Source: Spirochaetaceae bacterium (lineage in GTDB: Bacteria > Spirochaetota > Leptospiria > Leptospirales > Leptonemataceae). From it: 64,000 bases of DNA. The position numbers were made by a program, and so were the translations under genes. Shown here piece after piece: positions 1-64,000 of the stretch. Positions within the stretch are counted from its first letter, which is position 1. Each line of letters starts with the position of its first letter. The notes beneath the pieces are model-generated. The model was not told the origin of the DNA. It was given only the letters and a program-made list of their open reading frames with translations, and ran no database searches. The DNA lies in assembly GCA_002729885.1 (NCBI GenBank), contig PBUB01000021.1:224451-288450 (forward strand). The letters run 5' to 3'.

Positions 1-96
1 TCGCGCCAATGTAGAAGCCTGTGTGGCGGCCGTTCTGGAAACCAGTTGCACCAGCTGGGCCGTGGCGGATCCGACGCCTACAATATGTAAATTCAT
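1..96 (-). CDS. 5' end of an unidentified protein (partial)
   Basis: An open frame starts with ATG at 96 on the minus strand and runs off the left edge after 32 codons, beginning MNLHIVGVGSATAQ. The glycine-rich start after a short beta strand resembles the first turn of a Rossmann fold, but 32 residues are too few to name a family. It lies in the same direction as the two genes upstream, beyond a terminator-like hairpin, so it would need its own promoter. No clear ribosome-binding site is visible. A plus-strand frame is also open here, so the call is tentative. Confidence 0.35.
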   Translation of the reverse strand, partial: MNLHIVGVGSATAQLVQLVSRTAATQASTLAR

Positions 97-253
97 TGGT
101 GTGCAGTTCGAAAGCTAGCCGCTGCTAAGTTACCGATTTAATTTTCGCAAAAAGATTTCCCGAAAGTAAAAACCGGGCTCCGCTGCAGGTCACTTATACT
201 GCGGCCGGGCGGTGAACTCAAGTCCTCATAATCCAGGAAACATAGAGCACTGC

Positions 254-275
254 AAAAAGCGCACTACAATGTGCG
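254..275 (-). terminator. Terminator-like hairpin at the end of the Gfo/Idh gene
   Basis: Read on the minus strand, a 5-bp stem CGCAC/GTGCG with a 6-base loop (275 to 260) is followed by C and five T. The hairpin overlaps the last codons and the TAG stop of the oxidoreductase gene. Confidence 0.55.
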
Positions 276-1361
276 ATATGCCTTATCAATGAATTCTACG
301 GTTTTGAGCCCCTGGATAGTTCGATTCCTATCATATCCTGATTCTGATGCTTTGCCAGAAGAGATATGAGCTTCCCTGGCAATAGTAGAATACATATTCA
401 TCCAGGGATTTCTTTTACTTTCAGAAAAAGAGAATGGATACTCTTTCAGTTCTTTAAATCCAGAATACCGCGAGGACTTCCTGGATTTCCAGAGGCGAAA
501 ACCATTGTTTCCGCAATGAATCCTGCCATCAGAAAAATCCAATTCCATTTCAAATTCAAAGAACTTTGAGCGAGCTCCGGTATCCAGATTGGCCACAAAG
601 TTATCATAATGAAAGTGTAGATGCGAAGCCTGCTCCAGGCCCTTGCTGTTTCGCACGATTCGGCCGCTCATATTGATGGGTATGCCACAGTACCAGAAAA
701 GAAGATCTATCCAGTGAACAGCATCGTGCAAGAGCGGTCCTGATCCAGGATGGACGGGAGATGCTCCTGAATAGACCCGACCGCGAATATGACGAAGCGT
801 GCCCAGAGATTTACTTTGAATCAGCTTTAAAACCTTCTGATACCCCGGATGATATCTTCTTTCAAAATTGATCCAGAGCCTGCGGTGGAAGTTCTCCATC
901 GCCTGGAGAAGCTTTTTCGCATCAGAGGCCTTTTCTCCGGGGGGCTTCTCAATAAGAACATCGGCTACGCCACTTTTCATTAATTCCAGGGCCTGGGAAG
1001 TATGCACATCCTGCGGAGTGGCTACAATGGCCAGATCCACAGAAAGGGGGCCCTCTGTAGTCGAAGTGCTCGCTGCATTACTCTCTTTTCCAGAAGACTT
1101 TCGCCTTTGATCTGCGAATTGCGCTGAGTTAATGCTGGCAAATAGCTGTTTTGGATTTTCAAAGCATAGCACCGGTTCTGGCCACCAGCGTTGGAACTCC
1201 TGAATTCTGGCTGGATTGGTATCGCATACAGCGATTAGATTGTATCGCCTTTTCAGAGCCAGCAATGAGCCCGCATGAGTGCATGGATGATAGCGAAGTT
1301 TGTCTTTTTCCAGGGACCAGCCTATGCGACCCAGTCCAATCAGGATTGCATTTCGCTTCAC
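264..1361 (-). CDS. Gfo/Idh/MocA-family NAD(P)-dependent oxidoreductase
   Basis: The 365-residue protein starts with a dinucleotide-binding fingerprint (IGLGRIGW) and has the family's EKPPG motif near residue 140, where the Lys of EKP is the usual catalytic residue. These proteins reduce or oxidise sugars, inositols or related compounds with NAD(P); the substrate cannot be told from sequence. The N-terminal Rossmann domain carries an insertion of about 30 residues, rich in Ser, Thr, Gly and Glu, just before the DLAIVATP strand. The start overlaps the stop of the upstream small membrane protein by 4 bases (ATGA), implying translational coupling. The gene ends in a terminator-like hairpin. Confidence 0.8.
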   Translation of the reverse strand: MKRNAILIGLGRIGWSLEKDKLRYHPCTHAGSLLALKRRYNLIAVCDTNPARIQEFQRWWPEPVLCFENPKQLFASINSAQFADQRRKSSGKESNAASTSTTEGPLSVDLAIVATPQDVHTSQALELMKSGVADVLIEKPPGEKASDAKKLLQAMENFHRRLWINFERRYHPGYQKVLKLIQSKSLGTLRHIRGRVYSGASPVHPGSGPLLHDAVHWIDLLFWYCGIPINMSGRIVRNSKGLEQASHLHFHYDNFVANLDTGARSKFFEFEMELDFSDGRIHCGNNGFRLWKSRKSSRYSGFKELKEYPFSFSESKRNPWMNMYSTIAREAHISSGKASESGYDRNRTIQGLKTVEFIDKAYRTL

Positions 1362-1624
1362 TTGATTACTTTTTCCAGAAGCCAGAGCATGCCCATGAAA
1401 TAGAGTCCCCAGAGCAGGGATCCCAGAGTAAAGGAGGCGATAATCACAATGACCGGGGGCATTGGAAGATAGAGAATGCTGAGTGGCATATCTGCGATGA
1501 GATGCGAAGTGCAGCTTGGATTAATGCACTCCATGTCCAGGATCCTGGTTCTGGTCCAAACATAGATTACATGAATGGCAAATCCAACCCAGAAGGCGAG
1601 TTTGTAGTTTGAACTGGATCGCAT
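1358..1624 (-). CDS. Small two-helix membrane protein, function unknown
   Basis: An 88-residue protein with two hydrophobic stretches, about residues 9-22 and 47-83 (the second long enough for one long or two short helices). Between them is a polar loop with two Cys (MECINPSC). A Shine-Dalgarno-like GGAAAG lies seven bases upstream of the ATG. The stop overlaps the start of the Gfo/Idh gene, so the two are probably co-translated. I do not recognise the family. The gene is divergent from mutL across 56 bases that must hold both promoters. Confidence 0.6.
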   Translation of the reverse strand: MRSSSNYKLAFWVGFAIHVIYVWTRTRILDMECINPSCTSHLIADMPLSILYLPMPPVIVIIASFTLGSLLWGLYFMGMLWLLEKVIK

Positions 1625-1680
1625 AATCTTTCCGCTTTACGCCCCACCCGGAGGCTCCTACGCTGACGGCACCAGTATTT

Positions 1681-3633
1681 ATGGAATCCGCTCTGAAGAA
1701 AAGTAGAATCCGCCCTCTGCCTGCACTGCTGGTAGATCGCATTGCAGCAGGAGAGGTCATCGATGGTCCGGCCTCGGTGGTTAAGGAGCTGGCCGAGAAT
1801 GCCCTGGATGCTGGAGCCACAAGCATTCAGGTAGAAACCAGCGGAGGAGGCATAAACTGGATTTCAGTGGAGGATGACGGAGCCGGGATTCTGGCTGAAG
1901 ATCTGCCTCTGGCTATCCAGAAGCATGCAACTTCCAAAGTAGAAACCCTGGATGATATATGCGAGGTTCTGAGTTACGGATTTCGTGGTGAGGCCCTTTC
2001 TTCCATCGCCTCAATTAGCTATCTGGAAATACTCACTCGTGCTGAGGACCAGGAGCGAGGAGCTCGTATCGTAAGCCGCGGTGGCGAGCCAGGACCTGTA
2101 GAGCCTGCGGCCAGAACCAGAGGCACTCGCATATATGTGGAAGATCTGTTCTATTCCACTCCAGCCCGTAAGAAGTTCCTTAAAGCAGAAAAGTCGGAAA
2201 ATCAGAAGATTCATCGGGAGTTCATCCGTCTCGCTCTGGCGCGATTGAGTGTTGCCTGGAAGCTGGTGCGGGATGATAAGACGATTCTGGATCTGCCGGC
2301 CAATCAATCCTTCGAAGAGCGAGCAGGTGCTATCTTCACAGAGAATCTGGCCAGGCATCTGCTGCCCGTAAGTTCCCATGCTTCCGGAATTTCCATTTCA
2401 GGTTTTATATCCGATCATGATTTTTTTCGAGCCACCCGGGATCGTCAGTTTTCCTGGATCAATGGCCGCCCGGTGGAGTTCAAAAATCTGTCCTTTCTGG
2501 TTAAAAAAGGATATGGCGAAATACTGCCTCATGGCTCTCATCCGGCCTATTTTCTCTTTCTGGAAGTGGAGCCGGATCGTGTGGATGTAAATGTGCATCC
2601 TGCAAAAAGAGAAGTACGGCTGCTGGATGAATTCTTACTGCACGGTCTGGTTCAAAGAGCTGTGGTTCCTGTAATCTTTCCAGATGAGCCTCTACCGCTC
2701 AAGAAAGGTAACTGGCAACCGGGCTTCAATAGTTCTTATTCTATCTTTTCATCCGGTGGAGCGTCTGGCTCTGAATCCCGTAGTTCGAGAAATGCAAATC
2801 TTGATCCATCCGACGTAGCAGGCGAATATGGAAAACCTGGTTCTTTGTTGGAATCCGTAGATTCACTACTGTTCGAAAAGGAACGAGATGTAGGCCAGAG
2901 TAGAGCATACGAAATACGAGGCACTTCCTGGGATGCTGCCGATTCGGGGCCGGGCTATTCGGACACCCGGGGCGATAGCCGGGATGCGGACCATGAATTG
3001 CGCACTGGCGATAACAACCGAAGCCATTTAGATGCTACATCCGGGAGCTCCGTTAATTCGGGCTTTCTTCCCATCCGGCATTTTGGAGTGATCTTTGGAA
3101 CCTACATCCTGGCAGAAGCAGAGGATGGATTCTATATCATTGATCAGCATACGGCTCACGAACGTATCAACTATGAACTGAAACGAAAGGGGCTGGAAGA
3201 TCGAAGCTTTGGGACTCAGAATCTGCTTACCCCTCTAATCCTGGATTATTCCAGGCAGGAGGCGGATTCAATTCTCGAGCATTCCCAGGAATTACAGGAA
3301 GCGGGCTTTCAAATAGATTCTATTGGAGAGGGACAGATTGCATTGCGTATGGTGCCAGATTTTCTGGATCCAGGTTCAGAAGTGGATACAATTATGCATG
3401 TGATTCAGCGCCTGGCAGAAGGGGAGTCCATGGTTCGAGTCTATGATGAGTACGCAGCCATGAAAGCCTGTAAAGCTTCCATCAAAAAGAATGATGTAGT
3501 GCATGGTAGCGTTCTGGCCGAAATCTTAAAGCAATTGAGTCAATGTGAGGATCCTTCTCGATGCCCCCACGGAAGGCCCACCATGCTCCGTTTGACTCGA
3601 AATGAACTGGACCGAATGTTCCATAGAACGTAG
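1681..3633 (+). CDS. mutL: DNA mismatch repair protein MutL (endonuclease type)
   Basis: MutL couples MutS mismatch recognition to strand incision and repair. The N-terminal GHKL ATPase shows the N-box ELAENALDAG, DDGAGI, HATSK and GFRGEAL motifs in the first 110 residues. A variable linker rich in Ser, Gly and Asp spans roughly residues 345-455. The C-terminal dimerisation domain carries DQHTAHERINYE, which fits the DQHA(x)2E(x)4E endonuclease motif except Thr for Ala, together with ACK (for ACR) and CPHGRP. This points to a nicking MutL, as in organisms lacking MutH. Length (650) is normal. No good Shine-Dalgarno lies directly before the ATG, but the start fits the family. It heads a plus-strand run ending near 7.9 kb. 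Confidence 0.96.
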   Translation: MESALKKSRIRPLPALLVDRIAAGEVIDGPASVVKELAENALDAGATSIQVETSGGGINWISVEDDGAGILAEDLPLAIQKHATSKVETLDDICEVLSYGFRGEALSSIASISYLEILTRAEDQERGARIVSRGGEPGPVEPAARTRGTRIYVEDLFYSTPARKKFLKAEKSENQKIHREFIRLALARLSVAWKLVRDDKTILDLPANQSFEERAGAIFTENLARHLLPVSSHASGISISGFISDHDFFRATRDRQFSWINGRPVEFKNLSFLVKKGYGEILPHGSHPAYFLFLEVEPDRVDVNVHPAKREVRLLDEFLLHGLVQRAVVPVIFPDEPLPLKKGNWQPGFNSSYSIFSSGGASGSESRSSRNANLDPSDVAGEYGKPGSLLESVDSLLFEKERDVGQSRAYEIRGTSWDAADSGPGYSDTRGDSRDADHELRTGDNNRSHLDATSGSSVNSGFLPIRHFGVIFGTYILAEAEDGFYIIDQHTAHERINYELKRKGLEDRSFGTQNLLTPLILDYSRQEADSILEHSQELQEAGFQIDSIGEGQIALRMVPDFLDPGSEVDTIMHVIQRLAEGESMVRVYDEYAAMKACKASIKKNDVVHGSVLAEILKQLSQCEDPSRCPHGRPTMLRLTRNELDRMFHRT

Positions 3634-3681
3634 GTTTTTTTAATGGAACCTATGCCAGTACCCTGTGTAGTGGAGTAAGCG

Positions 3682-4221
3682 ATGAAACCTCAAACCATTG
3701 TGATCGCTGTATCCGGCAGTATTGCTGCTTACAAAACCTGTGACCTGGTGCGAAACCTGTCCAGAAAGAAGATTCCTGTTCGAGTTTGCATGACACGAAA
3801 TGCAACTCGATTCGTAGGGCCGGTAACATTTCAAACCCTGAGTGGTCAGGATGTAATTGTGGATGAATGGGATCATGGCATGCTCCATATAGATCTAAAG
3901 AACGAAGCAGCCCTTTTTGCAGTAATCCCGGCCACAGCGAATATTATTGGTAAAATGGCATCCGGCATCGCAGATGATGCGGTAACCAGTACCTACCTGG
4001 CTTTGCAATGCCCGGCTTTTGTGGCGCCCGCTATGAATCCAAACATGTACAGCCATTCTGCAGTACAGAGAAACCTTAAGACTTTGCAGCAAGATGGAGT
4101 CACTATCCTGGATCCGGCCGCCGGGGAAGTAATTTGCGGTGATGTGGGCCAGGGAAAAATGGAAGAAATCCAGAAAATTGAAGCGAAACTACTGGAGAAA
4201 TATAACGAAATAATCTCATGA
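3682..4221 (+). CDS. coaC: Phosphopantothenoylcysteine decarboxylase (CoaC)
   Basis: This FMN protein decarboxylates 4'-phosphopantothenoylcysteine to 4'-phosphopantetheine in coenzyme A synthesis. The 179 residues show the flavoprotein start SGSIAAYK, the active-site His in [10 protein letters not shown], the PAMNPNM motif and the substrate-loop Cys in [10 protein letters not shown]. In most bacteria this is the N-terminal half of a CoaBC fusion; here it is a separate gene. A GGAG lies six bases before the ATG. The last codons overlap the start of coaB by 4 bases. Confidence 0.93.
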
Positions 4222-4901
4222 ACTTGAAGGACTTCAAGCTAATCGTAACGTCAGGGCCTACCAGGGAATGGATCGATCCAGTGCGTTTTATCTCCAATCC
4301 ATCCACAGGGCAAACTGGATGGGAACTGGCAAGAAACGGTATCTCGCGATTTCGAGAGGTGGTCTATATATGCGGGCCCGCTCATCGCGATTATTGTCAG
4401 GTCCCGAATGCGCGCAATATTTCCGTGATTACTACAGAAGAGTTGGCTCAGGCTGTTCAATCGGAAGTAGATTCCCGATGTTTGTTGATTATGGCGGCGG
4501 CGCCGGCTGACTTTACTCCAGCCAATCCGGGAGCTCAAAAAATCAAAAAAACGGGCTCCGAAGGAATGACCCTGGAATTGAAACCCACCACCGATGTTTT
4601 GATCAGTGTTTCGGATCTGGATTATCCCAATTTCTTCAGAGTGGGTTTTGCGGCTGAGACCACAGATATCCGGGAGCATGCCCTGGAGAAAATGGAGCGG
4701 AAAAAGCTGCACTTTGTATGCGCCAATCGGGTATATCGCGAGGAAGTGGGCTTTGGCTCCCATGAAAACACTCTCTTTGTTCTGGATCGGGAAGGCAGAG
4801 AGGAGACCGTCGGGCCATGCTCCAAGGACCTTCTGGCTCAGAATCTGCTGGATTATTTGATTCTAAGGATGCAGACTCTTTCCGATAGTACTGTTAGATA
4901 G
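4218..4901 (+). CDS. coaB: Phosphopantothenate-cysteine ligase (CoaB)
   Basis: CoaB joins 4'-phosphopantothenate and cysteine using a nucleotide triphosphate, the step before CoaC. Visible motifs are [20 protein letters not shown] near the N-terminus and AQKIKKTG, whose Lys pair matches the catalytic lysine region of CoaB. At 227 residues it equals the CoaB half of the usual CoaBC fusion. The ATGA overlap with coaC means the two enzymes are translationally coupled although no longer fused. The order coaC-coaB matches the domain order of the fused protein. Confidence 0.93.
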
Positions 4902-4913
4902 CAGGAGGGAAAA

Positions 4914-5666
4914 GTGTCCCTGACGATTTTGCTTCTGACGGGCATCAAGGAAGAGCTACAGGGTCTTCTGGACCGCCATCCGTTTGAATTTGAAAAAGAA
5001 CTTAGAGTATATCGTTCCAGGAAATATCGGGAATTCTACGCCAGAACCACCGGACCGGGCGTTACCAAACGCAAAGAAATCCAGAAGATACTGGAAGATA
5101 TTGCTCCGGACGTTGTAATCAGTGCAGGAATAGCCGGCATTCTGGATGAAAAGGATGAAATCGAAACCGGTCAGGTACTGCGCATCAGTGAAGTGATACG
5201 TCATTCCAATCGGGTCAGTTATCCTGGAGGGCCTGGTCGGGATCGTATGATTACTGTTGATCGACCGGTACATGACATTCTGGATAAGCTGGACCTGGCC
5301 AATGAGTTCAAAGCCAGGGCCTGCGATATGGAATCCGCGATCCTGCTGGATATGGTAGGAGCTCTTCCTGCTCTTGCCAGAAAGACCTTTGTTGTACTTC
5401 TGAAAGTTGCCGGAGATCGTCCGGAGGATTCATCTCTGTACGAATATGAACATCATACCTGGGGCTGGGATAAGAAATCGTTCTGGCAAAAATTAAACAC
5501 TGCTCTAAGGTTCCCGGCAGGTCCATCCGCATGTTATCGGTTGATTCGTCACAAAAAGCAGGCTCTTGCTTCCCTTGTTAAGGAAATGGAATTGCTTGTG
5601 TACAAAATTGCAAAGGAGCAGTCCATCCCTCCGGGACTGAAGTCCGTCTTCATTCCGCATCGCTAA
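4914..5666 (+). CDS. Nucleoside phosphorylase / MTA-SAH nucleosidase-like protein
   Basis: The 250-residue protein fits the PNP_UDP_1 superfamily, which cleaves the glycosidic bond of nucleosides such as methylthioadenosine or S-adenosylhomocysteine. Supporting motifs are TGPGVTK near residue 43, VISAGIAG, the acidic ribose-binding DMESA near residue 140 and KVAGD near 163. The C-terminal 80 residues are not typical of the family. The start is GTG, decided by a strong AGGAGG four bases upstream. It sits 12 bases after coaB and just before the TPR-Mrr gene, so co-transcription is likely. The exact substrate is unknown; it could also be related to the hopanoid-associated phosphorylases. Confidence 0.7.
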   Translation: MSLTILLLTGIKEELQGLLDRHPFEFEKELRVYRSRKYREFYARTTGPGVTKRKEIQKILEDIAPDVVISAGIAGILDEKDEIETGQVLRISEVIRHSNRVSYPGGPGRDRMITVDRPVHDILDKLDLANEFKARACDMESAILLDMVGALPALARKTFVVLLKVAGDRPEDSSLYEYEHHTWGWDKKSFWQKLNTALRFPAGPSACYRLIRHKKQALASLVKEMELLVYKIAKEQSIPPGLKSVFIPHR

Positions 5667-5667
5667 T

Positions 5668-7236
5668 ATGATCTGGCTTATTGTAATACTGCTTGGTGGC
5701 GGACTCGTGGGTGCGATCTATTACTTTCTGGTTTTTGATCGAAGCTCAGTTTTTGATCGGGCCTTGAGTCTTGCCAGAGAAGGTGCCTACACAGATGCAC
5801 GTGGACTGATTCGATCCAGGATAGAGCGCGAGCCGGATAATCCACGTGGGCATTTCACCATGGCACAGATCTATGCCATGGAAGGGGATGAACACAATGA
5901 ACTGGAACATCTACAGGAACTTCGCCGACTGGGCCGTCCGCTTCCTGAATATCCCAAGCCCAGATTGCTCAATCGCATTGGAGAGATCTTTTATCGTCAG
6001 GAAGAATTCGAAGAAGCCTATGATGTATACACGGAATCTCTGGCAGCAGCTCCCAGAAACGAAGAGGCTCTGGCTCACCTGGCATTTATGGCTATCGGGC
6101 AGAGCGAATTCGAGGTGGCAGAAAAGCACTTCAAGAAGCTGGTAGAGCTGGCGCCTCAATCCGCGGAATATAGAATCGCTCGAGGCGTGGGGCTGTCTAT
6201 GCTCAAGAAAAAGGAAGCCCTGAAAGAACTGGAAGAGGGTCTGGACCTGGATCGCTCCAACGACACCGGCAGGTTCCTGCTGGCCATTGAGGCGTATCGC
6301 CAGGGGGAGCATAAGAAAGTACTGGAGCAGCTTGAAAAGCTCAAAGATAACATAGATGATTCTGCTATCCGGTATTTAATCTTTAAGATGGCTGCTGCTT
6401 CCCATTACATGACAGGCAAAAATGAACGGTCCCTGGAGGCAGCGGAGAGCTGTCTGCACCTGGCTCTGGAAGAGACCTGGGACCGAGAAGAGTATGATGC
6501 CAGGCTGGCTGTGGCGTATCTGAGTATGCTGATGGGGGATCTGGAAAAAGCCAATGAGAACCTTCTGGAATTGGAAATTCGAAACCCCACGGACCAGACC
6601 GTAATGCGAGTTTCGGATTTTCGCATGGACCTGGAAGAAGGTGTGGCTACCATTCAGGAAACCAGTCCCCGTGGTTTCGACTTTCAAAATCAGCTCAAAG
6701 AATGGGTGCGAAACAGAATTCATCCAGAAATCATTTTTCGCGTTAGTGGTCTGCAGATGGATGAGGTATTCAACATCAATGCTGGATCTGAAGGAAGCAA
6801 ACCGGTCAGACGAACCAGCGCGGCTGCGGGCCCTGCATTTGATGCCGATGAATTGATCGAAACATTTAACGAGCTTCCTTCCGCTCAGTTCGAGTCCGCC
6901 TGCAACAAGATCGTTACCAGCATGGGTTTCAAGGTGGATAGAAATCTGCCGAACCGAGATCCCGATGGCCTGGATCTGGTAGCCGTGAATCAGGAAGACA
7001 AAAAGGATCGTGCTCTGTTTCAGTTTCGAAAATGGAGAAATCAGCCTATTTCAGATATCTTTCTTCGTAACATGCAGAATACGTTGAATGAGCTCAAAGT
7101 GGCCCGCGGTTTTGTGATTGCAGGGGCCCGACTTACTACCGGCGCAGAATCCGCTCTGCAGAACTTGAAGAAAATCCAGGTGATCAACGGTGAAGATCTG
7201 GGTGCAGTCCTGGTAAATATCATCAAACCCGAGTAA
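5668..7236 (+). CDS. Membrane-anchored TPR protein with a C-terminal Mrr-like nuclease domain
   Basis: An N-terminal membrane helix (about residues 2-22) is followed by tetratricopeptide-like repeats to about residue 330, then a linker and a C-terminal domain from about 390 that resembles the Mrr restriction-endonuclease fold (FNELPSAQFESACNKIVTSMGF, GLDLVAV, then FQFRKW). In active Mrr proteins the pattern is D...QxK followed by a basic residue. Here it reads Q452-F-R454-K455, so the catalytic Lys position holds Arg and the next holds Lys; activity is uncertain. The gene starts one base after the upstream stop, with no clear ribosome-binding site, suggesting coupling. The role is unknown; with helices and TPRs it may be a membrane-bound scaffold binding nucleic acid. 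Confidence 0.7.
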   Translation: MIWLIVILLGGGLVGAIYYFLVFDRSSVFDRALSLAREGAYTDARGLIRSRIEREPDNPRGHFTMAQIYAMEGDEHNELEHLQELRRLGRPLPEYPKPRLLNRIGEIFYRQEEFEEAYDVYTESLAAAPRNEEALAHLAFMAIGQSEFEVAEKHFKKLVELAPQSAEYRIARGVGLSMLKKKEALKELEEGLDLDRSNDTGRFLLAIEAYRQGEHKKVLEQLEKLKDNIDDSAIRYLIFKMAAASHYMTGKNERSLEAAESCLHLALEETWDREEYDARLAVAYLSMLMGDLEKANENLLELEIRNPTDQTVMRVSDFRMDLEEGVATIQETSPRGFDFQNQLKEWVRNRIHPEIIFRVSGLQMDEVFNINAGSEGSKPVRRTSAAAGPAFDADELIETFNELPSAQFESACNKIVTSMGFKVDRNLPNRDPDGLDLVAVNQEDKKDRALFQFRKWRNQPISDIFLRNMQNTLNELKVARGFVIAGARLTTGAESALQNLKKIQVINGEDLGAVLVNIIKPE

Positions 7237-7285
7237 GTGGGAACCCGGGGCTCTATCTGCTCGTCCAATCAAGGTGAGGTATGCA

Positions 7286-7891
7286 GTGAAGTATCAAATC
7301 CAGAGAGGAATCCTTTTGATTCTGGTGCTATGCGGCATCAATGGATGCGAAGGAAAATCAGAAAGGAATGCTCCAGATCCAGTAGTGAATCGGAACGCTG
7401 AGAATGCTCCCATTAGACTGGAGCGAAAGGCAGCTTTTGATACTTCCAGGCAGAAGCTGGATATGGAATCTATTTCTGAACTGGACGCTGTAGACCGTAG
7501 ATTACAGACACTGTTTAGAATGATCGATGATCGAGATCTGTCCGGTCTGGAAAAGATGGTCTATCCCGGAGAAGGGGTACATGTGGATTTGAAGGCTCAT
7601 CGAACAGTAGCGGAACTGAAAGATGAACTGGCTGAGCCGGAAGGATATTTTCAGAAGTTTTATCTGGATTCTGAATTGCTAAAGAAAAGCACGGGTGATC
7701 CGTCGCAGATGTCCCTTCATGAAATTCTAAACAAGAACTCACGCATCTTTGCTGAATATTATCTGGAGCCGGGAACGACTCAAATCGAGGTTCGGTTCTA
7801 TCTGGGAAGCACACCGGAAGAGAGCTTTCGAATTAATAATGCCGTATTAATCAAGAGAGACGGCCAGTGGTATTTTCTTCAATTGCTCTAG
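7286..7891 (+). CDS. Putative lipoprotein, function unknown
   Basis: The preferred start is a GTG at 7286, seven bases after a GAGG; a GTG 12 bases upstream is also possible. The product begins MKYQIQRGILLILVLCGINGC, a short signal peptide ending in a Cys, with Gly at -1 and Asn at -2, acceptable for a spirochaetal lipobox. The mature part of about 180 residues is charged, with a region resembling small regulatory or nuclear-transport-factor-like folds near the end (QIEVRFYLG, NNAVLIKRDGQWYFLQLL), a pattern common in periplasmic proteins of unknown role. It is the last gene of the mutL-coaCB run. Confidence 0.65.
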   Translation: MKYQIQRGILLILVLCGINGCEGKSERNAPDPVVNRNAENAPIRLERKAAFDTSRQKLDMESISELDAVDRRLQTLFRMIDDRDLSGLEKMVYPGEGVHVDLKAHRTVAELKDELAEPEGYFQKFYLDSELLKKSTGDPSQMSLHEILNKNSRIFAEYYLEPGTTQIEVRFYLGSTPEESFRINNAVLIKRDGQWYFLQLL

Positions 7892-8175
7892 GCTGGTAGC
7901 CGGCGAAGCTATATTAGTTCCGGGGCCATGCCTGTGTCTTAAATGCGCGGAGTTGACGCTGTCGGATCTATATCATTTCTAATCGAGCAGGCTGATTCAA
8001 TCAGGGAAGCCGTGGTTCCTCCAGGTAATGGCGCCGATTGGCAGTGGGGGTGTATACTGGAATGTATGGAGGGCCGGGCCCACGGTTTATATGAACGGTC
8101 TGTAGTTTTCAGGAAATTCGTCGGATTGAACCGGCTTTCACAAAAAGGCTTTTCCGCATCGGGCTTTGCCTCAAC

Positions 8176-10020
8176 ATGAATCAAATGGAAGGGTCCCGGA
8201 ATCGGTATGTAGCCATCGCTGTTGCGGCTATTCTTCTGGGAATTCTTACCTATCATGTAATCCATTCCTTCTATGTCTGGGAGCTTCGGTATCAAACTGA
8301 ATGCGTTAACAGGGATCTTCTGAACTGGGATGGAAACCTGCGATTCACATCGGTTCTGGAGTTTAATCGAGATATCCGGGATGGCAATATTGCTGCTCCT
8401 CTGGTAGAGCTCTTAAAATCTCCCACGTGGCCGCCCTTGCGGAAGGCTATCTCTCTGGTCCTGTCCTTCTTTAGTCCCGAACCCAGTCCCATGGTAGATA
8501 CGCAAATTAGCACTGTTTTCAGTCTTCTTCTGCTGATTGCTCTGCCTGCATGCGGTTGGATTATTCTGCGAAAGGAGGAAGGACTCTGGGCCGGAGCTGT
8601 AGCTGGTTTGATTGTGCTGACTATGGCGGAGTTCCCGTTGTACAGCTTCGCAGCCATGCTGGAAACCCAGGGCATGTTGTTCTTCCTTCTTGCGAGCACA
8701 GCTTACTATCTTAATCGCGATGCCGGATTTGCCAGCGGTCGAGGTAGATCCCATATTCGATGGATACTATTCATGGGCTTTTTTGGCCTTTATATGACCA
8801 AGTATCCTTACGGCATCTTGCTGATTCTCTCGGTTGTGCTAATTGAGGCCATTTCCTATACAAAGCGCCTGGTGCAATTCGTAAAGGAAAGCGTCTGGCC
8901 CCATTACTGGGTCCGATGGAATATTATCTTTCCCGTTCTTGTAGCGGCTGCGGTTTTTGTTTTTGTATTCCGTACCAAACTTGGGCTTCCTCCGGAAGGG
9001 AAAGTCTACAAGCAGGCAGTTTATGCAACTCTCCTGCTGGCTTTCATAGATTTGAATATACACTGGTTTCGCAATAAAGTGTCGGTTCGCAAAGTCCTGC
9101 TCGCTCATCAAGTGCGACTGTATGCCTGGGGTATTCTTCCCATCGCGATCTGGTTTCTTTCCAGCCCGGATCGGTTTGGCGCATTTCTGGGGGCCGGCAT
9201 GCATGTCCAGGAACAGGGCCGGATTTTTGCCTGGAGCCTGATGGTGGATACGCTGGAGCTACCGGTACTAATGCCTCTGGTTATGGCCCTACTTGCGGCC
9301 GGCATGATTGTGATTTCACGGGGTCAGAGAAATTTAAGAACCTGGGTTCGAGATCCAATGAACGCAGCTGTGCTGGTCATTCTTGGGAACCTGCTACTTC
9401 TGGAAGTGCTGACGGCTAACAAGCAGTTCCGCCATATCTATCATCTGGTTCCGGCCCTGGTCCTATTCTCTTTTCTGGTGCTCTTCAAACGTTATAGGCC
9501 GGGGCATTCCAGGCCGGGCATTGTTTCTGCCAGAGGGGCCGTAGGTGAAGCAGCCGGTCTGCTGGCCTGCGTACTTATCGGGGGGCTATTTGTTTTTTTT
9601 CCGGATTCTATGGGGGCCTCTCCTTCCCGGGATTATATCTGTTTTGCCGGCAAGGATCCTGAGCCTGCAGAGCCAGCAAGAAGGGTGGCCGCCCAGATTC
9701 CTGAAGGTTCTAGAATTGTTGTATGGAATAGATTCCACGAGTTGGATTCGCCAGCTCCCGGGAGATTGCTTGCCTCGGAAATGGATCTGTTAATTCGCTA
9801 CAGAACAGGCGCGAGAGCTCGCAATGAATCCAGGTACTCTCTGGAAGATTGGAGAGGATTCGATAGATTTGCCTACGTCTCCTATGATTGTAAGACAGAG
9901 ACTATAGATCAGGTGGAAAAGCACGTAGAATCAGAGCGGGATGTAGATCTGGTTTCTGGAAGTACCTACTTTGATCAATCCGGTATTTGCCTGCAGCTAT
10001 TTAAGATTCAGGGCAGATAG
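8176..10020 (+). CDS. GT-C fold membrane glycosyltransferase-like protein
   Basis: A 614-residue polytopic membrane protein with an N-terminal helix (residues 10-28), then a first extracytoplasmic loop with Asp in NWDGNLRF. An acidic residue in this place is the catalytic signature of GT-C glycosyltransferases that use polyprenyl-phosphate sugars (PMT/ArnT type). About ten more helices follow to residue 485, then a soluble domain of about 130 residues. It probably transfers a sugar to an envelope glycan or lipid outside the membrane, but the donor and acceptor are unknown. No ribosome-binding site is evident before the ATG; Met4 is another possible start. It is followed by a nested hairpin and a convergent gene. 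Confidence 0.65.
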   Translation: MNQMEGSRNRYVAIAVAAILLGILTYHVIHSFYVWELRYQTECVNRDLLNWDGNLRFTSVLEFNRDIRDGNIAAPLVELLKSPTWPPLRKAISLVLSFFSPEPSPMVDTQISTVFSLLLLIALPACGWIILRKEEGLWAGAVAGLIVLTMAEFPLYSFAAMLETQGMLFFLLASTAYYLNRDAGFASGRGRSHIRWILFMGFFGLYMTKYPYGILLILSVVLIEAISYTKRLVQFVKESVWPHYWVRWNIIFPVLVAAAVFVFVFRTKLGLPPEGKVYKQAVYATLLLAFIDLNIHWFRNKVSVRKVLLAHQVRLYAWGILPIAIWFLSSPDRFGAFLGAGMHVQEQGRIFAWSLMVDTLELPVLMPLVMALLAAGMIVISRGQRNLRTWVRDPMNAAVLVILGNLLLLEVLTANKQFRHIYHLVPALVLFSFLVLFKRYRPGHSRPGIVSARGAVGEAAGLLACVLIGGLFVFFPDSMGASPSRDYICFAGKDPEPAEPARRVAAQIPEGSRIVVWNRFHELDSPAPGRLLASEMDLLIRYRTGARARNESRYSLEDWRGFDRFAYVSYDCKTETIDQVEKHVESERDVDLVSGSTYFDQSGICLQLFKIQGR

Positions 10021-10022
10021 CC

Positions 10023-10082
10023 AGCCGAAGCCAGGCCGATTGAGCACAGCTAATGAGTGATGCACTGTGCTTTCCTTCGGCT
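10023..10082. terminator. Nested hairpin between convergent genes
   Basis: An 8-bp outer stem (AGCCGAAG at 10023-10030 with CTTCGGCT at 10075-10082) encloses a 7-bp inner stem (AGCACAG at 10043-10049 with CTGTGCT at 10065-10071). It lies directly after the stop of the GT-C gene and before the end of the convergent minus-strand gene. There is no T-run, so its role as a terminator is only likely. Confidence 0.4.
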
Positions 10083-10205
10083 TCAACTCCAGGATGTCCG
10101 ATGCGCAACATCGACGTGAATCCAGGAAAGGAGTGCAACGTGCATCGTGAGCATTCTGGAATTCTTGTCGGTCCTATTCAAGAATCCAAGAAACCTGGCG
10201 GAGGT

Positions 10206-11657
10206 CTAGCCCGGGGCCAGATATCGCTTGAACACCACCATGTTTGTGGGTCCAATTTTTCTCTGTATTAATTCCTTGAGCAGTTGCTCTTTGTTTTCTT
10301 GAGCTCTGGCAGACTGAGGAAGAGAATCAAATTCCTTTTTTGCTTCCTGAGTGAGTGCATCCATTCTCTGGCGCATAACCTTTACCATGGCTCGAAACAG
10401 GCCGGGGTCTTCTCTGTCGTTTTCATCGCAGGCTGGCAGCACCTGCTCCTTCCACCAGTCCATAATAATTGCCTTCAGGTATTCAAGAGGAACAAATCGC
10501 TCTACCACCTTGCTCTGGGATCCTTTGATTCGGTGCATGCTACCGGTTTTTAGCTCTTTTAGATACTTCTTGCTCAACTGAAAGAAGGTCTGCGGGCCCA
10601 GATGAAACAGAAAGGAGTTTCTATATTCCTGTTTGATGCCAGCGTTTAGAAGCGAAATGTCTGCAGCGAGATTGAAGAACACGTTCAAGAAGGTTCGATA
10701 GTCGCTTTCTACTTTTTCTACCGGCATGAATCTCTGCCTTCGGGAGTACTGGAGAACAAAATCCGTGCGAATCACATCCTGAAGCGCTCCCAGATGAGTA
10801 TCTATGTAGATCACCTCCGAGAACTTTTTTCTTTCTTCCGCCAGCAGCTGGGGATCGAACACCAGGACATAATATACGGTGCTGTTCCATTTCTGCTTTC
10901 CGGTAGCTCGCAATACATTGGGAGCCTCCGGCGGTAGTTCATTTAGATCTTTCTCCTTTCTGGCCTTAATGCTAAGATCTTCCATGATCTCCAGAGCGGA
11001 GGTATCTTTCTCTGTACTGTTTTCCTGGATGTGTTTTTCCAGATCCTCCCGGAATACCACAGAGAGTTGATAATTGATGCCGGGGCTGTAGACTCCAATG
11101 CCCCCCAGATTCCTGGTGGATAAGGGATCCTGTTTGAACTGCACCACGCGACCCATGCGATCGGCCAGGATTCGCATGGATTCGGTATCATAGATAGCCG
11201 GATCAATGCGATATTTGATTGCCTGCTCACGGAGCTGGGACGTGGGCGATAACCTGGCCTTTTCCAGGAAGCCCCGAATTTTGGCCCACAGGCCTGATGC
11301 CTCCATACTGAATCGCTTTAGATGAACGGCGGTGAGTAAAAAACTAACGTAGGACAGTTTATGGTCCGATGGATCTGCGGAGAAAAAATTGTGGAAATTC
11401 TTTCGGGCCTCCTGATCCGCATTGGAAGGGCCCAGATGCAGCATCGCCTCTCGAATGACACCCTGCAGCTCGGTTAAGGACCTGTCAATATTCACCGATA
11501 CGTCCTGCAGAGCCAGTCGCTCCTCGGCCGTAATTATGGAGGAGGACAATACCTGACGCAGAATCCGAATATGGGTGCTCTGTCGCTCCAGTACCGGGTT
11601 CAGGCCACCTTTAAAGTCGGCAATCCGTTCGAGCTCTGTGTCGGTGGTTGACCCCAT
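10206..11657 (-). CDS. Large conserved-looking cytoplasmic protein, function unknown
   Basis: I do not recognise this 483-residue protein. It has no signal peptide or membrane helix and is rich in charged residues with long predicted helical stretches (for example 25-75 and 400-470), and ends VVFKRYLAPG. Codon use and the lack of competing frames support a real gene. The ATG at 11657 lacks an obvious ribosome-binding site. It is divergent from the FecR lipoprotein gene across 100 bases and convergent with the GT-C gene. The helical, soluble character could suit a structural or partner-binding role, but nothing specific can be claimed. Confidence 0.6.
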   Translation of the reverse strand: MGSTTDTELERIADFKGGLNPVLERQSTHIRILRQVLSSSIITAEERLALQDVSVNIDRSLTELQGVIREAMLHLGPSNADQEARKNFHNFFSADPSDHKLSYVSFLLTAVHLKRFSMEASGLWAKIRGFLEKARLSPTSQLREQAIKYRIDPAIYDTESMRILADRMGRVVQFKQDPLSTRNLGGIGVYSPGINYQLSVVFREDLEKHIQENSTEKDTSALEIMEDLSIKARKEKDLNELPPEAPNVLRATGKQKWNSTVYYVLVFDPQLLAEERKKFSEVIYIDTHLGALQDVIRTDFVLQYSRRQRFMPVEKVESDYRTFLNVFFNLAADISLLNAGIKQEYRNSFLFHLGPQTFFQLSKKYLKELKTGSMHRIKGSQSKVVERFVPLEYLKAIIMDWWKEQVLPACDENDREDPGLFRAMVKVMRQRMDALTQEAKKEFDSLPQSARAQENKEQLLKELIQRKIGPTNMVVFKRYLAPG

Positions 11658-11757
11658 GTTGTTACGGTTTACTGGACGCTTGTTTTTGCAAAAAAAAATC
11701 GGAAAACTGTTGTTTAGGACAGGGGTTTCTGCACTATTCTATTCGGAGGGAATTCTT

Positions 11758-12627
11758 ATGAGATTATCCATTACAAAAATCGCCCTGCCAGTTCTAGTTG
11801 GACTTCTGGTCGGGCTGTCCTGTAGCAAGGGCGAAGAAAATATCAAAGGCCAGGACGAAGCGCGACCTGTGGCCCGAATCACCTTTATGAGCGGTGATGT
11901 TCAGGTCAAAGTCGGGGATGCCATGTCTGCCGCTGAAAAAGGCCAGATTCTAAAAAGCGGTTCGGAAATTACTACCGGTCCAGGCTCCAGCGCTGAGCTG
12001 TTCTTCAAGGATATGGGCATTGTTCGCGTGGGAGCAGATTCCCGGGTGAGCGTAGATTCGGTAGCCTCCAATGAGGTGAATCTTGGTCTAAAATCTGGTA
12101 ATGCTGGTATGTTCCTGAAAAAGATTCGATCTGACGATGAGTTCAGCGTGCATACTCCTACTTCCGTGGCTGCGGTTCGAGGAACTGCATTCCTGGTAAC
12201 TGTGGATAGCGAAGAGCAATCCAGGGTTGCACTTTTCGATGGTGCCATCGAGGTATCGGATCGAGACGGAAAGAGCATCGTAATGGACCAGAAAGGTGAA
12301 ATTACCGTGCAGAGCGGAAAAGGAATCAGTGGTTCCGATGTTCGGCCTCTGAGCGAAGATGCTCTGGCAAGAATGAAGGATATGGCAGTATTCGAGAAGA
12401 ATCGAATCCTGGAATACAATACCTTTCTGGAAGAGCTGGAAGGCTCGGAATGGATGACCAATCTCCAAGTTGAAGCATCTGTGGATGAGCGTATGGACAA
12501 CCTGGACAACCAGGCAGATCGTCCGGCGGACCGTGTAGTTAAGGCTCAGCGAGCCGAAGAAAACGTTATCCGTCGCGATACAGAAGGGGATCCGCTGAAG
12601 ATTCCTGCAAAGAAAGACTTCAAGTAA
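11758..12627 (+). CDS. FecR-domain lipoprotein (LipL45-like)
   Basis: The true start is the ATG at 11758, eight bases after GGAGGG; the longer frame upstream overlaps the divergent gene. The product (289 residues) starts with a signal peptide ending LVGLSC. A FecR domain covers about residues 40-200, with the typical order of short beta strands and HTPTSVAAVRGTAFLV, the strongest FecR-family signature. In leptospires the outer-membrane-associated LipL45 has this domain. Charged, helical residues make up the C-terminus. It lies 19 bases before the CapA-like gene, so the two are probably co-transcribed. In this setting FecR domains likely bind envelope components rather than regulate iron uptake. 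Confidence 0.8.
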   Translation: MRLSITKIALPVLVGLLVGLSCSKGEENIKGQDEARPVARITFMSGDVQVKVGDAMSAAEKGQILKSGSEITTGPGSSAELFFKDMGIVRVGADSRVSVDSVASNEVNLGLKSGNAGMFLKKIRSDDEFSVHTPTSVAAVRGTAFLVTVDSEEQSRVALFDGAIEVSDRDGKSIVMDQKGEITVQSGKGISGSDVRPLSEDALARMKDMAVFEKNRILEYNTFLEELEGSEWMTNLQVEASVDERMDNLDNQADRPADRVVKAQRAEENVIRRDTEGDPLKIPAKKDFK

Positions 12628-12646
12628 TGCTGAGATACCTTTCGGT

Positions 12647-13795
12647 ATGAAAAGCTACATTGGTTTTCGATGGGCTGGCCTCTGGTCAGCCCTTTTGCTT
12701 TGCGGAGCGCTCTTGAGCTGCGGTTCCTCTCAGAATGAATATGATAAGGAGCCGTTGCCCGTGGCTCCCTCCCCCGTGGGTCTGGATGAAAACGATATTA
12801 CTCTGGTCTTTGCCGGTGATACAAACTTCATCTGGGGCGTAGAAGATCTACAGAAAACCCGGGGCATGATCTATCCCCTGGAAGAGGTGATGCAGATGCT
12901 GGAGTCTGCAGATCTCACTTCTGTAAACGTGGAAACAGCCATCACCACACGTGGCACGCCAATCAATGAAAAGAACTATGTGTTCAACTCCAATCCGCTT
13001 CTGGCAGCTGTTCTTGCGGACGTAGGTGTGGACATGATGATTCTGGGAAACAATCACTCCATGGACATGGGCGATGAAGGAATCCTGGATACTCTGCAAT
13101 TTGCCCGTCGAAATGGAATCTTTGCCCCTGGAGCCGGACGAAATTTGCAAGAAGCATCGGCCCCGGCTATCGTGGAAATCAAAGGACTGAAGATAGGATT
13201 CTTCTCTGGAAATGAAATAGGTCCGGATTCCAATTTTGCATCCTCCAATCGATCGGGCACTGCATCCATTTCCGTGCTGCAATCATCTGTGCGAAACTGG
13301 TGCGGCCGACTGGATATGTGCATTGTGAATCTGCACTGGGGGATGGAGTATTCCCCGCATCCCATGCAGTCCCAGAGGTCCACTGCGGAAGCATTGATCA
13401 AATCAGGCGCGGATGCAATTATCGGACATCATCCCCATATTCCGCAGGGTGTGGAAATCATACAGGGAAAGCCGGTGTTCTATTCAGTGGGAAACTTTCT
13501 TTTTGGAAGCGTAAACTTTAAACAGAATCATAACCTCATTGTGCGGCTGGTAATCGACAAAGAAAAGAAGCAGGTGAAACGTTCCGAAGTGTATGCGGTG
13601 CATGGGATCTATCGAGAGAATGGACATCGGCTTCGCTTACTTTCAGGAGCAGATGCTCATGCAGTCTGGGAAGAAATATTTGTTCAATCCAGAGCCCTGG
13701 GTAGTCGCTCGAACATCGCCTTTTCTCCTGATATGAAATCTATGGTTGTGTTTCCGCAGCCTGTTGAGCGAAAAGAAACCCCATCCGAACCTTGA
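12647..13795 (+). CDS. CapA-family metallophosphatase-like lipoprotein
   Basis: A signal peptide with lipobox ALLSC (Cys25) leads into a PGA_cap (CapA) domain of about 300 residues. Diagnostic motifs are VFAGDTNF, NVETAIT, LGNNHSMDMG, VNLHWGMEY, IGHHPHIPQG and YSVGNFLFGS; they form the metal site of a calcineurin-like phosphoesterase fold. CapA is known from poly-gamma-glutamate capsule export in bacilli, but distant homologues occur widely as envelope phosphoesterases of unknown substrate. No other capsule gene is nearby. The start codon lies in the 3' arm of a small ATACC/GGTAT hairpin, with no strong ribosome-binding site, which hints at coupling to the FecR gene upstream. Confidence 0.85.
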   Translation: MKSYIGFRWAGLWSALLLCGALLSCGSSQNEYDKEPLPVAPSPVGLDENDITLVFAGDTNFIWGVEDLQKTRGMIYPLEEVMQMLESADLTSVNVETAITTRGTPINEKNYVFNSNPLLAAVLADVGVDMMILGNNHSMDMGDEGILDTLQFARRNGIFAPGAGRNLQEASAPAIVEIKGLKIGFFSGNEIGPDSNFASSNRSGTASISVLQSSVRNWCGRLDMCIVNLHWGMEYSPHPMQSQRSTAEALIKSGADAIIGHHPHIPQGVEIIQGKPVFYSVGNFLFGSVNFKQNHNLIVRLVIDKEKKQVKRSEVYAVHGIYRENGHRLRLLSGADAHAVWEEIFVQSRALGSRSNIAFSPDMKSMVVFPQPVERKETPSEP

Positions 13796-13918
13796 TCCGA
13801 TTCCGGCCTGCTTCCGGTTCAGAGGATACACTTTATAAAATTGTTTTCAACCAAGTTGGATGCCCGGATATTTATGGATACTCCCGGGACACGCCATGGG
13901 CAGGCCGAGCATGCCATG

Positions 13919-13962
13919 AGGACGTAGCCCCGTGGAGGTTGGACCACGTCCTTAGAGTTTTT
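13919..13962 (+). terminator. Probable terminator after the CapA-like gene
   Basis: A 7-bp stem AGGACGT (13919-13925) with ACGTCCT (13946-13952), and a competing inner stem CGTGG/CCACG, are followed by five T at 13958-13962. It lies between the convergent CapA and TPR genes in a 190-base stretch with no other gene. Confidence 0.4.
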
Positions 13963-13985
13963 CTGGGGTATCGTATATCGGTCTA

Positions 13986-15128
13986 CTATTTAGGCGGATT
14001 TACGATGGGATCTTTGATCTCAGGCCACTTCTTATTCGTAATCTCAAGATTCTCAAGGTAGGTCATTAGATCTTCCTTTTCTTCTTCATCCAGCTTCCAC
14101 GCCTTGATGTAGGGATCCGTGGGCTGCTTTTGAATGAGCAGACACTTGCCATAAGCCCGGTACGCTTCCAGAGTCATTTCATCTTGAGGGATCACCCGGA
14201 GCAGGGGCACAGCCCGATTACATTCACCGTATTCACTGAACACAATAGCTCGCATGCGATACAGTCTAAAGTCTCGCATCCTTTGAGTGGTATCCATGAG
14301 CTCCAGCAGCTTTTCTGGTTTATCCGCTTTTCTGGCCAGATCAATAAAATTCATAAAGAAGGCTACATCGTTGCTACCTGTCTTTTCAGCCAGCAGCATG
14401 CTTTCAAAGGCTGTCAGGTATTCTTCCTTTTCTCTTTGAATTAGAGCTCTTAAATAGTAGGCATCGGAATAGTTCGGCCTTATGCGAATGGCCTGCTCTA
14501 TTTGTTCCAGGGCTTCTTCAGGTTTTCCGAGTCTGGAATAGGCATTGGCCGCATTGAATCTATAAACGGAATGATACGGATTCGCTTCGATGGCATTTAA
14601 AAATGATTCCAGAGCTTTCTCATCGTTGCCTGCCTGGGCATGCAAAAAGCCCAGAAAATTCCAGGCCGGGTCCAGGGCAGGATTTTGATCTACGGCTTTT
14701 CTTGCGTGAACGATCGCCTGGGCCATCTGCTCTCGATGAAAGAAGTCCATGCTTTTGAGATAATGGGTTTCGGCTGCATCGGGAGAGATGCGATTCATTT
14801 CGTGCAGCAGGGGTCGGATCTGGCCATACTGACTGGAGTAGTTCAATAGAACGGCATGATTATAAAGGGCACGCATCTGAATTCTCAGAGATGCTTTGTC
14901 CAGACCTTCTACATTGAACACTTCATCCGGTAGCTTCAGGCTTTTCAGGGGATCCTTCTGAGAACTGGTCTGTTCCGTGGCCGGTGGCACCTCTGCAGGA
15001 GTAGAATCTGCTTCTGCCAGAATTGAATGACTTCCGGCGAGGACACAAAATGTGAAGCTCAATAGCCAGGCTCGGGCCAAAAGCCCATTCTTATCGAATC
15101 TTATACCGGAGTAGAATTCCCTTTCCAT
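13986..15128 (-). CDS. Exported TPR protein
   Basis: The 380-residue product has a hydrophobic N-terminal segment (about residues 19-37, ending near SHSILAEA) that looks like a signal peptide, then at least four tetratricopeptide repeats between about residues 95 and 260 (for example AWNFLGFLHAQAG, NAANAYSRLGKPEEALEQIE, AYYLRALIQREKEEY). It is the last gene of the minus-strand operon aspC-amgK-murU and overlaps the end of murU by 28 bases, so it may be translated by re-initiation. A role as a scaffold in envelope assembly fits the company, but no direct function can be read. Confidence 0.75.
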   Translation of the reverse strand: MEREFYSGIRFDKNGLLARAWLLSFTFCVLAGSHSILAEADSTPAEVPPATEQTSSQKDPLKSLKLPDEVFNVEGLDKASLRIQMRALYNHAVLLNYSSQYGQIRPLLHEMNRISPDAAETHYLKSMDFFHREQMAQAIVHARKAVDQNPALDPAWNFLGFLHAQAGNDEKALESFLNAIEANPYHSVYRFNAANAYSRLGKPEEALEQIEQAIRIRPNYSDAYYLRALIQREKEEYLTAFESMLLAEKTGSNDVAFFMNFIDLARKADKPEKLLELMDTTQRMRDFRLYRMRAIVFSEYGECNRAVPLLRVIPQDEMTLEAYRAYGKCLLIQKQPTDPYIKAWKLDEEEKEDLMTYLENLEITNKKWPEIKDPIVNPPK

Positions 15129-15916
15129 CGCAACATGAAATCTTGCAGTTCATGGATGTACGTCAACGGAAACGCATTTCGGTCTTTGTATATTTCGAGA
15201 TAGTCAGATTTTCGACCGACATCCAGAATCCTTCCCGCATATGGGTAACCCAATAATTTAGATCCAGCCCTCTGTTTCCAGTCCTGCACAACACTGGATT
15301 CGAGGTCAGGAGCCACGTCGGAGAACTGTTCTTCATGTAGCAGAGCCAGACCTGTGTATAGAAACTTGCCCTGCCTATCGAACTGAATCAATGCTGGCCC
15401 GCCAGTTTCCGCCGATCTGGAATCCATGAACTTGAGGCCGGTTTCCGGGCTACCGGGCGGTCTTTCTGTGAGAAATAGAAGCGGACTATCTGTCCGTACA
15501 TGTTCTGTAGCGGGAATGCCCGAGGGAATGTCTGGATTGCGACTCCCAGAGGAATCGGGATAAAACTCATTCAAGGAAAATTCAGGAAGATAGATGCAAT
15601 CCGGATTCAATACCCAGAAATAACCGGAAAGGTCTGTCTGCAAAATTGCATTGGCGATCCCTCCGCCGGTACCCAGAATTCTTGATTCAGTGGTAAACTG
15701 AAGCTGAAAATAGGGAAAATCGGCAAGGTACTCCCGGAGCTGGTCGCCCAGATAATGAGTGTTGATGGCAGCAAACTGGCATCCATTGCGATGCAAAAGA
15801 AAAAGTGTATGAGCGATGAGCGGTATCCCCAGCACCGGAAGCAGCGGCTTGGGAGTATTTCGGGTGAGCTCCTGCATCCTGGTGCCCAGACCCGCTGCCA
15901 GGATCATGGCTTTCAT
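15101..15916 (-). CDS. murU: MurU-like N-acetylmuramate-1-phosphate uridylyltransferase
   Basis: A nucleotidyltransferase of the NTP_transferase family: MILAAGLGTRM (the NTP-binding start), KPLLPVLGIPLIAHTL, LGTGGGI and NPDCIY for the metal-binding Asp. The start is the ATG at 15916, which overlaps the stop of amgK (ATGA); an upstream in-frame Met lies inside amgK and is less likely. Paired with AmgK it matches the peptidoglycan recycling route of Pseudomonas, in which AmgK phosphorylates MurNAc at C1 and MurU makes UDP-MurNAc, bypassing de novo MurA/MurB. A Ser/Pro/Gly-rich insertion of about 45 residues sits in the middle. Without the partner it would read simply as a sugar-1-phosphate nucleotidyltransferase. 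Confidence 0.75.
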   Translation of the reverse strand: MKAMILAAGLGTRMQELTRNTPKPLLPVLGIPLIAHTLFLLHRNGCQFAAINTHYLGDQLREYLADFPYFQLQFTTESRILGTGGGIANAILQTDLSGYFWVLNPDCIYLPEFSLNEFYPDSSGSRNPDIPSGIPATEHVRTDSPLLFLTERPPGSPETGLKFMDSRSAETGGPALIQFDRQGKFLYTGLALLHEEQFSDVAPDLESSVVQDWKQRAGSKLLGYPYAGRILDVGRKSDYLEIYKDRNAFPLTYIHELQDFMLRWKGNSTPV

Positions 15917-16959
15917 TGTAACGCTGGCACCAGCTTCTTTTTGCAATCCAGAATGAAGAGAAAAACACTGTCTGGAAAGCGACCCAGATGCAGGCAGGCT
16001 TCCAGCTGATTGAGAGAACCTTCAATGCAGTCCAGATACGAAGTCTTTCCCAGTTCCAATCCCAGGTAGAGATAGCTGCCCATGGCTTTCAGAATACGCT
16101 GAAGCCCCTGAAGATAGAATATGCCTCTGCCCTTTTCCAGCCCTGCGCTGGCAAAATAATGATCCACACATTTCTTGCGAAGATGAACCGGAATGGAAAC
16201 ATATGGATCGAACAAGAGACTGGCCAGATCATAGTAGCGATTGCCCGATCGAGCATCCTGAAAATCGATGATAGTCAAATTCTGATCGTGAAGCATCACA
16301 TTTCTGCTGTGATAGTCTCGGTGAACGAAGCATTGCGAACTGTAGGTACCCAGCGCTTCGCATACTTCCAGCAAAAACATCTTCAGCTCAAAGGAAGGAA
16401 TTACACTGACTCCTTTTTCGTGGGCTACCCTTTCCAGGCGCTCATACAGAAATTCCATTTCCCAGTGTAATTTTTCACGATCAAAGCTTCGAGTCGAGAC
16501 CGGAGGTTCCAGAGGTATGGATTGCATGGTGAGAATATAATCCACCAGCTTCATATAGTGCTGTTCAATTCTCTGAGCCTTTGCTTCGGCCTTCCAGGAA
16601 CCGGACGGACCAGAGTTATGGGAATCAGCGGTGTCACCAGAATCATCGGAATCCATCCAGGTCTGAAGGTCCATGGATCCTGCATCGCTCTGAAGTATGA
16701 GGCCGTGTTCCGGGGATGTAGCAATAATTTCTGGAACCGGAACGGACGCACGGACCAGCGATTCGCGTATGTTCAAGAAATCGTGATTTTCAGCAATGAA
16801 TGGATTCTCTATACATAGAACAGCGGAGGCATTATTTGAATGGCAGCGAAAGTACCTGCGTTCCGAGCCTTCCAGCCTCAACGGCTGTAGCTCTTTGCCA
16901 AAGTGATTCGCCTCTAAAAAGCGAATCACCGGCTCGGAAGAAGGATCAATCAAGGTCAT
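15913..16959 (-). CDS. amgK: AmgK-like N-acetylmuramate/N-acetylglucosamine kinase
   Basis: A member of the aminoglycoside phosphotransferase fold. The ERRYFR motif near residue 30 and the catalytic loop FVHRDYHSRNVML plus IIDFQDAR are the AmgK-type versions of HxDxxxxN and DFD. It should phosphorylate the anomeric carbon of MurNAc or GlcNAc, giving MurU its substrate. An acidic Ser/Gly-rich insertion lies near residues 108-125. The start at 16959 overlaps the end of aspC by 14 bases and the stop overlaps murU, so all three are translationally linked. The specific call rests on the DFQDA motif and the murU neighbour. Confidence 0.75.
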   Translation of the reverse strand: MTLIDPSSEPVIRFLEANHFGKELQPLRLEGSERRYFRCHSNNASAVLCIENPFIAENHDFLNIRESLVRASVPVPEIIATSPEHGLILQSDAGSMDLQTWMDSDDSGDTADSHNSGPSGSWKAEAKAQRIEQHYMKLVDYILTMQSIPLEPPVSTRSFDREKLHWEMEFLYERLERVAHEKGVSVIPSFELKMFLLEVCEALGTYSSQCFVHRDYHSRNVMLHDQNLTIIDFQDARSGNRYYDLASLLFDPYVSIPVHLRKKCVDHYFASAGLEKGRGIFYLQGLQRILKAMGSYLYLGLELGKTSYLDCIEGSLNQLEACLHLGRFPDSVFLFILDCKKKLVPALQ

Positions 16960-18163
16960 GAATCATATTGCCCAGGCGCTCAATTCCTTTGCGTATGTGC
17001 TCCTCTGAAAGAGCATAGGAGATTCGGATTCCTGTATCGTCTCCAAAGGCGATTCCAGGCACAGCTGCCACTTCATAATGATCCAGCAGATGAGCGCAGA
17101 ATACTCGGGATGCGGAATCATCATTCTTTTCTTTTAGAAGGGCCTGAAACTTCGGCTTCTTGTAGATCTCAGAAAGATCGGGAAAGATATAGAAAGCTCC
17201 GCCCGGCGCGAATGCTCGCACTCCGGGAATGCTGGATAGCATGCGAGTAACCAGGTCTCGTCTTTCCTGGAAGGCCTTTCGCATTTCCACAACGCAATCC
17301 TGGCTTTCGGAAAGTGCAGCCTGAGCTCCGGCCTGAGCGATGGAAGTAGCGCCGGATGTACTCTGCCCCTGGATGGTTTCCATATTCTTGATAATATACT
17401 GAGGTCCGGCCCCATATCCAATCCGCCAGCCAGTCATGGAATAGGCCTTGCTCACTCCATTTACAATGAACCATTGATCCTTCAGTTCAGGCACCAGCAT
17501 CGGCACATTCAGGAACTTCCGGTCATCGAACAGTATATGCTCATAGATATCGTCGGTAACCAGGAGAATATCGGATCTTTCCTTGAGTAATTCGGCTAGC
17601 TGTTTCAGCTCCTCGTCGGGATAGACGGCCCCGGTAGGATTGCTGGGAGAGTTGATCAGGATCATTCGGGTTTTGGAAGTTAGCGCTGCGCGAATGTGTT
17701 CTATATTAGGAATGTAGCCCTGATCGAAGCCTGCAGATACGATGACAGGTTTGGCCTGAGCCAGTCGCGCAATGTCCGCATAGGAAACCCAGTAAGGAGC
17801 AGGAATGATAACTTCATCATCCGGATTTAACGTAGCCTGGAAGAGGTTGTATAGAACCTGTTTGCCGCCCACAGACACAATGATTTCCCCGGGTGCGAAC
17901 TCCAGGTTGTTATCTCGCTGAAACTTCTGGATGATGGCCTTTTTAAGCCCGGGGGTGCCACCTACAGGAGTATACTTGGTTTGACCTGCTTCCAGAGCTT
18001 TAACGGCAGCCTGTTTGATGTGATCCGGTGTATCAAAATCAGGCTCTCCGGCGCCAAAGCCGATGACGTCCTTTCCCTGGGCTCGGAGCTCTTTGGCTCG
18101 GGCCGTAATGGCCAGGGTAGGGGAGGGTTCAACAGAATCCAGTCTGTGTGCGGAGAATTTCAT
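16946..18163 (-). CDS. aspC: Class I aspartate/aromatic aminotransferase
   Basis: A PLP-dependent fold-type I aminotransferase of 405 residues. It has the family pattern GFGAGEPDFDTPDHIK, the substrate-binding NSPSNPTGAVY, the PLP-binding Asp in VTDDIYEH, and the Schiff-base Lys in NGVSKAYSMTGWRIGY. It most resembles the AspAT subgroup Ib (thermophile/Bacillus type), which transfers the amino group between aspartate and 2-oxoglutarate. It is the first gene of the operon leading to amgK and murU; the link to cell-wall recycling may simply be shared growth control. The promoter must lie in the 140 bases shared with trmL. Confidence 0.9.
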   Translation of the reverse strand: MKFSAHRLDSVEPSPTLAITARAKELRAQGKDVIGFGAGEPDFDTPDHIKQAAVKALEAGQTKYTPVGGTPGLKKAIIQKFQRDNNLEFAPGEIIVSVGGKQVLYNLFQATLNPDDEVIIPAPYWVSYADIARLAQAKPVIVSAGFDQGYIPNIEHIRAALTSKTRMILINSPSNPTGAVYPDEELKQLAELLKERSDILLVTDDIYEHILFDDRKFLNVPMLVPELKDQWFIVNGVSKAYSMTGWRIGYGAGPQYIIKNMETIQGQSTSGATSIAQAGAQAALSESQDCVVEMRKAFQERRDLVTRMLSSIPGVRAFAPGGAFYIFPDLSEIYKKPKFQALLKEKNDDSASRVFCAHLLDHYEVAAVPGIAFGDDTGIRISYALSEEHIRKGIERLGNMIHDLD

Positions 18164-18303
18164 ATCGATTTCTCAATTGGTACGGGTGTCTGGCACTGCA
18201 AATAAAAAAGGATGGCGGTAAAAAAATGTGTATTGGCTACCTGCGACGTGTTCTCATTAAATACCCGGTGTAGAATTTACTGGTTTCTCTTACAAAAATC
18301 TAT

Positions 18304-18822
18304 ATGGAAATTGCACTATTTGAACCCGAGATTCCGCCGAATACCGGCAATATCATCCGATTATCTGTCTGTACCGGAAGCACCCTGCATATCGTAGGAA
18401 CACCCTCCTTCTCTCTGGAGGACTCCATGCTTCGCCGGGCAGGATTGGATTACTGGCAATTGTCCAGACTCACCAGTCATGATTCCCTGGAAGCATTCAT
18501 TCAATTTCTACAGAACAGGGATGATCAACCCAGAGATGAAGTGCGAAGACGATTCGTGCTAACCACGAGGTTTGCCAGAATCAGCTATGCTGATTTTAGC
18601 TTTCGTTCGGACCATATACTGCTATTTGGAAAAGAAACCTCCGGACTGCCGGACTCCGTGCGACACACCTTTTCGGATTTGGAGAAGAACTGGCTGCGAA
18701 TTCCAGTCCACGGAGATTGCCGGTCCCTGAATCTGGCCAATTCTGTATCTGTGATTCTGTTCGAGGCCCTGAGACAACAGGGATTTCCAGGTCTAAATCT
18801 GGCCCCACCGGCCGATACATAA
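18304..18822 (+). CDS. trmL: tRNA (cytidine(34)-2'-O)-methyltransferase TrmL
   Basis: A SPOUT methyltransferase that 2'-O-methylates the wobble base of leucine tRNAs. The 172-residue length and motifs are typical: EPEIPPNTGNIIRL at the start, LLFGKETSGLP in the middle and IPVHGDCRSLNLANSVSV at the end, which together form the knotted SAM site. It is divergent from aspC. The next gene starts four bases after its stop. There is no strong ribosome-binding site before the ATG. Confidence 0.93.
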   Translation: MEIALFEPEIPPNTGNIIRLSVCTGSTLHIVGTPSFSLEDSMLRRAGLDYWQLSRLTSHDSLEAFIQFLQNRDDQPRDEVRRRFVLTTRFARISYADFSFRSDHILLFGKETSGLPDSVRHTFSDLEKNWLRIPVHGDCRSLNLANSVSVILFEALRQQGFPGLNLAPPADT

Positions 18823-18826
18823 AGGG

Positions 18827-19873
18827 ATGGCTTCCTCATTTGCTCTATTAAAACAAATCTTCAGTAATCCTCAATCCGCAACGGAAAACCCACCGAATCG
18901 GATTCCGCAACAATCCAGATTTCAATCAACGTTTGCTGGTTCTCATGAGTTCCCGGGTTTGCCTCACCTACCTCGCCTACCTCGTTTCCGTCGCCTGCAG
19001 GGCCTGCAGGCCCTGCGGGTGATTCCCCGGTATGGATCTTTCCTTTCTGGATCTATTCGATGGGTGGGTGTTGCGATTCTGATGACCTTCCTTTCAACTC
19101 TGGTGTCTTCCTGCGTTACTGTGGATGAACAGGGGAATCCTCTGGATGAAAAGAAGAAGAATGCCTACTGGAATCTTCAGAAGCTTCCGGAAGGTCCCTT
19201 CTGGTCCGACAGGGAAAAGGACATACCATTTCTTGTAGTGGGCCTTCCGTCGGATCTGCCCCAGAGATTCGTTCTGGAAAATGTGCCGGAACCACAGGAC
19301 CAGGGAAGGCTGGCAGCAGGGACAGCCTATGCTGCTGGTTATCTACTTATGTCCATGCGCGAAAGAAAGGTGAGTCCAAGCTATACCTGCTCGCCAGAGT
19401 TCATCTACAATAGTTTGAATGGTGGCAAGAACGTGGGTCTGGAGATCCTTGAAGTGATGGAATTTCTGAAAGGTGTAGGCTGCGCGGATCGAAGCCAATT
19501 TTCAACGGTGGACCCATTTATTCGTCCTGACCAGGACGATATTGCTGCAGCCCATGAGCACAGAATCCAGGGCTTTGCCCGAGTGGATCTGGCCCGTCCC
19601 ACACATATTATGGCCAACTTGATGGAAGGCAGACCCGTAATTGTAACGTTACAGGTGAGCGAGAATTTTCTATCCCTGGACGACATGGAATGGAAGAAGC
19701 CAGAAGGCCTCCCCGTAGGACGTCATACCGTCGCTTTGATTGGCTTTGACCGAAGCCAGGAAGTCTGGATCTTTCAAAACAGTGCCGGTGAAGACTGGGG
19801 ACATAACGGGCGCTTCAGTCTCCACAGACAATGGTTTTCCCGGCTTGCTACCCAGGGCTACGTGGCATGGTAG
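18827..19873 (+). CDS. Papain-like (C1) lipoprotein lacking the catalytic cysteine
   Basis: Residues from about 155 follow the C1A peptidase plan: DQGRLAAGTAYAAG where papain has QGSCGSCWAFS, SPEFIYN, then GRHTVALIGFD with the catalytic His (residue 300) and FQNSAGEDWGHNGRF with the catalytic Asn (318). The residue aligned with the catalytic Cys is Gly165, so the protein is probably an inactive family member. A signal peptide with lipobox LVSSC (Cys96) sits unusually far from the first ATG. A GTG codon near 19018 would give a normal 32-residue signal peptide, but neither start has a good ribosome-binding site. The 5' part also holds a CTACCTCG/CCTGCAGG micro-repeat. Confidence 0.7.
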   Translation: MASSFALLKQIFSNPQSATENPPNRIPQQSRFQSTFAGSHEFPGLPHLPRLPRFRRLQGLQALRVIPRYGSFLSGSIRWVGVAILMTFLSTLVSSCVTVDEQGNPLDEKKKNAYWNLQKLPEGPFWSDREKDIPFLVVGLPSDLPQRFVLENVPEPQDQGRLAAGTAYAAGYLLMSMRERKVSPSYTCSPEFIYNSLNGGKNVGLEILEVMEFLKGVGCADRSQFSTVDPFIRPDQDDIAAAHEHRIQGFARVDLARPTHIMANLMEGRPVIVTLQVSENFLSLDDMEWKKPEGLPVGRHTVALIGFDRSQEVWIFQNSAGEDWGHNGRFSLHRQWFSRLATQGYVAW

Positions 19874-20067
19874 ACTTGACGTACGAAGTCAGGTAGCGAC
19901 TCTGACGCACTCGAATACGGTTTATGCGACAGATTCCAAACTTAAGTCACTTAGCTTCGGATTAACCGTTTCGCATCGCACCGGGTGCGAATACTCAATG
20001 TTCTGTTTTCGCAGATCGTATTCAGTCAAGAAATGAATTATTAGATTCGGGGGCAGCCTCGAATCCG

Positions 20068-20090
20068 CGCATACCGGAGGAAGGTATGCG
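20068..20090 (+). promoter_or_regulatory. Hairpin displaying a Shine-Dalgarno sequence in its loop
   Basis: A perfect 8-bp stem, CGCATACC (20068-20075) with GGTATGCG (20083-20090), has the 7-base loop GGAGGAA. The loop is a near-consensus ribosome-binding site and the 3' arm contains the ATG of an 18-codon frame. In this form the site would be exposed while the start codon is paired, so folding could tune translation. Confidence 0.5.
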
Positions 20091-20142
20091 AAACAAGCTG
20101 TGTCTGAATGATATGGCAAGACTCTACAAAGGCAGGTGGTGA
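20086..20142 (+). CDS. Possible 18-residue leader peptide of the pnt operon
   Basis: ATG at 20086 lies five bases after GGAGG and opens an 18-codon frame (MRNKLCLNDMARLYKGRW) whose TGA at 20140 overlaps the GTG start of pntAA at 20139 (GTGA). Both the strong ribosome-binding site and the stop-start overlap are directly visible; pntAA itself has only a weak site. The arrangement would make pntAA translation depend on passage through the leader. The peptide resembles nothing known to me, and its codons are not enriched in one amino acid, so classical attenuation is not suggested. Confidence 0.45.
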   Translation: MRNKLCLNDMARLYKGRW

Positions 20143-21293
20143 ACTTGATACTAGGAGTACCAAAAGAGATCATTGGAGGGGAGAAACGCGTTGGCATCGT
20201 TCCGGAAAGCCTCGCAAAGTTAACCTCTCTTGGATTTGAGATTCGAGTGGAGAAGGATGCTGGAAAGGAAGCAGGATTTCTTGATTCGGATTATGAAGCC
20301 CACGGAGCGAAAATCGTTTCGGGAGCACAGGAACTTTATTCGACCGCTGATGTGATTGTGAAGGTGGAGCGACCGGAACAACATCCAGAAGGCGGAAAAC
20401 ATGAACTGGAAATGATGAAAAAGGGAGCTCTGCTGGTTTGCTTTATGGCTCCTCTAAACTTTCCTGAACTTTCCAAGAAAGCAGCCCAGACAGGTGTGGA
20501 TGTTCTATCCATGAATGACATACCTCGGATTACTCGGGCGCAAAGAATGGATGCATTGAGTTCGCAGACCAACCTGGCAGGTTACAAAGCCGTGCTTCTG
20601 GGAGCGAATGCTCTGAGAAAGATATTCCCTCTTCTTATGACTGCAGCGGGAACCATCAGTCCGGCCAAGGTAGTAATTCTGGGAGCCGGTGTAGCAGGAC
20701 TTCAGGCTATCGCTACAGCTCGTCGTCTTGGGGCCGTGGTAGAAGTAAGTGATGTTCGACCTGCGGTTAAGGAGCAGGTGGAATCCCTGGGAGGAAAGTA
20801 CATTGAGCCCCCTCAGGATGAAACTCTGGAGGGCGAAGGCGGATACGCTAAAGAAGCCTCCGAAGAGTATCTCAAGAAACAGCAGGAGCTGCTGAAGAAG
20901 CATATCTCAGAGGCGGACGTTGTTGTAACCACCGCGCAGGTTCCAGGGAAGAAAGCGCCCGTACTGATTTCCGAAGAAACCGTTAAATCAATGAGACCCG
21001 GATCGGTGATCGTTGATATGGCCGCAGGCACCGGTGGCAACTGTGCCATTACCGAAGCTGGCAAAGAAGTGGAAAAGCATGGCGTACGAATCATCGGGGA
21101 GACGAACATTATCTCTCTCGTGGCATACAATGCCAGTCAGCTGTACTCCAGGAACGTCCTGGCACTGCTACAATCCCTGACCAAAGAGGGACAGGTGGTT
21201 CTGGATCTGGAAGATGAAATCGTTAAAGGTGCGTTGATCACCCGGGAAGGCCAGGTGATTCACGAGAATACAAAGAAGCTGCTGGGCGAATAG
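20139..21293 (+). CDS. pntAA: NAD(P) transhydrogenase subunit alpha, part 1 (PntAA)
   Basis: The soluble NAD(H)-binding domain I of proton-translocating transhydrogenase, which drives hydride transfer from NADH to NADP+ with the proton gradient. Motifs include GVPKE at the start, RMDALSSQTNLAGY, the nucleotide-binding VILGAGVAGLQAI, and VDMAAGTGGNC. The 384-residue length fits the split three-gene form found in many bacteria rather than the long E. coli PntA. GTG at 20139 is favoured over GTG at 20136 because it overlaps the leader stop. pntAB follows after 17 bases. Confidence 0.93.
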   Translation: MNLILGVPKEIIGGEKRVGIVPESLAKLTSLGFEIRVEKDAGKEAGFLDSDYEAHGAKIVSGAQELYSTADVIVKVERPEQHPEGGKHELEMMKKGALLVCFMAPLNFPELSKKAAQTGVDVLSMNDIPRITRAQRMDALSSQTNLAGYKAVLLGANALRKIFPLLMTAAGTISPAKVVILGAGVAGLQAIATARRLGAVVEVSDVRPAVKEQVESLGGKYIEPPQDETLEGEGGYAKEASEEYLKKQQELLKKHISEADVVVTTAQVPGKKAPVLISEETVKSMRPGSVIVDMAAGTGGNCAITEAGKEVEKHGVRIIGETNIISLVAYNASQLYSRNVLALLQSLTKEGQVVLDLEDEIVKGALITREGQVIHENTKKLLGE

Positions 21294-21310
21294 CAGCAAA
21301 GGGAGAATAC

Positions 21311-21634
21311 ATGGAAGCACATGAGCTTATTATGCTGATCACGGTGTTCGTACTGGCCGTGTTTCTGGGATTTGAACTAATATCAAGAGTACCTCCTACT
21401 CTGCACACTCCGTTGATGTCAGGAAGTAATGCCATTTCGGGAATTACCCTGGTAGGAGCCATGCTGAGTGCAGGCGCAGATGCTACTGGCGCTGTGCTAT
21501 TTCAAATCGGAACAGTGGATGTGAGTATCACTTCATTGCTCGGATTTCTGGCGGTGGTTTTTGCCACCATCAATGTCATCGGTGGGTTTCTGGTCACGGA
21601 CCGAATGCACCGGATGTTCAATAAAAGGAAATAA
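21311..21634 (+). CDS. pntAB: NAD(P) transhydrogenase subunit alpha, part 2 (PntAB)
   Basis: A 107-residue membrane protein with three helices, forming the alpha-side part of the proton-conducting domain II. Residues such as the SRVPPTLHTPLMSG loop and NVIGGFLVTDRM at the C-terminus are highly conserved in this family. A GGGAG stands seven bases before the ATG. It lies between pntAA and pntB in the expected order. Confidence 0.94.
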   Translation: MEAHELIMLITVFVLAVFLGFELISRVPPTLHTPLMSGSNAISGITLVGAMLSAGADATGAVLFQIGTVDVSITSLLGFLAVVFATINVIGGFLVTDRMHRMFNKRK

Positions 21635-21649
21635 GGGGACGTACACGGA

Positions 21650-23098
21650 ATGCATCGAGAGGATATACTCATTATAGCATACCTGATATCGTCTGTATTA
21701 TTTATTGTCGGTATCAAAAACCTTTCTGCTGTTAAGACAGCCCGTCGCGGGAACTTCCTGGCGGCCCTGGGCATGTTTCTGGCAGTTACGGTAACACTGT
21801 GGGATCAGAAGATCATCGGGTATGAGTTGATTATTGCAGGGGTAATCCTGGGAGCTTTGATTGGCTCCGTAATGGCTGTGAAAGTAGCCATGACAGGAAT
21901 GCCTCAAATGGTTGCATTGTTGAATGGATTCGGAGGCGCAGCTTCACTGCTGGTGGCCAACGCTGAGTTCTTTCATGAAATGCATCGACAGGGTCCGGCC
22001 AACTACGATCCGGCCATAGCCACTGCCATCAGTATTGTTCTATCAGTTATGATTGGCGGGGTGACTTTTACAGGATCGCTTATCGCATTTGGCAAGCTCC
22101 AGGGAATTGTAACTGAAAAGTCAGTTATGTTTCCTTTGCAGCATGCTCTGAATGCTTTGCTGATTTTGATCGCCTTTACTCTGGGAATCTTTATGGCCAT
22201 GGGCAACCATGGAGCGGATATCCTGGCATCGGTAGGCCTGGGAATTTTTGAGCTTAACACACTGGCCTACACGATTGCAGGTATCGCTTTGCTGCTGGGA
22301 GTGCTTCTGGTAATTCCCATCGGCGGTGCAGATATGCCTGTTGTGATTTCACTGCTAAACTCCTACTCCGGAATTGCAGCGGCCACTACCGGTTTCGTTC
22401 TGGGAAATACGGTACTGATTATTACCGGTTCTCTGGTGGGCGCATCTGGAATTATTCTTACCCAGATCATGTGTAAGAGTATGAACCGATCCTTGATCAA
22501 TGTTCTTCTGGGTGGATTCGGCCAGACCCCTACGGTCGCAGCCGGCGAAGCCAAAGAGATCACTATCAAAGAGATCGGAGTGGAAGAAGCGGCGATGGTT
22601 TTCGAATCTGCGCGAAACGTGATCATCGTTCCTGGATATGGAATGGCCGTTGCGCAGGCTCAGCACGTGGTAAGGGAGCTTTCCGAGCTTCTGGAAAAGC
22701 ATGGCTCGGAAGTTCGCTACGCCATCCATCCCGTAGCTGGTCGGATGCCCGGACATATGAATGTTCTTCTGGCGGAGGCGAATGTGCCTTATGAGAAGCT
22801 TCTGGAAATGGATCAGATCAATGATGACTTTTCGAATACGGATTTGGCGCTGGTGATCGGTGCCAACGATGTAACCAATCCAGCTGCCAGACATAACGAA
22901 GCCAGCCCCATCTACGGCATGCCCATTCTGAATGTGGATAAGGCCCAGACCGTGGTAGTTATCAAACGATCCATGCGAGCTGGCTATGCCGGTATCGACA
23001 ATGAGCTTTATGGCTACGATAACTGTTTGATGTATTTTGGTGATGCAAAGGAAGCCATCTCCAAACTGATTGCTGAGATTAAAGCTAACGCATCCTGA
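21650..23098 (+). CDS. pntB: NAD(P) transhydrogenase subunit beta (PntB)
   Basis: PntB has about eight to nine membrane helices (residues 1-265) completing the proton channel, then the NADP(H)-binding domain III. Visible signatures are NSYSGIAAATTGFVLGN in the membrane part, and GYGMAVAQAQH, HPVAGRMPGHMNVLLAEA and GANDVTNPAA in the NADP site. The length (482) is normal. It ends the operon at a strong terminator. The operon should supply NADPH for biosynthesis. Confidence 0.95.
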   Translation: MHREDILIIAYLISSVLFIVGIKNLSAVKTARRGNFLAALGMFLAVTVTLWDQKIIGYELIIAGVILGALIGSVMAVKVAMTGMPQMVALLNGFGGAASLLVANAEFFHEMHRQGPANYDPAIATAISIVLSVMIGGVTFTGSLIAFGKLQGIVTEKSVMFPLQHALNALLILIAFTLGIFMAMGNHGADILASVGLGIFELNTLAYTIAGIALLLGVLLVIPIGGADMPVVISLLNSYSGIAAATTGFVLGNTVLIITGSLVGASGIILTQIMCKSMNRSLINVLLGGFGQTPTVAAGEAKEITIKEIGVEEAAMVFESARNVIIVPGYGMAVAQAQHVVRELSELLEKHGSEVRYAIHPVAGRMPGHMNVLLAEANVPYEKLLEMDQINDDFSNTDLALVIGANDVTNPAARHNEASPIYGMPILNVDKAQTVVVIKRSMRAGYAGIDNELYGYDNCLMYFGDAKEAISKLIAEIKANAS

Positions 23099-23118
23099 GC
23101 TGACATAGCTCGTTAACG

Positions 23119-23150
23119 AAAGGCGGGCCTCCGGGCTCGCCTTTTTTTTT
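23119..23150 (+). terminator. Rho-independent terminator of the pnt operon
   Basis: A GC-rich hairpin (AAAGGCGGGC / GCTCGCCTTT, loop CTCCGG) followed by a run of ten T. It lies 21 bases after the pntB stop. This is the clearest terminator in the window. Confidence 0.9.
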
Positions 23151-23271
23151 GACCCGTTGCCTCGTGCCGTTGCGGGACCGATAGTACAAAGAAGGCCGCC
23201 ATTCCGGGTGGGCCTGTAATCATACCGTATCCAGAATCGGATTCTACTTCGATCAAACAAGAAAGGAAGAG

Positions 23272-24768
23272 ATGAGCAGTAAGAACCAGGAGAGAAATGC
23301 AAGAAGCGATAAGCGAAGTGAGCGGGGGCCGAGCCCGATTGGCACAGCGTGGAAGCCAGAAGGCTGGACTGCAGCCGCACAGAATAAGTGGATCAGTAAG
23401 AATGAATCGGGCATAGTGCGATCCGCGATAAGGGATTCGCTGGAGCTGGAGGGGGCGCTGGGGAGAATGATGAACCTGTTGCAGACCCTGCGTAATCGAA
23501 TTTCTGAGAGTGGAGATGGCCTCGCTGTGGATATCCTGCATTTTCCTGAGGTCCTGGAATCCATCGAGAAGGAACAGGGAGACTTTCGCGCTGCTGCCGG
23601 AGAGCAGATGGAAAGGACAAAGGATCTTGCTACCATTTCCGAGGAGCTGGATGCAGTGGCGCATGAAATCGCTCATGCCTTGCAACGGGGTAGTGGATCA
23701 GCGCGAAAAGCCCAGGAAGGTGGCAACAAGATCAAAGCTAATATCCAGCATCTCCATAGCATCGCAAAGGGAATATCCGATGAGTCGAGCGCCATTCGCC
23801 AGGTGAATGATATGCTGGGAAAGGAAATGCATGGACTGGGAGACGTGCTGGTTGAGGTAGAAAAGCAGATCAATCAGGTGAAAGGTCTGAGCGAGCAGAC
23901 CAACATGTTAGCCCTTAATGCAAGCATTGAAGCCGCCCGGGCTGGTGAATACGGCCATGGATTTGCAGTAGTGGCGGATGGAGTGAGTGATCTGGCGGCT
24001 CGAAGCTCAGATGCTGTGAAGAGCATCGAACGAGCAGTAGGCAGCATGAACAAACAGTTCGAAGTATGGAGCGAGCGAGCCAATGACCAGATGCAACAGA
24101 CAGATCGCATCAACCAGTCGGTCCAGGAACTGGAGCATATTATCAAGTCCAACACCGAATTTGTGGAATCAGTTCAATCTGAAATAGAAACATCCACCAG
24201 TTCCTATTTGGATCTGGAACAGCAAATAGAGGAGATCAAGAAGACTACTTCTCTCATTTCAGATTCGGCAACGGAGATTTCTGCGAGGGCAGAATACATC
24301 CACGGTGCTGCGGACAGGATCCGTGCGGACATCGGAAATCTCGATTCGCGGATTAATCAAGCCGTGGAATCAATTACGAACCAGAACCCGGAATGGCTTC
24401 TGGAGTTTCTGCGAAGACGGCGCAAGGACCATCTTAAATGGATGGCTTCGGTGGATGCAGCCATTGCAGCGATGGATGCGGAGGCGTTTCCGCAACTGGA
24501 TCATACGAAATGCAACATGGGTCTCTGGATTTATAAGGCAGTGGTATCCTCGGATTCCCAGCGACAGGTGCACGACTCCATGGAAGAACCGCACCGGCGG
24601 CTACATGCAACGGCCAGTGAGATTGCAGACATGGTTTCCAGAGGGGAAGGGTCTGGCATTGACTCAAAGAGGAAAGACCTGGGTGCGGTATACGAGGAGA
24701 TCGCGGATCGCTTTGATGAGTATGAGCGGTATCTCGAAGACGCCGTATTGAATGATCTACGGAAGTAG
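23272..24768 (+). CDS. Soluble chemoreceptor (MCP) with C-terminal CZB zinc-sensing domain
   Basis: The 498-residue protein has no membrane helix, so it is cytoplasmic. Coiled coil surrounds the conserved chemoreceptor tip ([28 protein letters not shown], residues ~207-235), which binds CheA and CheW. From about 370 a CZB domain shows the expected ligands: H in [15 protein letters not shown], and PHRRLH. CZB domains bind zinc and sense zinc or hypochlorous acid in other bacteria. A good AAGGAA precedes the ATG. The gene stands alone between the pnt terminator and a hairpin. Confidence 0.9.
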
Positions 24769-24795
24769 CTGGAATGATATCTATGCGCGGGAGTT

Positions 24796-24829
24796 GCAGA
24801 GCTCCGAAAGAGGTTTTCCGGAACTCTGC
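24796..24829. terminator. Two-sided hairpin between convergent genes
   Basis: GCAGAGCTCCGAAA pairs with TTTTCCGGAACTCTGC (11-14 bp with one mismatch and a small bulge) around a GAGG loop. It lies between the chemoreceptor stop and the end of the convergent exported-protein gene. The weak T-run (GATTT) makes termination likely but unproven. Confidence 0.5.
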
Positions 24830-24860
24830 GATTTGACGTCTGAATGCCTGGTAATCGAGC

Positions 24861-25607
24861 CTAATAATTGAGCTGTAGTTTTCTGGAAAGGATCCAGTTG
24901 GATCCGGATTTGATTTCGTAGATGTACTCTTTGAGTCTGCCCTGAGCATCATAAATATGACGACATCTTTCCTGGCCCGCCGGTGCACTTCTTAATCGCT
25001 CCACCAGTCTGCCCTCTTTGTTATATTTGAAGTCAATGGTTCCGAGGTTTTCGCCCGTAGTGGATCGAAACTCTACGCGAGTGATGTTCCGGCCGTTCAG
25101 TTCAATGGAAATGGAATCCTTGTTGTCTTCGGCTACCTCTACCGCGCTTATCTGGCCCGGACTGTAAGAGAAGGAATGCAACAGTACGCTGTTTCCCTGT
25201 CCGTCCAGATATGTGATGCTCTTCAGGTTATCCTTTTGATAATCACGAATCTCCGAAGAGATCAGTTTGTCTCTGGCATTAAAGAGCTTCTGAGCTACAG
25301 GTCGGCCGGCTTCATATTGGTAGATGGTCTTTCCTTTTTGCTCTCCGGAAGCGCTATAAAAAGTTTCCTGAACCAGACGACCTCGGTCATCATACTTCAA
25401 TTCAGCTTTTTCGGTTACCTTGCTATTCTCATCTAGAGCGACGATGGATTGGGGACCTTTTAACCCATCCTGCATAATATAGGGCGCCAGTGGGGACCAG
25501 CGGGCCGGGTTGTAAGCAACGCTTGCTTCCGTGTTGGCTCCGGCAGGAATTCCATGCAAAGTGAGTGATATTATTCCGATGCTAATAGCGAAGGGGATTC
25601 GTTTCAT
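24861..25607 (-). CDS. Exported protein with YD/RHS-like repeats
   Basis: The 248-residue product has a clear signal peptide (MKRIPFAISIGIISLTLHGIPAGA, cleavage near residue 24). The mature part is made of repeated beta-hairpin units with patterns like YDDRGRLVQETFY, YQYEAGRPVAQKLF, YNKEGRLVERLR and YDAQGRLKEYIY; this is the YD/RHS or MORN-like style found in bacterial surface proteins. Such short repeats may bind sugars or form an elongated beta structure. It is too short to be a toxin-bearing RHS protein. It is divergent from the rsmG-parAB operon across about 105 bases. Confidence 0.7.
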   Translation of the reverse strand: MKRIPFAISIGIISLTLHGIPAGANTEASVAYNPARWSPLAPYIMQDGLKGPQSIVALDENSKVTEKAELKYDDRGRLVQETFYSASGEQKGKTIYQYEAGRPVAQKLFNARDKLISSEIRDYQKDNLKSITYLDGQGNSVLLHSFSYSPGQISAVEVAEDNKDSISIELNGRNITRVEFRSTTGENLGTIDFKYNKEGRLVERLRSAPAGQERCRHIYDAQGRLKEYIYEIKSGSNWILSRKLQLNY

Positions 25608-25712
25608 TTCTTATCTCCTGAGGGATCAGAGTACTTATCGGCGGATTTTATTCGAGGTTAATGGTTAAAACACAGAAGGCCATCACGGAACAGGAAAGAA
25701 TGCGGGTGCGAA

Positions 25713-26411
25713 ATGGATAAAGGAAATGGGTTGGAGACTCTGTCTGATGTGTTCAGCATCGAGAAAGTGGAATGGTATTTGCGCTTTCTGGAAGAGAACA
25801 ATGAAAGGGGAGGATTCTTTTCACGGGGGGATGCTGCTAGAATATTTGACAGGCACGTTCGAGAGAGTGCAATGTTTGTGGAACGGGTGCAGAATTATGT
25901 CCCTGTTTCACGTGAAACAACAGCCCTTGATGCCGGCTCTGGTCCGGGACTTCCTGGATTTCTCCTGGCCTGCCTGAAAGAGCCTCCCCGACTCACCCTG
26001 AACGACTCCAGTCGCCGCCGACTTTCCCTTCTGGAAGAGGCCCTGGCCACCACTGATCAGGCATTCCCATCCGTTCGGTTCTCGTATGATCGACTGGAGG
26101 AGTTTAAAGGTTCCTTCGATCTGATCATGAGTCGTGCCTTGATTCCCTTCCCTTCAGTTCTTCGCCTCATCAGCCATCTGCAGAAACCAGGGGCCATCTA
26201 TGCCGGATTCTTTAGTCCCATGGACATCGCACAATTTGCCCAGGTCGTGGCTGATTGCGGATACAGATTACACGGACAGGATAGCTTCCTAACATCCAAT
26301 GAGGTCCAGAGGGAGATATTCTACTTTCAGAAAGAGAAAGTTGTGCGGCAGGGAAAACCGTTTGCATGGAAATTCATACGCGGGGAGATGAGCCAATGGC
26401 AGAAATCATAG
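25713..26411 (+). CDS. rsmG: RsmG (GidB)-like 16S rRNA methyltransferase, paralogue 1
   Basis: RsmG methylates N7 of G527 in 16S rRNA. The SAM-binding motif reads [15 protein letters not shown] (a variant of DVGTGAGFPGIPLA), followed by [16 protein letters not shown] and [13 protein letters not shown], all in family positions. The 232-residue length fits. The gene sits directly upstream of parA and parB, the position gidB has near many bacterial origins. A second RsmG domain lies in the fusion at 40441-42249, with better-conserved motifs, so this copy may have a different or redundant target. A perfect parS lies inside it, and its end overlaps parA by 16 bases. Confidence 0.8.
25904..25919. 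other. parS centromere site (perfect 16-bp consensus)
   Basis: The sequence TGTTTCACGTGAAACA is the exact consensus palindrome bound by chromosomal ParB/Spo0J. It lies within rsmG (encoding PVSRETT), about 480 bases before parA. ParB spreads from such sites to organise and segregate the origin region. Confidence 0.93.
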
Positions 26412-27157
26412 CAGTAGCAAATCAAAAAGGTGGCGTGGGAAAGACCACCACCACCATCAATCTCGCGGCGTTCCTGGGTAAAATGGGTCAGCAAGTTCTG
26501 ATCGTTGATGTGGACCCTCAAGGCAACGCCAGCTCCGGACTGGGTCTGGATATTCACAAAATAGAAAAGACCACCTACGAAGTATTTCTGGAGGAAGTGT
26601 CTCTGGCCGAAGCGATTCTTCGCACCGAGACCCAGAACGTTTCTGTGGTACCAGCAAATGTAAACCTATCCGGTATTGAAATGGATCTGCTCCAGATGGA
26701 GGCCAGGGAATACAAACTCCAGGCTGCGTTAAAACAGGTGGCGCCCAACTATGACTGGGTCTTTATCGATTGTCCTCCCAACCTGGGGATTCTCACCCTG
26801 AATGCGCTGTGCGCTGCAGATGGAGTGATGATACCGCTTCAAACGGAATACTATGCTCTAGAAGGACTGACCCAGCTGATGCGAGTTATTGGTCTGGTTC
26901 AGCAATCGCTGAATCCTTCTCTGGAATTGAAAGGGGTGGTGTTGACGATGTATGATCAAAGAACTTCCCTTGCCCACCAGGTAGTGGACGATGTGAAGCA
27001 ACACTTTGGGGATAAGGTATTCTCCGCAGTGGTTCCGCGAAATGTGAAATTGTCCGAAGCGCCCTCCTTTGGTAAGAGTATTCTTGAATATGCGCCGGAC
27101 AGCTCCGGGGCCAAAGCATATGAACAACTGGCCAGTGAGGTAATGAAGAATGGCTAA
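26396..27157 (+). CDS. parA: Chromosome partitioning ATPase ParA/Soj
   Basis: A ParA-type deviant Walker ATPase that moves ParB-parS complexes. Motifs are [30 protein letters not shown] and [15 protein letters not shown]. Length 253 from the ATG at 26396, which has GGGGAGA seven bases upstream; an in-frame Met 30 bases earlier would reach further into rsmG and is less likely. It overlaps parB by 8 bases. Confidence 0.95.
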
Positions 27158-28025
27158 GAAAAGTGGTCTGGGCCGTGGCCTATCGAACCTAATTCCAGGT
27201 GCTTCCGGCACCTCGGCCCCGGCCGCCACAGAAGGGCATCCGGATTACCAAGAGCTGGCCATTGATCAGGTCGCTCCGAATCCAGATCAGCCTCGGAAAA
27301 GATTTCGCGAGCAAGAAATCGAAGAGCTGGCGGCCACTCTCTTATCCGTGGGTCTGATAGAACCGATTGTGGTCCGACGTAAAGAGAACGGGTACGAAAT
27401 CATATCCGGTGAGCGGCGCTGGAGAGCAGCACGGCAGGCCGGCTTTCGAAAAATTCCAGCGGTAGTAAAACAGGTGAATGAAGGCCAGGCACTGGAAATG
27501 GCCATCATCGAAAACATTCAGCGAGAAGACCTGACAGTCATCGAAGAAGCCAGAGCTTACGAGGCTCTCATGGGATTGAGCGGAGCCAAGGCTGCCGACG
27601 TGGCGAAGAAGGTGGGTAAAGACCGGGCCACAATAACGAACTTAATTCGTCTGCTAAAACTTCCCGAAGAAGTCCTGGAGTTGATAGAAGATAGAAAGCT
27701 GAGCGGTGGAGCTGCACGTCCATTACTGACCCTGGGGGATCGCAAGACCGTTGTAAAACTGGCCAACAAGATTGTGGCAGAAGGATGGTCAGCTCGTAAG
27801 GTCGAAGAAGAAGTGGCCCGAATGATGGAGCCTTCCACCGGAGGTTCTCGAAGCAGCGGTAATCAAAAGGATGCCTCCACCCGAAAGCTGGAAGAAAGAC
27901 TGCGGGCTCGCTTCACCGCGAAGGCAGAGGTAAAGCATAAAAAGAACGGATCCGGTCAGGTCACACTACACTATGCGAATCTGGATGATCTGGATCGAAT
28001 TCTGGAAATGCTGGGTATCAAGTAA
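27150..28025 (+). CDS. parB: Chromosome partitioning protein ParB/Spo0J
   Basis: ParB binds parS and CTP to form a sliding clamp. The N-terminal ParB/Srx domain shows [13 protein letters not shown] and [17 protein letters not shown]; a helix-turn-helix follows ([21 protein letters not shown]) and a C-terminal dimerisation region ends [11 protein letters not shown]. The length of 291 is typical. It is overlapped by parA and followed by a GC-rich hairpin. Confidence 0.95.
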
Positions 28026-28056
28026 CTCTGCTTATCCGCGAACGTAAGCCACCGCC

Positions 28057-28078
28057 CGCCGCCGATGGAGAGGCGGCG
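28057..28078. terminator. GC-rich hairpin after parB
   Basis: A perfect 7-bp stem CGCCGCC (28057-28063) with GGCGGCG (28072-28078) and an 8-base loop lies between the convergent parB and rhomboid-like genes. No T-run follows on either strand, so it may stall or protect RNA rather than terminate alone. Confidence 0.4.
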
Positions 28079-28088
28079 ACGATTCGGC

Positions 28089-28907
28089 TCAAATGTGCTC
28101 GTGGTTGAATAAATGATTCTGACAGTACTCGTGGTCTGTACAATCCACACAAAAGCGGAACTCAAGGCGAGGATCATCCAGCTCGGTCTGACCACAAACG
28201 GTGCATCGATGAATGGCAGTGGGAGCAGGTGGCTCCGAGCTGGCTCTAAACTTGGCCTGACGAACTGGTTGCGCCGCCCTGCGCTTCCAGAGTCCAGGTC
28301 CAAAGAAAATTAGATAATTCAAGAAGCCCAGCGCCGGACCCAGTATGGGCCAGAACTCCTGATAGAACACCAACGCTACCAGCGGATTAAAAAGTATGGT
28401 GGCTACAATGAAGATGGCCACCCATTTGATTCTCACCGGAATAATGAAAAACAGCAGAATCTGCATGTTTGGATTCAGTGTGGCTACGCCCAGGAAAACG
28501 CCCAGATAGATGAACTCGGCGGAGACACCAAAGGGACTGCCCAGAAGAGTAAAGAGTACACCCAGCAGTATGTACAGATTGTAGCGAAAGTCCCCCATCA
28601 GGATCTCGAGCTGGGATCCAAACAACCAGTAGACATACAAGAACACAAAGAGAGGAATCCAGGGACCGAAGCCAAAGAAGTCTCCCACAGAGATGCGAAA
28701 AGGATAGAAAAAGATATGCCACCATTGACCACCCAGAACGGATTCCAGACTCACACTTCCGATACCCAGTTCAAAAGCAAGATCCGCTCCGGTAACTACC
28801 GCGGTAAGGATGATCATCGCAAGGGTCAGATGGGGAACGGCAAATTTACCAAAATGTTTTTCTAGCCAACGCATACGGTAGGCCACCGCTATCGCCAGCC
28901 GGGTCAA
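28089..28907 (-). CDS. Rhomboid-like membrane protein with C-terminal zinc-ribbon
   Basis: Six or so membrane helices cover residues 22-205. GQWWHIFFYPF resembles the rhomboid L1 loop, GVSAEFIY lies where active proteases have GxSGA, and LNPNMQILLFFIIPVRIKW matches the following conserved strand of rhomboid and derlin relatives. The histidine expected in the last helix is absent (PALGFLNY), so it is probably not an active protease. The soluble C-terminal 45 residues hold CTVC (235,238), CVDC (253,256), C262, H265 and H269/H271, a probable double zinc site. It is divergent from ccmB across 35 bases. Confidence 0.65.
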   Translation of the reverse strand: MTRLAIAVAYRMRWLEKHFGKFAVPHLTLAMIILTAVVTGADLAFELGIGSVSLESVLGGQWWHIFFYPFRISVGDFFGFGPWIPLFVFLYVYWLFGSQLEILMGDFRYNLYILLGVLFTLLGSPFGVSAEFIYLGVFLGVATLNPNMQILLFFIIPVRIKWVAIFIVATILFNPLVALVFYQEFWPILGPALGFLNYLIFFGPGLWKRRAAQPVRQAKFRASSEPPAPTAIHRCTVCGQTELDDPRLEFRFCVDCTDHEYCQNHLFNHEHI

Positions 28908-28942
28908 GTAGAAGTGTATTTACAACCAGGCCCGGAATACCA

Positions 28943-29644
28943 ATGTCAGCTATGCTCGGAATCCTGCGAAGCACATCCCGCACCTTCACCTGGGAAATCC
29001 GCCAGGAGAGCAAACATCCGGGCAGCGTTCTGTTCTTTCTTTCCTTTGCAATAACACTAAATGTTATTTACTATTATGCTTTTGGTCGAGATGCCCTGGA
29101 AAAGCATTCTGGCGGTGGGTTGATTCTCTCATTGTTTTTCGTGTCCGTAGTAATCCTGAGCCGCGGTCACAGTCGGGACCGTGAAGGAGGTGCTCTGAAG
29201 GTTCTTCTGGCTTCACCTGTGGATCGAATCGGAATGTATCTTGGCAGAGTGGTGGCACGAAGCGTGGTGCTTTTAATCGTTCTGCTGATTAGCTGGCCCA
29301 TTACCGGGCTTCTTATTACTGGAAGGCCTCTTGTCTTTGAGCAGAGAGTCCTGTTATCTATCCTGGTGCTGATGACCCTTAGTTGTCTGGCGCTGAGCTC
29401 CCTGGGGACAATGGTAGTGGTGCTGGCCTCCGGGAATCGCTTTCGCGAAATGATTGTTCCTGTATTATTTTTTCCTGCTGCACTACCGTTGTTTATGGTC
29501 ATCTCAGGCGCTTTCACCGATCAGGGCCTTGTGAATCCATCTCAGTATAATCGCCTTGTCAGTGTAGTCTCACTTATGACCTTGTTCTATATTCTGATAG
29601 GTGGGCTGTTTACCATGCGTATTTCACCCACCGAAGGCTCTTGA
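28943..29644 (+). CDS. ccmB: Haem exporter / cytochrome c maturation protein CcmB
   Basis: CcmB is the permease of the CcmAB transporter in system I cytochrome c maturation. The 233-residue protein has six membrane helices and the family's hallmark region SRDREGGALKVLLASPVDRIGMYLGR near residues 70-95 (coupling to the CcmA ATPase), and VLFFPAALPLFM. No ccmA lies next to it. ccmC follows with its start at the overlapping stop, so they are co-translated. No strong ribosome-binding site precedes the ATG. Confidence 0.9.
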   Translation: MSAMLGILRSTSRTFTWEIRQESKHPGSVLFFLSFAITLNVIYYYAFGRDALEKHSGGGLILSLFFVSVVILSRGHSRDREGGALKVLLASPVDRIGMYLGRVVARSVVLLIVLLISWPITGLLITGRPLVFEQRVLLSILVLMTLSCLALSSLGTMVVVLASGNRFREMIVPVLFFPAALPLFMVISGAFTDQGLVNPSQYNRLVSVVSLMTLFYILIGGLFTMRISPTEGS

Positions 29645-29646
29645 AA

Positions 29647-30303
29647 ATGCAGCGAATCTACTGGCTACTACTGCTCTTTATTCCGGTGCTTCCGATCACC
29701 ACAATATATGCGCTGCTCGTTCCTCCGGTTCTACTGGAACAGGGCCAGGCCCATCGTATTTTTTATATCCACGTTCCCGTTGCCTGGGTGGCGCTATATG
29801 CGCCGCTGATTGCCTCTGTTTCAGGTATCCTGTATCTGGTTACCCGACGTCAGGTCTTTGATCGTTGGAACGTTGTTAATGCTCGCATATCTGTTCTGTT
29901 TAGCCTGGGAGTGGTGATTTCCGGGCCGCTGTGGGCCTATACCGCCTGGGGCACCTTCTGGAATTTTTCGGACCCTCGGCTGATGAGTTTCTTTATTCTG
30001 CTCCTGTGCCTGGGTGGATATTTCCTGGTCCGGCTCTTCACGGATGATGTGGAGCGACGAGGAATTTACAGTGCAGTCTGGGCCGTGATCGCTGCTGCGG
30101 CTTCCGTATTTACGTGGCTGGCCATTCGAGTTCTGGAAACAGATCTACATCCCGGACCGGTGCTAAAGGATATGGATGAAAGAATTGCCAGCGCTTTCTG
30201 GTGGAATGTTCTGGCCTACCATCTACTTTTCTGGGTTCTTCTTGTTCTGGGCCTGCAACATGAGCGATCCAAGGAAATAGAAGAAAGGGAGATCCTGGAA
30301 TGA
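29647..30303 (+). CDS. ccmC: Haem handling protein CcmC
   Basis: CcmC loads haem on CcmE on the outer face of the membrane. Six helices, the two axial-ligand His regions (YIHVPVAW near residue 42 and AYHLLFW near 195) and the tryptophan-rich loop WGTFWNFSDPRLMSFF are visible; the usual WxWDxR is altered to WNFSDPR here. Start is ATG at 29647, three bases past the ccmB stop; a TTG six bases upstream also fits. The 3' end overlaps the next gene by ATGA. Confidence 0.88.
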   Translation: MQRIYWLLLLFIPVLPITTIYALLVPPVLLEQGQAHRIFYIHVPVAWVALYAPLIASVSGILYLVTRRQVFDRWNVVNARISVLFSLGVVISGPLWAYTAWGTFWNFSDPRLMSFFILLLCLGGYFLVRLFTDDVERRGIYSAVWAVIAAAASVFTWLAIRVLETDLHPGPVLKDMDERIASAFWWNVLAYHLLFWVLLVLGLQHERSKEIEEREILE

Positions 30304-30854
30304 TAGTATCTATGAAAACTGCATCAAATCACACGCGGATGGTGACGCTCTCAGAGATGGTTAGATTTTCAGATTTAGCTAAGCTCTCCGTTGCGTTGGT
30401 ATTGACCCTGTTTGGGATCATCCTGTGGGGCATGGGACCTGATCCATTGGCGGCGGAAGAGCCCGGTTCTTCCAACGCACGCATGGAGCTGGAACGGCGA
30501 GCGAATGAGATTCAAAACATGAATCCTCGCATGGCTAAAGAAGCGATTCGCAGCCTGAACGAGTCGGAAGCAATTGGCGTTTACGATTTAATGGTAAGCC
30601 AGGCGGCATCAAAAGGTTTGGGTCCTCAGGTCTTTTACCTGGCCGAGCACATCCAGCTCCTTCGAGCGACTCAGGCGTCCCAGAAACGATTAGAAAGTCT
30701 AATCTGGGTACTGGCTCTTACTCTGATTCTCTTTTCTGGATATCTAACCTATGTGCTAATCGATCAGAGACGAATCTATAGAAAGTTACTGGCACTCAAG
30801 GAGACCCGGAAATCCGGTTCCAACGAGCCCCGGGAAGTGTATACCGGGGAATAA
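30300..30854 (+). CDS. Membrane protein of the ccm cluster, possible CcmD-like C-terminus
   Basis: The 184-residue product has an N-terminal hydrophobic segment (about residues 28-46), a soluble region of about 90 residues, and a C-terminal helix (about 138-156) followed by a basic tail YVLIDQRRIYRKLLALKE. The last part has the shape of CcmD, a tiny single-helix protein with a charged tail that joins the CcmABC complex. The match is by topology and position only. Its start overlaps ccmC and it ends one base before the next gene, so it is in the same operon. Confidence 0.55.
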   Translation: MIVSMKTASNHTRMVTLSEMVRFSDLAKLSVALVLTLFGIILWGMGPDPLAAEEPGSSNARMELERRANEIQNMNPRMAKEAIRSLNESEAIGVYDLMVSQAASKGLGPQVFYLAEHIQLLRATQASQKRLESLIWVLALTLILFSGYLTYVLIDQRRIYRKLLALKETRKSGSNEPREVYTGE

Positions 30855-30855
30855 A

Positions 30856-31737
30856 ATGGAACTGGCTGAGGTCCAAAAGCTCAATCAGCTACTGGCCGAA
30901 TCTACCGGCACCGGACAGGAATGTAAGATCTGTGTAGATACATTTCGCACGCCTTACATTCAATGGGAGAATCCGATCAAGTGGCCATCTCTCTCCGTGC
31001 TGGAAGCGGAGGCAAAGTCTGCCGAGATTATTCTCAAAGAGATTATGCAGCGCTCGCCCTGGCTGCTACAGGGTTCCCAGATTCTGCCTGAAGCCAGGCC
31101 CCGCAGGGATGAGCCCAATCTACATCTGGTAAAACCATTTCAGGTAGATGATCAGTTATATCTACTGAAGACAAAATTGCTGATGACCTACATGGGCGGA
31201 GCCCTGGGAAATGAAGTTGAGGACCGATCCATTCAGGATCGTAATCCAGCTTTTGAAAGTAATCGTGTGTACTATCAGTGTCGTCTATTTCCGGTGTCGT
31301 TCTTGAAAAGGGAGCAGGGAGCACTTATAGACTTTGAACCCAGACATTATGGCCCGGCCAGTGGTATGCAAAATACAGTAGGTGAAGCTCATCAGACAGC
31401 GCGCTGGAATGTAATGCTTTTCGATGAAATGGATTTTAGCGATCTGGAACAGGACATCCGCGAACGAACATCTTCACAAACCTGGAAGCCCGGGAGACTA
31501 TTCAATCCATTTGTGATCGACCATGGTACTGTGAACTGGAATGTGTTTCACTTGAAGGAGATATCATCGTGCCTGCCGCATTTTCACCGACTGTGGCTTC
31601 ATCTAAAAGAGGGTCTGGATCTCAAACATGAAGATCATCTATTCTGGGACGATTACTATGCTTCCTGGAAGTATTCTCGCTTCCTCTCCCGAGGAGGAAA
31701 TCCACACTGGGAAATCGTAGAAGCACCCGGTTGGTAG
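30856..31737 (+). CDS. Unknown cytoplasmic protein downstream of ccmBC
   Basis: A 293-residue protein without signal peptide or helices in the membrane. It starts two bases after the upstream stop, with GGGGAA about four bases before the ATG. It has many aromatic and acidic residues, one CKIC motif at the N-terminus (near residue 23), and no family I recognise. The cluster position hints at a role in cytochrome or redox assembly, where a CxxC could matter, but this is speculation. Confidence 0.6.
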   Translation: MELAEVQKLNQLLAESTGTGQECKICVDTFRTPYIQWENPIKWPSLSVLEAEAKSAEIILKEIMQRSPWLLQGSQILPEARPRRDEPNLHLVKPFQVDDQLYLLKTKLLMTYMGGALGNEVEDRSIQDRNPAFESNRVYYQCRLFPVSFLKREQGALIDFEPRHYGPASGMQNTVGEAHQTARWNVMLFDEMDFSDLEQDIRERTSSQTWKPGRLFNPFVIDHGTVNWNVFHLKEISSCLPHFHRLWLHLKEGLDLKHEDHLFWDDYYASWKYSRFLSRGGNPHWEIVEAPGW

Positions 31738-31987
31738 GCTGACCGTGGCCCATATCCAGCAAAATCGGAAGAGTCCGAAGAAGGCCGCATCCTTACGGAA
31801 AGGAAATAATTCATCATCTCGCGTTTCTTCAGGAGAATCACCAAGTATGAGATTTGCTCAGTCAAATAGCGTTCCCTCTTTCAAGGGCGTAATGTGTAGC
31901 ACCCGGTTTTTGGACGATCCTTCCAAAACTGTTGAGTCACTCTTAAGAGGTGGCATTTCCCGGCGTTCCGTTGCGCGGAGTAACCTG

Positions 31988-33031
31988 ATGGGTCATGCTC
32001 GTTATCGTTATTTCACCACTCTGGTTGTGACGTTAATGCTCTTTGTCCTGGGCCAATGCTCTCGGATGGAGCGCGTTCCTTTCTCTAGATGCGAAGAGAT
32101 CAACGGACTTCCGGGCCCCTCGGACATGGCTCTGGAGACCAGATCTGCTTTCGGGGGAGATCGATTAATCATTGCCACCCAGGAGCGACGAAGTCATGAT
32201 CCCGAGGATGAATATCTGGACGAAGGAGCCATTAAGTTTGTTCCTCTGGATGGTAGGAATCGTCATCAGGTTCTGAGTTTTGAGTTTAGTGGTCGGGATG
32301 AATATCCTTTTCACCCTGAAGCGCTGGATTTGCTGGTACAGGGCGGCAGTCATTATCTATTCGTATTGAACCATGCCAGGGTGGCTCAGCATGCCGTGGA
32401 GGTGTTTCGCATAGAAAAGAGCAGTCTGGTTTTTATGGGACGCTATCGACATCGCTTCATCGAATATCCATCCGATATTGTTGGAATTGGTCTGGATGAA
32501 TTCTATGTTCTGAATCACCGATCCTCCAGCGCTCTTGAGCACTATGGTGTAAGTACTCTCTTGCTAGGATCAGGTTCACTGGTCTATTACCGGGAAGGCA
32601 CCTATTACAGGGTCCTGGGCAATCTTGATTCGCCGGAAGGACTGGCACTCAGCCCGGATCAATCGAGGTTATGGATCAGTATCGGAGACGATGGAGAGTT
32701 GCTGGCCCTGGAACGGGGAAGCGGACCTGAGCTCAGACCGTTGGCCCGTATATCTGTATCTGGTTATCCCGCCAGACTGAGCTTTGTGGGCGATGATCGA
32801 CTCCTTGTGGCCAGTGTTCCCAGCACCTGGGCCTGGTCGAGTCATGCCAGCGATTCGGCGGAAAAGGCCCCCAGTCGTATTCTGGAAGTGGATGCTCTTC
32901 AGGGAAGATCTTCGGTGGCCTATCAGGATCCAGGAAATGAAATCAGCGGAGCTACCGTAGCTATCAGTCAGGGAAATCGTATTTATCTGGGGCAGAAATA
33001 CGATAGCTTCATACTCATCTGTAATCAATAA
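31988..33031 (+). CDS. Beta-propeller (SMP-30/paraoxonase-like) lipoprotein
   Basis: The start is the ATG at 31988, seven bases after GGAG; the frame is open about 240 bases further upstream, but that part is basic and low-complexity and would leave the signal peptide internal. The product has a signal peptide with LFVLGQC (Cys after Gln) and then repeated beta blades including DSPEGLALSPDQSRLWISIGDDG, a strong propeller-type pattern as in arylesterase and SMP-30 proteins. It likely binds or hydrolyses small molecules in the envelope. No ccm function is implied by sequence. Confidence 0.7.
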   Translation: MGHARYRYFTTLVVTLMLFVLGQCSRMERVPFSRCEEINGLPGPSDMALETRSAFGGDRLIIATQERRSHDPEDEYLDEGAIKFVPLDGRNRHQVLSFEFSGRDEYPFHPEALDLLVQGGSHYLFVLNHARVAQHAVEVFRIEKSSLVFMGRYRHRFIEYPSDIVGIGLDEFYVLNHRSSSALEHYGVSTLLLGSGSLVYYREGTYYRVLGNLDSPEGLALSPDQSRLWISIGDDGELLALERGSGPELRPLARISVSGYPARLSFVGDDRLLVASVPSTWAWSSHASDSAEKAPSRILEVDALQGRSSVAYQDPGNEISGATVAISQGNRIYLGQKYDSFILICNQ

Positions 33032-33104
33032 ATAAATTCACTGGTGAAATGCAGGGCAGGATTCGTGCAGATACGGTGAGAATAAAGTGAACCGTCAGGC
33101 CGGA

Positions 33105-34928
33105 TTAATGCTCGGCGTCGGCTCGATGACGCAATTTGTTCATTAGGATTTGATGTTTACGCAATTCCCTTTTTAGCCCGTCTAAAAACCCCGGAGACAC
33201 CTCCCGGGAGCGGGATAGTATCTCGATTTCCTGCTGTAATGGAGCACCCACCACGCGGATGCATTTAGTAAGCTCCTGCCAATGCTCCAGGAATCTACCG
33301 CTCTTGAGCAGTGAATCCAGGGATTTCAGATCGTCCAGGAATTGTGTCATGTCCGTGGCAGCCGTCGCCCGTTCCGGGTTGGCTTTCCACGAGGTTTTGT
33401 TCGAGGCATTTCTGTTTTCTACCTTCTTGGACCTGGCCTTCCACCAATCCGTAGCTGTTGGATAAAGCGAAATCCCGGGAAAGGATGCTCCTCCGGAAGA
33501 CAGTATGGAAATCTCGGATCTTGACTGATCCTGTTGAAGACGACTGGAGAACCACTGATAGAATACCTGTAGCTTGTCGTTTGAGTGCACCGATTCGCCG
33601 GACTCAGATGGTAGAGGCACCACGGGAATAGCAAATCTCTGACGGTAGTTTCCGGTTTCTCTGGAACGGAATCGGTCCTCCCGGAAGCCCCAGAGTTCTT
33701 CCAGAGCAGAACCTCTCGCATGAACTCTTGTAGCGGTGAAAGAAAGATCCTGACCTACCAGCAGCAGGCGAGAACAACCCATAAATAGAGCCAGATCGTA
33801 GGCATTGGTACTCACAGACCCGCCGTAGGAAAGCTGGGCAGGAAGAGGTAGGCCCCAGAATTCAAACAAAGACTGCGCCAGAGGAAAAGGATTTCCAGTG
33901 AACATCAAGCTACCGGACCAGCGTCTTAGCGCCAGGGGACTACAGGAGGGATCAGCGATTAAAGTAGGCCGCCCAGGCTTTTCTGATTTTCTGGAGTCAT
34001 TTGCTTCTCCATCAATTGGATCCATCCTTTGCTTTTCTTCGCTTCTATAGTTTTCGCCTGCCAGGTGATAGAAGTTGATGGGTTGAGGATCCACAGTCAA
34101 AACATAGTCCGGAACCACGTTATGCAAACTACAGACGGATAGGGCTGTATCCACTGCGATGATTACCGGCGAAGGATCCATTCGTTGAAGCAAAGCAATA
34201 TCTTCTATGTGATCCGAGAGGGACGGACCAGCTCCCAGGATAATTGCTGATCTTCCTGAATACAGACCTTCCAGTTGATTGACCCTTCCTGCTCCCGGGA
34301 AGGCCAGGGCATTTCCATATAGATTTCGCATCCATAGAGTTCCAAATCGATTCAGAGTGTTCCGATTGATCTGGCGCCTCTGAGAGCGATCGTTTAAGCG
34401 ATGGTAGAGTCTTTCATACAACGGATGGCTCTGGATGGCCCCTCGGAGAGCAAACAATAGACAGGGCTCATCAATGAAATGGTTGGCCTCATCTTCTGTC
34501 AGTACTCGATCATTCTGTTTCTTTAGAGAATCTAACCGGGACGTCTCGTTGCTACTCCCTGCCACGTCTCTGGGTTTCTGGTCCGGATTCAAAAGCGCCT
34601 TGCGAATCTCTGAAACTGGCTCTACAAGAGCCCATTGCAGATTTTTGAGAAAGCCGGCCTGCAGCAATGCCTCAAAGAAGACCGGACCGCAGGAGCCAAC
34701 AATCAACAGCCGTGTGGGACCCTTTTCGGAAGCGATCAATTTCTCCAGAGCATCAATCTGGCGCAGCGCTTCTTTCAGCGGATCATACAGGCTGGCCTGA
34801 GCCTTTCCGTTGATACAGGGAACCGGCTTTCCGTTCCGCGAAACCTTCCAGGAAATCTGGACGGTTTCTGGCTGCCAGCTATGGCGACCATCCGTTCCAT
34901 CGCCCTTAATTTCATTCATGTCATTCAT
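33105..34928 (-). CDS. DUF115 motility-associated (Maf/MptE-like) protein
   Basis: The domain (roughly residues 225-440 of the full frame) shows SAIILGAGPSLSDHIEDI, IIAVDTALSVC, PDYVLTVDPQP, and LTFTGNPFPLA-like strands, typical of DUF115/MAF_flag10 proteins. These relate to archaeal MptE pterin pyrophosphokinase; in flagellated bacteria Maf homologues transfer nonulosonic acids to flagellin. Ser/Glu-rich insertions interrupt the domain. The frame is open up to 35045, but that would overlap the ABC gene by 59 bases; I chose the Met at 34928. Neither start has a ribosome-binding site. Confidence 0.75.
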   Translation of the reverse strand: MNDMNEIKGDGTDGRHSWQPETVQISWKVSRNGKPVPCINGKAQASLYDPLKEALRQIDALEKLIASEKGPTRLLIVGSCGPVFFEALLQAGFLKNLQWALVEPVSEIRKALLNPDQKPRDVAGSSNETSRLDSLKKQNDRVLTEDEANHFIDEPCLLFALRGAIQSHPLYERLYHRLNDRSQRRQINRNTLNRFGTLWMRNLYGNALAFPGAGRVNQLEGLYSGRSAIILGAGPSLSDHIEDIALLQRMDPSPVIIAVDTALSVCSLHNVVPDYVLTVDPQPINFYHLAGENYRSEEKQRMDPIDGEANDSRKSEKPGRPTLIADPSCSPLALRRWSGSLMFTGNPFPLAQSLFEFWGLPLPAQLSYGGSVSTNAYDLALFMGCSRLLLVGQDLSFTATRVHARGSALEELWGFREDRFRSRETGNYRQRFAIPVVPLPSESGESVHSNDKLQVFYQWFSSRLQQDQSRSEISILSSGGASFPGISLYPTATDWWKARSKKVENRNASNKTSWKANPERATAATDMTQFLDDLKSLDSLLKSGRFLEHWQELTKCIRVVGAPLQQEIEILSRSREVSPGFLDGLKRELRKHQILMNKLRHRADAEH

Positions 34929-34986
34929 GCCAGGAAGTTCAGCAAGGACTGCCGGTGTGCATGCTAATCCGGCTTTGCACTTTGCC

Positions 34987-35775
34987 CTACTTTCGCATCC
35001 ATTCGTATTGATTCCCACGTCGATTAACCTGAAGCGAAACGCCATAGGTATCAGACAGATTTTCAGATGTAAGTATCCTTTCTACAGGGCCACTCATCCA
35101 GAATTGTCCCTGCTTTAAAAGCGCTGCATGGGTTGTAAATTCAGGCACTTCCTGTAATCTATGCAGTACAAGAACCGATGCCCGTATTTGTTGCAAAAGT
35201 TCCTGAAGTAAATCCTGGATAGAGAACTGTGCAGCTATATCCAGGCTTTCAAATGGTTCGTCGAGCAGGAGCAACTCCGGTCCCGCTGCAAAAGCTGCAA
35301 TTAAGAGTACCCTTCTTCGCTCACCGGAACTCAGGTGCGAAAACCTTGCAGTAAGAGGTAGTTCCAGACGAAGAAATTCACGAAGCAAGGTTTCCGCTTG
35401 CTGGCGCTGGGGCGTCGTAGGTGTTGAATAAAGAGGGAGCCTGCCGGTGAGACCAAAAAGTACCACATCGAGAATAGTGAGCGATGGATAGTTCTGGGCC
35501 AGGGACTCCGGATCCCTGGTTTCAAAGATGCCAATTCGACGTTGAATGGGAAAAACCGGTGAACCGGGCAGCGAAGTATCGAAGAATCGCATTGTACCGG
35601 CACTGGGCCAGAGCTTCAGGGAAAGGATGGCGAGAAGAGTGCTCTTACCGCTTCCATTGGGTCCAAGAACCACCCAGTGCTCCCCCGGATTTATTTTCCA
35701 GGTCGTTGGCTGCAGCAACTGCGATCCGTTGCGGACTACGGAAACACCGTTGAGTTCAACCAGAGGCTGCTTCAC
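34987..35775 (-). CDS. ABC transporter ATP-binding protein
   Basis: A 262-residue ABC ATPase with Walker A GPNGSGKST, signature LSSGERRR, Walker B LLLLDEPFESLD and switch-type His (VLVLHRLQE). The N-terminal GEHWVVLGPNGSGKST resembles the ModF/YlmA branch. No permease or substrate-binding gene is adjacent. It starts 6 bases after the HDOD gene and is followed by the DUF115 gene, so the three may be co-transcribed. Whether it serves the CcmB permease 5 kb away cannot be told; the resemblance is weak. Confidence 0.88.
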   Translation of the reverse strand: MKQPLVELNGVSVVRNGSQLLQPTTWKINPGEHWVVLGPNGSGKSTLLAILSLKLWPSAGTMRFFDTSLPGSPVFPIQRRIGIFETRDPESLAQNYPSLTILDVVLFGLTGRLPLYSTPTTPQRQQAETLLREFLRLELPLTARFSHLSSGERRRVLLIAAFAAGPELLLLDEPFESLDIAAQFSIQDLLQELLQQIRASVLVLHRLQEVPEFTTHAALLKQGQFWMSGPVERILTSENLSDTYGVSLQVNRRGNQYEWMRK

Positions 35776-35781
35776 CGGGGA

Positions 35782-37275
35782 TTAGCCTCCTCCGGAAAGC
35801 TCATACTCCTTCTCCAGTCGCTCCACCAGGCCTTCGAATTGAATGGGACTCTCGATTCCAAAGTCCTGGCGAATTTCTTCTTCAATGGAAAAGAAATCCA
35901 CATTGCCAGCGGTAGCCTGCTGGATTCGCACAGCGAGATAGACACAATGAATCAATCGTCGGTATGGATCTTCCGCTTGAAGAGGTTTTTGCTGAAATCG
36001 GATGGCCTGGACGATGGGTTCAGGAAACTGCCATCTTTCGGCAAGCATGGCTCCTACTTCCGGATGCCCGATTCCCAGAGCCACTTCCTCCATCATTGCG
36101 GTGTTTCGGATTCGACCCCGCTCCAGCATGTCCTGAATGCGCTGAATGAGTTCGGGCTTCATGGAAATAAGGACGATTTTTCCCAGTTCATAGAGCAGTC
36201 CGCTCACTCCGGCGAAATCCCGAGCATTGGCATCCTGTCGCGCCAGCTTTCCGGCGAAGAAGGAGACCCGATTGGAATTGTCCCAGATGGACTCCAGATC
36301 CTTCTTTTTATATCTCGTGGTCATTATCTTACGGGCTCCGGCTACCATGAGCAGATTTCCCAGACCTTTCAGGCCGATGATCTTGATGGCATCCGAAAGG
36401 CCGGGGTTGCGAGTTCTGGTCATGAAACCAGCAGAATTGGCAAGTTTCAAAACCTGGGCCGTCAGCGCCGGATCCTTCTCCACTCGCGCAGTAATAACCT
36501 GGATAGATGAGGTTTCACTGTTGCAGAGGTTCCAGAGTTCTTGAATATTTTCCGGAAAAGATGGCAATGCATCCAGCTCATCCAGTACGTTTTTGATATA
36601 TCGATTTCTTGTTTTGGCCTCTTCCTGATCTCGGGGAAGCGCGATACGTGCTATAGTTTCTTCGCCATTGGTGTCGATGCGAAAGTGATTCCCGGGTATG
36701 CCTGCGTTCTGCAATAGAACCAGCGTCAGTACCAGGCCAAGACCAGCACCTTCCGATTCATCTCTAACAGAGGCAAATACGGCATCCAGCTCCTGGTGTT
36801 CCTTGAATAACTCCAGCCTGGATCGAATCCTTTCCACCTCCCGGGGTAACAGTGCTGCATTGTTTCGCACCTCGATATGCAGATGCTTGTCCTTCAGTTG
36901 AAACAATAGTTTGGTATAGTATTCGTTATTCTTGTGCTGTTTGCGAAAGTCTTCCCAATGTTCCAGGACACGATTGGCAAAGCCTTTCATGGCTTTAGTG
37001 TACTGTTCTTCGGTACCGTGCTCTTTGTTTTCGAAGTGAAGATAGATTCGCTTGGCGTTTGCCTTGCTTGCGTTCGACAGCAATTCTCGGGTAATGACAA
37101 AGGTAGGCTCGGAAAGAAAGGCAAGGTCCAGTTCGGACAGCAACCGGTACAGAAAATCCGAAAGCTCGTTTACTTCTCGATCCACAAGTCCCGGAAACTG
37201 GATGGTGATCAAATCCCCGGCCAGCAGGGCTTTGAGGGCGCTACCTCTTTCTTTGTGCGCAACAAATGGAAGCAC
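35782..37275 (-). CDS. GHKL-ATPase-like domain fused to an HDOD domain
   Basis: The first 200 residues form a histidine-kinase-type ATPase: N-box RELLSNASKANAKRIYL, then a helical insertion (HWEDFRKQHKNNEYY), LHIEVRNNA, and the glycine-rich DESEGAGLGLVLTLVLL. No His phosphoacceptor or kinase core is visible. The domain is strikingly like the stand-alone protein at 50018. From about residue 215 to 440 an HDOD domain follows (LPSFPENIQELWNLC, DPALTAQVLKLANSAGF, GLLYELGKIVL, EVALGIGHPEVGAMLAERW). HDOD proteins act in signalling without the HD hydrolase site. Start is a GTG without a visible ribosome-binding site. Confidence 0.8.
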   Translation of the reverse strand: MLPFVAHKERGSALKALLAGDLITIQFPGLVDREVNELSDFLYRLLSELDLAFLSEPTFVITRELLSNASKANAKRIYLHFENKEHGTEEQYTKAMKGFANRVLEHWEDFRKQHKNNEYYTKLLFQLKDKHLHIEVRNNAALLPREVERIRSRLELFKEHQELDAVFASVRDESEGAGLGLVLTLVLLQNAGIPGNHFRIDTNGEETIARIALPRDQEEAKTRNRYIKNVLDELDALPSFPENIQELWNLCNSETSSIQVITARVEKDPALTAQVLKLANSAGFMTRTRNPGLSDAIKIIGLKGLGNLLMVAGARKIMTTRYKKKDLESIWDNSNRVSFFAGKLARQDANARDFAGVSGLLYELGKIVLISMKPELIQRIQDMLERGRIRNTAMMEEVALGIGHPEVGAMLAERWQFPEPIVQAIRFQQKPLQAEDPYRRLIHCVYLAVRIQQATAGNVDFFSIEEEIRQDFGIESPIQFEGLVERLEKEYELSGGG

Positions 37276-37521
37276 AGAAACTTATATGCTGGAACCGCTG
37301 ACCCGGGCAACAAATTTCGCAAACGGAAATACTATGAGATGTGTAAATAAGGATACACTCAGAGGTGGTTTCTGGCCCATTCGCTAAGGCGCGGTCCTCT
37401 TGCGGACTATTGAGCAGAAAGTTGATACGCTGCGGAAATCCAGGATGTCCAGGGATTCCGGGTTTTTTCATCCGGCTGGAATTAATTAGTTTTAGTATTG
37501 CAGCGAATTTTCAAAAAACAA

Positions 37522-37974
37522 TCAAATAGAATCAGTCTCTTCCAGGTCATCGAAACTACCGTCCGCTGCCAGCCTAAAAGCGCCCAGGAATTCATGCGGA
37601 AGCGAGGATCCCCATTCAGCGGGAGAAAGGATAGAGAACAGTTTATCACCATTCTGCTTTTGATAGAGGTATAGAGCCATACCAGGCTTCTTTTCAAAGT
37701 TGCATTTGATTCGATGCAACTCCATATCTCTTTCAGCCTTTCCTATGATTTTTTTAGCTTCCTCCTGCAGAGTGCGAATCTGTCGGGCAATTACATCCAG
37801 TTTTCCATGAACATGACTCTGGACAACTTCATCGGCTTTTTCGATCTCCTGCGCTCTCTGCACCAGGCTGAAGGGAGGATCGCTGGTCCTGGCCGGATGC
37901 GTCATGCTCCGACGACTTTCCAGAATGGGTTCTTTCTTGTTATGACCGGGTTGATGGCTCTCCTGATTCTCCAT
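37522..37974 (-). CDS. DUF2452 / C1orf50-family protein
   Basis: From the ATG at 37974, which has AGAGGA six bases upstream, the product is 151 residues; the longer frame is not needed. The core PFSLVQRAQEIEKADEVV, KLDVIARQIRTLQEEAKKII, LHRIKCNFEKKPG and SPAEWG...PHEFLGAFRL matches my memory of human C1orf50 (DUF2452), whose function is unknown. The two regions are separated by a long helix. The gene is alone between HDOD and exported-protein genes on the same strand. Confidence 0.7.
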   Translation of the reverse strand: MENQESHQPGHNKKEPILESRRSMTHPARTSDPPFSLVQRAQEIEKADEVVQSHVHGKLDVIARQIRTLQEEAKKIIGKAERDMELHRIKCNFEKKPGMALYLYQKQNGDKLFSILSPAEWGSSLPHEFLGAFRLAADGSFDDLEETDSI

Positions 37975-38074
37975 ATGAAATCCTCTGGGCACAAAGAAGG
38001 CGCCCATTTGAAAGAAATGCGCGCCTTCCTCCTGAGTCAACAGGAAAGGGTTCTGATAGAACCTGAGACAGACT

Positions 38075-39058
38075 CTAGCGGATCTTCATATCCCTTTTGA
38101 TTTTGTAGATTTGATAATGGAGCATCGGGTTTACCACTTCTTCCCCTTCCTGCACTCCATTGGCTGCTTGTTGCTCATATTTCTCTGCAGCCTTTGCATC
38201 AAAAAGCACAATGGCCACTGTGTTATAGAACTCATAATCCACTTTGTAGCGAATATAGTGATGTGACCGAAAAATGGACTTTCTTCGCATCTGCTCTACA
38301 GTGTAGGAGTGCTTATCTATATTCTTGAAGACCTTGGTGCGCTTCTCTTCCGGGCTTGGAGGAACATAATCGCTCAATGTAAGTTTATCCGGTGGAGGCG
38401 TGGTATCTCCATATAGAGTCATGCGAAGACCCTGAGTGGGATACCGATTGATGTAAGCGACATACATCCATGCAGGCGGCAACAGTTCGGGAATAGGTCG
38501 CACAGCTGCCACCGAGTCTCGCATCCGCTCTATAATTTCTTTTTGCTCTTCATAAGGACCATCCGGAGCATTGGGATCGGACTTGGGTCCCCAGATCTTT
38601 TCCGGCGGGATATCCTTTGGTGTAATCTTCATGAAGTGAACTACATTCTCCCGCTTCGCAGGATCGTTCACTCTCCATACCGGATAGGGAATCCACTTTC
38701 GATCATTCTCATCTACGGAGTTCGTTTCGCGATAGGCAAGCACCCAGACATACAGATCCATAGGATCGTTGGTGATGTTTCTAATGGTAAACATCACATC
38801 CAGGATCTCCCCCCGACCATCCGACGCATAGCGACGATCCACAGTGAGCTCCTCTACTTCGATAGTAGGGTCATCAATGGCGATAGGATTGTAGTCATCC
38901 AGAGTGATACGATCCGGCTGGCTGCCATCATTTACAGCTACTTCATTACCACCGGGGTTTTCGGTGATGTTGGGATCTTCACTCCAGAGCAATCCGGCAA
39001 AGACCGGACCAGCAAAAAGAATGGCGAATGAAATATAACGAATCCAACGAATAGACAT
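38075..39058 (-). CDS. Exported protein, function unknown
   Basis: A signal peptide-like N-terminus (residues 5-22, RYISFAILFAGPVFAGLLW) is followed by a 300-residue soluble protein with an Ig-like stretch near residues 75-115 (ILDVMFTIRNITNDPMDLYVWVLAYR). The rest is acidic, with YNTVAIVLFDAK near the end. AGGAG lies nine bases before the ATG. I do not recognise the family; the layout suits a periplasmic or outer-surface protein. It is divergent from the alpha/beta-hydrolase lipoprotein gene. Confidence 0.65.
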   Translation of the reverse strand: MSIRWIRYISFAILFAGPVFAGLLWSEDPNITENPGGNEVAVNDGSQPDRITLDDYNPIAIDDPTIEVEELTVDRRYASDGRGEILDVMFTIRNITNDPMDLYVWVLAYRETNSVDENDRKWIPYPVWRVNDPAKRENVVHFMKITPKDIPPEKIWGPKSDPNAPDGPYEEQKEIIERMRDSVAAVRPIPELLPPAWMYVAYINRYPTQGLRMTLYGDTTPPPDKLTLSDYVPPSPEEKRTKVFKNIDKHSYTVEQMRRKSIFRSHHYIRYKVDYEFYNTVAIVLFDAKAAEKYEQQAANGVQEGEEVVNPMLHYQIYKIKRDMKIR

Positions 39059-39159
39059 GCGTCTTGCTCCTGCCTCTATTATCGAAAAAGCTACCGTTTA
39101 CATTAATGAGTCTGGAGAAAAGCTTGTAGCCTGAAAAGAAAAATCCGAAACAGAATCCC

Positions 39160-40260
39160 ATGGTGAAACGGCTCAACATCCGACATAATCCAGCGATTGT
39201 GCTGATTGTTCTTTTTATTCTGGCCCAGTGCCAGAGTGCCTATCCCCCTGAAATCGGAGAACTACTGAACAAGAGGATCGTGAAGGAATATGGAGAAACG
39301 GAAGTTCTGGATTTGCTGTACTTCACCAATCGAAAACTGAATTCACATTCTGGCATCTGCTCGAACCAGAACGTAACAGTGAAGAAGGGGACCGATCTCG
39401 AAGGGGGAATTTGCCGCATTCAGGTGCCCAGAAACCATGAAATCGGTGCTCTGGACCAGGCGGAACGACCCGGAGGAGATCGTCAGAATCGGTTCTCTAT
39501 CATGGCCGGCGAGCACCTGAAGGCTCCTATGGATCGGCTGAGTGAGAAAGAAATTGTGGTTTTTGTGCACGGATTTAATGTGAAATTCGAAGAGGCCGTT
39601 CTTAGAGCGGCGCAGATTCAGTATGATCTGAAGTTTCCGTATCCAGTGGTTTTGTTTTCATGGCCGGCTGGTCCTTCGGATGATGTGCTCATCGAATCTC
39701 TATCACTTACCAGAACCTATCGAGAAAATCAGGCGAATGCTGCCGAATCCGTTAATGATTTTGCGCGCTGGATTGTGGAAGTGGGAAGCAAAGTTAAAAC
39801 CGTGCATCTAATCGTGCATTCCATGGGCCATCAAATGGTAATACCTGGTTTGAAGCGTGCCCTGGAGCAAAAGCCCGATTTGAAATTCGGAGAGATTGTA
39901 TTTTTTGCACCGGACTTTCCGGCAGGCGAATATCCGAAGTTCTCGGGCCCGATTCAAAAGGCATCATACCGTACCACCTTATACTGCAGCCCGGGAGACA
40001 ATGCTCTGGCAGTTTCACAGAGGGTGAATGGAAATTACAGATTGGGTATGTGTAAACAGGTGCCGGGCACAGATGTTATAAACGTTAATGAAGTGGATGA
40101 TCCTGTGCTGGGAATCGGTGGCCTGGGGCACGGTTACTATTCCAGCCGGGCCATTCTGACGGATTTGTATCAGCTCTTTCTCGGAGTGAAGGTTCAGAAA
40201 AGGCTCTTTATTCGCAGATCAGACCCCGGGCATGGCGAAGATTATGTGCTGCGGAAGTAG
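39160..40260 (+). CDS. DUF900-type alpha/beta-hydrolase lipoprotein
   Basis: A signal peptide with FILAQC (Cys after Gln) precedes an alpha/beta-hydrolase domain. VVFVHGFNV is the oxyanion-hole strand, LIVHSMGHQM carries the nucleophile Ser in HSMG, VFFAPD the likely Asp and GHGYY the likely His. The DUF900 family has this layout. The enzyme should be an envelope esterase or lipase of unknown substrate. It is divergent from the exported protein upstream. The 180 bases after it, to the end of the convergent RsmG-SpoU gene, hold no convincing gene. Confidence 0.8.
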   Translation: MVKRLNIRHNPAIVLIVLFILAQCQSAYPPEIGELLNKRIVKEYGETEVLDLLYFTNRKLNSHSGICSNQNVTVKKGTDLEGGICRIQVPRNHEIGALDQAERPGGDRQNRFSIMAGEHLKAPMDRLSEKEIVVFVHGFNVKFEEAVLRAAQIQYDLKFPYPVVLFSWPAGPSDDVLIESLSLTRTYRENQANAAESVNDFARWIVEVGSKVKTVHLIVHSMGHQMVIPGLKRALEQKPDLKFGEIVFFAPDFPAGEYPKFSGPIQKASYRTTLYCSPGDNALAVSQRVNGNYRLGMCKQVPGTDVINVNEVDDPVLGIGGLGHGYYSSRAILTDLYQLFLGVKVQKRLFIRRSDPGHGEDYVLRK

Positions 40261-40440
40261 AGGGGAAGGGGAGTGCGGACACAATGGAGCCCCAGGAATA
40301 CCGAAAGCGAGAGTCCACGGATCACTGAAAATCTAGAAACCTGGATGGGACGCCTCATGCGTAGTCCGAAGCCACCGGGGTTGGGGAGCCAGCTACGGCC
40401 CCGAGATGGGCTCTATCCGGTCCAATCGGCGTGGGGCTCT

Positions 40441-42249
40441 TCAATCCAGATGTCGGTGCCATTCATAGAGCAATGCAGTGACACTGGCCACAGCATTCAA
40501 TGATTCCAGCCCGGATATAGGAATCCTGAATCGAGTCCCCGGAATGTCTGGTAGCCCCTTACCTTCCTGGCCTACAATAAATACGGGCGATTCCACATTT
40601 TCCAAAAAGCCTATTAGCTCCCTTAATGGCTTCTCACTTCGATGGTCCAGCAGGACGGATGTCTCTGGATCCAGCCCGTTTTCTTTTAGCGCTTCCTGGA
40701 TTTGGTCCAGAGCCGGTCCCTGGAAAAAGGCCATTTTAAGGCAGGTCCCTGAGCTGCTTCGGATCACACCCGGATGAAAAGGAAATACAGATTCTGAAGT
40801 AAGAAGCACTGCATTGATCCCAAAGCCACGAGCTGTGCGCACCGCAGCTCCGAGGTTATCCGGCAAAGACAGTGGAAGAACCAGCATGGATTTCCCCGCC
40901 GGCTGGAGAGCAGATACGGACCTTATTTTTTCATGGCCGTCCAGGTTCCATAGAATCAGTGGATACTTTGTTCCGGAAAGATCCAGTCTGCGAAACAGCT
41001 CCGTCTTGAGTCTGAATACAGGTAGCTCGGGCCATCGGGATAGCAGAGAAAAAAGCTCCGGGGGTATAGAATCATAAATTAGCAGGGCTTCGGGATAACC
41101 GTTCCATTGGTCTGCCTCCGTGCCTTCGGAATTGGATGGGTGGCGAGAGATGTCCTGATTTTCGTCGGGCTTATGTTCGGGGGATTGTTGCGTAATCTGC
41201 GTCGGGGCCCGCCAATCATTCAGTATTTCGGGTACGATCTTTCTGCCAGATACCAGTGTCTGGCCGGTCTTTTTGATCCATTTGCTTTGGTCCAGCCTAG
41301 CCCAGTCTTTGAATTTCGGATTCGCATCGGATTCTATGGTTCGGATTCGGCTCTGCAAAGAAGAAGGCACTCCATGGCGATCCGAAAGAGCGATTTCATG
41401 TACAGGCTCATCTCTTCGATGATCTCGTGAAAATCCGAGTTCCTGTTCAGAGCCAGAATTCAGATCTGAATGTTGATCTGAATTCTGAGGGGAAGCCAGG
41501 TAAGGGGAATCTGGATCCCCTCCCTCGGAGAGCGCTCCCGTCTGATATTCCTCTTTGTGCTTCTGCATGGTACGGACGGCTTGAAATCTTTCCTCTTCCA
41601 GTCTTTGAAAAACTACCAGCCGCCTCTTATCGGCAGTGCCCGGTAATCGATAATCGATGGTCTTAAGGTGCCTCCAGGCAGAACAGTAGGCCTCTGCGTG
41701 ACGGATTTCATCGTCACAATCAGGACCCTTCCAGAAAATAAAAAGTCCTCCCGGGTTCACGCTCAGATTGCACAGGTCCAGAGTCTCTGGAATCGACATA
41801 AAGGCCCGGCTGATGGCGCTGTTACATTCAATCCGATCCGCCGAGTTGAGCTTTCTTGAGATCACCTCAACATTTGTGAGACCCAGATGTTCGGCCACAT
41901 CACTCAAAAACTCTGTGCGCTTTCTGCGACCTTCAACCAATCGAAAGACGATTTCCGGACGAAGTATGGCCAGTGGGATTCCGGGAAATCCACCGCCACT
42001 GCCCAGATCCATACATGGACTGCTTAGATCCAGTCCCGCGTCCCGCAGAAGCTTCTCCGGCAGCAGACTGTCCACATAGTGCTTTCGGCCCATGGCATCC
42101 GCCCCGTACAGCCTGGTCACGTTGATTCTTTCATTTTCCTTTCTCAACATACCATGAAAGAGCTGCAGCTTTTTCAGCTTATCCGCCGATACCTTAAGGG
42201 AGGCTTCCTGAAGATATTCAGCAATATTTAGATGTTCGATTGGGTCCAT
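40441..42249 (-). CDS. Fusion of RsmG-like and SpoU/TrmH-like RNA methyltransferases
   Basis: From Met at 42249 the product is 602 residues. The N-terminal 215 are a full RsmG domain (MDLGSGGGFPGIPLAIL, LVEGRRKRTEFL, AISRAFMSIPETL), matching 16S rRNA G527 methyltransferases better than the rsmG next to parA. After a low-complexity linker of about 170 residues, the C-terminal 200 residues form a SpoU domain: DNLGAAVRTARGFG, SSSGTCLK, VFIVGQEGKGLPD and IPISGLESLNAVASVTALLYEW. The two activities would modify rRNA or tRNA on different atoms. A 13-bp inverted repeat lies in the linker. Its start overlaps the divergent gene by 18 bases. Confidence 0.85.
   Translation of the reverse strand: MDPIEHLNIAEYLQEASLKVSADKLKKLQLFHGMLRKENERINVTRLYGADAMGRKHYVDSLLPEKLLRDAGLDLSSPCMDLGSGGGFPGIPLAILRPEIVFRLVEGRRKRTEFLSDVAEHLGLTNVEVISRKLNSADRIECNSAISRAFMSIPETLDLCNLSVNPGGLFIFWKGPDCDDEIRHAEAYCSAWRHLKTIDYRLPGTADKRRLVVFQRLEEERFQAVRTMQKHKEEYQTGALSEGGDPDSPYLASPQNSDQHSDLNSGSEQELGFSRDHRRDEPVHEIALSDRHGVPSSLQSRIRTIESDANPKFKDWARLDQSKWIKKTGQTLVSGRKIVPEILNDWRAPTQITQQSPEHKPDENQDISRHPSNSEGTEADQWNGYPEALLIYDSIPPELFSLLSRWPELPVFRLKTELFRRLDLSGTKYPLILWNLDGHEKIRSVSALQPAGKSMLVLPLSLPDNLGAAVRTARGFGINAVLLTSESVFPFHPGVIRSSSGTCLKMAFFQGPALDQIQEALKENGLDPETSVLLDHRSEKPLRELIGFLENVESPVFIVGQEGKGLPDIPGTRFRIPISGLESLNAVASVTALLYEWHRHLD
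41454..41487. repeat. Perfect 13-bp inverted repeat inside a linker
   Basis: CAGAATTCAGATC (41454-41466) and GATCTGAATTCTG (41475-41487) form a perfect stem with an 8-base loop in the linker of the RsmG-SpoU gene. Confidence 0.6.
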
Positions 42250-43389
42250 TTTCAATATCCAGCCCGCATTTTCCTGGAGAAAGGCTCCACCCATAAGATT
42301 GGGTCGGTGGTCAAGGATCTGGGATCCCGGGTTCTACTGCTCGTTCTGCAAAACGAACAATACAATCCAGATGAACTGGCTATCATTAAGACCAGTCTGG
42401 AGCGCTATACCAGTGGCTGCATCATTTATGACGATCTTGAAAAACGCCCCGGTTTTGACGAGTTGGATACGGCTGCTCATTTCATAAAACAGAGTCGTGC
42501 GGATCTAATTCTGGCATACGGAGGGCGGGATACTTTTCACACAGCCCGTGCTGTAGCCCTATTGGCCACCAACGAAGTCTTCGCCAAGGAGCTCCCCGAG
42601 CGTAGAGAGCCATTGAAAAGGCCACCCATGCCGGTTATTACTGTGCCTGGTGTCTTCACCATGGGCGAAGAAAGCTCTCCTACATTTGTAATGTATGACC
42701 ACGCGTCCGGGGAGCTCTACCATGGAAATGATCCCAGATTGTTTCCCGCTGCAGTGTTTATGGACCCGGCCATTACCATGGCCATGTCTGAAGCCGAAAT
42801 TACGCGCACCGGTGTAGCCATTCTTGCAGCTGCGGTGGAGGCTATTCTTTCCAAGAGGGCTAACGATCTGAGCAATTCTATGGCTCTGAGAGCTATCGAA
42901 TTGATTATGCGATCACTTCAGAACCTGGTGAAGGACACATCCAACCAGAATGCGAGAAACAACATCAGCGTCGCGAATCTTCTGTGCGGTGTATCTCATT
43001 CTAACAGCTGGCTGGGCCTTTGCTACAGCATCGCAACAGCCACAAATCTTATTACCGGTATGGACTTTATGATGGCCATGGCCATTCTCCTGCCGCATGT
43101 TATGGAATATAATCTCACAACTTCTGCAGGAAAATATGTGCAGATTGCCCGAGCTCTGGAAGAGGACATCCATGATATCACTGTAATTGAGGCCGCGATC
43201 AAGGCTGTGGAAGGTGTAAGAAAGCTCTATCTGGACTTAAAGGTACCCCAGAGACTATCGGATTTCGAAGTAGATAAGGCGTTGCTTCCTGAAATCGCAG
43301 GCATGGCCTCTGCCTTTCCACTGATCAAAAACACTCCTCGAGAACTGGACCAAAACGAAATCGAAACCATTCTCATTGCAGCGTATTGA
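42232..43389 (+). CDS. Iron-ADH-fold protein lacking all metal ligands (probable pseudoenzyme)
   Basis: The 385 residues follow the iron-containing alcohol dehydrogenase fold from start (WVHFQYPARIFLEKGS) to AILLPHVMEYN. The four metal ligands of FucO-like enzymes (Asp196, His200, His263, His277) correspond here to Ala196, Ala200, Tyr265 and Phe279, and the NAD-binding GGGSxxD is changed to YGGRDTFH. It therefore probably does not oxidise alcohols; it may bind a metabolite or act as a partner. The ATG has no ribosome-binding site, but the start fits the family. Its first 18 bases overlap the start of the divergent RsmG-SpoU gene. Confidence 0.8.
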   Translation: MFDWVHFQYPARIFLEKGSTHKIGSVVKDLGSRVLLLVLQNEQYNPDELAIIKTSLERYTSGCIIYDDLEKRPGFDELDTAAHFIKQSRADLILAYGGRDTFHTARAVALLATNEVFAKELPERREPLKRPPMPVITVPGVFTMGEESSPTFVMYDHASGELYHGNDPRLFPAAVFMDPAITMAMSEAEITRTGVAILAAAVEAILSKRANDLSNSMALRAIELIMRSLQNLVKDTSNQNARNNISVANLLCGVSHSNSWLGLCYSIATATNLITGMDFMMAMAILLPHVMEYNLTTSAGKYVQIARALEEDIHDITVIEAAIKAVEGVRKLYLDLKVPQRLSDFEVDKALLPEIAGMASAFPLIKNTPRELDQNEIETILIAAY

Positions 43390-43446
43390 TAGCTTTCATA
43401 GTCCGCATAAAACCACCTATCCGCAAGGAACCTGCTATCCGAAATG

Positions 43447-43596
43447 ATGCTGCGATTTTCTGCAGGACTCAAAACTCGTTTTCTGCATCTTGCACATTCC
43501 TCGATTGCCGATGACCTCTCAGTGTTGGCTGAGATCCCATGCTGTTTCCCGGGGCCGGATTCATGCGGCAAAATAGCTCTGGATTATGTCCGGTGA
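43447..43596 (+). CDS. Possible 49-residue protein in the ilvC leader
   Basis: An ATG-started frame (a second ATG is three bases upstream) ends TGA at 43594-43596, about 87 bases before ilvC. The product MLRFSAGLKTRFLHLAHSS... has no family I know, no nearby ribosome-binding site and no run of Ile/Leu/Val codons that would mark an attenuator peptide. A minus-strand frame overlaps it. It is reported only because the 293-base leader has no other gene. Confidence 0.2.
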   Translation: MLRFSAGLKTRFLHLAHSSIADDLSVLAEIPCCFPGPDSCGKIALDYVR

Positions 43597-43610
43597 CGCC
43601 AATCCAGGCA

Positions 43611-43639
43611 CCAGGAGCGAGGTTCTGGCATCGCTCTGG
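43611..43639 (+). promoter_or_regulatory. Hairpin in the ilvC leader
   Basis: CCAGGAGCGA pairs with TCGCTCTGG with one bulged G, with a 10-base loop, about 45 bases before the ilvC start. No T-run follows. It may affect ilvC expression. Confidence 0.3.
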
Positions 43640-43682
43640 CGGTAATTAGTTGTCAGTAGGCTTACGGGGTAAAAAAGGGCAC

Positions 43683-44687
43683 ATGGCACAAATTTATTAC
43701 GATGATTCCTGCGACCTTAGTGTCCTGAAGGGAAAAACTATTGCTGTTATTGGATATGGCAGCCAGGGACATGCTCAGGCGCAAAATATGCGCGATAGCG
43801 GCCTGGACGTTATTATTGGACTACGATCCGATTCAAAGTCTGTTAAGGTAGCAAAAGAGGATGGATTCGAAGTTCTGGATCCAGCCGAGGCAAGCAAGAA
43901 AGCGGATATTATCCAGGTTCTTGCACCGGATACCATTCAGCGCAGAATCTATGATGAAGCCATCGCTCCCAATCTAAAGGATGGTGATGCGCTGGTTTTC
44001 TCCCATGGTTTCAATATTCACTACGATTTGATCCAGCCTCCATCCAATGTTGATGTTTACATGGTGGCTCCCAAGGGCCCGGGGCATCTGGTTCGACGAG
44101 TTTACCGTGAGGGCGGTGGTGTTCCTGCCCTTATCGCGATCCATCAGGATGCAACCGGCGAAGCGAAAAAGAGAGCCCTGGCCCATGCATCCGGAGTAGG
44201 CGGAGGCCGAGCGGGTATTCTTGAGACCACTTTCAGAGATGAAACGGAAACCGACCTTTTTGGTGAGCAGGTAGTGCTCTGCGGCGGTTTGACATCCCTG
44301 ATTATGAAAGGCTTCGAGACTCTCGTAGAAGCTGGTTACGATCCAGACATCGCTTATTTTGAATGTCTCCATGAAGTTAAGCTCATTACTGACCTGATTT
44401 ATGAGGGCGGTATTGCCAATATGCGGGATTCTATTTCTGACACTGCAGAGTATGGTGATCTTACCCGTGGTCCGCGAGTAGTGGATGACCATGCAAAAGC
44501 AAAAATGAAAGAAGTTCTATCTGAGATTCAAAAGGACAAAGGCGGAAAATTCGCCAAAGAGTGGGTAGAAGAAACCAACAAGGGTTATCCTGAATTCCAT
44601 AAACTGAGAGAGAATGGCAAGAAGCACCAGATAGAAGAAGTGGGTGCCAGACTCCGCGGAATGATGAAATTCCTGGGGAAAAAATAA
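43683..44687 (+). CDS. ilvC: Ketol-acid reductoisomerase IlvC (class I)
   Basis: IlvC rearranges and reduces acetolactate or acetohydroxybutyrate with NADPH in valine and isoleucine synthesis. The 334 residues from ATG at 43683 are the class I short form. Motifs: [19 protein letters not shown] for [17 protein letters not shown] for the domain junction; the C-terminal knotted domain [23 protein letters not shown], and [11 protein letters not shown] holding the two Mg ligands. A TTG start 33 bases upstream is unlikely because the family begins MAQIYYD. No other ilv gene is adjacent. It ends in two hairpins. Confidence 0.95.
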
Positions 44688-44700
44688 TCTTCCTGAATAG

Positions 44701-44735
44701 GCCTCCGAGTGCTCATCAGACTCAGAGGCTTCATT
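44701..44735 (+). terminator. Hairpin just after ilvC
   Basis: GCCTCCGAGT pairs with ACTCAGAGGC (9 of 10 bases) around a 9-base loop, followed by TTCATTCT. It is a weak terminator shape, 13 bases after the ilvC stop. Confidence 0.45.
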
Positions 44736-44795
44736 CTAAAGATCTGATGGCTTTACCGACGGGCAGAGCCTATCTGGTTCGGCCGATTATCATCC

Positions 44796-44823
44796 GGGCC
44801 GCTAGTTCATAGCGGCCCTTTTT
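44796..44823 (+). terminator. Strong terminator downstream of ilvC
   Basis: A perfect 8-bp GC-rich stem GGGCCGCT/AGCGGCCC with loop AGTTCAT is followed by five T. It is 108 bases past the ilvC stop, in line with tandem termination or a short independent RNA in between. Confidence 0.85.
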
Positions 44824-44849
44824 CATTTGAGGGAGAATGGGGCTGTCCG

Positions 44850-44914
44850 CTGATTCAGAACCTCTGGATCCCGAGCTCTGCATCCGGACATGTGAATCCA
44901 GAGTTCTGAATCAG
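44850..44914. repeat. Long inverted repeat between ilvC and argG
   Basis: CTGATTCAGAACCTCTGGATC (44850-44870) and GAATCCAGAGTTCTGAATCAG (44894-44914) are near-perfect inverse complements, with one extra C and an end mismatch, around a 23-base loop. The stem of about 20 bp has no T-run. It lies between the convergent ilvC terminator and the argG stop. Confidence 0.7.
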
Positions 44915-44960
44915 GACCACTGGATCCGTTGGCTCCATGGACGCGCGGAACCGTAACTTT

Positions 44961-46670
<1,710 letters not shown>

Positions 46671-46674
<4 letters not shown>

Positions 46675-49352
46675 ATCGGGCATTTCTCCTACTGCCCCGT
46701 CTGGATCCCTACGATGCCATAGCCAATGATGTACTGGGAATGGCTGATGCCCTGGAGAGCCTGGACTTCGCAGTGGAAATCATCGCTGCCGGCGGTAAAC
46801 TCAAGCAACGATTTCGCAAACCAGGTGCGGGAACCTGGAAAAATGCATCCGGCTCCGATCTGCTCATCTATCACTATGGCATCGCCTGGGAGCGGGGGGA
46901 TGAACTATTTCAGTCATTTCCCGGTCGCAAGATCTTAAGATTTCACAATGTTACTCCCGCCGAGTTCTATGAACCATATCATTCTGGAATAGCCAACGCA
47001 TGCAGGGAAGGCCTGCGAAGAGTGGCCCTGCTTCGAGCGGATAAATGCTGGTCCGTTAGCAGGTTTAATGGTGAGACATTACGCTCCAATGGCTGGGACG
47101 GAGAAATCGATGAGTTGCCTCCTTTTCACAGAATCGAAGAAACCCTGGAACTGGAAATTGACACGGTAAAATTCAGAAAACAGTGGAAGCGCAGGAAGAA
47201 GACTGAGACTCGCATCCAGGGAAAAACTCATTCGGCGCAACCTGGAGCACAGAGCCGACTGCCGGTGCTTTTATTCGTTGGCAGATTGGTTCCAAACAAA
47301 GCCCTTCCGGAAACCATTCGTACTCTGGATGCTCAACTTGGCAGTAACTCTGATGGTATAGATTCTGCGATACTGAGGATCGTTGGGGGACATGATCCAG
47401 CTCTGGCGGTACATGTTTCCGAGATTCAAGAAGCAGCCCGTGGTTGCAGTAATCTGGTTGTGGAGCTTTGCGGGCGTCTGGGCCAGGAATCGTTGAAGCG
47501 AGAATTTCTAATGGCGGATGCACTGGTTACCTTTTCACGGCATGAAGGTTTCTGCGTCCCTGTTGTGGAGGCCATGGCGATGGGCCTGCCTGTAATTACT
47601 ATGAATTCAACGGCTGTTCGGGACACCCTGGGCGGTTGTGGCTTCGCACTTCAGTCGCCGGAGGAGGTCGAATCCGGGGCAAAGAAATCCGAAATTGGTG
47701 GGAACGAAGAAACCCTGAACGAGGGAAGGCCCCGGGAAGTTACAGACTCTCCAGGTTCCATTCTCAAGGCACTAAGGGATCACAGTTCGATTCTGGATCA
47801 TCATATAGAGAACGGAATTAGGCGGTATTATTCGCATTTCCATCCGAGCGCACTGAAAAGCAAATTGGGCGCTCTGTTGGAAGACCTGGGTTATGAAATT
47901 CCAGAAGAATCTACGCTCAGTGTCCTGCCTCAGCGTTTGCATACTCCGGATAAGGTTTCTCGGGAGCCCCGTATTGCTCTAATAGTAGTTCGATTTGGAG
48001 AAGAATTCGCAGGCGGCTCCGAAAAGGAAGCGTTCGATTATGCCCATCTTCTGGCTTCTTCCGGGCACAATGTGGATGTGTTTAGCAGTTGTGCACGAAA
48101 TGCAGATTCCTGGGAAAATGAATATGAATCTGGATTGGAAGAGCTCAGCAGGACTTCAACGAACTACGGCCAAACCACTTCCCGGGCTAGCGGCGAAATC
48201 CGTGTCTTTCGATTTCCAGTTTCCAGGGAGCGAACGAGTTACTGGCACCGATTGGATGCACTACTGAATGACTCTGATCGGTTATCCTGGGCGAGTTATT
48301 CCGGGTATGCGTTTAACCTGGAATGGATTCGAGCTCAGGGACCCTATTGCCGCGATCTGTTGCATGAGCTTAATCGAGCATCGGACTATCATCGCTATCT
48401 GTACATGACTTACCTGTATTATCCCACAATCCTGGGATCAATGCTTACACCGCCCGAGAAGAATTATCTGGTTCCAACGCTACACGAAGAACGACCGGCC
48501 AATCTGCAAGCCATGCGAAGGCTACCGGCCCGCTTTCGCAACCTGCTCTGGAATACAGCAGAGGAAGGCTTTCTGGGTCATAGATTATGGAATGTGACTG
48601 GAGGTACCGTTGTAGGAGCCCCTCTGGAGCTCTCCGGCCGTCAGGGTGTAGAAAATAGCCGAATAACCAGCGACGATGCTCCGGTTCCTGGCTCCAATAG
48701 ATCGAAGAGCTCGAGTGCATCCGATAGATTAGATACGGCAGGACCTGCCGGGGAATCGGAATCCAGAGCAGGGCCACAAAAGGCGCAGAGCGGGGGGTTT
48801 GAGAGGCGAAAGCGACTGGATAAGCCGCGATTTCTGTATATTGGTCGATGGGATAGCGGCAAAGGAACCGACGTAATGCTCTCGTTGCTCAAGCAATACA
48901 ATTCTATCCGGGCCCTGGAGTTACAGATTATCGGTGGTGGACTACCAGCAAAGTTACCTCCATTCGCCAGGCATATGGGTTTTGTGTCGGAAGAAACCAA
49001 GCTGCAACTTTTGGAAAACGCTACCGCTTTAATAGTGCCTTCGCCGATGGAGAGCTTCAGCATAGTGACTCTGGAGGCCCTGGCCTGTATGACTCCAGTG
49101 ATCGTTAACGGAAATAACGATGTTTTGAGGGGGCATGCTATGCGATCTGAATGCGCCCTGGCTTACAGGGATGCAGCCGAATTTATGCAATGTCTGGACA
49201 GAGCCATTCATGGACTGGACCACGCTACCCTGGAAAAAGGAAAAGCATATGCGGCCACCTTTTCTGCAAGCTCAATACTCTCTCGGTTAAAGACCGGACT
49301 GCAATTAGATCCTACCTCGGCAGAATCCGGGGCCCGAGGCACCGATCCATGA
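46671..49352 (+). CDS. Tandem GT4 glycosyltransferase (two GT-B domains)
   Basis: The 893-residue protein has two glycosyltransferase family 4 catalytic units. The first (about 1-400) has FVGRLVPNKALPETIR, GCSNLVVELCGRLGQ, and SRHEGFCVPVVEAMAMGLPVI. After a Ser/Gly/Glu-rich linker, the second (about 440-880) begins IALIVVRFGEEFAGGSEKEAF and contains YIGRWDSGKGTDVM and PSPMESFSIVTLEALACMTPVI. Both EX7E-like motifs are present. It could add two sugars in sequence to a polysaccharide or lipid. The start is ATG at 46671, overlapping the small gene; frames open further upstream belong to that gene. Confidence 0.85.
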
Positions 49353-49450
49353 AGGGATGCCTGAGGGAAGCGCTCATCCCTGCTTAATCATCATTGTCAT
49401 TGGATTTTGCGCGCGGATGCAGAAGGCCAGTCCCAGGGTCGGAAGGGGAC

Positions 49451-49930
49451 TCAATTGACCTTGCTGGACCAGAATTCCGGTTGCATGGCAAATAGGAGAA
49501 GTCCCGAGCCAGGTGCCGGCCGAGCGGGCAGGTTGATGCCGAGTACAGTTCCCGGAGGAACATAGAAGCTGGAATCGGAGCTTCCCAGGAAATAGGCGGC
49601 AATGCGAGCTACATCTGGCATATGAAAAACCAGGGCGGCCGCTTCACCGGGTTTTAAAGTGTGCAACTCAGCGCTAACACCTTCCGGACTCGCGCCAGGT
49701 CGAAGCACGGTCCACGGGTCTGTTTCACAGGACAGGGATTGCGCTAGAATAGACGCAGTCTGATACGTCCTGACAAGTGGACTGTGGAATACCTTTTGAA
49801 ATTGCCAGCCTGTGCCCTTGAGGAAAGCTCCCAATGACATTATGTCCTGTTTACCTTCTGTTGAGAGCTGTCTTTGCTCGTCAGGATGAGTATTTTCTGC
49901 TTCTCCATGTCGAATCAATGCAATCTTCAT
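49451..49930 (-). CDS. sixA: SixA-like phosphohistidine phosphatase
   Basis: A 159-residue histidine phosphatase with the catalytic IRHGEAE near the start, FHSPLVRTYQTAS and the second His in VFHMPDVARIAAYFL. The size and lack of extra domains match SixA, which removes phosphate from phosphohistidine in Hpt or PTS proteins. An alternative is a small phosphoglycerate-mutase-type enzyme with another substrate. It is divergent from the GHKL-domain protein across 87 bases. Confidence 0.8.
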   Translation of the reverse strand: MKIALIRHGEAENTHPDEQRQLSTEGKQDIMSLGAFLKGTGWQFQKVFHSPLVRTYQTASILAQSLSCETDPWTVLRPGASPEGVSAELHTLKPGEAAALVFHMPDVARIAAYFLGSSDSSFYVPPGTVLGINLPARPAPGSGLLLFAMQPEFWSSKVN

Positions 49931-50017
49931 AAGTTTACGCTACCTGCTAACCGATTTTTAGAGCATAGGGGAACAAGCATTTCTTGACGAATCTGCAAAA
50001 TAAGGAAGTTTTGAACC

Positions 50018-50707
50018 GTGAGCCAGCCCTCTCTACATGAAATCAATGATAACATTCAGGTTGCAGTTAAGAACGGTCGCTACCTGACGCTAAAAACCCA
50101 TCGCATGACGGAGATGGTGGAAAAACATATTCAGCATGCTCTGGAGAGTATACTGGATAAGACGCAAAAAGGTCCATTGATCCATACTCTTTATACGATT
50201 CTGAAAGAGCTGGTCATCAATGGCTGCAAGGCAAACCAGAAGCGTATTTTTTTTGATGAAGTAGGGCTGGATATCAAGGATGCCAGCCAGTACGATGAAG
50301 GAATTTCCAAGTATCGGGAGACCTTCAGTGAAAAGATGTCTCTGGAATATGGCATGAAGGCTCGCCGGAAAGGTTACTTCGTTCTAATCGATTTTCACTT
50401 CGATAATGATGGACTCACCATTGAAGTTGTGAACAACACGCCTATTGCGCCTCAGGAAGAAGAGGCGATGCGCGAGAAACTGAAGAAGGCGATGGGTTAT
50501 AACGATATCGCAGAGTTCTATATGGACCAGGCCATGATGGGAGAGTCGGAAGGAGCTGGCCTGGGTTTGGCCCTGGTTATCATACTTCTGAAAGGGGAAG
50601 GTATTGATCCCAAGCTGTTCAGAATTATGATCCGCGAGGACCGAACCATAGCGCGCCTGGAGATTCCGTTTTCCGAGAAATTCGTTAGCAAGCGGGACGT
50701 CGCTTGA
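50018..50707 (+). CDS. Stand-alone GHKL-ATPase-like regulatory protein
   Basis: A 229-residue protein with the same domain as the N-terminal half of the HDOD protein at 35782. LKELVINGCKANQKRIFFDE is the N-box, a helical insertion follows (about residues 90-125), then LTIEVVNNTPIAPQEEEAMR and the glycine-rich GESEGAGLGLALVIILLKGEG. No phosphoacceptor, sensor or receiver domain is present. It may act as an anti-sigma-like kinase or ATP-binding switch. The start is GTG, with AAGGAAG eight bases upstream. A GT2 gene follows. Confidence 0.75.
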   Translation: MSQPSLHEINDNIQVAVKNGRYLTLKTHRMTEMVEKHIQHALESILDKTQKGPLIHTLYTILKELVINGCKANQKRIFFDEVGLDIKDASQYDEGISKYRETFSEKMSLEYGMKARRKGYFVLIDFHFDNDGLTIEVVNNTPIAPQEEEAMREKLKKAMGYNDIAEFYMDQAMMGESEGAGLGLALVIILLKGEGIDPKLFRIMIREDRTIARLEIPFSEKFVSKRDVA

Positions 50708-50729
50708 TTGTCTGGCTTTCCAGCGTTGA

Positions 50730-51665
50730 ATGAAATCAATTCCCGGGCTATCAGCCTGTATTATCACTTTGAATGAGCAGGAGAACCTGCCTGAATGCCT
50801 TCAATCCCTCACGCTTGCACAGGAGATTGTTGTGGTGGACAGTGGTTCCACCGATGACACGCGCAAGATTGCCAGAGACGCTGGCGCGCGCATCTTTCGC
50901 CGAGAATTTGATAACTATATAGATCAGAAAAACTTTGCTATCGAGAAAGCCCGGGGTCCCTGGATACTTTTTCTCGACGCGGATGAGCGCATCGGTCCGG
51001 AGCTGGACGTGGAGATTCGGGCACTATTCCAGAAGCCCCATTCTCTGAAATCAGATCGAGGGGGCTCCTCAAAAGGAAAAAAGCAATTTCGTGCATCTTT
51101 GGCCACCTTAGAGGACCAGCCAGTGGGATATGAGATTCCGAGAAGCACATTCTATCTGGGACGCTGGATTCGCCACAGTGGCTGGTATCCAGATTACACA
51201 GTGCGGTTGTTTCGAAAAGGTAGCGGACGGTACGAAGGCAGAACATTCCACGAAAAGGTTAAGTTACGCGGACTTTCGGGAAAGCTCCGTGGGGCCATAT
51301 TGCATTTCAGCTACAAAAATATCAGGGAGCACCTGGACGTAATCAATCGATATAGTGATCTTTTCGCCGCTGAGCGAATCTCCATGGGAAAAGGAAACGG
51401 AGTTCTGTTCAGTCTGGGTAAGGCCGTAGTAAAATTTTTGACTATGTACATCTGGAAGCTCGGCCTGCTGGATGGAAGAGCTGGTCTTGTTATCGCAGTG
51501 CTGGGTTCCTATTACAATTTCCTGAAGTACATCAAAGTATGGGAGCTAAGAGCCGCCTCAAATCGCAGTCCGGAAGCTAGGATGGATGCTCCTCGAGTCC
51601 CAGAGAAAAGCACCCGCGGTGGATCTGCAAGATCCGAGGCAGCGGCGCCCGGAAAGCATCCATAG
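50730..51665 (+). CDS. Glycosyltransferase family 2, WaaE/KdtX-like
   Basis: The N-terminal GT-A fold shows SACIITLNEQENLPECLQSL, VVVDSGSTDDT, and FLDADERIGPEL, the donor-binding and DxD-like residues. GWYPDYTVRLFRKGSGRYEG and FHEKVKLRG match the WaaE (KdtX) lipopolysaccharide core glucosyltransferase branch. A Ser/Gly/Lys-rich insertion of about 25 residues separates the two halves. A hydrophobic tail (about residues 225-260) suggests membrane contact. The C-terminal 40 residues are low-complexity. No strong ribosome-binding site is seen. Confidence 0.85.
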   Translation: MKSIPGLSACIITLNEQENLPECLQSLTLAQEIVVVDSGSTDDTRKIARDAGARIFRREFDNYIDQKNFAIEKARGPWILFLDADERIGPELDVEIRALFQKPHSLKSDRGGSSKGKKQFRASLATLEDQPVGYEIPRSTFYLGRWIRHSGWYPDYTVRLFRKGSGRYEGRTFHEKVKLRGLSGKLRGAILHFSYKNIREHLDVINRYSDLFAAERISMGKGNGVLFSLGKAVVKFLTMYIWKLGLLDGRAGLVIAVLGSYYNFLKYIKVWELRAASNRSPEARMDAPRVPEKSTRGGSARSEAAAPGKHP

Positions 51666-51742
51666 ATTCCTGTGCGGATGGGCCTCATTCGCCGCTAAAA
51701 AAGGAAATGCAAAACTGACATAATGCGCTAGATTGGGCAACC

Positions 51743-53155
51743 ATGGACCTTGCTTCCAAACTATCGCTTTACGGAAAGCCAGCAAAGTCCGAAGACTCTG
51801 CAAAACAAAGCGATATAGAAAAGCAGGACCATTTTCAAAGGAATGACCACCCGGAAAGCAGGAAGGCTTCGTCCACTGGCCTTGAAGATGGGTCCTCAAG
51901 TGCGTATTACGCTACCGCCCCTGTGAAAAGTGCGTCAGCCTCAGAGCAGACAAACCCATCCTTCCTATTATTTGAAAACATTACTCTGCGAGAGATAGCA
52001 CCGGATCTATACTATCGCAAAGAGCGATACCAGGATCTCACGCTCGGGTACAGTTCATTGCCTGAATTGCTGGTGCAGCCCATGCAATTTCTGGATGATC
52101 TGCTACCATCGTCCGGAGTTCCCGGCACTCCCAGCATGATCCATCGCAATGAAGTTCTGTTTCTGGATACCGAAACTACCGGTCTGGGACGGGGGCCCGG
52201 GAACTTTCCTTTTCTATATGGACTTGCCTGGATTACCGAGGAAGGCCTGGAATTTGAACAATACTTTCTCGATGGTCCCGGCGCAGAAGAATCTTTTCAT
52301 TCGCTGTTAAAAGAGAAGGTAGCGGGCTTTTCGGCAATCTGCAGCTACAACGGAAAGTCATTCGACATCCCCTTGATTCGAAATCGCTTTGTATTGCTCG
52401 GGGAGCGTTTTCGTGCACCCCCCGCGCATCTGGATTTATTTCATTTCTGGAAGTCTATAGGCGGGGGCATGCGAAAAGTCTCGGGGAAAAAGGGCTATAA
52501 ACAAAAAAACCTGGAAGAAGAGGTCCTGGGATTCTTTCGCAAAGAGGATCTTCCAGGGGCCGAAGTGCCACAGGTCTATTTCGATTATAGAAAGTACGGA
52601 CGCAAAGAGCGTATGCATGAAGTGCTCAAGCATAACGAGTGGGATCTTCAGGGGCTGGCGTTGCTCTTTCTGAAGGCCATTGCCCTGGTAAACGACCAGA
52701 GAGATCAGGTCTCGCTGTATAGATCCGGAATCGCCAGGATGTTTCTGCGGCATGGAAGAACGGAGGAATCCAGAAATATCCTGGCCGAGATTACTGAAAC
52801 GCCCTCCGACGAAAACTATACCCGGGAGCTATTGTACGGGGACCGACTACTTCTGGGTATGATTCTGAAACGCGAAAAGCGTTATGAAGAAGCGGATTCT
52901 GTGTTTCGCGGACTGTTTCGTAAGTATCGATGCATGCAGAGTTGTATTGAATTAAGCCGCTATAGGGAGTTCAGAACCGGAGAGAGCGAAGCAGCTCTTG
53001 CAATTGCCCGGGAGGGCCTTGATTTACTGGAATTTCGAGGCGTAGATAGCACGGATCGTTATTATCTGGATCTAAAGAAGAGAACCAGCCGGCTGGAGAA
53101 TAGACTGAAGAGAATGCAGGCTTCCTCGCAGAAGGCAGCAGGTGCCAGGAACTAG
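51743..53155 (+). CDS. mrfB: MrfB (YprB)-like DEDDh exonuclease with TPR-like C-terminus
   Basis: After a low-complexity N-terminus of about 75 residues, a ribonuclease H-fold exonuclease domain begins. The catalytic acids and motifs are FLDTETTGLG, ICSYNGKSFDIPLIRNRF, and VLKHNEWDLQGLALL, as in YprB of Bacillus. The last 150 residues hold TPR-like repeats. The next gene is a YprA-type helicase, one base away. In B. subtilis YprA/YprB (MrfA/MrfB) repair mitomycin C damage independently of UvrABC. The pairing here supports the same role. Confidence 0.85.
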   Translation: MDLASKLSLYGKPAKSEDSAKQSDIEKQDHFQRNDHPESRKASSTGLEDGSSSAYYATAPVKSASASEQTNPSFLLFENITLREIAPDLYYRKERYQDLTLGYSSLPELLVQPMQFLDDLLPSSGVPGTPSMIHRNEVLFLDTETTGLGRGPGNFPFLYGLAWITEEGLEFEQYFLDGPGAEESFHSLLKEKVAGFSAICSYNGKSFDIPLIRNRFVLLGERFRAPPAHLDLFHFWKSIGGGMRKVSGKKGYKQKNLEEEVLGFFRKEDLPGAEVPQVYFDYRKYGRKERMHEVLKHNEWDLQGLALLFLKAIALVNDQRDQVSLYRSGIARMFLRHGRTEESRNILAEITETPSDENYTRELLYGDRLLLGMILKREKRYEEADSVFRGLFRKYRCMQSCIELSRYREFRTGESEAALAIAREGLDLLEFRGVDSTDRYYLDLKKRTSRLENRLKRMQASSQKAAGARN

Positions 53156-53156
53156 A

Positions 53157-55472
53157 ATGAATACCGAACAACTAATTGACTATATTCAAAATGATTCCCA
53201 GTTCGATGGAAGAATTCAGTCCGTGCGCCATGTGCCCGGCCGTGAAGCGCAGTTTGCGGATTTTCCTCCTTCTCTGGATCCAGAGCTTGTTCAGGGGGTT
53301 CAGAGGCTGGGGATTTCCAGTCTTTACAGTCATCAGTCCAGAGCCATAGAGGCTGCACTGGATGGCGAAAATACCGTTGTGGTAACCCCTACAGCTTCTG
53401 GAAAATCACTGACATACATACTTCCTGTTTTGCAGAAGAAGCGAAGGAACCCACTTTCCCGGTCCCTGTTTCTTTTTCCCACAAAAGCCCTGAGTCAGGA
53501 TCAAATGAATTCTGTGCAGTCTCTATCCGATGGGCTGAGCGCGGGCATGAAGATCTTTACTTTTGACGGAGACACTCCTGCAACTGTACGCACTAGAGTG
53601 CGAGAGGCCGGAGATATTGTAGTGACCAACCCGGATATGCTGCATTCGGGAATCATGCCTCATCATACGTCCTGGATTAAGCTTTTTGAAAACCTGGATT
53701 TCATAGTAATCGATGAACTGCATACCTACCGGGGGGTGTTTGGTTCCCATCTGGCCAATGTATTGCGACGTCTTTTTCGGATCTGTGCCTTCTATGGATC
53801 CAATCCGCAGGTGCTCTGTGCATCGGCCACCATCGGCAATCCCGGTGAGCTTGCAGAAAAACTTACCGGCCGACCCTTCACACTGGTGAATGAATCTGGG
53901 TCTCCCTCTGGAGATAAATACTTTGTGTTTTACAATCCTCCTCTTGTTCAAAAGGAACTGGGAGTGAGAGCCTCTTCGCTGAAAGAGGCGGCGAAACTCG
54001 GTGCTTCGCTTCTGGCCAATGGCGTGCGCACAATTTTCTTCTGTCGTTCCCGCGTTCGAGTGGAGCTTCTGAGTACCTATTTGAAGGATCGATGTCCACA
54101 GTATCGCGATCGAATCAAATCGTATCGTGGCGGATACCTTCCCAATGAGCGACGTCAGATCGAGAAGGATTTGCGGGAAGGAAATTTGCTGGCTGTCGTA
54201 AGCACTAACGCTTTGGAGCTTGGAATCGATATTGGTAGTCTGGAGGCCAGTGTCAGTCTGGGCTACCCCGGCTCCATTGCTTCTGTTCTGCAACAGAGCG
54301 GACGAGCCGGACGAAAGCAGCAGACAGCTCTCAGTTTCTTTATTGCTACATCGGACGGAACGGATCAGTATCTGGTGCAACACCCGGAATACATCCTGGA
54401 TCGAAATCCGGAGACCGCACAGATCAATCAGGATAACCTTGTGATCCTGGCTGATCACATCAAATGCGCCGCGTTTGAATTGCCGTTTAAAGTGAATGAA
54501 AGCTTTGGGGACTTTCCTGCCACAAAGGAAATCCTCGATCATCTGGTGGACTCGAAAGTGTTGCATATCAATCGAGATAAATATCACTGGGAGAGCGACA
54601 CATATCCTGCATCCGATGTAAGCCTTCGGTCCGGTCCAAAGGAAAACTTTGTCATTATAGATGTAACCGACACAGGCCAGGAAAAGGTCATCGGTGAAGT
54701 AGATCATTTTTCTGCACCACTGCTTATCCATCAGCATGCGATATATATTCATCAAGGTCAGCAGTATTATGTAGAGGATCTTCTGTGGGACGACAGACAG
54801 GCCAGGGTGCGAAAGATCAATGTAGATTATTATACCGATGCCCACGAAAAAGTAGAGGTAAGCATCCTGGACGACAATGAAGAGAAAAGCCTGGAGAATC
54901 TTGATGTGCGTTCCGGGGAGGTTCTGCTGCGGCGAAAGGCAGTGCTGTTCAAGAAAATCAAACTGGAGACTCATGAAAACACTGGCTGGGGTGAAATCCA
55001 TCTTCCTGAACTGGAGATGCATACCCAGGCTGGCTGGATCCTGTTCGATCAGTGTTTGCTGGATGATGTAGCAGGGCAGGTGGTGGAAGGTTCTGTGCCG
55101 TCCGGACATTCCGGAGCGATGCTGGCTGCCATCGCGCATAGCTTTGGAATTATTACACCCGTATACATATTATGCGATCGAGCCGACATCGCATTTCGTT
55201 CGGATGTTCGTTCCACGGTATTTGAAAAGCCGGCGGTGTATTTCTATGATGGATTTCCTGGAGGTATGGAACTAAGTTATGTGGCTCTGGATAACCTGGC
55301 CAGCATCGCACGGGGAGCTCTGGAAATAATTGAAAGCTGCGCATGCGAAGCCGGATGCCCTTCCTGCACGGGTGTGGTGGATACGGAAATTCCGGTAAAG
55401 TTGGCCAGTTCTCTGCTTCTGCGTCGTTTCCTGCAGCGCATGGGAGAGAATGCCCGGGTAAGGGCTGGCTAA
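53157..55472 (+). CDS. mrfA: MrfA (YprA)-like DEAD/DEAH-box DNA helicase
   Basis: A 771-residue superfamily 2 helicase. TPTASGKS is Walker A, IDELHTYRG the DEAH-type motif II, ASATIGNP motif III, STNALELGIDIG and QQSGRAGR motifs V and VI. The C-terminal part ends in CACEAGCPSC, the four-Cys metal site of the MrfA/DUF1998 branch. The start is ATG at 53157, one base after the mrfB stop; a GTG 15 bases earlier is possible. In Bacillus the protein is a 3'-5' DNA helicase acting with MrfB in mitomycin C lesion repair. Confidence 0.92.
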   Translation: MNTEQLIDYIQNDSQFDGRIQSVRHVPGREAQFADFPPSLDPELVQGVQRLGISSLYSHQSRAIEAALDGENTVVVTPTASGKSLTYILPVLQKKRRNPLSRSLFLFPTKALSQDQMNSVQSLSDGLSAGMKIFTFDGDTPATVRTRVREAGDIVVTNPDMLHSGIMPHHTSWIKLFENLDFIVIDELHTYRGVFGSHLANVLRRLFRICAFYGSNPQVLCASATIGNPGELAEKLTGRPFTLVNESGSPSGDKYFVFYNPPLVQKELGVRASSLKEAAKLGASLLANGVRTIFFCRSRVRVELLSTYLKDRCPQYRDRIKSYRGGYLPNERRQIEKDLREGNLLAVVSTNALELGIDIGSLEASVSLGYPGSIASVLQQSGRAGRKQQTALSFFIATSDGTDQYLVQHPEYILDRNPETAQINQDNLVILADHIKCAAFELPFKVNESFGDFPATKEILDHLVDSKVLHINRDKYHWESDTYPASDVSLRSGPKENFVIIDVTDTGQEKVIGEVDHFSAPLLIHQHAIYIHQGQQYYVEDLLWDDRQARVRKINVDYYTDAHEKVEVSILDDNEEKSLENLDVRSGEVLLRRKAVLFKKIKLETHENTGWGEIHLPELEMHTQAGWILFDQCLLDDVAGQVVEGSVPSGHSGAMLAAIAHSFGIITPVYILCDRADIAFRSDVRSTVFEKPAVYFYDGFPGGMELSYVALDNLASIARGALEIIESCACEAGCPSCTGVVDTEIPVKLASSLLLRRFLQRMGENARVRAG

Positions 55473-55511
55473 AAATAAGGGACTCTGCTGCAGAGTATCG
55501 CTGGATACTTC

Positions 55512-57425
55512 CTATTGCTCGGCCTGGCGAGCCGCCTGAACCAGTCGCATATGGATGAGATCAATGTCCGGGGGATCTACACCGGAAATGCGCGAGGCAG
55601 TATCCAGATCATGAGGTTGAATCTTCTTTAACTTTTCCAGGGCTTCTTTCTTTAGATTCGGTACCGAATCATAGTCGAAATCTGCAGGTATTACAATGGA
55701 ACGAGCCTTTTCCCTTCGCTGAATATTTTCTACTTCGCGTTTGATGTAGCCTTCATACTTGATTTCCATTTCCAGGATTTCCAGATGATCCTCATCCAGT
55801 TCATCCAGGCCATCAATCATTCCAATGCAGTCCTGAACCTTTACTTCCGGTCGGCGGAGAAAAGCTCCAACGCTCTTGCCAAACCCGGCCCGGGGCATCT
55901 CAATGCCTCGCCGGCTAAGAGCACTTTCCAGTATGGGTCCTGGCTTTAGACCGGTGGTTTCGATCTTTTCTTTAAGAGAATTGATGCGATGGTATCTTTC
56001 CTCCATCGCCTGAAACTGCCCTTCTTCAATCACGCCCAGAGCGCGGCCATATTTCATTAGCCTGTGGTCGGCATTATCCTGGCGAAGAAGCAATCGGTGC
56101 TCGGCGCGGCTGGTAAACATTCGATAGGGATCGTCCACTCCTTTGAGGGTCAGATCATCCACCAGGACTCCGATGTAAGCCTCTTCGCGACCCAGAATAA
56201 AAAGCTCCTGGCCCCGCCGCTTGCGAACTATGTTATAGCCTGCAATGAGTCCCTGCGCAGCCGCTTCTTCGTAGCCTGTCGTACCGTTGATCTGGCCTGC
56301 TAAATATAACGATGCGATCTTTTTGGTCTGCAGATCCGGCCCCAATTCTCGGGGATCCACATAATCGTATTCTACTGCATAGCCTGGTCGAATGATTTCC
56401 GCTTCCTCCAGCCCCTGGCAGGATCGAACAATCTGCCATTGCACGTCCTCGGGCAAACTTGTAGAGATTCCGTTCAAATAAAGTTCGCCGGTATGGATTC
56501 CTTCCGGCTCAATAAAAATATGATGGCGTTCGCGCTCTGCAAATCGCACTACCTTGTCTTCAATGCTGGGGCAGTATCGCGGTCCGGTGGATTGAATCTG
56601 TCCTGAATACATGGGAGATCGGCCCAGATTTTCATGGATTATGCGATGAACCTTATCGTTCGTATAAGTGATGTAGCAATCAATCTGCGGCATGGGCAGA
56701 TGTTTCGTAGAATAGGAAAATGGAACGGGTTTTTCATCCGGCGGTTGTATTTCCACACGATCCAGATCCACTGTGTTTTTCAGAATGCGAGGAGGAGTGC
56801 CGGTCTTTAAGCGGCCCATTTGAAAATCGAAGGTGTGCAAACATTCAGAAAGCCCCATGGCAGATTGCTCTGCGATGCGACCGGATCTGGCCTGATACTC
56901 GCCGATGTGAATCTTTCCTCCCAGAAAGGTGCCCGTGGTTAGCACTATATCCTGGGCATAGAGTTCCAGGCCTCTTCCCGTGATTACTCCAATGATCCGA
57001 TTTCCTTCCAGGATCAGAGATTCGCACGTATCCTGGCGAAAGGTCAGCCCCGGAATTTCCTCCAGAGTCCACTTTACCAGATTCTGATAGGCTTTCTTTT
57101 CTGCCTGAGCTCGGGGCGCCCAGACCGCCGGGCCCCTGGACCGATTCAGCATCTTGAAGTGAATGCCCGTCTGATCGATGATCTTTCCCATCAATCCGCC
57201 CAGGGCATCTATCTCCCGAACCATATGTCCTTTTGCGATTCCGCCTATGGCTGGATTACAGGACATCTGGCCGATGGTATCCAGATTCATTGTCAGAAGT
57301 AAAGTCTTGAGTCCGGATCGAGCCGTGATGGCCGCGGCCTCTGTTCCGGCATGACCGGCCCCTACGACAATGACATCGTACTGATCTGGAATGGATGTGC
57401 CCTGGCTACGCATACTGGATCTCAT
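55512..57425 (-). CDS. mnmG: tRNA uridine modification enzyme MnmG (GidA)
   Basis: MnmG acts with MnmE to place carboxymethylaminomethyl groups on U34 of tRNAs, using FAD. The FAD site [43 protein letters not shown] and the C-terminal [18 protein letters not shown] are diagnostic. The family begins about ten residues before the FAD site, so the start is the Met at 57425 or 57413. Neither has a strong ribosome-binding site, and the frame is open to 57494. mnmG is not beside rsmG as in many bacteria; here they are 30 kb apart. Confidence 0.96.
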
Positions 57426-57876
57426 CGGGAAAGGAGTTCCCCTACAGTTTATACAAAAAGTCAGAATTTGCAAAGCCCTGCTACTAACAAGCAAGACTGA
57501 TTCGTAAATCCAGACCTGGGTCCAGGATACCTTCTGGCCTCTTTATTCGGTGGCTTGAGCCTGTCTCATTCCTGTAGCCCTGACGTTGGTGGGCAATAGC
57601 AGTTCCGGGTAGCCCGGAAGTTTCCCTTGCTGTTGAGGTATGTTTTCGAACTGGAAAAGGGGAGCCGGAATACTTTCTCGGGCGCCGGAACGCGACATAA
57701 GACAGATTGACAGATTCGCGGCCTGAGTATCTATTTTCCGGGAAGGCGTTTTTGGCCTGAAGGCAATTTCCATCGGCGGATTGCAGGCCTTTTCTGACCG
57801 AACCGAAATCAATTCAGAATTCTAAGGGGTGGGGACTGAACATTCAATACAAAATCACTGTTAACCCGGGGATGCA
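57426..57876. other. Divergent intergenic region between mnmG and the fusion gene
   Basis: A 450-base stretch with no convincing gene. The small minus-strand frame at 57543-57812 has poor composition. It holds a small CCGGG/CCCGG palindrome near 57608 and a promoter-like pair described separately, and must contain the promoters of both flanking genes. Confidence 0.5.
57707..57735 (+). promoter_or_regulatory. Possible sigma-70-type promoter for the ATP-grasp/FMN gene
   Basis: A perfect TTGACA (57707-57712) is followed after 17 bases by TCTATT (57730-57735), which matches four of six -10 positions. It is about 140 bases before the start codon. Confidence 0.35.
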
Positions 57877-60189
57877 ATGACCGAAACTGAATTCAGTATG
57901 CACAAGAATTTGATCATCATCGGTGCAGGCGCCCTGCAGGTGCCTTTGATTGAAGCCGCTCGGTCCATGGATGTAAATCCCATTGTATTCGATATGGATT
58001 CCGAGGCCCCGGGGCGGGCTCTGGCATCGCGCTTTGTTCAAATGAGTACCCGGGATATCGAAGGCTGCGTGCGTGAAGCCAAGCGGCTCAGTCAGGAAAT
58101 TAAGATTCATGGCGTAATTACAGCCGGTACCGATGCATCCCGTGCTGTATCGGCCATTGCTGCGGCCCTGGAATTGCCAGGCATTCGTTATAGCGATGCT
58201 GAAGCTGCTTCCAACAAGGTTCTTATGCGAAAGCGCCTCAGAAAGGCTGGCGTACCGGTTCCGGATTTCTTTCCGGTCTGGAACCTGAAAGAAGCTAGAG
58301 ATGGTCTGGATGAGCTGGGATGTCCTGCGGTGTTGAAGCCTGCTGAAAATATGGGGGCCCGGGGAGTAATCAAGATCCGTCATCGATCCGAGTTGGCGGC
58401 TGCCTACAGGCATTCAAAAAAGCACAGCACCACCGGAGAAATGATTCTGGAAGAGTACATGGATGGTCCTGAACTTTCGGTGGATGCGCTGACTTTCGAA
58501 GGGCAGTACTGGATTACCGGCATAGCGGACCGCATCATTGATCGAGAGCCGTATTTTATTGAACGGGGGCATAACATGCCCTCGGCAATGAATTCAGATA
58601 TTCTCGCAGAAGTCAAACATGTGATGATCGCCGGAATGAAAGCTCTTGGAATTCACACTGGTGCGGGCAAGGGAGATATCAAAGTTACTTCTACTGGTGT
58701 TAAGATCGGCGAACTGGCTGCCCGGCTGTCTGGCGGATGGATGTCGTCGCATACCTTTCCTTTGCACAGTGGCATTAATCTATACCGGGCTGCTATTAGT
58801 ATTGCACTGGGCGAAAACCCGGGGGATCTACAGCCGGTGCAGAATCGAATCGTAATCGAGCGTGGACTCTTTTCTCCCGCCGGTAAAATTGTCTCTCTGG
58901 GCGGTGTCGATGCGATGAAATCAGTGCTTGGCGTAGAAGAAGTAATCCTGACAAAGAAGCCGGGCAACATTATGCAGGAGCTTACCAGCAACATCGACAA
59001 GGTCGGTCACATTATCGCATCCGGTGATACGCTGGAAAAAGCAGAGCAATCCGCCGAGCAGGCTCGCAAACTATTTGAACTGGAAGTGGACGAAACTGCA
59101 GGTATTGACTGGGGCCTGGTGGAAGAAAGGGCCAGGGAGAGATTTTCCGAACAGGTCTGCTGGGTCTGCAAATCCTGTGATGGAAAAAACTGTGCCAGCG
59201 GCGTTCCGGGAATGGGTGGCACTGGATCCCAAAAAAGTTTCCAGGACAATTCCGATGCTCTGGCTGAATGGAGAATCGTGCCGAGCTATGTGCGACATTC
59301 TGTAGAGGCGGATTCCGGTATTGAACTATTTGGCCGGCACTTTGAACATCCGGTATTGGGGGCTCCGATGACCGGAGCGGGTACAAACCTGAAAGAAGCG
59401 CTCAGCGAATCTGAACTTTCTCTTGGTATGTTAAGAGCCTATAGAGAGGCAGGCAGCGTGGCCTTTTTGGGGGATGGAGCGTCCCTGGGTAAATTTCCAG
59501 TAATTCTGGATGCTCTTGAGCAGGAGGAAGGCTTTGGAGTGCTCATATGTAAACCCAGAGAAGACACGGAAGAAATTATTCAACGTATGAATCAGGCTCT
59601 GGAGCGAGGGGTGCTGGCCGTGGGTATGGACATCGATGCGCTGGCTTTTCGCACACTGCATCTTCGGGGTCAGAAAGGCCTGGCCAGACCCTCCGAAGAC
59701 ATCGCAAAGATTCGAGATCGTATCCAGGCACCGTTCATTTTAAAGGGCATCCTGAATGTAAGAGATGCTATTGCTGCAGCGGTGGCAGGTGTAGATTACA
59801 TCGTGGTGTCGAATCATGGAGGTCGAGTACTGGATGAAGCTCCCGGAGCGGCCCGGGTCCTTTCTGAAGTAAGGCAGGCCTGGATCGATAATGGGGGATC
59901 GCCGGATGGAGTTCTGGCTGATGGTGGCGTCCGATCAGGTGCGGATGCATTCAAGTATCTGGGTCTGGGGGCTCGAGCAGTACTGGTAGGTCGACCATCG
60001 GTTATCGCGCTGGCCGGTGGTGGACCGGTGGCACTTCGGTACATGATACATCAATATGCGCGAGAGCTCAGGGAAACGATGCACCTTTGTGGTGTGTCCA
60101 GTGTGATGGAAGTTCCGGAGAAGGGTGTGCTTCAGCTGGCAACCATGGGAGATGGACCGTCCGGGGCATCGCTGTTCAAGAAGTCCTGA
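57877..60189 (+). CDS. ATP-grasp ligase fused to an FMN-dependent alpha-hydroxy-acid dehydrogenase
   Basis: The 770-residue protein has two enzymes in one chain. Residues ~10-395 are ATP-grasp of the carbamoyl-phosphate/PurK type: an N-terminal Rossmann-like IIIGAGALQVPLIEAA, PAVLKPAENMGARGV, MILEEYMDGPELSVDALTF and DIKVTSTGVKIGELAARLSGG. Residues ~428-439 form C-W-V-C-K-S-C-D-G-K-N-C, then PGMGG. The rest (~450-770) is an FMN_dh barrel with VVSNHGGRVLDEAPG and DGGVRSGADAFKYLG...AVLVGRP. The four Cys precede PGMGG as in clostridial alpha-hydroxy-acid oxidising proteins. GGGGA lies five bases before the ATG. It overlaps convergent lipB by 58 bases. Confidence 0.85.
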   Translation: MTETEFSMHKNLIIIGAGALQVPLIEAARSMDVNPIVFDMDSEAPGRALASRFVQMSTRDIEGCVREAKRLSQEIKIHGVITAGTDASRAVSAIAAALELPGIRYSDAEAASNKVLMRKRLRKAGVPVPDFFPVWNLKEARDGLDELGCPAVLKPAENMGARGVIKIRHRSELAAAYRHSKKHSTTGEMILEEYMDGPELSVDALTFEGQYWITGIADRIIDREPYFIERGHNMPSAMNSDILAEVKHVMIAGMKALGIHTGAGKGDIKVTSTGVKIGELAARLSGGWMSSHTFPLHSGINLYRAAISIALGENPGDLQPVQNRIVIERGLFSPAGKIVSLGGVDAMKSVLGVEEVILTKKPGNIMQELTSNIDKVGHIIASGDTLEKAEQSAEQARKLFELEVDETAGIDWGLVEERARERFSEQVCWVCKSCDGKNCASGVPGMGGTGSQKSFQDNSDALAEWRIVPSYVRHSVEADSGIELFGRHFEHPVLGAPMTGAGTNLKEALSESELSLGMLRAYREAGSVAFLGDGASLGKFPVILDALEQEEGFGVLICKPREDTEEIIQRMNQALERGVLAVGMDIDALAFRTLHLRGQKGLARPSEDIAKIRDRIQAPFILKGILNVRDAIAAAVAGVDYIVVSNHGGRVLDEAPGAARVLSEVRQAWIDNGGSPDGVLADGGVRSGADAFKYLGLGARAVLVGRPSVIALAGGGPVALRYMIHQYARELRETMHLCGVSSVMEVPEKGVLQLATMGDGPSGASLFKKS

Positions 60190-60788
60190 AATGCAGCCGC
60201 CCATCGATCTGCCAGACTGCGAAGATTGATGGGTTTTCCGGTGATCTGACGAACACTTCCAGGTTCAAACTGATTCAGTCCGCAGGCGACGATGTTTTGA
60301 AAGGTGCTCAGGTCGTTGTTCACATTGATGGCCACGCCGGAGGAGGTGAAGAAGCTACGTGCTTCCACGCCAATGGCGCAGACCTTGCGATTCCCGTGAT
60401 ACAGTCCGGGGTAATCTGAATTAATGCTCAATTCCACCCCCGTCTCGTCGCGTACGGCGGTAGCTGAAATCGAAAGCAAGGCCTTGAAGAAATCGGACAG
60501 CGAAAGCTTTCTGGCTTTTAAATCTATGTGCGGATACACAACCAATTGTCCTGGTTCATGAGCCGTCAAATCTCCGCCTCGCTTGATGGGAATGAGTGGA
60601 ATACCTACCTGCTGCAGATCTTCATGCTTCCTCAGAAGGTTACCCTCCTTCCACTGTATTCCACCGGTAATTGTGGGCGGATGCTGGCAAAACAAGAGCA
60701 GTTCCTGTCGACTGGAGCGCAGTTCCTCCTGCCGCTTTTGATAGTGGCTGTACGGTAGTAATTCTTCTCGATACTCAATTGCCATCAT
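60132..60788 (-). CDS. lipB: Octanoyltransferase LipB
   Basis: LipB moves octanoate from acyl carrier protein to lipoyl domains. RGGDLTAHEPGQLVVYP, the catalytic Lys in RKVCAIGVEAR, and the catalytic Cys in NIVACGLNQFEPGS are all present. The frame opens with TTG at 60815, but the ATG pair at 60788/60785 is the more likely start (about 218 residues). Its 3' 58 bases overlap the ATP-grasp/FMN gene tail to tail. lipA is not in the window. Confidence 0.93.
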   Translation of the reverse strand: MMAIEYREELLPYSHYQKRQEELRSSRQELLLFCQHPPTITGGIQWKEGNLLRKHEDLQQVGIPLIPIKRGGDLTAHEPGQLVVYPHIDLKARKLSLSDFFKALLSISATAVRDETGVELSINSDYPGLYHGNRKVCAIGVEARSFFTSSGVAINVNNDLSTFQNIVACGLNQFEPGSVRQITGKPINLRSLADRWAAAFQDFLNSDAPDGPSPMVAS

Positions 60789-61025
60789 ACTTTTCCAGAT
60801 GCGAGGGCTACGCAATAAAACAGAATGCTTCAGCCGAAAACATGGAAACTCTCCCGGTTCAATTTGCCTCTAAAACGCGACGGAAGCCACGGGCCTTCAA
60901 CCGAAACGAATCCATTGGTGGCTCTTATCTGCCACCAATGCAGGCTTGCACTCCAGTATCCAATGCTGTTCGAAAACTCAGCAAATTTCAACCTTAAAAT
61001 TGTTCCCGGACAGGCGGGATTAGAG

Positions 61026-61652
61026 TTAGTCTTCGGAAATCATGGGTACAAAGCGCACCGCCAGGATCTGCTTACGGAGGAATCCTGATTCAGAGTTTTC
61101 CGAAAGATAAAGATACTGGGATTCCTTGCCCGCCGGCAAAACCATTTTTCCTCCTGGCTCCAGTTGTTGTTCCAGGTGCTCTGGATACTTAGAAAAGGCG
61201 GCCGCGCCCAGTATTCCATGGAATGTCTTCCCGGGCATTCCTCTGGATCCGTCTCCGGAGATTATTTCAACGTTATCGATCTTCAGTGCGTCCAGGTTCT
61301 TCTTTGCAAGCTCAGCAAGCTCCGGCACCAGTTCGAAGGAGGTGACCCGGGAAAAGATTCGCGATAATATGGCACTCTGGTAGCCGCAACCCGCTCCCAG
61401 TTCCAGAGCCCGGGTAGGCTCCCCATCCGTTGCGGGCAGGATTGCTTCGGTCATAAAGGCCACAATGTAGGGCTGACTGATGGTCTGTTCAAACCCGATA
61501 GGCAGCGGTCCATCCTCGTAGGATCTGGATCTATAGCGCTCCGGAACAAAAAGGGACCGGTCGATTTCGCTCATCGCCCGAAGAACCCGGGCTTCCCGAA
61601 TGCCCCGCTCTACGATCTGAGTCTGGATCATGTTTTTCCACTGAGGATTCAT
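61026..61652 (-). CDS. pcm: Protein-L-isoaspartate O-methyltransferase Pcm
   Basis: Pcm methylates isoaspartyl residues in aged proteins. The start is ATG at 61652, three bases after GGAGGCAGG (core GGAGG about 7 bases upstream). Motifs match the family: SYEDGPLPIGFEQTISQPYIVAFMTE, LELGAGCGYQSAILS for SAM, and LEPGGKMVLPAG. A GC-type change is ELGAGCGY for the usual EIGTGSGY. The length of 208 residues is typical. About 240 bases between it and lipB hold no gene. Confidence 0.9.
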   Translation of the reverse strand: MNPQWKNMIQTQIVERGIREARVLRAMSEIDRSLFVPERYRSRSYEDGPLPIGFEQTISQPYIVAFMTEAILPATDGEPTRALELGAGCGYQSAILSRIFSRVTSFELVPELAELAKKNLDALKIDNVEIISGDGSRGMPGKTFHGILGAAAFSKYPEHLEQQLEPGGKMVLPAGKESQYLYLSENSESGFLRKQILAVRFVPMISED

Positions 61653-61805
61653 AACCTGCCTCCGGTATGATCCGCACCAAGAAATTCGCAAGCAAAAGCC
61701 GCAACTGGTTTATGGCAACGTCCTGACGAATGCCCCTGAGCCTCCTCGGAGCGGATCTGATTGTGCTTGCATCGCATAGAAGCTATGGCAGATAATGTGA
61801 ATATT

Positions 61806-62549
61806 ATGAAGCGCTTATTATCTCTCAGCCTGGTTTGCATACTCTCTCTGGGAATGGCCAATTGCTTCCAGATAATGAATTATCTGCAATTCAATCAGGA
61901 TGGAAGCCTGGATGTAACCTGGCGATTTACAATCTCCAAAAGCCTGGCCAATGCATCGGAAAAATCCGGAGAATCCGATGGAAAGGATTTTGAAACCGAG
62001 ATGGCCCAGGGGCGCAAGGAAATCGAAGACCAGCTAAAGAATCGAGTGAAGGACCTGAAAGTAGATGTGATTAGCACAGAATATGATGCCGGTATGATGA
62101 TTCGCTTCAGCGTTCCGGATATAAAAAAAATGCCAGATCTATCTCAAAAGGTGGGAGATGATAAGCTGCCTGCCTTTCCGGTTTATGATCCAAAAACTCA
62201 TTCTTTGAAAGTGACCTTTGAACAGGACAAAAAGGAGAAACCGGAAAATCCGGCTGCGGCAGCCGATGCTGAGATAGCCGGTGATCCAGCCGGGGAACCG
62301 GGAAATCCCGAGGGCTCCGAGTCCAGCGATCAGATGGGAAAGGAGCTGGCCCAGATGATCCTGTCCTCAGCCCGTTATCAGGTATTTATCTCTGGAGAAG
62401 TGCCCGTAAAGGCCAGCGCGAAGGGATCAGAAGAAAAAGAGATAGAGATTGTTAAGCTCGGAAATAGCTATCTCATCGATTATCCCTTCATGAGTTCCGT
62501 GGTGGCAGAAGAACAGGATATTGACCTTGTGATACAGTTAAAGAAATGA
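61806..62549 (+). CDS. Putative lipoprotein, function unknown
   Basis: From ATG at 61806 the product begins MKRLLSLSLVCILSLGMANC, a signal peptide with Cys after Asn, a spirochaete-style lipobox. The mature 228 residues open with FQIMNYLQFNQDGSLDVTWRF and hold a low-complexity Ala/Pro/Gly/Glu-rich stretch near residues 150-180. The frame is open 45 bases upstream, but that start lacks a signal peptide. The stop overlaps the next gene (ATGA), so the two are coupled. I do not recognise the family. Confidence 0.65.
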   Translation: MKRLLSLSLVCILSLGMANCFQIMNYLQFNQDGSLDVTWRFTISKSLANASEKSGESDGKDFETEMAQGRKEIEDQLKNRVKDLKVDVISTEYDAGMMIRFSVPDIKKMPDLSQKVGDDKLPAFPVYDPKTHSLKVTFEQDKKEKPENPAAAADAEIAGDPAGEPGNPEGSESSDQMGKELAQMILSSARYQVFISGEVPVKASAKGSEEKEIEIVKLGNSYLIDYPFMSSVVAEEQDIDLVIQLKK

Positions 62550-63742
62550 TTGGAGCTCTTCCACTATTGCCACTGGATATACTGGTCTGGCCGGAAGCCG
62601 GTACCACTTCGTTCATCGGGCTTTTTCTGTTCATAGCGGCCCTGTTGGTGACTTTTATTCTGTTTCGCGTCTCTGCCTATAGAAAGAAAAGAAGAGCCGA
62701 AAACATCGATATAGTTATGCATCATGCCTATGATCGGCATGTGGCTGGAAAAGAGATTCAGCGGTTGAAGGTCTTCTTGAATCAAGCGCCAGATAAGGAA
62801 TTGGAAAGCTTTCGCCAGAGTTTTGGACATATGCGAAAGCCGCTGCTGGTATACGTTCGCGAGCATCCGGATAAGGATTCGGTGCGTCTCTATCAGAAAA
62901 TGGCTGTGGACGGACTGGGAAGCACCATGGATGGGGACGCTGATGTTCATCGTGGCGAAATCGGTCTTACCGAACTGGACGGAAAGAAGTATCTATTCCT
63001 GATTACGGACATTGGTGAGCAGCTGGAATTCGTACTGCCTCATTCAGCTCCCCGGATTCAGGGTGATATGATCCGCGCCTATATGTATCGTCCACAGTCC
63101 GGTGGCTACCGGGTAACCATTACCATAGATCGCAAGCTAAGTGGTGGCCACTATGCAGGGGATATTACCTCTGTGGAAGAGGCCGAGGACAGGCACCGCA
63201 TGGCCTTTATGGAGCTCGAAGGAAGGATTCGAGCATTCATTCCTGAAACGGGCCTGGAGCTTCAGGACAAGAAACCTCCGGAATCTAAAAGCAAGGATAG
63301 CTCAAAGCCAAATGCTGGAAGGCCCACGGCCGCGAGAGCTGCGATGGACCTGGACTCCGCCGGAGAGGCTGCGAAGCCGGGGATGCCGCACCGAGGTCGT
63401 CCGGGCCAGGCAGGGAAGGCGGCAGAAGCGGCAGACTCTACAGAGAAGAAGCAGGAAAGGGAAATCATTGAGTTTCCGGTAAGCATTGAGAAAATCTCGG
63501 ACCGGGCTGCTGCATTTGAAACCGGTCATGACATTATGAGTTATACACGCTTCCACCATCTGTGGGAGTTACGCTTGACCCTCTTCGACGGCACCGATTT
63601 CATGAGTCGGGGTATTTTTTCTCCATTGCCACAGGGTTCCCGCAGGTACCTGTTTCGATTTCAGGAAACCGATCCGGCCATGCTGGCCGCACTGAAGCGA
63701 GAAATCGAAAACAATCAGCCTTTTCCGGAAAGGATGAATTGA
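62546..63742 (+). CDS. Membrane-anchored protein with PilZ-like segments, function unknown
   Basis: An N-terminal membrane helix (about residues 22-41, IGLFLFIAALLVTFILFRV) leads to a basic stretch and a soluble domain of about 200 residues. After a low-complexity Ala/Pro/Lys-rich linker (about 245-310), a second beta-rich domain ends with PLPQGSRRYLFRF. The layout of paired beta-rich domains recalls PilZ/YcgR proteins, but clear RxxxR and D/NxSxxG motifs are missing. It is translationally coupled to the lipoprotein upstream, so they likely form an envelope complex. Confidence 0.6.
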   Translation: MIGALPLLPLDILVWPEAGTTSFIGLFLFIAALLVTFILFRVSAYRKKRRAENIDIVMHHAYDRHVAGKEIQRLKVFLNQAPDKELESFRQSFGHMRKPLLVYVREHPDKDSVRLYQKMAVDGLGSTMDGDADVHRGEIGLTELDGKKYLFLITDIGEQLEFVLPHSAPRIQGDMIRAYMYRPQSGGYRVTITIDRKLSGGHYAGDITSVEEAEDRHRMAFMELEGRIRAFIPETGLELQDKKPPESKSKDSSKPNAGRPTAARAAMDLDSAGEAAKPGMPHRGRPGQAGKAAEAADSTEKKQEREIIEFPVSIEKISDRAAAFETGHDIMSYTRFHHLWELRLTLFDGTDFMSRGIFSPLPQGSRRYLFRFQETDPAMLAALKREIENNQPFPERMN

Positions 63743-63788
63743 ATGACAATGCAGAGATTTTAGATCAGACCCCTTCTCGAGGTATCCT

Positions 63789-64000
63789 ATGCGAATCGCA
63801 GCCTATCATCTGCACTATCTTCTGGCCTTTATCATTGTTATATATGCTTTTCTCTGTTTATGGCTGGACTCCAGGCTCAATAAGAAGGAGCCCATTTCGG
63901 ATTCCACGCGGCAGGCTCATAAGCAGTACGCACTTACTGTAAAAGTGATGCAGTACGTAACCATTGTCTCATTGCTGACCGGGCTGTACCTGCTGTCCTT
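63789..64000 (+). CDS. 5' end of a membrane protein (partial)
   Basis: ATG at 63789 lies six bases after GAGG and opens a frame to the right edge (70 codons). The start MRIAAYHLHYLLAFIIVIYAFLC is a membrane helix, a polar loop follows (residues ~28-45), and a second helix begins near residue 58. The frame is distinct from a longer overlapping one. The family cannot be told from this part. Confidence 0.6.
   Translation, partial: MRIAAYHLHYLLAFIIVIYAFLCLWLDSRLNKKEPISDSTRQAHKQYALTVKVMQYVTIVSLLTGLYLLS

Follow-up and report, generated by a model that had tools for sequence, protein, structure and literature searches.

We begin by asking what kind of enzyme is encoded by a gene in which an ATP-grasp ligase and an FMN-dependent dehydrogenase share a single chain. 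The gene lies in a 64,000-nucleotide stretch of DNA from a Spirochaetaceae bacterium, and the whole of this stretch is referred to here as the window. The reading that we favor, with a probability of roughly 0.6, is that the fusion acts in the biosynthesis of the flagellin glycan (nonulosonic acid), a general contribution of its redox half included.

Architecture of the fused protein and its relatives

The gene reads from an ATG through its stop codon with no internal stops, and its product matches the Pfam families ATP-grasp_4 (59.3 bits against a cut-off of 27), LAL_C2 (68.8 against 29.4) and FMN_dh (190.8 against 24.9). The elements that a preliminary description of the locus had listed, namely an ATP-grasp unit, four spaced cysteines, PGMGG (residues 444-448, after the cysteine cluster and before the barrel), SNHGGR and an FMN_dh barrel, are all recovered by the ORF reading and the Pfam scan (Table 1), and both domains belong to one protein. 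The AlphaFold model of the fusion (48 sequences) has a mean pLDDT of 91.8 and a pTM of 0.77, with the cysteine linker as its least certain inner part (block-mean pLDDT about 59-79). The final ~20 residues are of low confidence and are absent from most homologues. At its 3' end the gene overlaps the convergent lipB ORF (60132-60815, minus strand) by 58 bases (60132-60189).

Table 1. Features of the fusion gene and of a Maf/MptE-like gene, in window coordinates
Feature	Position	Strand	Basis
ATP-grasp/Cys4/FMN_dh fusion gene, 770 aa	57877..60189	+	ORF reading, Pfam, relatives
ATP-grasp ligase half, residues 9-405	57901..59091	+	Pfam; fold match to 3vot/4dim; 49 conserved columns shared with the flagellar-cluster enzyme of Treponema
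LAL_C2, residues 331-404	58867..59088	+	Pfam
C428-x2-C431-x2-C434-x4-C439 cluster, putative Fe-S site	59158..59193	+	Present in 73/79 homologues
FMN-dependent alpha-hydroxy-acid dehydrogenase-type barrel, residues 450-750	59224..60126	+	Pfam FMN_dh; profile match to glycolate/lactate oxidases
SNHGGR active-site motif, residues 645-650	59809..59826	+	Homologue alignment
Candidate flagellin glycosyltransferase gene of the Maf/MptE-like type (PF01973), 646 aa	33105..35045	-	

Is the joining of the two domains genuine? A frameshift or an assembly error, which the preliminary description had held up as a possible cause, is ruled out by the intact full-length ORF, by the fused relatives and by public genomes of several phyla. 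Most of 61 relatives (35-86% identity) have the full-length fused form. According to the names in public records, the fusions come from the Spirochaetota (Leptospiraceae, Turneriella, Brachyspira, Brevinematales and others), the Nitrospinota, the Hydrogenedentota and one unclassified bacterium; the fusion is not rare. Among flagellated spirochaetes other than Borrelia and Spirochaetales, the fusion is near-universal. It had been allowed that the fusion might be both common and already described: common it is, and our literature search for ATP-grasp plus FMN_dh fusions found no paper describing it.

The two halves also occur separately, and only four changes of architecture are needed on the tree of the ATP-grasp half. 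The ATP-grasp and the Cys-FMN_dh are two separate genes in G054, while in Treponema and other Spirochaetales the ATP-grasp has a C-terminal domain of ~130 aa instead of the FMN barrel. This domain has no match to any Pfam family; in one locus (L090, 7971-9572, plus strand, residues ~410-534) it contains the motif FWxALxRGGxQGAxYxxD and folds with high predicted confidence. The Cys-FMN_dh stands alone in Clostridia (L106, L113) and in a Desulfonatronospira record (L121), where the gene neighbors are inconsistent and a matching ATP-grasp is absent from the genomes. The two clostridial proteins do begin with the four cysteines and PGMGG, as the preliminary description had stated.

By fold and profile, the fusion is predicted to belong to the ATP-grasp carboxylate-amine ligase superfamily. 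A fold search matches its first half to the L-amino acid ligase 3vot (TMt of 0.87) and to 4dim. An alignment of the fused with the Treponema/Spirochaetales type has 49 ATP-grasp columns with a conservation of at least 95% in each, and none separates the one type from the other; K154, E192, D267, E279 and R283 are kept on both sides. Signature columns are shared by the nearest solved paralogues in only 18 of 45 cases (BL00235) and 19 of 49 cases.

The second half matches glycolate and lactate oxidases in a profile search. Among 79 aligned homologues, K623 is kept in all, H647 in 69 and R650 in 73; all four cysteines are kept in 73. The six proteins that lack them come from Brachyspira and G055, and the active-site H and R are missing from exactly these six as well. 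Because these residues are lost in the same six proteins, the cysteine cluster appears to be tied to the FMN chemistry, and the joint loss supports a redox role for this putative metal-binding cluster, which is probably a [4Fe-4S] site. In these six fusions (L068, L071, L072, L075, L080, L027) the barrel is kept and the four cysteines and HGGR are lost. The Brachyspira-type genomes (family f14) also have a separate, intact Cys-FMN_dh gene. Four other proteins (L020, L062, L063, L066) have SNRGGR, with the active-site His changed to Arg, though their cysteine cluster is retained. When the profile is aligned to 5zbm, the Tyr that serves the active site of glycolate oxidase lands in an insertion and has no equivalent, so the substrate may be unusual. 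We infer the chemistry of the FMN domain in the fusion. To the ligase, however, the barrel is not essential, because it is absent in Spirochaetales, degenerate in Brachyspira and altered from His to Arg in the four proteins.

Co-occurrence with flagellin and gene neighborhoods

We compare the occurrence of the ATP-grasp ligase with that of flagellin in 247 genomes of the phylum, each at least 90% complete, with the overlaps counted by hand from two lists. Flagellin is absent from 17 of the 247 (family f44 and genus g79 of family f40). The ligase is found in none of these 17, which amounts to two separate losses, and it is present in the flagellated genus g116 of f40, the sister of g79. Among the 230 flagellated genomes, 194 have the ligase, or 194 of 197 once family f33 (taken as Borreliaceae) is left out; the 36 without it are 33 genomes of f33 together with G029, G037 and G162. 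Without f33, the Fisher probability is 2e-22 with kinship ignored, and the independent evidence consists of the two concordant losses. The methyltransferase of the gene cluster described below has the same distribution as the ligase. Outside the spirochaetes, flagellin is found in 12 of the 13 tested genomes that carry either half, the exception (L077) having the ATP-grasp only.

The unfused ligase of the Spirochaetales lies in a flagellar gene cluster. In the loci read, the usual order is radical-SAM/SPASM, SpsF-like cytidylyltransferase (CTP_transf_3), PseG-like plus methyltransferase, ATP-grasp, amidase_3 and FlaA, with L090 departing from this pattern upstream; representatives of these genes were scanned against Pfam and the remainder recognized by sequence likeness. 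The radical-SAM/SPASM protein of ~520 aa (L109, 2874-4571, and related loci) belongs to this FlaA/SpsF/PseG-like cluster throughout. Two genomes, G050 and G048, have the same cluster in the same gene order without the ATP-grasp, and their fusion is located elsewhere in the genome. The simplest reading is therefore that the fusion does the job of the missing ATP-grasp, and the 49 shared columns, with none specific to either type, support it. In the Maf cluster of L085 a standalone ATP-grasp comes directly after a PseG-like gene, and in L086 and L089 it comes after a gene that is N-terminally similar to that PseG-like gene.

Around the fused gene the picture is more varied. In the window, mnmG is divergent on its left and lipB convergent on its right, and in Leptospirales the fusion sits beside the housekeeping genes mnmG, lipB and mnmA, not in a glycan operon. 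The remark that no partner genes are adjacent is correct for the window, but partners do adjoin the fusion in other genomes. An HpcH/HpaI-family aldolase gene is next to it in three Nitrospinota loci, in L067 of the Hydrogenedentota and in L058 (the aldolases of L061 and L078 are called by likeness to that of L050, and the L067 match is just under the Pfam cut-off); in L067 an MptE-like (Maf-type) gene is adjacent as well. In G049 the fusion is immediately preceded by the methyltransferase gene, and in G056 a PseG-methyltransferase gene lies nearby. The unfused orthologue thus clusters with glycan genes, as does the fusion in G049, G056, L058 and L067, and no such clustering is found in Leptospirales. 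G000 has one aldolase homologue, as do most Leptospirales and Turneriella-type genomes, and none is found in Brachyspira, most Spirochaetales and many genomes with the fusion. G000 also has two NeuB-domain genes. The Maf/MptE-like gene of the window (Table 1) possibly belongs to the same pathway as the fusion; the distance between the two is 23 kb in the window and 23, 13 and 8 kb in G004, G009 and G005. This gene directly adjoins an ABC ATPase gene (34987-35775).

Other neighbors have to do with lipoate and RNA modification. Lipoate genes are upstream of the fusion in Turneriella-type genomes (lipB in L023, L026, L041 and L076; lplA in L040 and L074), and tRNA-U34 modification genes are beside it in three lineages (mnmA in L034, L035 and L039; mnmG in the window, L036 and L038; mnmE in L020). 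Elsewhere in the window, a single ORF (40441-42294, minus strand) matches both RsmG (GidB) and a SpoU rRNA methylase, and two rRNA methyltransferases appear to be fused in it.

A proposed role in flagellin glycan synthesis and its alternatives

Leptospira FlaB1 carries putative glycans, and glycosylation has been proposed there to hold the sheath to the core (PMC13144727). In Treponema denticola, glycosylation of FlaB is reported to be essential for filament assembly and motility, and the glycan has a mass of 450.2 Da (PMC9481697). Shewanella flagellin carries a 274-Da nonulosonate with a methylated side group; sfmABCDE combines the genes of a NeuB-like synthase, a TPP enzyme, an SDR and a methyltransferase with that of an ATP-grasp (SfmE), whose deletion shifts the mass of the flagellin (PMC3765264). 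If a 274-Da unit is taken off the 450.2 Da, the remainder, about 176.07 Da, corresponds in mass to an O-methyl 3-deoxyhexonoyl group (C7H12O5). This arithmetic is suggestive, and the Leptospira glycan may differ. The T. denticola side chain is reportedly a 2-methoxy-4,5,6-trihydroxyhexanoyl group on N7.

It is fairly likely that the ATP-grasp serves as a flagellar-glycan ligase. That the FMN half tailors the alpha-carbon of the acyl acid is a more tentative idea, one that we consider possible and short of probable. In its most specific form, to which we give clearly less than even odds, the proposal has a bifunctional Fe-S flavoenzyme-ligase that would make (by alpha-carbon redox) and install (by ATP-grasp amidation) an extended sugar-acid acyl group on the flagellin nonulosonic acid, as an acetyl-CoA-independent replacement for PseH. 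PseH is a GNAT enzyme that uses acetyl-CoA and acylates the 4-amino group before PseG acts.

With the substrates, the order of steps, the identity of the Fe-S cluster and the direction of the redox reaction all inferred, the pathway would run as follows. An HpcH/HpaI-type aldolase would form a 2-keto-3-deoxy sugar acid, and the FMN domain would interconvert its alpha-keto and alpha-hydroxy forms, with electrons passing via the four-cysteine cluster. The alpha-hydroxyl may then be O-methylated by a SAM methyltransferase. The ATP-grasp would turn the carboxylate into an acyl phosphate and ligate it to the amino group at the 4-amino (later N7) position of a UDP-amino sugar or of the nonulosonate, in place of the acetylation by PseH. 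Finally, the PseG-like protein, NulO synthase, cytidylyltransferase and Maf would complete the sugar, which would be placed on flagellin. Starting from pyruvate and glyceraldehyde, exactly the O-methyl 3-deoxyhexonoyl group would result if the aldolase step were followed by reduction of the alpha-keto group, O-methylation and amidation by the ATP-grasp; by analogy with sfmABCDE, one enzyme of the set would form the C-C bond, and a reductase, a methyltransferase and a ligase would complete it. The preliminary idea that ligation and oxidation are coupled survives in part: the evidence is best read as both steps belonging to one small-molecule pathway, but the barrel is dispensable, since Treponema has another domain in its place and Brachyspira keeps a degenerate one. 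Obligate channeling of an unstable intermediate is rejected, since the barrel is dispensable and the ligase occurs alone, in clusters without it.

Several observations speak against a flagellar-glycan role: the Leptospirales gene lies beside mnmG, lipB and mnmA, outside any glycan operon, and the Borreliaceae are flagellated yet do without it. Others bear on the part given to the FMN half, namely the lack of a fused FMN domain in Spirochaetales, its degeneration in Brachyspira, the change of His to Arg in four proteins, the absence of the aldolase from many fusion genomes and the missing counterpart of the glycolate-oxidase Tyr. An unlikely alternative keeps the flagellar-glycan ligase and lets the barrel oxidize another intermediate of the pathway, or be structural, without acting on the acyl acid. 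The ligase does persist where the barrel is absent or degenerate, Brachyspira has its separate intact FMN_dh with the cysteines, and the aldolase is patchily distributed. However, the four cysteines, K623, H647 and R650 are strictly kept in most fusions, and the cysteines, H and R are lost together, as catalysis predicts; an enzyme of alpha-hydroxy/keto acids beside an aldolase and a methyltransferase also suits the acyl acid.

The nearest solved folds, L-amino acid ligases and lactate/glycolate oxidases, would also fit a general enzyme of 2-hydroxy-acid or peptide metabolism (an L-amino-acid-ligase type with a lactate-type dehydrogenase) that is unrelated to flagella, and so would the solitary gene of Leptospirales. 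The tight co-loss with flagellin, the membership of the FlaA cluster in Spirochaetales and the mere 18 of 45 signature columns shared by the BL00235 ligase make this improbable. Very improbable is a part in lipoate or tRNA-U34 modification metabolism, to which lipB in the window, the lipB or lplA genes upstream in Turneriella-type genomes and the mnmG, mnmA or mnmE genes beside the fusion in three lineages might point: the lipoate neighbors are confined to two lineages, mnmG/mnmE sit with parA/parB (f1) in a replication-origin-type cluster, and neither pathway would be expected to disappear with flagella.

If the flagellin-glycan proposal is true in its specific form, an acetyl-CoA-independent replacement for PseH would operate across most spirochaetes and a few other phyla, as a defining step of the spirochaetal flagellar glycan. 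None of the literature that we found names an enzyme responsible for making the spirochaetal acyl-nonulosonate, and a phylum-wide, single-copy candidate with named partner genes makes this question directly testable. ATP-grasp ligases in flagellin modification are already known; the Cys4-FMN_dh fusion and a phylum-wide role were not found described.

How does the fusion compare with known systems? SfmE of Shewanella oneidensis (SO_3265), likened here by description, is likewise an ATP-grasp_4 protein, and its flagellin nonulosonic-acid operon also codes for a NeuB-like synthase and a SAM methyltransferase; it has no FMN domain, however, and the operon supplies a TPP enzyme and an SDR in its place. 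PseH, in the synthesis of pseudaminic acid, would by analogy hold the same pathway position as the fusion ligase, with the difference that PseH uses acetyl-CoA and the ATP-grasp would use the free acid. The L-amino acid ligase BL00235 (3vot) and the Anaerococcus ATP-grasp (4dim) are the best solved relatives in sequence and fold, yet they show only about 20-23% identity and share less than half of the family's signature columns. The standalone Cys-PGMGG proteins (L106, L113, L121) have the same four-cysteine and PGMGG start, and the glycolate and lactate oxidases have the same active-site K, H and R as the fusion barrel; this barrel differs from FMN-dependent alpha-hydroxy-acid oxidases in having no equivalent of their catalytic Tyr in the alignment, and from both groups in being joined to a ligase.
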